Shown in pieces: positions 1-36,693 of a stretch of DNA of 36,693 bases. The position numbers and the translations under genes are program-made. Numbering within the stretch: the first letter of the stretch is position 1; each line of letters starts with the position of its first letter. The stretch lies in contig JANQGV010000259.1 in NCBI GenBank assembly GCA_028282925.1, positions 1 to 36,693 on the forward strand, written 5' to 3'. The notes below the pieces were generated by a model. It saw nothing but the letters and a program-made list of their open reading frames with translations, was not told the origin of the DNA and searched no databases. This DNA is from Thermodesulfobacteriota bacterium (GTDB lineage Bacteria > Desulfobacterota > WTBG01 > CAIYCZ01 > CAIRTM01).

Positions 1-2
1 TG

Positions 3-506
3 GCAGTCAGGAACGGCTCAAAGGTCTGTATCGGCGGAGACGGACAGGTATCCTTCGGCAATACCGTACTGAAGCACAAAGCCAGTAAAATACGGAGGCT
101 GTATAAAGACCAGGTTCTGGCGGGATTTGCCGGGGCTACAGCCGACGCCTTTACCCTGTTTGAAAAATTTGAAAACAAGCTCGAGCAGTACAGTGGCAAT
201 ATTGCCCGTGCTGCGGTTGAGATGGCAAAGGACTGGCGCTCGGACAAAGTGCTGCGCAAGCTTGAAGCATTGATGATTGTGGCCAATGCCGAACACCTCT
301 TTATTATATCCGGCAACGGGGATGTGATTGACCCCGATGACGACATTGCGGCAATCGGCTCCGGCGGGCCCTACGCCCTGGCGGCGGCCCGGGCTCTAGT
401 GCGCAACACCCAGATGGGCATCCGGGAAGTAGTGGAAGCATCCATGAATATAGCGGCTGAAATCTGTATTTACACCAACAGCAACATCAGCCTGGAAGAG
501 CTGTAA
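3..506 (+). CDS. hslV: ATP-dependent protease peptidase subunit HslV (5' truncated by window edge)
   Basis: This is the proteolytic subunit of the cytoplasmic HslUV (ClpQY) protease, an N-terminal-threonine peptidase related to proteasome beta subunits. The reading frame is open from base 3 to the TAA at 504-506 and gives 167 visible residues. The family pattern is clear: [12 protein letters not shown] near the start, then [36 protein letters not shown] and the terminal CIYTN...LEEL. Compared with the usual 175-180 residues, only about the first six, including the catalytic Thr, lie outside the window, so the active residue cannot be checked. hslU follows after 36 bases on the same strand, the usual two-gene arrangement. 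Confidence 0.95.
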
Positions 507-542
507 TAAAACGATATGTACCGTGGAATTTGAGGTTGTATA

Positions 543-1937
543 ATGACGAAACCCCTGAACCCCAAAGAGACTGTATCTGAACTGGACAAGTTTATTATCG
601 GGCAGGACAAGGCCAAACGGGCCGTTGCCATAGCCCTGCGCAACCGCTGGCGCCGACAGCAGGTGCCCGAAGAGTTGCGGGATGAAATAGCTCCCAAGAA
701 CATAATCATGATCGGCCCGACCGGTGTGGGAAAAACTGAAATCGCCCGACGCCTTGCAAAGCTGGCCCAGTCGCCGTTTTTGAAAATAGAGGCGTCGAAA
801 TTTACGGAAGTCGGCTATGTCGGGCGGGATGTCGAGTCGATGATCCGTGACCTGACTGAGCTGGCGGTAAAACAGGTAAAAGATGAAGAGGCCGAAAAAG
901 TGGAGGCCAAATCGTATGAAATCGCCGAGGAGCGGATATTGGACCTGCTGCTGCCTCCCTCGCCGAAGCGTCCGCCTGCAATGTCGCCGCCGATAATCCG
1001 CGATGCAGCGGCGGAATCGGTTCACCAGGCGCCTGAACCCGATGCGGAGCAGCCCGGGTCCGCAACCCGCGAAAAGCTGCGCGACATGCTGCGGGCCGGC
1101 AAGCTCGATGAACGTGAAGTGGAGCTGGAGATTTCCCAGCAGAATATCCCGGTGGTGGAGGTTTTTTCGGCGTCGGGTCTGGAGGAGATGGACATCAATT
1201 TGAAGGACATGTTCGGCAACATGTTCCCCAAAAAGACCAAGAAGCGCAAAGTGAAGGTGCCGGAGGCAATGGAGATAATCGCCAAGGAAGAGGCCCAGAA
1301 ACTCATCGATATGGAATCGGTAACCAAAATGGCCGTTCAGCGGGTCGAGCAGTCAGGGATCATCTTTCTTGATGAACTTGATAAGGTGGCCAGCCGGGAG
1401 CACGGACAGGGGCCGGACGTGTCCAGGGAAGGTGTGCAGCGCGACCTGCTGCCCATTGTGGAAGGTTCCACCGTAACGACCAAATACGGAATGGTGAAAA
1501 CCGACCACATACTCTTCATTGCTTCGGGGGCTTTTTATGTGTCGAAGCCCTCGGACCTGATACCGGAACTGCAGGGGCGGTTCCCGATACGGGTTGAGTT
1601 GAATTCTCTGTCCCGGGACGATTTTATCAAGATTTTAACCGAGCCCCAGAATGCGCTGATCAAACAGTACATTGAGCTTATGAAGACCGAGGGGGTTGTG
1701 CTTGATATACGGCAGGATGCTATTGAGAAGGTTGCCGAAATCGCTACAACAGTGAATGAAAAAACCGAAAATATCGGTGCTCGCCGCCTGCATACCATAC
1801 TTGAAAAGCTGCTCGAGGAAATATCGTTCGACGCACCCGAGCTCAGCGGTCAAACGGTTGTGCTGGACGCGGCCTATGTGTCTCAAAAACTTGAAGACCT
1901 GATTCAGGATGAGGATTTAAGCAGGTATATCCTTTAA
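543..1937 (+). CDS. hslU: ATP-dependent protease ATPase subunit HslU
   Basis: This is the AAA+ unfoldase that forms hexameric caps on HslV and feeds it substrates. The 464 residues carry Walker A GPTGVGKT (58-65), the substrate-gripping pore motif GYVG (91-94), a Glu/Lys-rich intermediate I-domain (about 110-245), Walker B IIFLDELD (273-280), the sensor-2 GARR (412-415) and the family C terminus ending LSRYIL, which inserts into HslV. Length and ends match the family. The ATG at 543 lies 36 bases after hslV behind a weak GAGG-like ribosome site. The gene probably depends on the hslV transcript. The arg genes begin 27 bases downstream, so the whole block may be co-transcribed. Confidence 0.97.
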
Positions 1938-1964
1938 ATTATTTTTTAGAAAACAACGAAGACT

Positions 1965-2840
1965 ATGCAAAAAGCCATCACCAAAGCAAACACCTTAATG
2001 GAAGCCCTGCCGTACATCAGGACCTTTCATAACAAAACCTTTGTCATCAAGTTCGGCGGCAATGCCATGATAGACAGCAGCCTCAGTCACAGCTTTGCCC
2101 TGGATGTCATCCTGCTGAGCTATGTCGGCATCCGGCCGGTTATCGTACACGGCGGGGGTCCCCAGATCGGCGAACTTATGGAGCGCCTGGGGAAAGAGTC
2201 CGAGTTTATCAACGGGCTGCGGGTTACCGACCAGGAGACCATCGATATCGTTGAGATGGTGCTGGTGGGCAAAATCAACAAGGAAATCGTCAGCCACATC
2301 AACGCCAACGGCGGCAAAGCGGTCGGGTTGAGCGGCAAGGACGGCGGCCTGATAACGGCCGAAAAACTGTACCTCAACGATAAAAACGATGCATCGAAAA
2401 AAATCGATATCGGCATGGTTGGAGAAATACGGTCGATCAACCCCCGGGTGATCAATACCCTTGATACGCATCAGTTCATACCGATTATCGCGCCCCTGGG
2501 GGCCGGAGAGGACGGCGAAACTTTCAATATCAATGCGGATACCGCTGCCGGTGAAATCGCCGCCGCTCTGAACGCTGAAAAGCTTATACTGCTGACCGAT
2601 GTGGAAGGCGTAAAAAACAGCCGGGACAAACTGTGTTCCACGCTGACCGAGCCTGCGGCCGAGCAGATGATAGACACCGGAGAGATAAGCGGCGGTATGA
2701 TTCCCAAGGTGAACTGCTGCTGTAAAGCATTGCAGAACGGTGTGTCCAAAGCGCATATTATAGACGGGCGAATCGAACATGCGGTTCTGCTTGAGATATT
2801 TACCGACGGCGGTATCGGTACGCAGATAGTCCACGAATAA
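1965..2840 (+). CDS. argB: Acetylglutamate kinase
   Basis: This enzyme phosphorylates N-acetylglutamate, the second and usually feedback-controlled step of arginine synthesis in the cytoplasm. It is an amino-acid-kinase fold protein of 291 residues. Visible motifs are the phosphate-binding VIKFGGNAM (27-35), HGGGPQI (62-68), RVTD (86-89) and GLSGKDGG (121-128), followed by the TAAGEIA and LLTDVEGV segments of the ATP-binding half. The N-terminal extension [15 protein letters not shown] resembles the helix that mediates hexamer formation in arginine-inhibited ArgB enzymes. Feedback control by arginine is therefore likely but inferred. argD follows after 24 bases. The ATG at 1965 is the first in frame after the hslU stop. 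Confidence 0.97.
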
Positions 2841-2864
2841 TCGAACCAGTATATCGGAGTAGTT

Positions 2865-4064
2865 ATGGAACGAATCGTCAAAAAGACCGATCAAAGTATT
2901 TTTCAGACATACAACAGGTATCCTGTAGCCCTGACCAAGGGAAAGGGTGCCCGGGTCTGGGACGCCAGGGGTAAAGAATATCTTGATTTTCTTTCGGGCA
3001 TCGCCGTGTGCAACCTGGGACACTGTCATCCGGCCATCACACAGGCCGCCCAGGAACAGCTTGAAAAGCTGGTACATGTCTCGAACTTTTTTTATACGGC
3101 CCCCCAGGCGGATTTGTCGGACATGCTGTCGGCACACTCTTTTGCCGACCGGATTTTTTTCTGCAACAGCGGAGCAGAAGCAAACGAGGCGGCTTTGAAA
3201 CTCGCCCGGAAATATGCGTACAACCGCTCGGGCGGCAAGCGGTTTGAAATAATAACAATGGAGTATTCTTTTCACGGCCGGACCTTTGCAACGTTGACGG
3301 CAACCGGGCAGGAGAAGATGCACAAGGGTTTTGCACCTTTGCTGCCCGGATTTAGATATGTCCCCTTTAACGATATCAACGCCCTGAAGCAGTCCGTGGA
3401 CGACTCAGTCTGCGCTGTCATGATAGAGCCGATACAGGGTGAGGGCGGCGTGAACCTGCCCGATCAGCAGTACCTGCAGGAGGTGCGTGCATTGTGCGAC
3501 AGCGAAGACATTTTGCTGATATTCGACGAAGTGCAGGTGGGTATGGGACGCACCGGGAAGTTGTTCGCCTACGAGCATTACGGGGTCGAGCCCGACATTA
3601 TGACCCTGGCCAAAGCGCTGGCAGGCGGGTTGCCGGCCGGGGCGATGCTTGCAGGCAGTAAAGTAGCTGCAGGCTTTACGCCGGGAAGCCATGCCTCGAC
3701 GTTCGGCGGCAATCCGGTGGTGATGGCGGCGGGGGTGGCGGTGATGAATGAGTTGATTAACGGGGGCGTGCTTGAGAATTGCCGAACCATGAGCGATTAC
3801 TTTTTTGAAAAGCTTGCGGCCCTGCAGCAGCGCTATCCCGAGATTATCAAAGAGGTGCGGGGCAAGGGCCTCATTGTCGGCATGGAGCTGCACCTGGACG
3901 GTAAGGAAATCGTGGAACAGTGCCTCGACAATGGCCTCATTATCAACTGTACACGGGACCGTGTTTTGCGTTTTTTGCCCCCGCTTATTGTCGGTGAGAA
4001 AGAGATTGATGCGTGCGTGGCCGTGCTGGAAGACCTTTTTGCCGGCATGCCGACACAACCATAG
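2865..4064 (+). CDS. argD: Acetylornithine aminotransferase
   Basis: This is a PLP-dependent class III aminotransferase that converts N-acetylglutamate semialdehyde to N-acetylornithine. Members often also act on the succinyl-DAP branch. In the 399 residues are NSGAEANEAA (101-110), SFHGRT (135-140), the FDEVQ cofactor-aspartate motif (220-224), and Lys250 in TLAKALAGGLPAGA, which forms the Schiff base with PLP. Length is normal for ArgD, and the HVSNFFYT segment favours ArgD over GABA or ornithine aminotransferases. No argC, argJ or argA is visible here, so the neighbouring steps must be encoded elsewhere. A 76-base gap with two small hairpins separates it from argF. Confidence 0.95.
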   Translation: MERIVKKTDQSIFQTYNRYPVALTKGKGARVWDARGKEYLDFLSGIAVCNLGHCHPAITQAAQEQLEKLVHVSNFFYTAPQADLSDMLSAHSFADRIFFCNSGAEANEAALKLARKYAYNRSGGKRFEIITMEYSFHGRTFATLTATGQEKMHKGFAPLLPGFRYVPFNDINALKQSVDDSVCAVMIEPIQGEGGVNLPDQQYLQEVRALCDSEDILLIFDEVQVGMGRTGKLFAYEHYGVEPDIMTLAKALAGGLPAGAMLAGSKVAAGFTPGSHASTFGGNPVVMAAGVAVMNELINGGVLENCRTMSDYFFEKLAALQQRYPEIIKEVRGKGLIVGMELHLDGKEIVEQCLDNGLIINCTRDRVLRFLPPLIVGEKEIDACVAVLEDLFAGMPTQP

Positions 4065-4073
4065 TACCCGGCG

Positions 4074-4118
4074 CAGCAGTATGGAGAAGCTGCTGTGTCC
4101 CACCGGCTGTTTCAGCCG
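4074..4118 (+). promoter_or_regulatory. Two successive hairpins in the argD-argF gap
   Basis: The 76-base spacer between argD and argF can form two stems in the transcript. The first is CAGCAG/CTGCTG (4074-4079 with 4090-4095, 10-base loop). The second is CGGCTG-TTT-CAGCCG (4104-4118), followed by only three T residues. The second stem lacks a proper U-tract, so it is a weak terminator at best. The pair might stabilise or process the polycistronic message between argD and argF. This is structure seen in the sequence; any function is inference. Confidence 0.3.
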
Positions 4119-4140
4119 TTTGAAGTAAAGGATATACGCA

Positions 4141-5058
4141 ATGAAAAAAGACCTTTTATGCCTGTATGATTTGACCAAAGATGATATCGACATCATATTC
4201 GATCGCACCGCGGACCTGAAGGCGCGGCAGAAGCGGGGGGAGCTGTACCATCCGCTGCAGGGCAAAACGCTGGGGATGATATTTGAAAAACCGTCAACCC
4301 GGACCAGGGTGTCATTTGAGGTCGGCACGTACCAGCTTGGAGGGCATGCCGTGTATCTGCGCTGGACCGATACCCAGCTTGGGCGGGGCGAGTCGGTGTA
4401 TGATACGGCCAAAGTGCTTTCCCGTTATCTGGACGGAATCATGATCAGGACATTTAAACAGGAAACGGTTTCGGAGCTTTCCCGCAATGCCGATGTTCCG
4501 GTCATCAACGGCCTGACCGACCTGTATCACCCGTGCCAGATTCTTGCCGATATCTTTACGGTCATCGAGAAGCGCGGGACCTATGAAGGATTGAAGGCCT
4601 CTTATGTAGGCGACGGCAATAATGTGACCCATTCCTGGATCAATGCAGCCCTGCGGCTGAACTTTGATTTGACCATGGCCTGCCCTGCGGGGCACCTGCC
4701 CGATGCCACCGTTTTGGAGCGGGCGCAGCGGGAAGCCTCATCCACCATAACTCTTTTACATGACCCCCGGGAGGCGGTCAAGGGGGCCGATGTGATCAGT
4801 ACCGATACGTGGGTCAGCATGGGGCAGGAAAAGGAATACCGCGAACGCATCAAGGCCTTTAAGGGCTTCCAGGTTAATGAGGATTTACTTTCCTGCTCGA
4901 AAGATGATGTTATGGTTATGCATTGCCTGCCGGCACATCGCGGGGAGGAGATAACCGACGGCGTTATGGATGGAAAAAACTCAGCCATATTTGATCAGGC
5001 TGAAAACCGGCTGCATGTGCAGAAGGCGATACTGGAATTATTAATGGGGAAAAAATAA
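4141..5058 (+). CDS. argF: Ornithine carbamoyltransferase, anabolic
   Basis: This enzyme joins ornithine and carbamoyl phosphate to give citrulline in the cytoplasm. The 305-residue protein has the carbamoyl-phosphate loop STRTR (52-56) after FEKPS, the HPCQ motif in LTDLYHPCQILADIFT, and the ornithine-binding MHCLPAHRGEEIT near the C terminus. The second half has the VGDGNNVTHSW segment. The length and the SMGQEKE stretch fit anabolic OTCases. AAAGGA at 4127-4132 supplies the ribosome site for ATG 4141. argG starts 15 bases after the stop. Confidence 0.97.
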   Translation: MKKDLLCLYDLTKDDIDIIFDRTADLKARQKRGELYHPLQGKTLGMIFEKPSTRTRVSFEVGTYQLGGHAVYLRWTDTQLGRGESVYDTAKVLSRYLDGIMIRTFKQETVSELSRNADVPVINGLTDLYHPCQILADIFTVIEKRGTYEGLKASYVGDGNNVTHSWINAALRLNFDLTMACPAGHLPDATVLERAQREASSTITLLHDPREAVKGADVISTDTWVSMGQEKEYRERIKAFKGFQVNEDLLSCSKDDVMVMHCLPAHRGEEITDGVMDGKNSAIFDQAENRLHVQKAILELLMGKK

Positions 5059-5073
5059 ATAGAAGGGACCGTT

Positions 5074-6294
5074 ATGAGTGATGTGAAAAAAGTCGTTCTT
5101 GCGTATTCGGGAGGTCTTGACACCTCGGTTATTCTGAAATGGCTTCAGGAGACCTATAACTGTGAAGTGGTTGCATTTGCCGCCGATCTCGGGCTGGGTG
5201 AAGAGCTGGTCGGTGTCAGGGAAAAGGCACTTAAAACCGGCGCAAGCACGGTGTATATTGAAGATCTGCAGGAAGAGTTTACCCGTGATTACATTTTTCC
5301 CATGTTTCGGGCCAATGCCGTGTATGAAGGCACCTATCTGCTCGGCACCTCCATCGCAAGGCCCCTGATTGCCAAAAGGCAAATTGAAATTGCTGCAAAA
5401 GAAGGCGCCGATGCCGTAGCGCACGGGGCAACCGGCAAGGGTAACGACCAGGTCCGCTTTGAGCTGTCGTTTCTGGCCCTCAACCCCGGTATTAAAATCA
5501 TCGCGCCCTGGCGTGACCCGAAGTGGGACCTTGTCTCCCGCACCAAAATGATCGACTATGCCGAAAAGCACGGTATCCCGGTGCCGGTTACGGCCGAAAA
5601 GCCGTACTCAAGCGACCGGAACCTGCTGCATATCAGTTTTGAGGGCGGTATTCTCGAAGACCCCTGGAGCGAACCTGATGAGGACATGTTTGTGATGAGC
5701 GTTTCACCGGAAAAAGCGCCCGACACGCCGACGTATATCGAAATTGATTTCAAAGAGGGCGACCCTGTTGCTATCGACGGGCAGGAGCTGAGCCCCGCAA
5801 AGCTGCTTGCGCGCCTCAATGAGCTCGGCGGTGCAAACGGCATCGGCCGGGTGGACCTGGTGGAAAACCGTTACGTGGGCATGAAGTCGCGTGGCGTGTA
5901 TGAAACCCCGGGAGGCACTATTTTACTGGCGGCCCGCAGGGCGGTTGAATCCCTCACCCTCGATCGCGAAGTAATGCGGTTCAAGGATGAAATGATGCCC
6001 AAATATGCAAGCCTTGTGTACAACGGCTACTGGTTTGCCCCGGAACGTGAAATTCTGCAAACGGCAATCGATGAAACCCAGAAAACCGTTACCGGCACCG
6101 TGCGGATGAAACTCTATAAGGGCAACTGTATTGTGGTCGGCCGCAAATCGCCCAACAGCCTGTATCGTGAAGATATGGCGACTTTTGAAGAAGACAGCGT
6201 GTATCATCAGGCAGATGCCGAAGGATTTATTCGATTAAACGCATTGCGGCTGCGGGTACAGGCCGGCAACCGAGGGGGAAGCCATGGCAGCTAA
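5074..6294 (+). CDS. argG: Argininosuccinate synthase
   Basis: This enzyme condenses citrulline with aspartate, using ATP, to argininosuccinate. It has 406 residues, typical of the shorter bacterial ArgG. The N-terminal P-loop is [13 protein letters not shown] (9-21). Further family marks are [15 protein letters not shown] and the [19 protein letters not shown] region. The gene ends by overlapping argH by 11 bases in a different frame, so the two are translationally coupled. An AGAAGGGA ribosome site precedes the ATG at 5074. Confidence 0.97.
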
Positions 6295-7717
6295 GAAGCC
6301 CTGGGGCGGACGCTTTGCCAAAGCAACCGAACGGGTTGTGGAAGAATTTACCGAGTCGATCTCATTCGACCATGTGCTGTATGCGTACGATATCCAGGGA
6401 AGCATTGCCCACTGCCGCATGCTTGCCCGGCAGAAGATCATCCCGGCAGCAGAGTCCCGAAAAATCATTAAAGGGCTGCAGCAGATTAAAAGGGAAATCG
6501 AAGCGGGTACGCTGGAACTCGGTATGGAATTTGAAGATATTCATATGCGGATTGAAGCGCGCCTGATAGAGAAAATCGGGCCGGTGGGCGGCAAGCTGCA
6601 TACGGCCCGGAGCCGAAACGATCAGGTCGCCCTGGATGTAACACTCTATCTGCGCGATGCCGTACTGGATACGCTTGCCTGCATCGACGCGGTGCAGAGC
6701 GGGCTGCTGGCACTGGCCGAGAAATATAAGGATGTTATTCTGCCCGGTTTTACCCATTTGCAGCATGCACAGCCGGTGCTGTTTGCCCATCACATGATGG
6801 CCTATTTTGAAATGCTGAAGCGTGACCGGGAACGGATGGAATCGTGTTACAGCCGGGTAAACCGGATGCCGCTGGGAGCAAGCGCTCTTGCAGGCACTCC
6901 GTACCCCATCGATCGGGAGTACGTGGCCGGGCTGTTGGGCTTTCCCGAAGTGACCGCCAACAGTATGGATACGGTGGGGGACCGGGATACATTGCTTGAA
7001 TTCTGCAGTAGCGCGGCTCTCATTATGATGCATTTGAGCCGCTTGTGCGAGGAGCTGATTGTCTGGTCTTCATCCGAATTCAATTTTATCGAGATCGGTG
7101 ATGCCTTCTGCACCGGCAGCAGCATTATGCCGCAAAAAAAGAACCCCGATGTGCCGGAGTTGATCCGCGGCAAGACCGGGCGGGTGTACGGCAACCTTAT
7201 GTCGCTCCTGACGCTGATGAAGTCTCTGCCTTTGGCGTATAACCGGGACCTGCAGGAAGACAAAATCGCCCTGTTTGACTCTGTTGAGACCACCCGCAGT
7301 TGTCTGCGCGTGCTGGCGGCCATGCTGCCGGAAGTGCAGGTGCGCGCCGACAGTATGTCCGCAGCCGTGCAAGAAGGTTTTTTGACTGCTACCGACCTGG
7401 CGGATTACCTGGCCGCACGGGGTGTGCCGTTCAGAGATGCCCATGAAATAGTAGGGCGGGTCGTGTCCTACTGTGTAAAGCAGGATAAAAAACTGGAAGA
7501 TTTGACCCTGGAAGAACTGCAACAGTACAGCCCGGTCATCAAGAAGGACGTGCTGAAATGCCTTACAGTTGCCGCTTCGGTGAACAGCCGTACCTGTACC
7601 GGCGGAACCGGCGGTCAGGCTGTGAGAAAAGCGTTGCGCAGGGCCCATGCGGTGCTGAAGAAGGGCAGGGTGTTCATTGCGCGTGAAGAATCGCGTAAGA
7701 AAACGAGTATGGAATGA
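6284..7717 (+). CDS. argH: Argininosuccinate lyase
   Basis: This enzyme splits argininosuccinate into arginine and fumarate, the last step of the pathway. It is a member of the fumarase/aspartase superfamily. The 477 residues show WGGRF at the start, [11 protein letters not shown] (106-116), THLQHAQPV (157-165) and the signature [11 protein letters not shown] (278-288), whose Ser is the likely catalytic acid/base region. It is slightly longer than the common 455-470 residues because of a basic tail after the family C terminus ([15 protein letters not shown]). The start at 6284 lies inside argG, with GAGGGGG just upstream in the argG coding sequence. Confidence 0.97.
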
Positions 7718-7774
7718 GCACGGTGGAATTGACTTCGCCGTTGTCGAGCCGATAATTCTCTTTGTGCCGATATT

Positions 7775-8851
7775 ATGAAACGTTATATCGTACTACTGCA
7801 GTTCGTGCTCCTTGCGTGTGCGGCCTGTCTGTTTTTGTCCTGCGGTAAGAAAGCCGACCCGTTTCTGTCCATCCAGGTCGCACCTGAACCGGTGAAGCGG
7901 TTCCGCGCTGTTGTGCGGCCTGATACCGTCATACTGTTGTGGAAAGCACCCCGGCAGAATACGGACGATACAGACCTGCTCGATCTGTCGGGCTTTTATA
8001 TCCTGCGGGAGGGTGTCCCGCGCGAAAAAGCCTGCCCGGCCTGCCCGCGCAATTTTCAGCAGATCCACGATCTCGACTATGCAGGGACGCGTGGTCAAAA
8101 GCCGGAACGTGACTGGTTTCGCTATTATGACCGCAGGGTAAAAGAAGGCTATATCTATGCCTATGCCATACAGTGCTACAACGAACGGGGTGTTCGCGGG
8201 CCGAATTCAAAGATCGTTCCGGTTGTGTATGCCGTGCCGTCGGCGGCCCCTGAAGGTGTTGCAATAGAGCGGCGCTACAGACTGCTTGATATTACCTGGG
8301 ACTCTCCGGTGCATCTGGCTGATGGATCTCCGGCTGAGGATATTATCGGATACAATGTGTACCGCAGCAGCAGGCCGGGCATGACGGAACAGTTTCCTTT
8401 GAACCAGGAACTTGTGACCGACACCTTTTACGAGGACGTGCCTGAGAAATATGATGTAACGTATTATTACTCCATCAGAGCGGTGCGTCAGGTTGAGCAG
8501 ACCCTGATTGAAAGTGAACCGTCCGCGGAACAGGTCATTGCCTATCATGACATTGTTCCGCCCAGCGTGCCCCAGATGCTTACAGCCATTCCAACCAAAG
8601 AGGGCATGCTGCTGAAATGGCGGCCCAAGACCGAGCGGGATTTTGCCGGTTTCAACATCTACCGGCGTGAGCCCGGTGACGAGGCGTTTGAGCAGATAAA
8701 TACATCGCTCATTACGGATAGTTCATGGGTGGACACGTCCGTAGAAATACGCGGCCTGTATATATATGCCGTTACCTCTGTTGATGCTTCAGCTGAAGCA
8801 AATGAAAGTGAATTGTCCGAGCCGGTTGAGGTGAAGTACATTCTCAAGTAA
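7775..8851 (+). CDS. Outer-surface lipoprotein with three FN3-like domains and LptM-like N terminus
   Basis: This is a 358-residue predicted lipoprotein. The signal sequence ends FLSC, and the probable lipidated Cys23 is followed by GKKADP. That resembles the CGxKGP start of the small lipoprotein LptM/YifL, which in Escherichia coli lies beside dapF. After it come three fibronectin type III-like units of about 100 residues (about 35-130, 135-240, 245-355). Each has a TW/LLW strand, a GFYI, GYNVYR or GFNIYR motif and a closing YAYAIQ, YYSIRAV or YIYAVTSVD strand. It sits between argH and lysA, a position where I recall Geobacter relatives also having a lipoprotein. The role is unknown; a periplasmic or envelope adaptor is inferred. 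LLAC at Cys15 is an alternative lipobox. Confidence 0.85.
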   Translation: MKRYIVLLQFVLLACAACLFLSCGKKADPFLSIQVAPEPVKRFRAVVRPDTVILLWKAPRQNTDDTDLLDLSGFYILREGVPREKACPACPRNFQQIHDLDYAGTRGQKPERDWFRYYDRRVKEGYIYAYAIQCYNERGVRGPNSKIVPVVYAVPSAAPEGVAIERRYRLLDITWDSPVHLADGSPAEDIIGYNVYRSSRPGMTEQFPLNQELVTDTFYEDVPEKYDVTYYYSIRAVRQVEQTLIESEPSAEQVIAYHDIVPPSVPQMLTAIPTKEGMLLKWRPKTERDFAGFNIYRREPGDEAFEQINTSLITDSSWVDTSVEIRGLYIYAVTSVDASAEANESELSEPVEVKYILK

Positions 8852-8954
8852 CCATATTGTTATCAGGCTGTTGGAAAATAGACGACTGATTCAATAAATT
8901 TGAGTTTTTTCAAACCGATTGGTTGAGAAAAAAGAATAATATGACGCAAGCGCC

Positions 8955-9155
8955 ACCTCCTTTTCTTTGCGCGCCAAAGAAAAGTGGGCAAAAGAAAGGC
9001 GCCCTGCAACTTGACCCCGACTGCAGTCGGGATTGCCCTCGCGGCACGATTTCAGCCGGCGGGGCAACAAACTCGTCCCGGCAGGCCGGGACTCAGACAT
9101 GTCGCCCCTTGTCTCCGGCTGAAATCGCTGCACTCGGCTGCGTTGCAAAGGGAAG
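8955..9155. repeat. Dispersed palindromic repeat, copy 1 (family R1)
   Basis: This is a GC-rich element with several nested inverted repeats: CTTTTCTTTG/CAAAGAAAAG (8960-8969 and 8975-8984), the 16-base palindrome CCCGACTGCAGTCGGG (9016-9031), and GATTTCAGCCGG/CCGGCTGAAATC (9048-9059 and 9115-9126). Bases about 8989-9079 recur with roughly 90% identity at 36602-36693. The boundaries are approximate. It looks like a non-coding, structured intergenic repeat rather than an insertion sequence. Confidence 0.7.
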
Positions 9156-9176
9156 CGACATGCAACAGTTTATATG

Positions 9177-9205
9177 TTGTTTGAATATTACTATCTAAAT
9201 ATATT
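9177..9205 (+). promoter_or_regulatory. Candidate sigma-70 promoter for lysA-dapF
   Basis: A -35-like TTGTTT (9177-9182) and a -10-like TATATT (9200-9205) are separated by 17 bases, 84 bases before the lysA ATG. The surrounding DNA is A+T-rich. It would restart transcription after the repeat element. This is pattern matching only. Confidence 0.4.
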
Positions 9206-9289
9206 ACATATGTTAGATTAAAACCGTGAGTTCTGGCAGGTTTTTTTATTTCGAGATTTAGAAATTTTTATATATGAGGGAATAGATCG

Positions 9290-10546
9290 ATGCATGATTT
9301 TAAGTACCGGGAAAACGAGTTGTATTGTGAAGACACGATGATCGATGCCATAGCGTGTGACGTGGGCACGCCGTTTTACCTGTACAGTCGCAAGACCCTT
9401 GAGAACCATTTTACCGCTTTTGACGGGGCTTTTGCCGGTACGCAGCATTTAACCTGCTATTCGGTGAAATCCAACTCCAATGTGGCTGTTCTAAGGCTGT
9501 TTGCCCGACTGGGGGCGGGGGTCGACGTGGTGTCGGGGGGTGAGATATATCGAGCGGTCAAGGCCGGTATTCCTGCCGATAAAATCGTCTATTCCGGTGT
9601 GGGGAAAACCCGTGACGAAATTGCCTCTGCACTGGAAACCGACATTCTTATGTTCAACGTTGAGTCGTCCCAGGAACTTGCCCTTATAGACGAAGTTGCC
9701 CGGGAAAAAGGATGTAAGGCCAGAATCGCGCTGCGGGTCAACCCGGATGTAGACCCCAAGACGCATCCGTATATTTCAACGGGGCTGAAGAAAAACAAGT
9801 TCGGAATCAAGATCGAAGACGCCCTGGAAGAGTATAAACAGGCCGTCCAAAAAGAACATATTGAGGTTGTGGGTGTGGACTGTCACATCGGGTCGCAGAT
9901 TACCGAGGTGAGCCCTTTTGTGGACGCCCTGAAGCGGGTCAAGAAGTTTGTTGCCCAGTTGCAGCAGGAGGGAATATCAATCCGGTATGTGGATATCGGC
10001 GGGGGGCTGGGGATTACCTATGATAATGAGTCTCCGCCGCATCCCCAGGAATATGCAGAAGCAATTATCAGCGAACTGGGCAATGAGCCGTATACACTTA
10101 TTATGGAGCCCGGCCGTGTTATCGCCGGAAACGCCGGAATACTGGTGACGCGGGTGCTGTTTACCAAGCAGTCGGGGGCAAAAAAATTTATTATTGTTGA
10201 TGCAGGTATGAACGACCTTGTACGGCCGAGCCTGTATGATGCCTATCACGGTATCAGCCCGGTTAAAAACCGGGACCGTGCTACGGTCACGGCCGACATT
10301 GTGGGACCCATTTGTGAAACCGGCGATTTTATTGCGCGCGGACGATCCGTACCCGATTTTGCCGAGGGCGAGTTGATTGCCGTTATGAGCGCCGGGGCCT
10401 ATGGTTTTACCATGTCGTCTAATTATAATTCGCGTCCCCGGGTGGCCGAAGTGCTTGTGGACGGTGATCGTTACCATGTGATACGGGCACGGGAGACGTT
10501 GGAAGATCTGGTACGGCTCGAGCAGATACCGGAGCACCTGCAATAG
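9290..10546 (+). CDS. lysA: Diaminopimelate decarboxylase
   Basis: This PLP enzyme of fold type III (alanine-racemase-like barrel) decarboxylates meso-diaminopimelate to L-lysine. The 418 residues contain Lys60 in YSVKSNSN, the probable PLP Schiff-base lysine. Other marks are VDVVSGGEI, HIGSQI, the phosphate-binding GGGLGI, and EPGR followed by the C-terminal beta-domain motif GPICETGD and YNSRPR. Length is normal. The ATG at 9290 has a GAGGGA ribosome site about ten bases upstream. dapF follows after about 30 bases, so the product of the next-but-one enzyme step is made from the same transcript. Confidence 0.97.
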   Translation: MHDFKYRENELYCEDTMIDAIACDVGTPFYLYSRKTLENHFTAFDGAFAGTQHLTCYSVKSNSNVAVLRLFARLGAGVDVVSGGEIYRAVKAGIPADKIVYSGVGKTRDEIASALETDILMFNVESSQELALIDEVAREKGCKARIALRVNPDVDPKTHPYISTGLKKNKFGIKIEDALEEYKQAVQKEHIEVVGVDCHIGSQITEVSPFVDALKRVKKFVAQLQQEGISIRYVDIGGGLGITYDNESPPHPQEYAEAIISELGNEPYTLIMEPGRVIAGNAGILVTRVLFTKQSGAKKFIIVDAGMNDLVRPSLYDAYHGISPVKNRDRATVTADIVGPICETGDFIARGRSVPDFAEGELIAVMSAGAYGFTMSSNYNSRPRVAEVLVDGDRYHVIRARETLEDLVRLEQIPEHLQ

Positions 10547-10576
10547 CCGAATGTCATGAATAAAGGTGTGTATGTC

Positions 10577-11407
10577 ATGGACGGAATACCATTTGTGAAA
10601 ATGAGTGGAAGCGGTAATGATTTTATCATTATCGACAACAGGACCGGAGCGTTTGACCGGGCCAAAACTCCCGATTTCATTAAGGCGGTTTGCGAGCGGA
10701 AAGTGTCTGTGGGGGCCGATGGTCTTATTGTCATAGAGAATGCCGAAACGGCCGATTTTTCATGGAGGTTTTTTAACGCCGACGGCAGCGAAGCCGAAAT
10801 GTGCGGAAACGGCGCCCGATGTACCGCCCGATTTGCATTTCTCAAGGGGATTGCGCCCGCTCAGATGTCTTTTGAAACCATTGCCGGGACTATCCGGGCC
10901 GAAGTCGACGACTCGGAGGTGCGGATTCAGCTCTCCCGGCCCCAGGATTTTTGCATGGATGTTACGCTTGATGTCGACGGACAGCACATGCGTTGCCACA
11001 CCATCAATACCGGCGTGCCTCACGCGGTTTTTGTCGTTGACGACCTTGAGGGAGTGCCGGTACAGACCCTTGGTGAAAAGATCAGGTATCACCGGTACTT
11101 TCAGCCGGCAGGAACCAATGTAAATTTTGTTTTCCATGCCAATGATACTATGATACATATCAGGACGTATGAACGCGGGGTTGAGGGTGAAACCTTTGCC
11201 TGCGGCACCGGCGCGGTAGCGGCCGCCCTTACGGCTATTGCGGGTGGAATGGTTTCCTCGCCGGTACAGATTACAACCCGTAGCGGAGAGGTGCTGACCG
11301 TAGATACCCCGGATACCGCCCCGCCTTTTACCGACGTTTTTCTCACGGGCGGCACCAGGCTTGTTTATGAGGGCTGCATGGGCGAAGAGGCCTACGCTGC
11401 AGGCTGA
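10577..11407 (+). CDS. dapF: Diaminopimelate epimerase
   Basis: This cofactor-independent epimerase interconverts LL- and meso-diaminopimelate, supplying lysine and peptidoglycan. Both catalytic cysteines are present, in MCGNGARC and GETFACGTGAVA, along with the family start FVKMSGSGNDF. I chose the ATG at 10577 (276 residues), which has AAAGGTG about ten bases upstream and yields a normal N terminus. An in-frame ATG at 10556 would add seven residues (MNKGVYV) and has no ribosome site. The C-terminal end (CMGEEAYAAG) is family-like but slightly extended. An 85-base gap then leads to dapA. Confidence 0.95.
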   Translation: MDGIPFVKMSGSGNDFIIIDNRTGAFDRAKTPDFIKAVCERKVSVGADGLIVIENAETADFSWRFFNADGSEAEMCGNGARCTARFAFLKGIAPAQMSFETIAGTIRAEVDDSEVRIQLSRPQDFCMDVTLDVDGQHMRCHTINTGVPHAVFVVDDLEGVPVQTLGEKIRYHRYFQPAGTNVNFVFHANDTMIHIRTYERGVEGETFACGTGAVAAALTAIAGGMVSSPVQITTRSGEVLTVDTPDTAPPFTDVFLTGGTRLVYEGCMGEEAYAAG

Positions 11408-11492
11408 ACAGTACAGAATTTTGAAGAATAGCGGGATTACAACTTCGATTGTTTAGTCCCCATGTGAAAACCAACAAGAGAGGAGAAGTATC

Positions 11493-12365
11493 ATGTTTCA
11501 GGGTTCAATGGTTGCGTTGGTAACACCGTTTAAAAACGGACAGGTTGATGAGGACGGTCTCAGGAACCTTGTTGAGTTCCATATTGCAAACGGGACCGAT
11601 GTTATTTGTCCGTGCGGAACTACCGGTGAATCGGCTACGCTCAGCTTCGACGAGCATCACAGGGTGGTTGATATCGTTGTTAAGGCTGCCGGCGGTAAGG
11701 TGCCGGTGATGGCGGGAACCGGGTCCAACAATACCGAGGAAGCCATCGAGTTGACTCAGCATGCAAAAAAAGCCGGGGCCGACGGATGCCTGCTGATCAC
11801 TCCTTACTACAACAAGCCGACCCAGGAAGGGCTGTATGTGCATTTTAAGGCAATCGCCGAGGCGGTGGATATTCCCCTGGTGCTGTATAATGTGCCCAGC
11901 CGGACCAGCGTCAATATGGAGCCGGCGACCATAGCACGGCTGGCCGAAATTGAAAATGTCGTCGGGATAAAAGAGGCCTCAGGGCTGCTTTCACAGGTGA
12001 GTGAAATCGTTAACCTGTGCGGTGACGATTTTGATGTCATTTCCGGTGATGATGTCAATACCCTGCCGCTGCTCGCCGTGGGAGGCAAGGGGGCTATCTC
12101 GGTTACGGCAAACATTGCTCCGTCTAAAGTGTCTGCCATGGTGCATGCTTTTCAGGACGGCAATCATGATGAAGCCCGCAGGCTGCATCACGAGTTACTG
12201 GAGTTGCACAACTCGATGTTTATCCAGACAAACCCGATTCCGGTCAAGGCCGCCCTTGCCATGATGGGTAAAATTGCTCCGGAAATGCGCCTGCCGCTGA
12301 CCTCTATGCCCGAAGAGTGTAACGAGAGGCTCAAAAAAGTGCTTATAAAGTATAGTCTGATATAA
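11493..12365 (+). CDS. dapA: 4-hydroxy-tetrahydrodipicolinate synthase
   Basis: This enzyme condenses pyruvate with aspartate semialdehyde, the first committed step toward diaminopimelate. The 290-residue barrel has CGTTGESATL (41-50, Thr43/44), TPYYNKPTQEGL (103-114), Tyr132 in VLYNVPSRT and the Schiff-base Lys160 in VVGIKEASG. All three members of the catalytic triad expected of true DapA are therefore visible, which argues against another NAL-superfamily aldolase. A strong AGAGGAGAAG ribosome site lies before ATG 11493. The next gene is not dapB but a foldase. Confidence 0.96.
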   Translation: MFQGSMVALVTPFKNGQVDEDGLRNLVEFHIANGTDVICPCGTTGESATLSFDEHHRVVDIVVKAAGGKVPVMAGTGSNNTEEAIELTQHAKKAGADGCLLITPYYNKPTQEGLYVHFKAIAEAVDIPLVLYNVPSRTSVNMEPATIARLAEIENVVGIKEASGLLSQVSEIVNLCGDDFDVISGDDVNTLPLLAVGGKGAISVTANIAPSKVSAMVHAFQDGNHDEARRLHHELLELHNSMFIQTNPIPVKAALAMMGKIAPEMRLPLTSMPEECNERLKKVLIKYSLI

Positions 12366-12410
12366 GTTGCTTTGGTGGATAATGTTTTATTAACAGAAAG
12401 GAGACGTTGT

Positions 12411-13292
12411 ATGAAAGGTGTTAAAAAAGTCGGGATAGTCATGATGGGTCTTTTTTTCTGCTGCTCCGTAAGCGTTCCAGGGGTATACGGGGCCGGAGAT
12501 AAAGTTCTCGCCAAAGTCGGTACAAAGACCATAACCCAGGCCGACCTGGAAGCCAAAGTAGCCATGCTTCCACCCCAGTTCCGGGCCCGCTATGAGACGC
12601 CGGAAGGCAAGCAGAAGCTTCTGGACCAAACCATCAAGTTCAGCCTGCTTTCCCAGGAGGCCAGGAGCAAAGGGATCCATAAAAAGGATGACGTTGCCAA
12701 AAAGATCGAAGAGATTACCAGTAATATTATTATCCAGGAACTGACCAAGTCGGAAATTTCCGACAAAGTCACCGTGGATGATGCCGCCATAAAAAAATAT
12801 TATAATGAGAACAAGAAAGCGTATCTCAAGCCGGAAAAGGTAAAGGCCAATCTGATCTTTTTCCAGGCCAAGCAGGAAGCATCATCTGCCGACAAAAAGG
12901 TTGCCAAAGAAAAAGCGGAAAAAACCCTCAAGAAACTTAAAAAAGGAGAGGACTTCGAAAAACTGGCCAAGGAGCTTTCCGACGACAAGCGGACCAAACG
13001 CCGCGGCGGCAGTACGGGCTTTTTCTCCAAGGGCAAGCGCATAAAGACCTATGGCGAGCAGTTTGAGCAGAAAGTTTTTGCCATGAAAGTGGGTGACCTG
13101 AGTGATGTTTTTGAGGGCAAGGACGGCTATTATATTATTAAAATCGCCGACAAGAAGGCCGAGAAGCAGCAGAGTCTTGATGAGGTCCGGGCACGTATTG
13201 AGCGGAAAATGAAGCAGGAAAAACAGAAAGAAGCCTATGACACCTATGTTGAGGGGTTGAAGAAGAAATATCCGGTGAAGATTTTCGATTAA
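12411..13292 (+). CDS. Secreted parvulin-type peptidyl-prolyl isomerase (PrsA/SurA-like)
   Basis: This is a 294-residue periplasmic foldase candidate. It starts with a signal peptide (basic start MKGVKKVG, hydrophobic MMGLFFCCSVSV, likely cleavage after GVYG). The N-terminal SurA-like helical part (about 30-125) is followed by a single PPIC/parvulin domain (about 130-235) containing GEDFEKLAKELSDD, RGGSTGFF and the VFEGKDGYYIIKI end, and then a Lys/Glu-rich C-terminal helix. The ATG at 12411 was chosen for its AAAGGAG site nine bases upstream; an earlier TTG at 12372 adds residues with no signal-peptide sense. It follows dapA by 45 bases and ends the operon at a strong terminator. It is expected to help fold exported or outer-membrane proteins. 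Confidence 0.9.
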   Translation: MKGVKKVGIVMMGLFFCCSVSVPGVYGAGDKVLAKVGTKTITQADLEAKVAMLPPQFRARYETPEGKQKLLDQTIKFSLLSQEARSKGIHKKDDVAKKIEEITSNIIIQELTKSEISDKVTVDDAAIKKYYNENKKAYLKPEKVKANLIFFQAKQEASSADKKVAKEKAEKTLKKLKKGEDFEKLAKELSDDKRTKRRGGSTGFFSKGKRIKTYGEQFEQKVFAMKVGDLSDVFEGKDGYYIIKIADKKAEKQQSLDEVRARIERKMKQEKQKEAYDTYVEGLKKKYPVKIFD

Positions 13293-13319
13293 CAGCTCTT
13301 TGTTTTATTTAGAGTAATT

Positions 13320-13352
13320 AAAAAAGGCGGAATAGAGTATTCCGCCTTTTTT
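13320..13352. terminator. Strong bidirectional intrinsic terminator
   Basis: A perfect 15-base stem (13320-13334 with 13338-13352) closes on a GAG loop. Its core GGCGGAATA/TATTCCGCC is flanked by A6 and T6 runs, so it can act in both directions. It lies 27 bases after the foldase stop and closes the long biosynthetic block. Confidence 0.93.
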
Positions 13353-13898
13353 AATTGGGAAAATAACAACTTAGCGGCATAAAAAGCGAGCCTCCCAACA
13401 TGTCGTTAGTTCTTTTTTGTGAAGATTTCAAACACATTTTGGGTCATCCGCTTTTCATGCCGCCGGGTCGGCTCATGGCTTATTGCTGCATAACAAAAAG
13501 AGGTCCAGACCTAAACCATTCATTCTTTATTCGCTTTTGTGTCTTTGTACTCTTTTTTTCAAGTTCTTGTTTTTATGGAGTTCTGTTCCTGGACGCATAC
13601 CGTTGAGAACCATCGCTGCACCATTACTCTTTCCCAGCTCCTTTCCCAATTACGACACGTTCATATGCCTGGTTACATGCCTGCGGCCCAGTTCAAATAC
13701 AGTGTGCCCCCTTTCCTGCTGAAACTTTTATTGTGCTGAGCATTTTATTGTTATATACTATATAAGAGAGTGATGGATCGTTGCCGGGAAGCTCTATTTC
13801 CAGGCTGGTATACAAGTACAGATGACGTATAGGGGCAGACTCCAGATTTCCTTTCAACAACAGCCTTCATTTTTGTGAGCGGATGAACCAGGAGATAT
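13353..13898. other. Intergenic region before the GT-C gene
   Basis: About 545 bases contain no gene I can support. Short open frames on the + strand (for example 13400-13606) are rich in Phe, Cys and Ser, lack ribosome sites and overlap one another. The only signal is a promoter-like pair at 13731-13759. Confidence 0.6.
13731..13759 (+). promoter_or_regulatory. Candidate sigma-70 promoter for the GT-C gene
   Basis: TTGTGC (13731-13736) and TATACT (13754-13759) are 17 bases apart in A+T-rich DNA, about 140 bases before the start codon at 13899. This would give a leader of roughly 130 bases. It is supported only by pattern. Confidence 0.4.
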
Positions 13899-15761
13899 AT
13901 GAAAGATGAAAATGTAACATCAGGGCAATTCAATATAAAATACCTTTTGCTTGTAGCTGCGCTGGTCATGCTTTTTTCTTCAACCTTGATGCTCCGCTAT
14001 GAATCTGCGATAGTTCACGCCCCGATAACCGAGGACGGTTATTATGATTTAACAGTATCCCGCAATATTGCCCTTGGAAAGGGGCTTACCATAGATGGAG
14101 TACATAAAACAAATGGAATCCAGCCCCTGTGGGTTATTCTCCTTGCCCCTGTCTATTGGTTGACAGATGGCGACCACTATAGTTCTCTTCGCTATGTCCT
14201 TTTTGCCCACTGGTTGTTTTATCTTGCTACGGGCTATGTCCTCTGTCTTGTAGGTCGTGACATCTTTCCGCCGGGTGACAAATGCCGTAAGCCCATGGCG
14301 CTTTTTTCACTTCTGATATTTTTATGTTCTTCGTACGCTTTTATAAACCACTTCAATGGTCTTGAAACCGGATGCATGCTTTTTCTCTACTGTTGTGCGT
14401 GGCGTTATTACCAGACACATTTACTCAACACCGTGCCCCAAGCGCTTGTTTTTGGTGGTATTCTCGGTTTGGCGGTGCTGGCCCGAATCGATTGTGTTTT
14501 TCTCGTCCTTTATGTGGTTCTTTTGGATATTATATATCACCGTTTTCTATGGAATAGAATACGCCTTATGCTGACAGTCGCCGGAACAGCCTTCCTGGTA
14601 TCGCTGCCCTGGTGGCTCTACAATTGTATCTATTTCGGTTCACTCATGCCCACGTCAGGATCGGCCCAGCAAGAATTTACCGTTTCCTGGGAGCGTATTG
14701 CATTTGCAATTGTGCAATTATTGAAAATCTGCATCCCTTTCGGCAGCCAAGGCATTATGGAAATTATTACAAATCTCTCTTTTGCAGAAACAGTAAACCG
14801 CCTCATCATCGTCGGCACTATTATTTTATTGCTTGTCCATTATTTAAAAAAGACGTTTGCCCATCGATCACACACCGAGCAGTACAATACTTTAAAACGG
14901 ACAAAGCTTTTCAGCTGTGCAATCCTTGTATCAACTTTGACATTGGTTGCCTGGTACACACTTTCTTCTTTTGCCTGGTACTTTTACGGCCGGTATTTTT
15001 CTCCCGCCCTTCTTCCGGCTGTTTTGTGCCTTTCTTTTATTACCATACAATATATGACACGTGAAACGCTTGGCAGAAGAGATGTCCAACTCGGAATCAT
15101 ACTTTTTTGCGCCATGCTTTTTTTTGTTAAGGGACTATTGATTTCACCCAACGAGAACAGCACGTTTTTTACGCTTTTGAATAAGATACTTTCATTTACC
15201 CTGCAGGGCGCGAGTATTATTGCTATTGTATATACCGTTATACGGCCACAGGACCCGACCTCTTTCTTCAACAGGCATGGCAGACTGAAGCTTCGCGCTT
15301 GTATTTTGTCGATTGGTCTTGCAAGCATGTTGTTTCTCAGCTTTATGAACCTTGTTTTTGCCTGCTGGAATGTGAATGTATCCTCGGGGTGGGGAAAAAG
15401 TATTTTTTATACTGAGCAACTCGCACTCATAAATAGATATGTCCCCCGGGGAGAAAAGGTCGCTGCATTTCAGTCCGGAACATTAGGATACTTCAGAGAA
15501 AATGTTGTGAATCTCGACGGCAAAGTAAACGCCAAGGCACTTATGTATAAAAACGATATTCACAGCTACCTTATCGATTCAGATATCTACTGGTTTTGCG
15601 ACTGGCATCCAACAGCAGTCAAGCACCTCGGAGATCCGCCGTCAGAGAACGGATGGGGTTATGTGGATAAAAAGGGGAGACCCCATTTAGACCCTTTTGC
15701 TTTTGAGCTGTATCATTACCGGAGCCAAGAAGGAGACGCCCTGAACCTCACCAGTCGGTAG
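13899..15761 (+). CDS. Integral membrane GT-C glycosyltransferase-like protein
   Basis: This 620-residue protein has about ten or more hydrophobic segments, beginning with a membrane anchor near residues 12-30. The first large outward loop carries an acidic ITEDGYYDLTVSRNIALGKG followed by TNGIQPLW. This resembles the DDAYYY...NPTNGFHPLW pattern of PMT/ArnT-like (GT-C) lipid-linked sugar transferases, in which the acidic residue is catalytic. The non-membrane C terminus (about 515-620) has AAFQSGTLGYF and NLDGKVN, common in this group. A polyisoprenyl-linked sugar donor is inferred; the acceptor is unknown. The ATG at 13899 follows AGGAGA. The gene stands alone with its own terminator. Its A+T-richer, Phe-rich coding differs from the biosynthetic block and may reflect transfer. 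Confidence 0.8.
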   Translation: MKDENVTSGQFNIKYLLLVAALVMLFSSTLMLRYESAIVHAPITEDGYYDLTVSRNIALGKGLTIDGVHKTNGIQPLWVILLAPVYWLTDGDHYSSLRYVLFAHWLFYLATGYVLCLVGRDIFPPGDKCRKPMALFSLLIFLCSSYAFINHFNGLETGCMLFLYCCAWRYYQTHLLNTVPQALVFGGILGLAVLARIDCVFLVLYVVLLDIIYHRFLWNRIRLMLTVAGTAFLVSLPWWLYNCIYFGSLMPTSGSAQQEFTVSWERIAFAIVQLLKICIPFGSQGIMEIITNLSFAETVNRLIIVGTIILLLVHYLKKTFAHRSHTEQYNTLKRTKLFSCAILVSTLTLVAWYTLSSFAWYFYGRYFSPALLPAVLCLSFITIQYMTRETLGRRDVQLGIILFCAMLFFVKGLLISPNENSTFFTLLNKILSFTLQGASIIAIVYTVIRPQDPTSFFNRHGRLKLRACILSIGLASMLFLSFMNLVFACWNVNVSSGWGKSIFYTEQLALINRYVPRGEKVAAFQSGTLGYFRENVVNLDGKVNAKALMYKNDIHSYLIDSDIYWFCDWHPTAVKHLGDPPSENGWGYVDKKGRPHLDPFAFELYHYRSQEGDALNLTSR

Positions 15762-15822
15762 GCTGGGTTGAATAACAATGAAACCCAAGCATGTCTGTTT
15801 GTAATAAAAAGCTGATTATAAC

Positions 15823-15848
15823 GGCGGAATATTTATTCTACCCTTTTT
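15823..15848 (+). terminator. Imperfect intrinsic terminator after the GT-C gene
   Basis: An imperfect stem, GGCGGAATA paired with TATTCTACC around a TT loop (15823-15842), is followed by C and T5. It has one mismatch and one G-U pair. It lies 62 bases after the stop and shares its core with the terminator at 13320 and the one at 18542. Confidence 0.6.
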
Positions 15849-15968
15849 AAGTGTACATCCAGACTTGATCTTACAATCGTGTCAAAGAAGTTTGTACTTG
15901 TTTTGTCAAAAAACGATATTATTTTAAATGAAGTAATGTGGAAAACAGTGTTTTTTTACAGTGCTCGT

Positions 15969-16012
15969 GATAACTAAGTGTTTGAAAAAACACATATTTT
16001 GATATAGTTATC
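15969..16012. promoter_or_regulatory. Nested palindrome, possible operator or cruciform
   Basis: GATAACTA (15969-15976) is inverted as TAGTTATC (16005-16012). Between them, GTGTTT and AAACAC form a second stem. No T-tract follows, so it is not an obvious terminator. It may be a protein-binding site for the downstream transcription unit, but nothing proves this. Confidence 0.3.
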
Positions 16013-16108
16013 GCTTCTGTACCCTTTCCCATTTAAAAACTCCCACACTCTATTGATCAGTTCAGCACGTTAACAATCTTCCTTTATGGTTTATCTTGTA
16101 CTATCCCA

Positions 16109-16122
16109 CAAGACATGTCTTG
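16109..16122. promoter_or_regulatory. Perfect 14-base palindrome, operator-like
   Basis: CAAGACATGTCTTG reads the same on both strands. It lies about 110 bases upstream of a sigma-54-like promoter, a distance usual for enhancer-binding activator sites. The link is inference from position. Confidence 0.35.
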
Positions 16123-16230
16123 CAAAGCGGGACAAATCTTGCCTTGCCGATTGACCTCCCAGGTCTCCAATATTTTTATATTTATTTGATTTTGCATTAC
16201 ATTTTACTAGAGCTTATCTTTATTTGAAAT

Positions 16231-16246
16231 TGGCACAATAAAAGCA
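16231..16246 (+). promoter_or_regulatory. Sigma-54-like promoter
   Basis: TGGCACAATAAAAGCA matches the -24 box TGGCAC exactly and keeps the invariant GC of the -12 box at the correct ten-base spacing, although the usual TT before it is AA. It lies 78 bases before the carbonic anhydrase remnant and would read through it into the chemotaxis receptor gene. Confidence 0.5.
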
Positions 16247-16308
16247 ATACATGGTCGAAAGAGTGTAAGTAACTGTTGCCAACCAAACACCGGGGAGAGG
16301 AGAAGGGT

Positions 16309-16664
16309 ATGAAACGAACACATTTTATTATGTATGACATTTATTTTTATAAACACCGTGGTCTATGCGTCGGGGGGCTTCAACCGGTCGTGGAAGCGCA
16401 TGAGTCCAGATGAAGCCCTGTCATTTCTGAAATCCGGCAACAAGTCGTTACCTTCAGGGTTCTCAGCAAGGCCACATAGCACCCGCGGAACGTAACAAGT
16501 GGCTTGCCGGCCGGGATCCTGTGGCGACGGTTGTTTGCTGTTCTGATTCCCGGGTAATGCCCGGCAAAATATTCGATGCCGGCATTTCCGACATCTTTGC
16601 AATTGAGGTTGCCGGCAACGTGCTCACCAGTCGGTGCAGCCGCAACGAGCGGTATACCCGGTAG
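16309..16664 (+). pseudogene. Remnant of a secreted beta-carbonic anhydrase, frameshifted and truncated
   Basis: Three reading-frame pieces together resemble a periplasmic beta-class carbonic anhydrase. MKRTHFIM starts at 16309 after a GGAGAGGAGAAGGG ribosome region. A shifted frame from 16334 gives a signal-like TFIFINTVVYASGG and then SPDEALSFLKSGNKS, the family's N-terminal helix. A third frame from 16494 gives [22 protein letters not shown] and [10 protein letters not shown], which carry the zinc Cys and the Asp-Arg dyad. Homology stops after AGNV, so the second zinc site (HxxC) and the C-terminal half are missing. At least two frameshifts plus a 3' deletion make it inactive. The good ribosome site and sigma-54-like promoter suggest it was once expressed. 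Confidence 0.8.
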
Positions 16665-16740
16665 ATGGTGGACTGCTCTTGTTGTCGGATTACTACTCAT
16701 TGCAGGCATTGGAGCGTATATTAATAAAGGAGGAAGCAAT

Positions 16741-18351
16741 ATGATACTCATTAACAGAATGAAGGTGGGTACCCGGATTTTCAGTCTTTCAGCAGTCTTG
16801 TTGGCCCTGCTGGCAGGCACTGCTTTTTACAGTTACACCAGCATGCGTAGTATCGGACTTGAAATTATGGGGATCGCAGAGCAGAACATCCCCCTTGCCG
16901 AGGCTGTTACCGCAGTGGCTATCAACCAGCTTGAGCAGGCCATCTGGTTTGAACGGGGGTTGAAGTTCGGCGGAATGAAAAATGCAAGCGGTATACGCCG
17001 TGCCTTGGAGGAGTTTAACGGACATAACGAGATGGTAGACAAGGAAATTCTGCACGGAGAAACGATCGCTGAAGAAATGATCGAAAAGGCTTATTCCGAA
17101 GAGATGCGCCGGGAGGGTAAATACGCCCTTGATACACTAAAAACAATCGACAAGCACCATGACGAGTACATGGAACAGGCCGACAAGGTATTTGGTATGC
17201 TGGTGACCGGCAATCTGCGCGGGGCAGAAGCGCTGGGTGAAAAAGTGGAGCAAATGGAGGAAGCCCTGGACCATGAAGTGGAAAGTTTTCTGGTGGAGGT
17301 CGAGAAGTTTACGGAAGAAGCCGCCCGAGCGGCCGAAGAACACGAAATACAGGCACAGCAGGTCATACTGATTATCAGCATATGCGCTTTTCTGCTGGGT
17401 TTGGTCCTTGCCCTGCTGATTACGCGGAGCATTACCAGTGTGCTCCGTGATATCGGCATGGTCGCCGAGAATGTGGCATCAGCCAGTCAGCAGATGAGTT
17501 CCAGTTCCGAACAACTTTCCCAGGGAGCAACAGAGCAGGCATCTTCGGTTGAGGAGGCATCTTCTTCTATAGAGCAGATGTCGGCCAACATTCGGCAGAA
17601 TGCCGATAATGCCCACCAGACAGAAAAGATATCCGCCCAGGCTTCAGAGGACGCCGGGGAAAGCGGCAAGGCTGTCAGTGATGCCGTGCAGGCCATGAAA
17701 CAGATTGCCGAAAAGATTTCCATTGTGGAAGAGATCTCCCGGCAGACAAATCTTCTGGCCTTGAATGCCGCCATTGAAGCGGCCCGGGCCGGAGATGCCG
17801 GAAAGGGTTTTGCCGTTGTCGCGGCTGAAGTCCGAAAACTTGCCGAGCGCAGCCAGACTGCAGCAGCAAAAATATCGGAGCTTTCGGGAAATTCAGTTGC
17901 TGTTGCCGAGCATGCCGGTACCCTTCTGGAAAAACTTGTGCCGGACATCGGCAAGACTGCTGAGTTGGTGGCGGAGATCAGTGCAGCCTGCAGCGAGCAG
18001 AGCTCGGGGGTTGAACAGATCAATAAGGCCATGCAGCAGCTTGATCAGGTTGTTCAGGAAAATGCTTCGGCTGCCCAAGAATCGGCTTCAACCGCCGAAG
18101 AACTTTCTTCCCAGGCAGAGCAGCTTAATGAGTCGGTGACATCTCTTATCGGTACAAAAAAATTAAACAGTGGATATGGTGCCCCCAGAGGTGAAAGTCG
18201 GATACGAGTCAGGAGCAGATTAACCGGTCCAGGAATAGCACGTCAGCAAACAAAACAGTTAAGCCAGGGCGGCTCTCAAAAAGGTGTAAGCCTAAACATG
18301 GCCGAGAGTAGAACCCCGCCGGATGAAGACGGCGACTTTGAGAAATATTAA
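16741..18351 (+). CDS. Methyl-accepting chemotaxis protein
   Basis: This is a membrane chemoreceptor of 536 residues that would signal to a CheA/CheW array. TM1 spans about 13-30. A mostly helical periplasmic ligand-binding region (about 31-207) resembles a four-helix bundle. TM2 spans about 208-227. There is no clear HAMP domain before the long coiled-coil signalling domain (about 240-470), whose hairpin tip [20 protein letters not shown] (331-350) is the invariant CheA/CheW contact. The tail is polar and ends GDFEKY. ATG 16741 was chosen for the AAAGGAGG site just upstream. The frame is open back to 16576, but that extension (including a hydrophobic [13 protein letters not shown]) crosses the carbonic anhydrase remnant and is probably debris. 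The ligand is unknown. Confidence 0.93.
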
Positions 18352-18541
18352 ATAATAAGCGCTTTCAAACTATGGCGGTAGAAACCATTACGGAAACAAA
18401 AAAGTACTTAAGACGTTAAACCGGTGGGTGAAGTATTTGCACCGGGTACATGAAGGAGACGCCTTAAAAAAGTAAAACAGTAGAACAGAATGCATATGTG
18501 CTGACGCTGGGTTTCGATTCTCGACCCGACCCTGTACACGT

Positions 18542-18573
18542 AAAAAAGAAGGAATAGTTATTCCGCCTTTTTT
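18542..18573. terminator. Shared terminator between converging genes
   Basis: A stem of AAAAAAGAAGGAATA with TATTCCGCCTTTTTT (18542-18556 and 18559-18573, two internal mismatches) has a T-run on each strand. It lies about 190 bases after the chemoreceptor gene. On the minus strand it includes the last codons and stop (Lys-Lys-Ala-Glu-stop) of the SAM hydrolase gene. Confidence 0.8.
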
Positions 18574-19358
18574 ATGTGCAGGGTATCACCACGGGAGGCC
18601 TTGAGTATCTTTTGAGCATTACTGTTTTTGACGGCTATTTCAAGCTGCCCGTTGCTGCCGAAAAGCAGGCAGGGGGTGCCCTCGGGTGCTTCGGCATACG
18701 TGTGCACAAACAGCGATATGGAGGCGTTGCCGCAGGTAAGCACAAGAGGCCCGCCCGGAGACAGCTTTTCCAGGAACTGCCGGTTAATGTTGGTGATGAG
18801 GTTGCCGAAGCGATCGATGTGGATGACTTCTCCCCGGATGTGCGTATCGCCTGTCATAACCGGTCGGGGTATTTCGTTGACTCTATAATCCTGGACCGGC
18901 CTGCCGAATGTTTCGGGGCGGGCACCGCCGGCCAGATGGGCGGCGGCCGGGGCAAAGATGTCCCTGCCGTGAAACGTTGCCGATTGGTCATGGAGCATAT
19001 AGTCCCGGTTTTCCAGCATAAAGACCCCCTGCAGGTCCCGTCCCGCCAGGGCAAAGCTGAAGATGCTGTTGTCGGGCCCTATGAAGGCGTATTTTTCGGT
19101 GGTAACAAGGAGCGGTCTGCGGGTGCTGCCCACCCCGGGGTCGACTACAGCCACATGTATGGTACCTGACGGATAATAAGTATATACTCCTGAAAGGGCG
19201 AGTGTTGCACCTGTGACATCCTGGGGGTTAATTTCGTGGGTTATGTCTATAATAATGCAGTTTGGGCAGTGTGACAGAATGACCCCCTTCATGGCGGCGA
19301 CATAGGTGTCGGCTGTGCCGAAATCGGTGGTAAGGGTGATGATGGGGGCTGAATTCAT
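18558..19358 (-). CDS. SAM hydroxide adenosyltransferase (DUF62 / SAM hydrolase)
   Basis: This 266-residue member of the DUF62 family hydrolyses S-adenosylmethionine to adenosine and methionine. It is related to fluorinase and chlorinase, but bacterial housekeeping members use hydroxide. Visible marks are ITLTTDFGTADTYVAAMKG at the start, IDITHEI, VVDPGVGSTRRP and FIGPDNSIFSFA, then IDRFGNLITNI and GSNGQLEIAV in the C-terminal domain. The Asp, Arg and His residues of the hydroxide-using enzymes appear conserved (DFG, STRRP, DITHEI). The length is typical. It faces the chemoreceptor gene and is transcribed alone. Halogenase activity is not suggested, because the extra fluorinase loop is absent. 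Confidence 0.9.
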   Translation of the reverse strand: MNSAPIITLTTDFGTADTYVAAMKGVILSHCPNCIIIDITHEINPQDVTGATLALSGVYTYYPSGTIHVAVVDPGVGSTRRPLLVTTEKYAFIGPDNSIFSFALAGRDLQGVFMLENRDYMLHDQSATFHGRDIFAPAAAHLAGGARPETFGRPVQDYRVNEIPRPVMTGDTHIRGEVIHIDRFGNLITNINRQFLEKLSPGGPLVLTCGNASISLFVHTYAEAPEGTPCLLFGSNGQLEIAVKNSNAQKILKASRGDTLHIKKAE

Positions 19359-19451
19359 GGTAAAAAATGCAGTAAAATTAACAAAAAAAAGATAAAAGTA
19401 TTTGTAAATTAACGAGTCTATTGGTAGTAATAATTAGTTATTTCGCGTACA

Positions 19452-19480
19452 TTGACATTACAAAAAAACGTATTTAAAAT
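19452..19480 (+). promoter_or_regulatory. Near-consensus sigma-70 promoter of the metallopeptidase pair
   Basis: A perfect -35 box TTGACA (19452-19457) is followed after exactly 17 bases by TAAAAT (19475-19480). It lies 37 bases before the start codon, in strongly A+T-rich DNA. This is the best promoter match in the window and predicts vegetative, fairly strong expression. Confidence 0.75.
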
Positions 19481-19517
19481 CAAAATATATTATTGAGCAA
19501 AAACAGGGGGAACCGGT

Positions 19518-21686
19518 ATGAAAGCTCTTTTTCGAGGTGTTTGGGCAGGGCTGTTTTGCTGTTTGGTTCTGGTTGTAGCATCAACTGCGTATGCTGAAAA
19601 TCAATATTGTACTCCGGATTTATATCCCGATTATCCGGTAGAATGTGTCGACAGTTCTTACTGGTGGTGCTGCGCCGATGGTACTGCCTGTGCCTATGAT
19701 CAGTATGGAGGCCTTTGCTGCGCTCCTGCGGCCACGCCGGTTTGTTGTGTGGACTATACCGGCACCTATTACTGGTATTGCGCACAGGGGCAAGCCTGCG
19801 GAACCAGCGACGACGAATGTATCGGCAGTGCAACCACAACGACAACCTCCATTGCCGGGGGCACCACAACAACCACGACCATCGCGGGAACATCCACCAC
19901 CACCGTGCCCGGCGGATCATCCACGACCACTACGACCGGCGGCGGGGGAACCTCCAGCGGTTTCATTGTAGGTGTCAATACCAATGGACAGGACGTAGCT
20001 ACGGTCCAGTCTTCCGGTACCCTGCCGGGTACGAGCCCCTCTGTTTCCAGTGGCATGCTGTATGATCGGGAGGGGCGCGTTGTGCCCCAGATGTACGACC
20101 GGGTGTTCGCACCCCTTGACCCGGATCTGATTGAAAGAGCTTTTGACGATGCCGGGCAGCAGTCCATTGCCGCCGCAGCGATATCGGCTTACGGGGTGGG
20201 CGACCAGCGCAGCTTCTGGGTAAAGGATGAAAAGGACACTGCCTGGCGGCAGGTTGCGGCCACGGTTAAAAAAGAGAGCACCCACGGTATCCTGTTTGTT
20301 GAGGACAGCCTTTCGATTCCCGATGCAACCCTCGATACCTATATCCAGGAATTCGAAGTGATGTACACCGTGGTGGGCGATAATATCGGCACCTTTACGG
20401 ACCGCGACGGCAATAACCAGGTTTCGATCCTGCTGTATGCCATCAATGACGGCGGCAGCGTTTCAGGGTATACCGGCGGGTATTTCTGGATGAAAGACTA
20501 TTTCACAGACGCCGAAACCTCGGCCCAGGGAATCCGCAGCAATGAAATGGATATAATTTATATCCGCGGCGACGAGCCCGCGGGCTGGGAACAGGTAGGC
20601 GGCGACTTCTACGCCAGTAACCTGACAACGCTTGCCCACGAATATCAGCACCTGGTCCATTTCGGCATCAAGGTCTGGGTACCCCAGGACGCCAATGGCG
20701 CTTCAGACACCTGGATCGATGAGATGATGGCCATGGCCACAGAAACCATGTACTTCAAGAAAAAGCTCGCCGATGATCCAACATATACCTTCGACGGCAT
20801 GCAGGGCAGCGGTTATCTTACCCAAAGGATTCAGTATTATGATGCGGACATGAACGGTTCCATCCGCAACGGACACGGCCTGACCTACTGGAACAGCAAC
20901 GGGGATGTGCTGGCAAATTATGCCCTCTCGTATCTTTTCGGGCAGTACTTATCCATCCAGTCGTCCAAAGGGCAGGGCATTTTTAAAGAGATACTGGACT
21001 ATATGCAGGCAAACAGTGTAAACGACTACCGGGCTGTTGCCGGGGCCGCAGCCCAGAGTATTTCGGGGGTCCAGACCTGGGAAGACCTGCTGAAAAGCTG
21101 GGCCATTGCGAATATGGCCAACTCCCCCACGGGACTGTTCGGGTATCAGGGCGCGCTGTCGGTAACGCCGAAGGGGCCCACAACGGCGATAACCACGATG
21201 AACAGCGGCGGTGTTGTCTACCGGCTGGTAACGGGCGAAGCAACCGCTCCTCGCAATGCCGGGCGCGATGTGAAGTTTTATGATGCAAACGGCAATCAGC
21301 TTGCCGGTGGCTCATCTTCCTGTGCAGCATCCCAGGTGCTGGGAGGTGATTCCTTCGAAGCGAATCTGCTGCGCCGTTTCCGGGACGATGTGCTGAAAGG
21401 CACTCCCGACGGCTCGTATCTTGCCGCCCTGTACTACCACCATTCCGACGAACTGAAGGGCCTTATGGCAGCGGACGCCTCTCTGAAGGCAGAAACGGCA
21501 TCCGTGCTGTTGCGGCTGCTGCCGGCTTTGCAGAACATTCTGGAAGGCAATGCACCGGTTGTGCTCCCCGGGCTGCAGGCCGACATTGACGCCCTGTGTG
21601 AAAGCATATCGGGTCTGGCGAGTCCCGGTCTCCAGGACGCCCTGGAAGAGGTGCGGAATATAGCTATTCAGGACATCGTATTATAA
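19518..21686 (+). CDS. Secreted zinc metallopeptidase (M30/hyicolysin-like) with Cys-rich N-terminal module
   Basis: This is a 722-residue exported protein. It has a signal peptide (cleavage near AYAE), then a Cys-rich module (about 25-105) with two units built on WWCCADGTAC and WYCAQGQAC. A Thr-rich low-complexity linker (about 110-150) leads into the peptidase domain. The zinc site is HEYQH (374-378), with Glu402 in WIDEMMAMATE 24 residues after the second His as the likely third ligand. The tail after about residue 595 repeats a pattern found in the downstream paralogue: a Cys, then LRRFRDDVL and LYYHHSDEL. The fold resembles M30 peptidases, and M6-like enzymes cannot be excluded. GGGGGAACC precedes the ATG. 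The substrate is unknown. It forms an operon with the next gene. Confidence 0.85.
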   Translation: MKALFRGVWAGLFCCLVLVVASTAYAENQYCTPDLYPDYPVECVDSSYWWCCADGTACAYDQYGGLCCAPAATPVCCVDYTGTYYWYCAQGQACGTSDDECIGSATTTTTSIAGGTTTTTTIAGTSTTTVPGGSSTTTTTGGGGTSSGFIVGVNTNGQDVATVQSSGTLPGTSPSVSSGMLYDREGRVVPQMYDRVFAPLDPDLIERAFDDAGQQSIAAAAISAYGVGDQRSFWVKDEKDTAWRQVAATVKKESTHGILFVEDSLSIPDATLDTYIQEFEVMYTVVGDNIGTFTDRDGNNQVSILLYAINDGGSVSGYTGGYFWMKDYFTDAETSAQGIRSNEMDIIYIRGDEPAGWEQVGGDFYASNLTTLAHEYQHLVHFGIKVWVPQDANGASDTWIDEMMAMATETMYFKKKLADDPTYTFDGMQGSGYLTQRIQYYDADMNGSIRNGHGLTYWNSNGDVLANYALSYLFGQYLSIQSSKGQGIFKEILDYMQANSVNDYRAVAGAAAQSISGVQTWEDLLKSWAIANMANSPTGLFGYQGALSVTPKGPTTAITTMNSGGVVYRLVTGEATAPRNAGRDVKFYDANGNQLAGGSSSCAASQVLGGDSFEANLLRRFRDDVLKGTPDGSYLAALYYHHSDELKGLMAADASLKAETASVLLRLLPALQNILEGNAPVVLPGLQADIDALCESISGLASPGLQDALEEVRNIAIQDIVL

Positions 21687-21709
21687 ATATATTGACCGGA
21701 AAGGGTAGT

Positions 21710-23704
21710 ATGCAGATACGAAAAAAGATAGCAACAGTATGTTTCATAACGGCACTTGTTAGCCTGTGTGCCGGACCTGTGCTGGGCGCGGGATCGAATG
21801 ATTATATTGCGGTGATCAACACCAACGGTGAAGACGCCTCTTCGACCCAGTCGTCGGGGACCCTGCCGGGAGCAAGTCCGCTGCTGGCGACAGGACCACT
21901 GTACCGCAGCGACGGGAGGATCATTCCCCTGCGCAAAGACAGGATGCTTCCGCGTCTGGACCCGTCCCTGGCAAGGGAAGCCCGGGAGGAAGTGGAAGCC
22001 GGGCAGGGACTTTTTACCATGCAGGCTATCCAGGCCGCGGCAAGTATCGGCGATCAGAAAAGTTTCTGGGTGCAGGATACCCTTGACCCTTCCTGGCGGC
22101 AGGTTGCCGCCACGGTGCAGGCAACCGGGAACCGCTGCGTGCTGTGGATTGACGACACCCTGACAGTCCCCTCCAGTTCCATCAGCCTGTATGTCAATGA
22201 ATTCGACGTGATGTATGATGTAGTGGGTGACAATATCGGCAGTTTTGTAGACCGTGACTCCGACGGCAAGGTGGCCATACTGCTGTATGCCATGAACGAC
22301 GGCGGCTCCATCAGCGGCTATACCGGCGGCTATTTCTGGAGCAAGGACTATTATCTTGATTCCCAAACCAGTCCCCAGGGTATCCGCAGCAATGAGATGG
22401 ATATTGTATATATCCGGGGTGATGAACCGTCGGGCTGGGACAGTGTGGGCGATGATTTCTATGAATACAACCTGACAACCCTGGTGCATGAATACCAGCA
22501 CCTGATGCATTTCGGTATCAAGGTATGGGACAATAACGGCGACTATACCGATACCTGGATCGATGAGATGATGGCCATGGCGTCTGAAACCATGTATTTT
22601 AAGGAAAAGCTCGATAATAACCCGTCATACACCCATTCCGACATGCAGGGCGACGGCTTTCTTGCTTCCCGTATCGCCTATTACAGCCAGGACTTGAACA
22701 GCAGTATTAAAAACGGACACGGGCTTACCTTTTGGGACAATTACGGGGATGTGCTGGCCAACTATGCTCTTTCGTATCTGTTCGGTCAGTATCTGGCTGC
22801 ACAGGCATCGAGCGGCCAGGGTATTTTTAAGGATATTTTGAACTATATGCTCACCAACGGTTTGAACGATTACCGGGCGGTTGCGGGCATTGCCCAGAGC
22901 AGGCTGTCCGGGGTGAGTTCCTGGGAAGATTTGCTCAAAAACTGGGCGATCGCCAACTTTTTAAATCTCTCGAGCGGACCATACGGCTATGGAGGCGCTT
23001 TTTCTTTAACGGCCCAGGGGCCTACATCGAGTAAAATCAATATCAGCAACGGTGGTGTGGTGTACCGGGAGGTCGGCGGCGCATGGAGTGCACCTTCGGA
23101 TGCCGGATCGGCAATAGAGGTATACGGGTTCGATGATGACGGTGCAGCGGGAACCACAACGACTACGGCCGGATCCACTACCACGACTACCGTTGCAGAA
23201 ACAACTACCACCTCGACGTCGGTGCTGGTCACCACCACGACGTCGGTGCTGGTTACCACCACGACGTCGGTGCTGGTTACTACCACAACAACGAGCACGC
23301 CGGCCGGCCCCTGTCCCGCTTCATTGCTGTTCGGCAGAAAGGGTTCAGAAACCGAGCAACTGCGGCTCTTCCGGGATGCGGTTCTGCAGGATTCCGAAGC
23401 GGGAAAAGGGCTTGTTAAGCTCTATTACCGTCATTCCATAGAGTTGTCACGGCTGATGGGTCAGTATCCTGAACTGCGATCCCGGATTATCGCCCTTATT
23501 AACGAGTTACTGCCGGATCTCACTGCCGCTGTTGAAACATACGAATTGTCTGTGCCTGAGCGATCTATGGAAACGCTGCTCGATCTTTGTGACGATATTG
23601 CGGCCGTTGCGGGTCCCGGGCTGCAGGCATCGGTTGAGAGGCTTAAAGGAAAATACACAACCGGTGAGTTGTTGATTGATCTGGGGATTTCGCCGGTATA
23701 TTGA
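21710..23704 (+). CDS. Secreted zinc metallopeptidase, tandem paralogue of the upstream gene
   Basis: This 664-residue protein begins with a signal peptide ending PVLGAG and goes directly into the peptidase region; the Cys-rich module and N-terminal Thr linker of its neighbour are missing. HEYQH lies at 260-264 with Glu286 in WIDEMMAMASE. Long stretches match the upstream protein (IYIRGDEP, GHGLTYWN versus GHGLTFWD, VLANYALSYLFGQYL). A Thr/Val-rich linker with a 24-base DNA repeat lies instead before the C-terminal module (CPASLLFG, LRLFRDAVL, LYYRHSIEL). The ATG at 21710 has AAAGGG upstream; an in-frame TTG at 21692 adds six residues without one. It starts 23 bases after its neighbour. The pair is a clear duplication that has since diverged in layout. 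Confidence 0.85.
   Translation: MQIRKKIATVCFITALVSLCAGPVLGAGSNDYIAVINTNGEDASSTQSSGTLPGASPLLATGPLYRSDGRIIPLRKDRMLPRLDPSLAREAREEVEAGQGLFTMQAIQAAASIGDQKSFWVQDTLDPSWRQVAATVQATGNRCVLWIDDTLTVPSSSISLYVNEFDVMYDVVGDNIGSFVDRDSDGKVAILLYAMNDGGSISGYTGGYFWSKDYYLDSQTSPQGIRSNEMDIVYIRGDEPSGWDSVGDDFYEYNLTTLVHEYQHLMHFGIKVWDNNGDYTDTWIDEMMAMASETMYFKEKLDNNPSYTHSDMQGDGFLASRIAYYSQDLNSSIKNGHGLTFWDNYGDVLANYALSYLFGQYLAAQASSGQGIFKDILNYMLTNGLNDYRAVAGIAQSRLSGVSSWEDLLKNWAIANFLNLSSGPYGYGGAFSLTAQGPTSSKINISNGGVVYREVGGAWSAPSDAGSAIEVYGFDDDGAAGTTTTTAGSTTTTTVAETTTTSTSVLVTTTTSVLVTTTTSVLVTTTTTSTPAGPCPASLLFGRKGSETEQLRLFRDAVLQDSEAGKGLVKLYYRHSIELSRLMGQYPELRSRIIALINELLPDLTAAVETYELSVPERSMETLLDLCDDIAAVAGPGLQASVERLKGKYTTGELLIDLGISPVY
23214..23285 (+). 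repeat. In-frame 24-base tandem repeat in the Thr linker
   Basis: Three near-identical units of 24 bases (core ACGTCGGTGCTGGTTACC) encode Thr-Ser-Val-Leu-Val-Thr-Thr-Thr. Because 24 is a multiple of three, gain or loss of units changes only linker length. Confidence 0.85.
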
Positions 23705-23908
23705 TGCAGGGCTCCTGCAGGTGTTGAGCAAGATACGTTGTTACATACCCGGAGAGGGGCAGCGGGTGCGGAATAATCATGGAAATGGGGCTTGTCGTTT
23801 TTCCTGTTTCGCAGCCGTTTCTCTCATTTTTTAATATCCTTGACATTATTGAAACAGCTCGTATACCATGAGCTCATAGAGTCCAACTCATGTGGAAGAG
23901 GAGGTGCA

Positions 23909-24580
23909 GTGAAAGTTTCTGTTGTAATTCCAACACTTAATGAAGAAGCAACGCTTAAAGAAGTTATCGAGGGATGCAAGCCGTACGCCGACGAGCTGAT
24001 TGTGATCGACGGGCATTCAACCGACCGGACGCGGGATGTGGCGGTGTCCCTGGGGGTGCGGGTCGAGCTCGACGGCAGGAAGGGCAAAGGGCAGGCCCTG
24101 CGGCAGTCGGCCGACCACGTCGACGGCGATATTATTGTTTTTATCGATGCAGACGGTTCCCATGATCCGGCCGATATCCCCGAGATTGTTGAGCCGATTA
24201 AGAAAGGCGAAGCCGACCATGTTTCCGGATCGCGATTGATCGGCGGTTCCAGCGAGCTGCACGGCGGTTTTGATGAGTGTTTCCGGCTGATGGGAAGCTC
24301 CTTTATCACCGCCTGTATCAACTGGCGCTTTAAGGTGCAACTGAGCGAAAGTCAGAACGGGTTTCGGGCCATCCGGAAAGATGTTTTCAAACAACTCGGG
24401 CTGCAGGAGAACATTACGACGATCGAACAGGAAATGATTATGCGCACCTTGAAAAAAGGGTTTCGCATGGCCGAGGTGCCCAGCCACGAGCATAAAAGAA
24501 AAATGGGCTACTCGAAAATCAGCATTCGGAAAGTCTGGTTCCGGTATGTGTACACCTTATTTAAATACCTGTTTTTTTGA
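23909..24580 (+). CDS. Glycosyltransferase family 2 (dolichol-phosphate mannosyltransferase-like)
   Basis: This is a 223-residue GT-A fold transferase without membrane segments. It opens with VSVVIPTLNEE (3-13), has VIDGHSTDRT (32-41) and the metal- and nucleotide-sugar-binding DAD (80-82) in FIDADGSHDP. The C-terminal half has SESQNGFRAI and a positively charged end, HKRKMGYSKISIRK, common in polyprenyl-phosphate sugar transferases. The GTG start at 23909 has AGGAGG just upstream and gives the standard GT2 N terminus; an open frame back to 23792 is not plausible. The gene abuts the radical SAM gene with two bases between. A role in making a lipid-linked sugar, perhaps for a GT-C enzyme such as the one at 13899, is inference. 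Confidence 0.88.
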   Translation: MKVSVVIPTLNEEATLKEVIEGCKPYADELIVIDGHSTDRTRDVAVSLGVRVELDGRKGKGQALRQSADHVDGDIIVFIDADGSHDPADIPEIVEPIKKGEADHVSGSRLIGGSSELHGGFDECFRLMGSSFITACINWRFKVQLSESQNGFRAIRKDVFKQLGLQENITTIEQEMIMRTLKKGFRMAEVPSHEHKRKMGYSKISIRKVWFRYVYTLFKYLFF

Positions 24581-24582
24581 TA

Positions 24583-26001
24583 ATGCGCATATTACTTCTT
24601 AACCCCCCCACCCGTACCAATAAAAAATTTATTCGCGAAGGGCGCTGTACCCAGGAGCAAGGTGTCTGGGCTACGCTGTGGCCGCCTGTAACACTGGCAA
24701 CAACAGGGGCGGTGCTTGAGCGGGAAGGATATGACGTCCGCATATGCGACTGTCCCGCCGGCGGGATGTCTATGGAAAAACTGTATGACACGATACGGCG
24801 ATTTTCGCCGGATTGTGTTATCTGGAGCACCGGCACCCCATCTCTTGAAAGCGACCTGCAGTTGGCTGCCGATATCAAAGAGATTGATGCCTCAATCGTT
24901 ACGGCGGTTTTCGGCACACATGTAACCGTGATGGACAGGGAAAGCCTGCTGGGGCATCCGGCGCTTGATTACGTTATACGCAACGAACCTGAAATAACGG
25001 TCCGGGAACTGGTGAGAGCCCTGAAAGAGGGTAAGTCGCCTGAAAACGTTGAGGGGCTAACCTGCCGCGATGCCGGCGGTGAAGTTGTCAGGGCTCCGGA
25101 CAGACCCTTTCTCAAGAATTTGGACGAACTGCCTTTTCCAGCCTGGCACCTTTTTGCTGTCGATCACTATACCCTCCCGTTAAAGGGACGGCGTTTCCTC
25201 ATCGTTGCTCCTCAGCGCGGCTGCCCGTTCAACTGTTCTTTTTGCACCTGTCAAACCTATTACGGTAAAAAGCTTCGCAAGCGGTCGGTTGAACGCGTGC
25301 TGCAGGAGATAGAACATGACATGGAAACGTTCAAGGTGCTTGACTTTTTTTTCTGGGCCGAGACGTTTGTGCTGGATCGGGAGTATGTTGCTTCGCTGTG
25401 CCGCGGTATCCTGGAGCGCGGATTGCGCATTGCCTGGACATGCAACAGCCGGGTCGATATTGTGGACAAGGAGTTGCTGGACCTGATGCGCAGAGCCGGG
25501 TGTTGGATGATCAGTTTCGGGATCGAGTCGGCCGACCAGGCGATCCTTGACGGGGTCGACAAAGGTATACGGGTAGAGCAGATCGGTCCGGCAGTGCAGG
25601 CCGCCAGGGAGGCCGGTATCAAGACCGCCGGCCACTTTATTTTCGGACTCCCGGGAGAGACCGAGCAGACTATGAACAAAACCCTCCGGCTTGCAAAGAA
25701 GCTTGAGATGGATATCGCCCAGTTTTACTGTTGCGTACCGTTTCCCGGCAGCAGACTGTATGACATGGCCGGGGAGCAGGGATGGATCGATGAACCCGAT
25801 TTCGGCCGTTTCAGCCAGGCAGAGGCGATACTGCGGCTTCCTTCGATAGAGCCGCAGGCCGTCGATGCCTTTCGTTCCCGGGCGTATCGAGAGTATTACA
25901 GCAGTGTTGGCGCCTGGTTGCGTGTTTTCAGGATGTTCGAGTGGGGCGGGTTGATGGATATGGGGAGGAAGTTTTTATCGTTCCTGCGCTGGTCGGGATA
26001 G
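24583..26001 (+). CDS. B12-binding-domain radical SAM protein
   Basis: This 472-residue protein combines an N-terminal cobalamin-binding-like domain (starting ILLLNPPT, about 1-150) with a radical SAM core. The [4Fe-4S] ligands are Cys214, Cys218 and Cys221 in RGCPFNCSFCTCQ. The core has GIESADQAILDGVDKGI and FIFGLPGET, and a C-terminal region of about 80 residues. Such enzymes do methylations, ring changes or other C-C chemistry on lipids, sugars or cofactors; the substrate is not readable. The usual B12 DxHxxG motif is not obvious, so cobalamin use is uncertain. It has no ribosome site of its own and starts two bases after the GT2 stop, so it is probably translationally coupled. A sugar- or lipid-modifying role is inferred. 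Confidence 0.85.
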   Translation: MRILLLNPPTRTNKKFIREGRCTQEQGVWATLWPPVTLATTGAVLEREGYDVRICDCPAGGMSMEKLYDTIRRFSPDCVIWSTGTPSLESDLQLAADIKEIDASIVTAVFGTHVTVMDRESLLGHPALDYVIRNEPEITVRELVRALKEGKSPENVEGLTCRDAGGEVVRAPDRPFLKNLDELPFPAWHLFAVDHYTLPLKGRRFLIVAPQRGCPFNCSFCTCQTYYGKKLRKRSVERVLQEIEHDMETFKVLDFFFWAETFVLDREYVASLCRGILERGLRIAWTCNSRVDIVDKELLDLMRRAGCWMISFGIESADQAILDGVDKGIRVEQIGPAVQAAREAGIKTAGHFIFGLPGETEQTMNKTLRLAKKLEMDIAQFYCCVPFPGSRLYDMAGEQGWIDEPDFGRFSQAEAILRLPSIEPQAVDAFRSRAYREYYSSVGAWLRVFRMFEWGGLMDMGRKFLSFLRWSG

Positions 26002-26009
26002 CGGGCCAG

Positions 26010-26130
26010 GGTGTTGAATGACGTCCATCTGCGGTGTTGTGCGAATCGTTCGTCGCTGCGACGTACAAACCACGTACGCCTCACTCCTCACGATATCGCA
26101 CGCCTTGCATCTGAACATTATTCGAAACCC
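26010..26130. repeat. Dispersed repeat, family R2, copy A
   Basis: This intergenic repeat contains GTCCATCTGCGGTGTTG, CGTCGCTGCGACGTAC and CGCACGCCTTGCATCTGAAC. It is similar to 26984-27120 (copy B), and I recall closely related elements in Geobacter-like genomes. It forms the region just before lpxA and adds a false open extension to the lpxA frame. Confidence 0.75.
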
Positions 26131-26176
26131 TATAGAAACCTGTTGCGTATATACTATTCGAAAAAGGAAGAAACCA

Positions 26177-26977
26177 ATGAGTTTAATACATCAGACGGCA
26201 ATTGTCAGTCCTAAAGCCGAGATAGGTGCCGATGTTGAAATCGGGCCCAACGCTTTTATCGGTGATAACGTAACCATCGGGCGCGGGACCCGTGTATACG
26301 CCAATGCCTACATTGACGGACATACCATCATCGGGGAGGAAAACGAGATCCACATGGGGGCTGTTATCGGACATGACCCCCAGGATTTTGCTTTTGACCG
26401 AGCGATTCGAAGTTATGTGGAAATCGGCAACAAGAATGTCATACGGGAATACTGCACCATCCATCGCGGTACCAAACCTGAAACCAGCACCACAATCGGA
26501 AATGAAAACTTCTTAATGGGGGGCGCCCACCTGGCCCATAATGTGTCTATCGGCAATAACGTAATTTTAGCCAATTATGTCTTGCTGGGCGGGTATGTTA
26601 CCATCGGCGACCGTGCTTTTATTTCAGGCGCTGTAGGGGTGCATCAGTTTTGCACCATCGGCCGCCTGGCAATGGTGAGCGGTGGCGCCCGGATCAGCAG
26701 AGATATTCCGCCGTTTGTTATGGCTGTGGAACGCAATGCCACCCAGGCGGTTAATCTTGTGGGGCTGAGAAGGGCCGGCCTTTCAAAGGAGGCTATCCAG
26801 GAAGTGAAAAAGGCCTACAGCATCCTCTATTTATCCGGTTTTACCCGGCAGAAAGCAATAAAAGAGCTTAATGATGCGGGATTTGTCTCAAGTGAAGCGG
26901 CTGAATTTATTGATTTTGTGAAAAACACCAAGAAACCCCTTGTTATGCACCGGGGTAAAAGCAGGCGCGACGAATGA
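26177..26977 (+). CDS. lpxA: UDP-N-acetylglucosamine acyltransferase (LpxA)
   Basis: This enzyme adds a 3-hydroxyacyl chain from ACP to UDP-GlcNAc, the first step of lipid A synthesis. The 266-residue protein is a left-handed beta helix. It shows hexapeptide repeats (VEIGPNAFIGDNVTIG and similar) over about residues 1-180, HRGT (96-99), and catalytic His121 in GGAHLAHN. A helical C-terminal end (LRRAGLSKEAIQEVKKAY) follows. The ATG at 26177 has GGAAG upstream; an open frame back to 26018 lies in a dispersed repeat and is rejected. The usual partners (lpxD, fabZ, lpxB) are absent, so this copy is isolated and may be a second lpxA. It points to a Gram-negative envelope. Confidence 0.95.
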   Translation: MSLIHQTAIVSPKAEIGADVEIGPNAFIGDNVTIGRGTRVYANAYIDGHTIIGEENEIHMGAVIGHDPQDFAFDRAIRSYVEIGNKNVIREYCTIHRGTKPETSTTIGNENFLMGGAHLAHNVSIGNNVILANYVLLGGYVTIGDRAFISGAVGVHQFCTIGRLAMVSGGARISRDIPPFVMAVERNATQAVNLVGLRRAGLSKEAIQEVKKAYSILYLSGFTRQKAIKELNDAGFVSSEAAEFIDFVKNTKKPLVMHRGKSRRDE

Positions 26978-26983
26978 TTTTGG

Positions 26984-27125
26984 GGAGGTTGCCGGAGAAT
27001 GCCCATCCATCCCGATCATATCGGGATTGTGCCCCATCCCTTGTCGCTACGGCGTACAAACACGTATGCCGGACTCCAAAGACTTTCGCACGCCTTGTAT
27101 CCGGACATCCTTCAGCATGGATTTT
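26984..27125. repeat. Dispersed repeat, family R2, copy B
   Basis: This is similar in order to copy A: CGTCGC/TGTCGC, ACGGCGTACAAACACGTA, TTTCGCACGCCTTGTATC. It adds a hairpin CCCGAT-CAT-ATCGGG (27011-27025) near its start. Its first 50 bases also match the short copy at 29290. Confidence 0.75.
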
Positions 27126-27260
27126 GGGGTAGATCCCTTGTCTGATTGGGGAAAATGTACGTTTTTTTGCATGCCATTGACATAAACCCGGGAAAATGCT
27201 AATGATTTCACATAAAGCGGCCGATAGGAGTAATTAATTTGTTCATAGGGGATAAAGCTG

Positions 27261-27605
27261 ATGGACGATAGAAGAGAGCATGCACGGCTTGAAAAAGTAT
27301 ATCGCCTGGAGTATGGCCCGTTTTCATCGGTGGTGAACCACGAAGACATGAAGACGGGAGCCGTCAAGAATTTAAGCGGAGGCGGCATTTTGTTTGCCGC
27401 TGATGAAAAATTCTCCCTGGGAGCACAATTGTTTCTGAAAATATACATTTCCGGGTGGTCCCAGGACGACGGCGAGTTTGTCCAGGTGTCAAATGCGGAA
27501 TCTGAGCTTCTGCTGATGACCCTGGCGGAAGTGTTGCGGGTTGACGATGAGAGCTCCGGCGAATATTTGACCGGGGCGCGGTTTATAGGACAAGTACATA
27601 GATAG
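27261..27605 (+). CDS. PilZ-domain protein (probable cyclic-di-GMP receptor)
   Basis: This is a 114-residue single-domain protein. The PilZ motif pair is present: RxxxR within RREHAR (Arg5, Arg9) and NxSxxG at 37-42 (NLSGGG). Together these bind cyclic di-GMP, so it is expected to be a soluble receptor that alters a partner on binding. The ATG at 27261 lies soon after GGGGATAAAG; the ribosome site is only fair. It ends eight bases before the CheZ-like gene, so the two are likely one operon and may act in the same motility or chemosensory circuit. No enzyme domain is attached. Confidence 0.9.
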   Translation: MDDRREHARLEKVYRLEYGPFSSVVNHEDMKTGAVKNLSGGGILFAADEKFSLGAQLFLKIYISGWSQDDGEFVQVSNAESELLLMTLAEVLRVDDESSGEYLTGARFIGQVHR

Positions 27606-27613
27606 GTGCGCAT

Positions 27614-29290
27614 ATGGGTGCAAAAACGTCACTGCCTGTAGTTCGTCTGGAGTTGTCCTCCGGAGTATTCCGGATTAATACGGATGAAGCTATCTACGAA
27701 ATCGCCGTTAATCCCGAAGGCGGTCCGGCCAGGGTGGTTGAAAAAATCATTGAAAAAGAGGTGCCGGTACCGGCCACTGCACCACCACCCCCGCCACCAC
27801 CTGAACCGGCGGAGGAGCCGGTTGCAGCAGAACCTGCGCCTGAGGAGGCCCCGGCCGCCGCCCAAGAGGCCCCTGCTGCGGCAGCAGTCGAAGCCGATCA
27901 ATTTTATAAAGAAATATCCGAAGAGATGCTTCAGGAAATCGGCAAGCTTGCCCGGGAGATGTCCATTTCCATCCAGGAGATGCCCCCTGCCGATGAGATG
28001 AAACAAGTTGATATTCAGCGGGCGGGGTTTGATCTGGAAAGCGCAAAAGGCCTTCTGGATGATGTGGTCAAGATGACTGAAAAGGCTACTATGGAGATCA
28101 TGGACATCTCTGAAAATATCCAGGATGACTGCGAGACTATCCAGCAAAACCTGGCCGACCTGAAGAATCTGAAGGTGTTTGAAAACGAGGAGTCCGCACC
28201 AGCCGCGGGTTCCACGGCAGCACCAGCAGGGGCGGCTTCCATAGAGGTTCTGGAAGAGCTGTTGCAGCATGAACACAACCTGAAAGAGGTTCTGGTGAGT
28301 CTGCCGGCGCCTTCGGCTGCACCGACTCCGGCCCCGGAACCGACGGAGGCCCCGGAGCCGGTTACCAAAACGGTGCAGGTGTACAGCTTTGACCTGGATG
28401 TGCTGTTCCAGACCTTGTATGAATTGTGCACCAATGAAGCGGTGAAAAAACATATCAAGGCCATGCGGGAAGCCCAGACTGAAGAATTCAGCACCGATGA
28501 TATTCAGCAGTCCCTGTCGGATATGGCCCCTGAGGTTGAGGTTGAAGATACGTTTTATAATTTTCCGCTGCCGGCACTGCTGAAAATGCTTTTTCAGTAT
28601 ACCACCAGTGATAAAAACAAACAGATACTGAAGAAAATGAACCAGACTGCTTCCACCATTTTCCTGGACCAGATACTGCCGGTTGAGGGCACGGTGGAGG
28701 AGAAGGAGATTACGGTCGAGCCTGAACCGGCGCCGGTTCAGGATGAGCCTGCCGCTGAACCTTCCGGCGACGATCCGCTTCAGGAAGCGTTTCAGTTGAT
28801 CGACAAGAATATTGCTCTGTTGACAGCGGAGGCTGACCGGCTGCGACAGATCGGCGACGAAGGCGGTGGGACTGCCGCAGAGGACGGGGGTGCACAGACC
28901 GGTTTCTCGGTGGTTAAAAAAGAGGATCACGAAAAGTTGGTTGCCACACTGGAATCGTCCGATCAGGTTATTCGCAAGATTGTTGAAAGTATCCGCCAGA
29001 TCCTGGAAGCCCTGTCGTTCCAGGATCTGTCAGGACAGCGCATTGTTAAAATCGCCGATATGCTCACCAATGTACAGTTTCAGCTGCTGAGTATTTTGGT
29101 GTCGTTCGGTGTGAAATTGAAGTCGCACCAGCAGCACGCCGACTCCGACGACTGGGATTCCGATGAGGAGGCCAGCGAAGAAGTATCTAAAATGATGAGC
29201 CGGGTTAAGGAAGAGGTCGACGGCGAAGCTGAAGCCTCCCCGCTGGACCAGGGTGAAGTTGATAAGCTGCTGGCGGAATTAGGATTTTAG
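27614..29290 (+). CDS. Large CheZ-like phosphatase with interrupted helical bundle
   Basis: This 558-residue acidic cytoplasmic protein has parts that recall CheZ, the CheY-P phosphatase. The region about 95-190 has LLDDVVKMTEKATMEIMDI, as in the CheZ N-terminal helices. Residues about 435-505 contain FQDLSGQ (469-475), where Asp471 and Gln475 match the CheZ catalytic Asp/Gln pair. Between them lie Pro/Ala-rich linkers and an unknown helical segment (about 250-370), so the protein is more than twice the usual 200-250 residues. It follows a PilZ gene by eight bases, which suggests linkage of cyclic di-GMP to a chemosensory output. The weak ribosome site at ATG 27614 fits coupling to the PilZ gene. 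Family assignment is fair; the middle has no recognised domain. Confidence 0.78.
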   Translation: MGAKTSLPVVRLELSSGVFRINTDEAIYEIAVNPEGGPARVVEKIIEKEVPVPATAPPPPPPPEPAEEPVAAEPAPEEAPAAAQEAPAAAAVEADQFYKEISEEMLQEIGKLAREMSISIQEMPPADEMKQVDIQRAGFDLESAKGLLDDVVKMTEKATMEIMDISENIQDDCETIQQNLADLKNLKVFENEESAPAAGSTAAPAGAASIEVLEELLQHEHNLKEVLVSLPAPSAAPTPAPEPTEAPEPVTKTVQVYSFDLDVLFQTLYELCTNEAVKKHIKAMREAQTEEFSTDDIQQSLSDMAPEVEVEDTFYNFPLPALLKMLFQYTTSDKNKQILKKMNQTASTIFLDQILPVEGTVEEKEITVEPEPAPVQDEPAAEPSGDDPLQEAFQLIDKNIALLTAEADRLRQIGDEGGGTAAEDGGAQTGFSVVKKEDHEKLVATLESSDQVIRKIVESIRQILEALSFQDLSGQRIVKIADMLTNVQFQLLSILVSFGVKLKSHQQHADSDDWDSDEEASEEVSKMMSRVKEEVDGEAEASPLDQGEVDKLLAELGF

Positions 29291-29335
29291 GAGGCTGCCG
29301 GAAAACGTCTATCTGCCCCGATTGCATCGGGATTA
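29290..29335. repeat. Short R2-like repeat, copy C
   Basis: This follows the start of copy B (GGAGG-TGCCGGA-AA...ATC) and carries CCCGAT-TGC-ATCGGG (29317-29331). It begins at the stop codon of the CheZ-like gene and ends 20 bases before a terminator. Confidence 0.6.
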
Positions 29336-29355
29336 CGATCATCAATTAAGTCAAT

Positions 29356-29386
29356 AAAAAAGGCTGCCGATACGGCAGCCTTTTTT
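29356..29386. terminator. Strong bidirectional terminator between cheZ-like and fdnI
   Basis: A perfect 14-base stem (29356-29369 and 29373-29386) around an ATA loop has the core GGCTGCCG and flanking A6/T6 runs. It serves both the + strand PilZ-CheZ operon and the - strand formate dehydrogenase operon. Confidence 0.93.
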
Positions 29387-29408
29387 TGTGCGTAGTGTCA
29401 GGGTGTAG

Positions 29409-30050
29409 TTATCTGTTCTTTTCGTCATACTCCTTGAGCCATTTACCGTGCTGCAGCTTGGCCCAGGCGCGTGTGCACTTGCCGCTGAGCATGGACTGAA
29501 TGGTCCCGGGGTTAATGAAGGTGCCCAGGCAGATATGCATGATGACCGCTCCGGCAAGGGCCGCCACGCCCAGTACATGCAACGGGTAGCACAAGATAAC
29601 CAGGTCGCGGGAGAAGCTGAACGGAAACCACATGATGATACCGGTCAGCGACATCAGTATCCAGGTTGCCGCCTTCAGAAGGTAATAGATCTTCTGTCCG
29701 GCGTTGAAGCGGCCCGATTCGGGCACACCGTCCTTTTTGCCGAGATACCCGCCGCCGGTGGCTATCCATTTAATATCGTCGGCGGTAAACAGCGCACCAT
29801 CCTTAAACCAGGTGACTGCTGCAAAAAAGCCGCTGACGGCAAAAACGAGCCCGGAAATATTATGAACATATTTAAGGGCATGGTATCCGCCGAAGAGCCT
29901 GGCGATAAAGTCGAGGGTGTGATACATCAGGCCGAATCCGGAGATGAACAGCAGAATACAGCTCCCGGCAAAGAGCCAGTGCACCAGACGTTCAAAAGAG
30001 CTGGTTACTTCAATCAGTTCGCACCCTGATGATTTTGCTCCATTACTCAT
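29409..30050 (-). CDS. fdnI: Formate dehydrogenase cytochrome b subunit (gamma)
   Basis: This is the 213-residue membrane subunit of formate dehydrogenase-N type enzymes. It passes electrons from the FdnH iron-sulfur chain via two b hemes to the quinone pool. Four hydrophobic segments are visible. Candidate heme-ligand histidines lie in LVHWLF, ALKYVHNISG and YPLHVLG...IMHICLG. FdnI proteins are about 215 residues. The ATG at 30050 was chosen because GGAAGGAGGTGA lies at good spacing and because it overlaps the fdnH end by eight bases; a GTG at 30059 would add three residues. The operon order is fdnG-fdnH-fdnI. Confidence 0.94.
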   Translation of the reverse strand: MSNGAKSSGCELIEVTSSFERLVHWLFAGSCILLFISGFGLMYHTLDFIARLFGGYHALKYVHNISGLVFAVSGFFAAVTWFKDGALFTADDIKWIATGGGYLGKKDGVPESGRFNAGQKIYYLLKAATWILMSLTGIIMWFPFSFSRDLVILCYPLHVLGVAALAGAVIMHICLGTFINPGTIQSMLSGKCTRAWAKLQHGKWLKEYDEKNR

Positions 30051-30834
30051 GGCTGTCACCTCCTTCCTCTAAATCAGGCCGCTTGGGGCCCTTCATAATA
30101 TAGTACAGGAAGCCGGCGCCGACTCCGCCCAGCAAGCTGACCATGGAAAGCGGTTTCAGCACGTCTTTCCAGAGTGCAACCGAGCCTGCAATTTTGGGTT
30201 TCTCGGGTAACTTGTCGTATGCATCGGCCGGTTCGGTCAGCACATAAACAACATGGGTGCCGCCGACGTACTGGTCTCCGTACACGGAGGCACTACCACC
30301 GATCTCGCCGACACGCTTATGGGCCATCTTGTAGATGTCGGCCTTATCGCCGAAAATCAGGGTCCCGGTCGGGCAGGCCTGAGCGCAGGCGGGCGGCAGA
30401 TTGTCGGCCTGGCGGTCGTAGCAGAAGGTGCACTTGTACATCTTTTCCGATTTGGAGCAAAACTGCGGTACGCTGAATGGACAGGTGTGATAGCAGTATT
30501 TACAGCCGATGCACTTGTCTGGATCGATAATAACGGCACCTTCCGGTGTCTTGAAAATACAGCCCGGAACAGGGCAGGCCTTTAAACAGCCGGGGTCGCC
30601 GCAATGGAAGCATTTGTCGTTGCGAAACAGCCATTTAAGGCCGCCTTTGCCGTCGTCCATCTCCTGAAAACGGATAAGGGTAAAGGTTGACGGACTCAGA
30701 TCCGGCGGGTTCTGGTAGCTGCCTTTGTTTACCGTTGTTTCAGCAGGGAGGCCGTTCCAGTTTTTACAGGCCACCTGACATCCCCGGCAACCGGTGCATT
30801 TGGACAGGTCGACTAACATTGCTTTTTCACTCAT
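30043..30834 (-). CDS. fdnH: Formate dehydrogenase iron-sulfur subunit (beta)
   Basis: This 263-residue electron-transfer subunit carries four [4Fe-4S] clusters in the ferredoxin pattern: CTGCRGCQVAC (13-23), CFHCGDPGCLKACP (75-88), CIGCKYCYHTCP (108-119) and CTFCYD...CAQACP (135-154). A single C-terminal transmembrane helix near residues 234-250 anchors it on the periplasmic side next to FdnI. It has no signal peptide and is expected to be carried out with FdnG by the Tat system. Its start overlaps the fdnG stop (ATGA) and its end overlaps fdnI, so all three are translationally coupled. It is slightly shorter than E. coli FdnH (294 residues). Confidence 0.96.
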   Translation of the reverse strand: MSEKAMLVDLSKCTGCRGCQVACKNWNGLPAETTVNKGSYQNPPDLSPSTFTLIRFQEMDDGKGGLKWLFRNDKCFHCGDPGCLKACPVPGCIFKTPEGAVIIDPDKCIGCKYCYHTCPFSVPQFCSKSEKMYKCTFCYDRQADNLPPACAQACPTGTLIFGDKADIYKMAHKRVGEIGGSASVYGDQYVGGTHVVYVLTEPADAYDKLPEKPKIAGSVALWKDVLKPLSMVSLLGGVGAGFLYYIMKGPKRPDLEEGGDSHE

Positions 30835-33800
30835 TGGGCACCTCCCTTCTTAACAACATCAACCATGAACGCCTTTGACTCGGGAATCATGGTGTTGGGG
30901 TCGCCGACGTTGGGTGTCAGCAGGTTGGCGCTGCGCAACTCCTTCAATTCAGGGTGCGGCTGGCGCCAGCCATAGTGCCAGGGCACGCCGACCTGGTGGA
31001 CCTCTTGGCCTTCAATGGTGAAAGGTTTGAATCGCGGTGTGACAACGGCAACCGCCACTACTTCACCGCGAGCCGATGTAACCTTGACGATTTCTCCGTT
31101 TTCAATGCCTTTCATGTCGGCCAGCTCTTTGCTCATTTCAACAAACATGTCCGGCTGTAATTCAAGCAGCCAGGGCTGCCAGCGGGTCATAACGCCGGTT
31201 TGCCAGTGCTCGGTGACACGATAGGTTGTGCACACGATGGGAAAACGCGGATCACAGGTCGCCCGGGTGTCCAACTCTGTGCCGATACCTTTTATGTCCC
31301 AGCGCTTGACCGTCGGGTTGACGAACTGCGGCGACATGGGGTTTTTCTCGATGGGGCATTCCAGGGGCTCATAATGTTCCGGGAACGGACCGTCTGCACG
31401 GCCGGGGCCGAATATATGAGCATGGCCTTCCGGTTTCATAATAAACGGGTAGCGCGATGCCTTGCCGGCTGCCAGAGGCGCCCAGCCGCCGTCGGGTACG
31501 TCGCCTTTCCATTTGGTGATGGAGCCCGTCCACCAGATAACCGGTTTGTCGATCGCCCACGGTTTGCCGTTTTTGTCGACCGAAGCCCGGTTGTACAGAA
31601 TGCGACGGTTTACCGGCCAGCACCATGACCACTTGGCATAGAGACCGATGCCGGAAGGATCAACTTTGCCCCGCCGGGCAGCCATGTTGCCCTTTTCGGT
31701 ATAGGAGTTGCAATAGAGCCAGTTGCCCGATGATGTTGACCCGTCGGCCTGCAGAAAGGCGAAGCTGGGAACCAGGGTGCCTTTTTTATAGAGCTTACCC
31801 TTGATTTCAACATCTTTCAGGAAGTAACCGTTGATCTCCCTTGCTACTTCATGGCTGTCAAAATGTTTGATTTTGCCGTCGGGCATCTTCAGGCCATAAT
31901 CCCAGGTGAGTTTGGTAATTGCTTCAGGCAGCTTGCCGCCTTCCTTTTCATACAGCTCTTTTATGCGGTAGTGCAACTCGGTGATGATTTCGCCGTCGGG
32001 CATAGCCTCGCCGGCCGGGTTGGTGGCTTTGTAGCGCCATTGCATCCAGCGGCCGCTGTTGGTGACGCTGCCTTCTTTTTCCATGGATGCGGCACAGGGC
32101 AGCATGAACACCTCGGTATCGATTTCAGAAGGGTTCATGTCCGGGCCCTTCCAGAAGGAGCCGGTCTCGTTGTCGAAAATATTTACGTTGACCATCCATT
32201 TCAGTTTGGTAAGCGCCTTGCGGACCTTGTTGGCATTGGCACCGCTACAGGCCGGGTTCTGGCCCCAGGCAAAGAATCCGCTGAACCGCCCTTTGTACAT
32301 ATCGTCGAAGATGGTCAGCCAGGAATAGTTTTTGCCGTCGTCCAGTTTGGGCGTGTAGGAGTAGGCCTCCTCCAGCGTCGTGTTAAGGCCGTAATGGGCG
32401 CGCATGAGGCTGTTGGAGTATTTAGGGTAGTTGCCCCACCAGTTGGCGCTCATCGGGTCGCTGGTTTTTGGTGTATATTTTTTGTTGTAGGCTTCCAGGG
32501 TCGGCTGGGAAGCCTTGGGTGTTTTCAGGTAGCCGGGCAGGATATGGAACAGCAGGCAGTGGTCGGTTGATCCCTGCACATTGGACTCGCCGCGCAGGGC
32601 GTTTACTCCGCCGCCGGCCACGCCCATGTTGCCTAAAAGGAGCTGGATTATGGCCATGGCCCTGATTGTTTGCACGCCAACGGTGTGCTGTGTCCAGCCC
32701 ATGGCGTACATGATGGTAGCCGATTTGTCTGCTACGCCGGTTGATGCATAGGCCTTGTACACTTCCAGCAGCTTTTCTTTAGGCGTGCCGGTAATAGATG
32801 CCACTTTATCCAGATCATAGCGTGACACGTGTTTTTTGAGCAATTGGAAAACACAGTTGGGGTCCTGCAGGGACTTGTCTTTTTTAGGCGTGCCGTCGGT
32901 ATTTTTCTGAATCGACCAGGTGGCCTTGTCATACTTACCGTTGACATAGCCCTCCTTGGTTTTGGTGCCTTTGAGACCCGAGAAGACGCCTTCGTTGTCC
33001 GCCGGCAGCTTAAATTTGGGATTTACCAGAAATGATGAGTTGGTATATTCCCGGACATATTCGTCAAAATAGAGATTGTTGTCGAGTATGTACTTGATCA
33101 TACCGCACAGGAATGCCACGTCGGAACCGGAACGAATCGGTGCATAGACATGTGCACGGGCTGAAGTGCGGGTGAAGCGGGGGTCGACACTGATAAGGGT
33201 AGCGCCCTTATCGATTGCCTGGGTGACCCATTTGAAAGAAATCGGGTGGTTTTCTGCAGCGTTGCTTCCCATAACCATAATGCAATCACTGTTGCGCAAG
33301 TCAATCCAGTGATTGGTCATTGCGCCGCGTCCGAACGACTCTGCCAGAGCCGCAACAGTTGCGGAGTGTCATATCCGCGCCTGGTGTTCGATATACACCA
33401 GGCCGAGAGAGCGCAGGAATTTCTGGTAAACGTAGCACTCTTCATTGTCCATGGCGGCGCTGCCCACAGAGGCGAGGCCCATGGTCCTGTTGACGGTTTG
33501 TCCTTTCGCGTTTCTCTCCTGGAAGCTTTCGTCCCTGCTTTTTTTGATGTTTGCAGCCAGCCTGTCAAGTACCCAGTCCCATGATTTCTCCTCCCACTTG
33601 TCACTTTTGGGTGCGCGGTACAGGGGCTTTGTAAGACGGTTTTCGTTGCGATGACTCAACTGGTACAGTGATGAGCCCTTGCTGCACAGACTTCCCTGGT
33701 TAATAGGATGATCCGGGTCACCTTCGGTGTACACCACCTTGCCGTTCCTGGTGTGCACGATAATACCACAACCAACAGCGCAGTACGGGCATATGGTGAT

Positions 33801-33929
33801 GGTTTCTCTGGAATAGGTGATTTTGGTTGTTGCAGCATGGGCTTTCACCTTGTCAAGGTTTACCCCCAGTCCACCTGCCGCAACCGCAGCACCCGAGATC
33901 TTCAAGAACCCCCTTCTCGAGATCTTCAT
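30831..33929 (-). CDS. fdnG: Selenocysteine-containing formate dehydrogenase catalytic subunit (alpha)
   Basis: This molybdenum or tungsten bis-MGD formate dehydrogenase has 1032 residues if the in-frame TGA at 33369-33371 is read as selenocysteine (Sec187). The frame is continuous on both sides of that codon. The context ARI-Sec-HS is followed by FGRGAMTNHW and matches the E. coli FdnG selenocysteine site, which argues against a broken gene. A Tat signal (RRGFLK, 5-10) shows periplasmic export. The [4Fe-4S] ligands are Cys47, Cys50, Cys54 and Cys82. Molybdopterin motifs such as MVMGSNAAENHP and the C-terminal domain follow. AAAGGAGA precedes the ATG at 33929. The enzyme oxidises formate and feeds electrons through FdnHI to quinones. 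selB, needed to decode the UGA, lies 520 bases upstream. Confidence 0.96.
33337..33371 (-). promoter_or_regulatory. Selenocysteine UGA and candidate bacterial SECIS hairpin
   Basis: The UGA at 33371-33369 is followed 17 bases later in the mRNA by a six-pair stem (GGCUCU with AGAGUC, 33351-33346 and 33342-33337) around a GGC loop. This is about the distance at which SelB binds the apical hairpin in E. coli fdhF and fdnG. The loop sequence departs from the best-studied examples, so the SelB contact is unproven. Confidence 0.6.
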
Positions 33930-34026
33930 CGTGGCATTCTCCTTTCATGTGAAAGTTCGCAAGAAACACTCTTTACAGGTATTAGTTAAACAGACGTAAA
34001 GCTTTCCCCCTTTCTTGTAAAAACAG

Positions 34027-34045
34027 TGCATTATTTTATAATGCA
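34027..34045. promoter_or_regulatory. Operator-like palindrome upstream of fdnG
   Basis: TGCATTAT and ATAATGCA form an exact inverted repeat around TTT, about 100 bases upstream of the fdnG ATG. It could bind a dimeric regulator of formate metabolism. It is not followed by a T-tract. Confidence 0.4.
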
Positions 34046-34194
34046 GTTAGTGATGTATGAATGTGAAATAATTGATATGTAAAATAAAAATAGGTGACAG
34101 TATTGATAATTTCTATGTTCTTACGGTAAGAGAAGTAGCATATTGAATTATAGAGTGTCAATGAAATTTATATTTTTTATGCTTTTTTATTTTT

Positions 34195-34208
34195 TTGATA
34201 AAAATTAA
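34195..34208. promoter_or_regulatory. FNR/CRP-like site upstream of fdnG
   Basis: TTGATAAAAATTAA matches the FNR consensus TTGAT-N4-ATCAA with one mismatch. It lies about 270 bases from fdnG, far from the usual position, in A+T-rich DNA where chance matches are frequent. Confidence 0.2.
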
Positions 34209-34263
34209 GCAATATTGGATAGATATATATGATGAGCAGTAGTAGAGGCCGGTCTTTTCCCAT

Positions 34264-34455
34264 TAGAGCAGATCACACAAGAGGATAGCTACGCCGTAGA
34301 TCTGTAAAGGCAGGTACGGTTGGATTACCGGCGGCAACGTGCTCGCTGGAACAGGAAGAATATGTATACGATCCATAGCGCGCACTGCCGTGGCTGCTCC
34401 AACCGTACCTGCCTTTACGATTCATAAGGGCTGTAATATTGTGTGAAATGCTCTA
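34264..34455. mobile_element. 192-bp nested inverted-repeat element (MITE-like or structured RNA)
   Basis: The outer arms are 17 bases each (34264-34280 and 34439-34455, 15 of 17 paired; TAGAGCA...CACACAA). An exact 21-base inner inverted repeat lies at 34304-34324 and 34398-34418. The 73-base centre has no coding frame of note. The ends read TA-GAGCA...TGCTC-TA, as expected if a small transposon duplicated a TA target (mariner/IS630 style). It encodes no transposase. The right arm contains the selB stop codon. A large RNA hairpin is the main alternative. Confidence 0.55.
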
Positions 34456-36381
34456 GGGTTCGTAGAGCTTTTTTCCCGGCAGGCGCTGCTCATCGACCCG
34501 TTTGGTCCAGTCGATGGAGTCGAAATATCCGGCCAGCGGTATTATCCATTTGCGGGTGGAGTTGAGGCTGTCTTTAATCTGCCCGATGGTAATACTTTTG
34601 TTTTCGGAAAACAGGTTCTGAAGGTGTTCCCGTGCCCGGGAGATTGTGCTGCTGTGAAAAAAGAATTTGCCCTGGATGCAGACGGCCCGGTTTTGGCAAA
34701 CCAGGTATTCCAGCAACGTGTCGATATGTTTTATCTTCAGGGTATGGCCCAACTCCTGGGCGGAGGGTGTCCGGCAGCCTGAATCCAGCAGCATTTTTTC
34801 AATGGTATCTGCCAGTTTTTGATCTTTTTTTGAGAGATTGATCTCAAATGACGGCAGAGCAAGGAATTCATCCCCTGCCGCACGCAGTACGTTGCCGTCG
34901 AGGGCAACATGCAGAAGCTCTTCAGACAGTTTTGCATCACCGGTGGAGCACTTATTGATAAGCTCTTGGTGCTTTATGCCGGACCGCAAGGGGTGTGTGG
35001 TGTGGAAATCGTTCAAAACCGTGGTAGCTTTAGCGATCCAGGCCCGGTAGTCTTTCCCGGATGCCAAGATGTCTTCTGTGCCAAGGGGTATCACTTCCCC
35101 GGCTTCAATGGGTAGGGCCAGTTCGCGTTTTAGGTCTTCGAGGTCGGCATCCAGCTTTTCGGCAAGCTTTCCGATGCTTATCCTATGGGCCTGGTGAACC
35201 GCTTCCGTCAGCAAGTTGGAAAGGGTGCCGTCGGACAGCCGTTGCAGGCCGGCAATAACCTCGGGGCGGTTCCTGCGATGCTTGGCCGGAGAGGGGTCCA
35301 GCACTTCTCCGCCGCCGATGGTGAGGGCCGGGCTGTATTGCCGGATCACAAAGCGGCTGGTTCTGCGGGTAGCAACCGGAGCTTCAAGCAGTATCTGGGC
35401 AAAACCCCACTCGCCCGGTGTAATCTGGTTTCCGTCAAGCATATGCAGCCGGGCCATGACTTCGGCGGTCCCGATATGAAAACGTACACGCTGACGATGC
35501 ATGAGCGGCTTCTGGTGAGAGGAAAGATTTAAAAGATGTACATCCAGTAGCATGCCGGGCTGAATGGAGCCGGGTGTGGCAAGCACCATACCGCGATGTA
35601 CATCGCTGAGCGAGAGGTCTGCGATGTTAAGAGCGGTTCGCTGTCCGGCTGAAGCCACGGGTACTTCCCGGCCATGACTCTGTATGCGCCTGACGCGCAC
35701 TGTTTTCTGCTGCGGCAACAGCTCAAGGGCCGAATCCGTCTGGATGGTGCCCGAGAGAATCGAGCCGGTCACCACTACGCCATGTCCCTTCATTGTAAAC
35801 GCCCGGTCAATGGGCATGAAAAAGCCGGCGGAAGGCGATGTCATCTGTTTTTGCCGGGCAAGCTCAAACAACGCCCCTTTAATCGAGGCGATGCCGCGCC
35901 CGGACAGGCTGTCGCACACAAATACCGGTGCATCCCGAAAGGCGGTCTCCTGCAGGTATTGTTTCACTTCATCGGTTATCAGCTCAAGCCATTCTTCATC
36001 GACTTTATCGGCCTTGGTAAGGGCCACAATGCCGTTTGTGCAGCCGAGCAGCTCCAGTATTTCCATATGTTCCCGGGTCTGGGGCATAATGCCGTCGTCG
36101 GCGGCAATGACCAGCACGGCGTAATCGACGGTTGCGGCCCCGGCCACCATGTTTTTTATAAAACGTTCATGGCCGGGTACATCAATTATGGCAACATTGG
36201 CGCTTAAAAAGGCAAATCCGATGTCGATGGTTATGCCCCGCTCTTTTTCTTCCTGAAACCGGTCGGGGTCGGTGCCGGTCAGGGCCTTAACCAGGGCTGA
36301 TTTGCCGTGGTCGATGTGTCCGGCGGTGCCGAAGATTACAGGCACCTGGGGGGTGTTGTCGGGAAGAGATGTGTCGGCCAT
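34453..36381 (-). CDS. selB: Selenocysteine-specific elongation factor SelB
   Basis: SelB is a GTPase that binds Sec-tRNA and the mRNA hairpin after UGA and delivers selenocysteine to the ribosome. The 642 residues have the EF-Tu-like G domain with GHIDHGKS (21-28), ERGITID (47-53), DVPGHERF (67-74) and TKAD (122-125). Two beta-barrel domains follow, and then C-terminal winged-helix domains (about 380-642) for hairpin binding, ending KKLYEP. Length is normal. Its stop codon lies in the outer arm of a nested inverted repeat, so the last residues may have been set by that insertion. No good ribosome site is seen before ATG 36381. The nearby fdnG is its obvious client. selA and selC are outside the window. 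Confidence 0.97.
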   Translation of the reverse strand: MADTSLPDNTPQVPVIFGTAGHIDHGKSALVKALTGTDPDRFQEEKERGITIDIGFAFLSANVAIIDVPGHERFIKNMVAGAATVDYAVLVIAADDGIMPQTREHMEILELLGCTNGIVALTKADKVDEEWLELITDEVKQYLQETAFRDAPVFVCDSLSGRGIASIKGALFELARQKQMTSPSAGFFMPIDRAFTMKGHGVVVTGSILSGTIQTDSALELLPQQKTVRVRRIQSHGREVPVASAGQRTALNIADLSLSDVHRGMVLATPGSIQPGMLLDVHLLNLSSHQKPLMHRQRVRFHIGTAEVMARLHMLDGNQITPGEWGFAQILLEAPVATRRTSRFVIRQYSPALTIGGGEVLDPSPAKHRRNRPEVIAGLQRLSDGTLSNLLTEAVHQAHRISIGKLAEKLDADLEDLKRELALPIEAGEVIPLGTEDILASGKDYRAWIAKATTVLNDFHTTHPLRSGIKHQELINKCSTGDAKLSEELLHVALDGNVLRAAGDEFLALPSFEINLSKKDQKLADTIEKMLLDSGCRTPSAQELGHTLKIKHIDTLLEYLVCQNRAVCIQGKFFFHSSTISRAREHLQNLFSENKSITIGQIKDSLNSTRKWIIPLAGYFDSIDWTKRVDEQRLPGKKLYEP

Positions 36382-36693
36382 AAGTAATATGAATCAGTAG
36401 TATTTAGTAAATTTATAATCCCACGGCTTTTAGTCCTGCGACCCGAAAAGCTTTTAGCGTTTCGGGAAAAATACGTTTATAAGACGCTGCGCGTCTTCCA
36501 CCCCTTTGTCTTGCCACCTGCGGTGACAAGAGCTGCGCACTTTGTTTTTGCCTGCTCAAAAGAGCTGCAAGCGGTCAATCCGGAGGATTGACTCAAAGGG
36601 GGAAAAGAAAGGGCGCCCTGCAACTTGATCCCGACCGATGTCGGGATTGCCCTCGCGGCACGCTTTCAGTCGGCGGGTCAACAAACTCGCCCC
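36382..36693. repeat. Hairpin cluster leading into repeat R1, copy 2
   Basis: The region upstream of selB has no gene. It has four separate hairpins: CCCGAAA/TTTCGGG (36442-36466), AAGACGC-TGC-GCGTCTT (36481-36497), CTTGCCACC-TGC-GGTGACAAG (36510-36530) and GTCAATCC-GGA-GGATTGAC (36574-36592). Then 36602-36693 repeats the family R1 sequence of 8989-9079, including the stem CCCGAC-CGAT-GTCGGG (36630-36645), and is cut by the window end. Confidence 0.7.

Follow-up and report, generated by a model that had tools for sequence, protein, structure and literature searches.

A C-terminal module on two tandem exported M30-type zinc peptidases and on dozens of other exported proteins: a candidate surface-placement tag

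The C-terminal module of two tandem exported zinc peptidases was found at the C-terminus of 61 proteins of the same genome, and it is best read as a C-terminal sorting tag in a version that has expanded in this lineage and would work without a membrane helix. By sequence, the module is a divergent relative of the NCBI family CFI_box_CTERM (NF041770). Both peptidase genes, which are paralogous and of the M30 type, were confirmed as ORFs in the window (the whole stretch of DNA analysed here, 36,693 nt) and have the following features.

19452..19480, + strand: promoter-like site upstream of the peptidase pair, 11 of 12 consensus positions
19518..21686, + strand: peptidase 1 gene (ORF 1), exported M30-type zinc peptidase of 722 aa, HEYQH at 20637-20651
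19518..19595, + strand: signal peptide of peptidase 1, read from the sequence and by a crude rule
19608..19820, + strand: Cys-rich stretch of two units, peptidase 1 residues 31-101, from sequence; similar units occur in L079 and L082
19833..19961, + strand: Thr/Gly linker, N-terminal to the peptidase 1 core (about residues 106-148)
21321..21683, + strand: C-terminal tag of peptidase 1, from Cys602 (NF041770 E=1.1e-6, 28.4 bits)
21710..23704, + strand: peptidase 2 gene (ORF 2), exported M30-type zinc peptidase, 664 aa from ATG, HEYQH at 22487-22501
23150..23302, + strand: Thr/Val linker ahead of the peptidase 2 tag (about residues 487-537), pLDDT about 25
23312..23701, + strand: C-terminal tag of peptidase 2, from Cys541 as counted from TTG 21692 (NF041770 E=7.2e-9, 35.3 bits), helical model with pLDDT 85

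ATG 21710, with AAAGGG lying just 5′ of it, is a more likely start of ORF 2 than TTG 21692. Three promoter-like sites were observed compared with 4.2 expected in shuffles, so the site at 19452..19480 alone is no evidence. The peptidase cores are 58% identical (E=4.6e-179), with 52% identity across the whole alignment, and HEYQH occupies residues 374-378 in ORF 1 and 266-270 in ORF 2. This bears out the first-pass annotation, which had described the pair as tandem exported paralogous HEYQH zinc peptidases.

Residues 112-434 of peptidase 2 match lugdulysin (PDB 7bb8; phmmer, E=2.4e-31). HEYQH and NYALSYLF of peptidase 2 align with HEYQH and NYSLSYLF of lugdulysin, indicating that the catalytic Glu and Tyr are conserved, and the HEYQH Glu and the NYxLSYLF Tyr are invariant in both window peptidases. 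E242 and Y315, named in the title of 7bb9 (in which the Tyr is mutated), were placed on the aligned positions by our own count with an offset of 27. We take the lugdulysin-like peptidases to be the M30 family. As judged from these alignments, both genes encode M30-type zinc endopeptidases, whose activity is predicted.

The Cys-rich part and the linker of ORF 1 lie N-terminal to its peptidase, and ORF 2 has neither there. The positions of linkers and Cys-rich part proposed earlier were confirmed, but the Cys-rich part, previously taken as one module, reads as two units rather than one. The linker of each gene is encoded by a short tandem repeat (27 bp × 2.1 at 19887-19942; 24 bp × 3.4 at 23206-23286). 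The proposed shuffling of linkers and Cys-rich modules gains support from L082, where a different zinc peptidase carries a Cys-rich unit flanked by two Thr linkers and followed by the tag. The relocated Thr linker of this pair is not special: of 107 tagged proteins, 29 have Thr-rich stretches, compared with 7 of 571 untagged neighbours.

The C-terminal module is common to both window peptidases with 33% identity. A profile made from these two sequences finds 60 distinct ORFs of their own genome at E<1e-3, so the module goes far beyond a coincidental likeness of two paralogues. Among 62 candidate places examined in this genome, 61 proteins pass the profile and one place (C56) fails; the profile match ends 0-41 residues from the end of the protein. 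The suggestion that further exported proteins of the host might have this module was thus correct, and for more proteins than had been guessed. NF041770 is matched by 59 of the 61 tags. Both window tags (28.4 and 35.3 bits) score below its curated cut-off of 40 bits, which is exceeded by 33 of the 62 places.

The conserved core in this genome consists of a Cys (60/61), an Arg (61/61), an Asp (57/61), a Gly (59/61) and two Tyr (57/61 and 58/61). Similar values were obtained for 107 proteins from five genomes; these were picked from the listed matches, cover some of the tagged places there and include 32 proteins from the own genome. The Cys at the junction with the linker is present in 106 of 107, the Arg in 106 of 107 and the Asp in 104 of 107. 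Among tags from other families of the class together with genome G002, 6 of 19 have no Cys, so not every member needs the junction Cys. The positions of other Cys residues are not generally conserved, and 29 of 60 own-genome tags have no Cys after the junction Cys. The second Cys of both window tags (spacing 92) recurs in just 1 of the 58 other own-genome tags having a junction Cys, which rules out a disulfide within the module as the general reason for the junction Cys. This second Cys is kept in the L079 and L080 homologues and in both L082 tags and is absent in L081, and a disulfide is possible within the subset of window tags and homologues that retain it. From the Cys to the end, 47 of the 107 tags measure 62-92 residues and 60 measure 102-147 residues; these two length classes could correspond to two functions.

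Across the order, the module is nearly all-or-none, with 16-55 copies in 8 of 11 genomes and 0-1 in the other 3. Even inside one family, genomes with 20-60 copies stand against genomes with 0-1. In one scoring of the tag-rich genomes at most 28 candidates were taken from each, and counts from that scoring are lower bounds.

The proteins carrying the module are unrelated and of extracellular type, with PKD, CarboxypepD_reg, NHL and other propellers, VWA and further domains. By a crude rule, a signal peptide was called in 47 of 54 tagged proteins with a closed N-terminus compared with 6 of 24 other window genes. A tagged Lcl_C protein has a 54% identical untagged homologue in a tag-free genome, and both Lcl_C and rhodanese-like cargo also exist in versions with a lipobox N-terminus and no tag. 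Consistent with this, lipobox-like N-termini are rarer among tagged (5/84) than among untagged exported proteins (42/209; Fisher p=0.0025), a comparison made with simple rules for signal peptide and lipobox, in which the untagged group includes membrane proteins and several of the five tagged calls resemble false positives. The same cargo family also bears other C-terminal modules, either FN3-like or weakly dockerin-like, so that the tag appears as one option among several. These swaps of the same cargo between tagged, untagged and lipoprotein forms support an interchangeable module for surface placement.

We give about an even chance to the reading that the module is a surface-placement tag through which a shared envelope factor retains or routes its cargo, with likely involvement of the junction Cys. 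Both peptidases would leave the cytoplasm by Sec, and their last 120-130 residues would form a self-contained helical module of CFI_box_CTERM type, as placed on dozens of unrelated exported proteins. After export, the shared envelope factor would recognise the module and either hold the cargo at the cell surface or pass it through the outer membrane. Attachment, modification or cleavage would probably take place at the junction of linker and module, on the Cys that is near-invariant there, and the Thr/Gly/Ser linkers may provide reach. What the analysis shows is the homology, the signal peptides, the position at the C-terminus, the conservation, the pattern of expansion, the cargo swaps and a predicted independent fold; we infer the surface location, the partner and the role of the Cys. 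By itself, the module is predicted to form a helical bundle in both models (the separate tag, pLDDT 85, and the full-length protein, whose peptidase core was uninformative at a mean pLDDT of 44.8 with 7 sequences). In searches of the PDB, neither Foldseek (E=3.2 at best) nor VIA (Z 4.2 at best, over 86 residues) gave a match to the module, which does not by itself make the predicted bundle a new fold.

Several candidates for this partner were followed. The exosortase (PF09721) was not found in the own genome and occurs in 3 of the 11 genomes of the order without following the tag, legumain occurs in 1 of 11, and a T2SS pseudopilin (T2SSG) in all 11, including the three with 0-1 tags; all three were rejected as partners tracking the tag, as their distribution across genomes does not follow it. 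The neighbourhoods of tagged genes (678 ORFs in 80 stretches from five genomes and the window) contained no recurring partner candidate. Twenty clusters were present in at least three genomes, and these are groups of tagged proteins or untagged genes seemingly unconnected by sequence; among the untagged clusters, Pfam comparison covered only the SAM-HAT and radical SAM genes of the window. T9SS C-terminal models were not among the families matched by window proteins at E<=10, nor among the 25 families listed of 63 for the 61 tagged proteins.

A rather unlikely alternative is that the module is a docking domain, which binds a surface scaffold or matrix non-covalently as in dockerin-cohesin pairs, the Cys being structural or forming an intermolecular disulfide. 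This function would suit a small helical module that dozens of unrelated secreted proteins share at their C-terminus and that is predicted to fold independently. Moreover, one Lcl_C protein of the order ends in the weakly dockerin-like module instead (E=0.0082, below the cut-off). However, no receptor domain was identified, dockerin models matched no window protein at E<=1 and were absent from the 25 families listed of 72 for the 61 tagged proteins, and a near-invariant junction Cys exceeds what docking needs.

It is improbable that the module serves as a recognition signal by which cargo crosses the outer membrane, for instance by type II secretion, and is released rather than retained. The extracellular type of the cargo and the presence of the T2SSG gene throughout the order fit such a signal, but the three genomes with 0-1 tags have this gene as well, and the tag is missing from many exported proteins encoded beside tagged genes. 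To our knowledge, there is no general C-terminal recognition domain for type II secretion.

Distinctly improbable is an ordinary CFI-box-CTERM tag, whose C-terminal helix would insert into the membrane before an intramembrane protease cleaves the tag, as with MYXO-CTERM and myxosortase. The homologous core and the NF041770 matches agree with it. In other families of the phylum, canonical copies have the sequence CFIATA and, as judged by eye in most of 20 copies, mostly end in a hydrophobic segment and a basic tail after the Cys; cleavage of MYXO-CTERM is reported to depend on conserved Cys residues (PMC11980579). Nevertheless, a hydrophobic C-terminal segment was found in only 1 of the 107 tagged proteins, namely the only canonical copy in the set.

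A peptidase-specific C-terminal domain for substrate binding or intramolecular chaperoning, duplicated by chance with the gene pair, is practically negligible: the four complete homologues (L079-L082) all have the module after their M30 core, but 59 other own-genome proteins carry it, and genomes G003 and G007 are rich in tags, yet among the places listed none matches the M30 core. Distribution on unrelated cargo and the predicted separate fold also rule out that the module is part of the peptidase core, the finding that would have spoken against the earlier proposal.

Returning to the surface-placement tag, we tentatively propose a specific surface-attachment route as a possibility. A folded C-terminal module with a reactive junction Cys and no membrane helix, derived from the helix-anchored CFI-box tag, would be served by an undescribed enzyme or receptor and would have expanded, in one order, to about 60 substrates in each genome. 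Should the module indeed act in sorting or attachment, the tagged proteins would make up the surface proteome of a bacterial order about which little is known, and a partner would be awaiting discovery. The sharp presence and absence inside one family should make this partner findable by comparison of gene content, as with earlier C-terminal tags. It would also be a case in which a tag anchored by a helix became soluble in evolution.

Several known systems are comparable. The window peptidases share with lugdulysin the catalytic core with HEYQH and the NYxLSYLF Tyr, whereas their tag, Cys-rich units and linkers fall outside the matched region 112-434. Like dockerins, the module is a small C-terminal helical domain on many secreted proteins, but no sequence relation was seen and the module has a near-invariant Cys; dockerins have calcium-binding repeats. 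PEP-CTERM and exosortase follow a many-to-one logic of C-terminal tags with sporadic distribution (PMC1569441), and the window module resembles them in both respects; it differs in having neither membrane helix nor basic tail, and the exosortase does not follow it. MYXO-CTERM (PMC11980579) is similar to the module described here in that each genome has dozens of exported proteins that bear it as a C-terminal tag, and in that its Cys is invariant. In contrast, MYXO-CTERM consists of a short motif, a transmembrane helix and an Arg-rich tail and is processed by myxosortase, while our module, for which no enzyme was identified, is a predicted folded helical unit without a membrane helix. The module is also related to CFI_box_CTERM, a family named in none of the papers searched. 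Both have the homologous core of Cys, LRxFRD, Gly and YY and a C-terminal position on exported proteins. The variant carries a CPAxxLxG-like sequence in place of the CFIATAA block, lacks the hydrophobic segment and basic tail (that these three elements define the family is our own reading), gains a second helical half in the long class, and reaches 16-55 copies per genome in the order compared with mostly 1-5.

The window holds two adjoining peptidase genes on its forward strand, set as follows:

18558-19358, minus strand: SAM hydroxide adenosyltransferase gene, flanking the peptidase pair
19518-21686, plus strand: peptidase 1 gene, adjoining the peptidase 2 gene
21692/21710-23704, plus strand: peptidase 2 gene, adjoining the peptidase 1 gene
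24577-26001, plus strand: B12/radical SAM gene, flanking the peptidase pair

The first-pass annotation had described two paralogous, exported HEYQH peptidases with a relocated Thr linker. Coordinates and linker positions agreed with this description, both sequences contain HEYQH and a signal peptide, and the proteins are 58% identical across the core. In peptidase 1, a Cys-rich stretch followed by a Thr/Gly linker lies N-terminal to the peptidase part. In peptidase 2, the peptidase directly follows the signal peptide and a Thr/Val linker, encoded by a 24 bp DNA repeat, lies ahead of the C-terminal module. Judged from the sequence, its start codon is probably the ATG at 21710. Since the genes are spaced by 5 to 23 bases and no terminator-like site was found on the plus strand in the region of the pair, they likely form a single operon. 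Homologues of both flanking genes were found again in the compared stretches of G004 and G006, two genomes of the host's order.

Pfam returned no family for either peptidase at E≤1, and NCBIfam gave a weak match of both to the MXAN_6640 HExxH family (E=0.03 and 0.09). Among solved structures, peptidase 2 matched lugdulysin (7bb8, E=2.4e-31); by manual residue count, its HEYQH and the Tyr of NYxLSYLF align with residues mutated in 7bb9 (E242, Y315). These likenesses suggest that both proteins are zinc endopeptidases of a family that we take to be M30-type. Homologues on Thermodesulfobacteriota, delta proteobacterium or Deltaproteobacteria contigs (L079-L082) keep the C-terminal module wherever they are complete. 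L079 has the same tandem, the first gene with the Cys-rich part and Thr linker and the second, incomplete at the contig edge, without them. More distant cores are encoded by eight Treponema or Spirochaetaceae contigs (L083-L090), where the module profile found no match.

By NCBIfam, the modules of both peptidases are related to CFI_box_CTERM (NF041770; E=1.1e-6 and 7.2e-9, under the cut-off). Across the whole genome, NF041770 matched 62 places at E≤0.1, 33 of them above its cut-off. A profile built from the modules of both window peptidases detected the module in 61 proteins among the ORFs compared from this genome, and a model built from these 61 sequences matched 63 places at E≤1e-4. The module was C-terminal in all 61, the match stopping 0-41 residues before the protein end. 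A signal peptide was called by a crude rule in 47 of the 54 tagged proteins with a closed N-terminus, two of the seven misses resembling signal peptides by eye, compared with 6 of 24 other window genes. This bears out the earlier proposal that the module is common to other exported proteins of the host. Cargo domains include PKD, carboxypeptidase regulatory-like, NHL and other propellers, VWA and others. Within the module, a Cys (60/61), an Arg (61/61), an Asp (57/61), a Gly (59/61) and a Tyr pair (57/61 and 58/61) are conserved. The tagged proteins include four giants, about 2400-2855 residues long and containing repeats (L067, L041, L075 and L074, on contigs C261 and C80), parts of which match the legumain model weakly.

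An AlphaFold2 model of the module from eight sequences had eight helices (pLDDT 85.3, pTM 0.75). In the full-length model the module retained the same helices (pLDDT about 67-89), the linker scored about 25 and the peptidase core was not resolved. With the module model, Foldseek returned nothing under E=3.2 and VIA-align nothing over Z 4.2. The 61-member profile matched chiefly designed helical bundles among PDB sequences (best E=3.3e-7), which we read as helical composition, not kinship.

As CFI_box_CTERM is already a named domain, the module is not a new family; a literature search found no paper naming the domain. In 20 stretches around high-scoring NF041770 places from other families of the phylum, canonical copies mostly comprise a Gly-rich linker, CFIATA, FRD and YY, followed by a hydrophobic segment and, in most cases, a basic tail (the last two judged by eye); a few stop earlier or are less clear. 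The 107 tagged proteins of G000 (the own genome), G004, G006, G007 and G008 have the junction Cys in 106 cases and a hydrophobic C-terminal segment in one, the own genome's canonical copy. Their Cys-to-end distance is bimodal, with 47 proteins at 62-92 residues and 60 at 102-147. The canonical copy (L077:1763-4699, contig C104) is the only CFIATAAYG tag seen in the own genome; it has a hydrophobic segment and basic tail, and its protein carries many Cys-rich repeats.

In a phylum survey that gives minimum counts for tag-rich genomes, 58 of 197 genomes had a match at E≤1e-5, and those outside the host's order held 1-5 copies each, except one with 14. Within the order, tags at E≤1e-5 numbered 55, 0, 1, 19, 37, 0, 33, 37, 20, 16 and 19 in G000 to G010, respectively. 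An order-specific model confirmed the near absence from G001 (0), G002 (1) and G005 (0), and found 0-2 tags in each of four further genomes from the class; two less complete genomes from it had 5 and 10. The Cys was missing from 6 of 19 tags of G002 and the other class genomes, compared with 1 of 107 in the variant set. Cys-less tags in other families of the class are those of L272, L273, L274, L279, L290 and L296; L274, L279 and L290 resemble one another and may be one orthologue group. What appears to be new is the variant without a membrane helix, along with its expansion and the nearly all-or-none pattern of its occurrence.

Thr-rich stretches occurred in 29 of the 107 tagged proteins versus 7 of 571 untagged neighbours, and in at least three of these seven the stretch stands right behind a lipobox-like Cys. 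Three proteins (L191:2751-3854, L191:3914-4492 and L210:19278-19901) have lipoprotein-like N-termini followed directly by Thr-rich linkers, the mirror image of the linker-plus-tag layout. L082 encodes a second, different zinc peptidase, with weak M43/M10 matches, in which a Cys-rich unit flanked by two Thr linkers precedes the tag; L081 encodes a tagged M6 peptidase. Across genomes, homologous tagged groups kept the tag in 7/7, 12/13, 8/9, 5/5, 4/4, 4/4, 6/6, 4/4 and 3/3 members, the untagged M30 member being a fragment at a contig end. Cargo proteins can lose the tag or exchange it. One tagged protein has a neighbour 62% identical to it over 373 residues but ending in an FN3-like module, and an untagged G005 protein (L267) shares 54% identity with a tagged Lcl_C protein (L246) across 388 residues. 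Lcl_C and rhodanese-like cargo are also found untagged with lipobox N-termini, the rhodanese-like tagged/lipobox pair sharing just 29% identity over 127 residues. Lcl_C was found in all 11 genomes of the order, and thus tag loss in G001, G002 and G005 was not loss of Lcl_C cargo. An Lcl_C protein of G006 (L242:775-2769) has a C-terminus that weakly resembles a dockerin (Pfam Dockerin_1, E=0.0082, below cut-off). The FN3-like module, roughly AGFNIYR...GPVSATPR, is a second recurring C-terminal module of exported proteins in the own genome and G007-G010, and once occupies the position that the helical tag has in an adjacent homologue:

L078:3343-4167, FN3-like C-terminal module
L078:4774-6288, the same
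L078:8255-10009, the same
L239, L245, L250, L254 and L266, the same

In its behaviour the module resembles an exchangeable C-terminal tag for addressing or attachment, and we give a surface tag about an even chance. The junction Cys would be the best candidate site of tag chemistry, because it is the sole near-invariant Cys and lies at the linker/module boundary. That the module is instead a non-covalent docking domain seems to us unlikely. For the surface tag, no partner was found among the candidates checked across the order's 11 genomes: exosortase (in G003, G005 and G006 only), pseudopilin (in all 11) and legumain (in the own genome only) were rejected, as their occurrence does not track the tag. 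The nearest working precedent is MYXO-CTERM (PMC11980579). The window-type tag is without the membrane helix of MYXO-CTERM, and an enzyme of the same type is therefore unlikely to act here.

Follow-up and report, generated by a model that had tools for sequence, protein, structure and literature searches.

In the window, that is, the whole 36,693-nucleotide stretch of contig JANQGV010000259.1 that was analysed, a 192-bp MITE copy stands at the end of selB and has most probably inserted into a stop codon that was already there, changing it from TAA to TAG and leaving the SelB protein unchanged. Taking the joined flanks as the ancestral site, we put the probability of this reading at about 0.88. 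The odd end of selB would thereby be explained by an element that altered the choice of stop codon and not the protein, and for annotators this means that a stop codon partly built from a repeat need not indicate truncation.

The element and the end of selB

The palindrome occupies 34264..34455 and measures 192 bp with both TA (a 190-bp element plus the duplicated TA). The nested inverted repeat with TA at each end, which the preliminary description had reported here, was confirmed and lies far beyond chance. The outer ends, TAGAGCAGATCACACAA and, on the opposite strand, TAGAGCATTTCACACAA, correspond over 17 bases with two mismatches, and the inner arms at 34304..34324 (left, plus strand) and 34398..34418 (right, minus strand) are perfect 21-bp complements. 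As in other MITEs, a short length is combined with terminal inverted repeats, here of about 27 bp; the repeat on the fdnG side (34264..34290, plus strand) is a degenerate form of the family consensus TAGAGCAWTTCACACAATATTGTAGCC, and the one on the selB side (34429..34455, minus strand) contains the TAG that serves as the selB stop codon. With 192 bp the element is too short to encode a transposase, and it is without recognised coding content, no open reading frame of at least 80 aa being listed inside it.

The gene selB (34453..36381, minus strand, 642 aa) ends CCC TAG, and its stop codon at 34455-34453 does consist, as had been noticed from the sequence, of the duplicated terminal TA plus the first base of the element, G. 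When the window flanks are joined with a single TA, the minus strand reads ...TAC GAA CCC TAA TGG with a stop at the identical codon, and the reconstructed empty end of selB is CCC TAA TGGGAAAAG, the TA lying in the context CTAA. Accordingly reconstructed, the element would have landed in the TA of the original TAA stop, and the junction would read TAG after insertion because the element begins with G after TA; the stop would have passed from TAA to TAG and SelB would have remained the same protein.

The C-terminal winged helix of SelB (SelB-wing_3) is complete, with nine residues left over. In the comparison of SelB C termini, homologues lacking the element had their last residue no more than a few positions away from the same column, and the terminal repeat (up to two mismatches) was present near the selB stop in none of 29 relatives, two of whose contigs end right after selB. 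The earlier suggestion that the insertion had defined the SelB C terminus does not hold, given the TAA of the empty site at the same codon, the complete domain and the homologous ends. That suggestion would still apply if the element had entered a sense TAT or TAC codon, or if the flank had mutated later, so that a new, earlier SelB end was created; the stop codon now used is indeed supplied by the element, and the ancestral sequence is a reconstruction and not an observation. However, TAA appears on joining the flanks, joined sites across the family are YTAR in 59 of 65 cases, and both the intact last domain and the homologues argue for an unchanged end, which makes such an earlier end quite improbable. 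Given the preference for YTAR, roughly nine in ten copies should yield TAA or TAG when their flanks are joined, in any frame, and this observation is weak evidence by itself; the case for a silent swap rests on the combination of a position in frame and a conserved end of SelB.

Immediately downstream of selB, the gene fdnG has an in-frame TGA at 33369-33371 (minus strand, residue 187), the expected selenocysteine codon, after which the frame continues.

Folding of the palindrome

The minus strand of the element with short flanks (34255-34465) folds at -96.7 kcal/mol, with z = -8.8 against dinucleotide shuffles, and none of 200 shuffles folded as well. In the covariation analysis, 31 aligned copies retained 75.6% of the pairs of the window fold and showed 47 two-sided changes versus 27.6 in shuffles, a comparison from which the relatedness of the copies is not removed. 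To some extent the two arms vary in concert, which shared ancestry or a palindromic transposon could also show. Of the 31 aligned copies, that of the window folds most stably. In the alignment, termed A1, the stem pairs of columns 44-53 with 152-161 covary (A-U, G-C and C-G at one pair).

The strong fold, the pairs kept by these copies and the excess of two-sided changes would suit a palindrome that, whatever its origin, has been retained for a role as structured RNA or terminator at the 3' end of the selB mRNA. Nevertheless, copies are found beside many unrelated genes, on one strand or the other, a palindromic transposon would show such pairing anyway, and the shuffles preserve the relatedness of the copies. 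Moreover, no Rfam family matches the element at the gathering score, and no intrinsic terminator (a stem followed by a T-run) was found on the selB strand. We regard a retained RNA or terminator function as improbable, and as the primary identity of the element, which the preliminary description had offered as its second option, it found no support.

A dispersed family at TA sites

The first option of that description, insertion of a MITE-type element at a TA site, is supported by dispersed copies, by TA duplication in a nested copy and by the element-free selB end of relatives. A blastn search with the 192 bp found 17 places in the draft host genome, counting the reverse strand of the element itself as one, so that the element is multi-copy and the single-copy reading falls away. 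A search of the same genome with a 15-base terminal pattern, allowing up to two mismatches, gave 70 matches versus 7 in the reversed control. Similarly, the same-family genome G003 (JANQFE01) has 68 matches to its own 27-base version versus 0 in the control, and related elements also occur in three other MAGs. Candidate copies with paired terminal inverted repeats number 33 in the host genome and 53 in G003. They share common ends and fall into several core types, including the 192-bp type of the window, a type of 147-152 bp and shorter ones. The copy closest to the window element has 80% identity; since the window copy is thus 20% diverged from its nearest relative, its insertion is not recent and its flanks may have changed. 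Plasmids, phages and viral contigs contained no match to the element. The MITE family is real and, within the collections searched, new in sequence, but it is ordinary in kind.

The second type in the host, of about 147-152 bp, has the same ends and the core GGGTAGGAGCGGCCTTCGGCCGCGATACAGGCC (L017, L022, L038, L076 and others). A further type is found in G003 (L226, L228 and L231), with the ends TAGAGCATTTCACAGAAAAACATAGCC and the core GATTTTCCTGAGAAAAGACTTTGCAG, and an identical 27-base end recurs at six places in that genome.

The only direct evidence of an unoccupied site comes from contig C98, in which one copy is nested inside another: when one element and one TA are removed, the restored host copy can be aligned without gaps to another copy, L010, for 150 bp (91% identity). 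The target-site duplication is therefore TA as derived from this one nested insertion, and TA stands at both ends in 65 copies. In 59 of these 65 the joined site is YTAR (CTAA 22, TTAG 18, CTAG 10, TTAA 9), while YTAR makes up 14.5% of TA sites in sampled DNA and 17% in flanks.

Among 97 gene/element pairs, with genes called by our own open reading frame and codon scoring and not by a standard gene finder, the TA lies exactly in the stop codon at 11 gene ends, and all 11 sites are TAA or TAG when joined. Recognised Pfam domains were present in six of ten tested proteins ending at elements, including SelB, Usp, MotA/ExbB and SurA-like proteins. Active targeting of gene ends or stop codons by the transposition machinery, beyond the YTAR preference, might be read from the excess of these 11 cases over the 4.96 expected from any TA within 100 bp (P = 0.005) and over the 5.8 expected from YTAR sites within 400 bp (P = 0.009). 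With YTAR sites within 50, 100 and 200 bp as the null, however, the expected numbers rise to 9.0, 8.4 and 8.8 (P = 0.06, 0.07 and 0.18), and the pattern would also arise if insertions within genes were selected against. A signal that was strong against the any-TA null thus mostly faded with YTAR as the null, and such targeting seems very improbable to us. Most of the stop-codon cases are explained by the YTAR motif, by the TAG that the element brings with it and by selection against disrupted genes. YTAR and the G after TA might further make insertions into TAA or TAG silent and turn stop codons into safe harbours, possibly with an extra preference for gene 3' ends, a speculative proposal that we consider rather unlikely. 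The reading proposed for selB also offers a simple explanation, open to test, of how TA-inserting elements can accumulate at gene ends.

Known elements and a possible autonomous partner

Elements of the IS630-Tc1-mariner group as a rule duplicate TA (PMC2170065), and IS630 prefers TA in CTAG, according to the title of a paper by Tenzen and Ohtsubo (1991) that PMC2170065 cites. The element described here resembles IS630 and ISY100 in its TA duplication, and the CTAG of IS630, as given in that title, is a form of the YTAR seen here; it differs from both in encoding nothing recognised, whereas they encode their own transposase. In the part of PMC5896051 considered, copies of QMITE1 and QMITE2 of Coxiella burnetii extend over the final 1-3 bp of several genes, as at selB; these belong to another species, and that part holds no reconstruction of a stop codon before insertion. 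RUP, an IS630-Spn1-related MITE of Streptococcus pneumoniae, is likewise short, with many intergenic copies, inverted-repeat ends and a TA target (PMC2229807). Compared by description, RUP differs in its length of 107 bp and in its known partner with matching ends, IS630-Spn1, none having been found here. Correia elements of Neisseria also have a TA duplication. They are short mobile elements with inverted repeats, in forms of 107 and 155 bp (PMC2229807), from another host and compared here by description, not sequence.

The TA duplication, as in MITEs mobilised by IS630-Tc1-mariner elements, and the CTAG-like target preference, as in IS630, point to a transposase of the IS630/Tc1 type, its family being suggested by these target features. 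No DDE_3 transposase was found in the host genome, a draft assembly in which absence is not proof, and the IS630 elements of relatives, considered as partners, have ends that differ from those of this element. Because no cognate DDE_3 transposase with matching ends was found in the draft host genome or in relatives, the element is not filed as a proven member of the IS630-Tc1-mariner-mobilised group. As possible parents, the six copies in G003 whose terminal repeats are identical were considered and rejected, since about 260 bp from each end resembled further short elements or unrelated sequence.

In the host assembly, contigs C98 and C100 open with the same 98 bp (L080:1-98 and L083:1-98), composed of the terminal repeat TAGAGCAATTCACAAAAAAGTGTAGCC and an interior unlike that of the other elements. 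Neither Pfam nor NCBIfam gave a match to these contig ends, and a complete element matching them was found in none of 395 genomes of the phylum. Since both contigs begin with the same 98 bp, a repeated member appears to be missing from the assembly, as if the assembler had collapsed it, and this member is perhaps a candidate for the autonomous partner.
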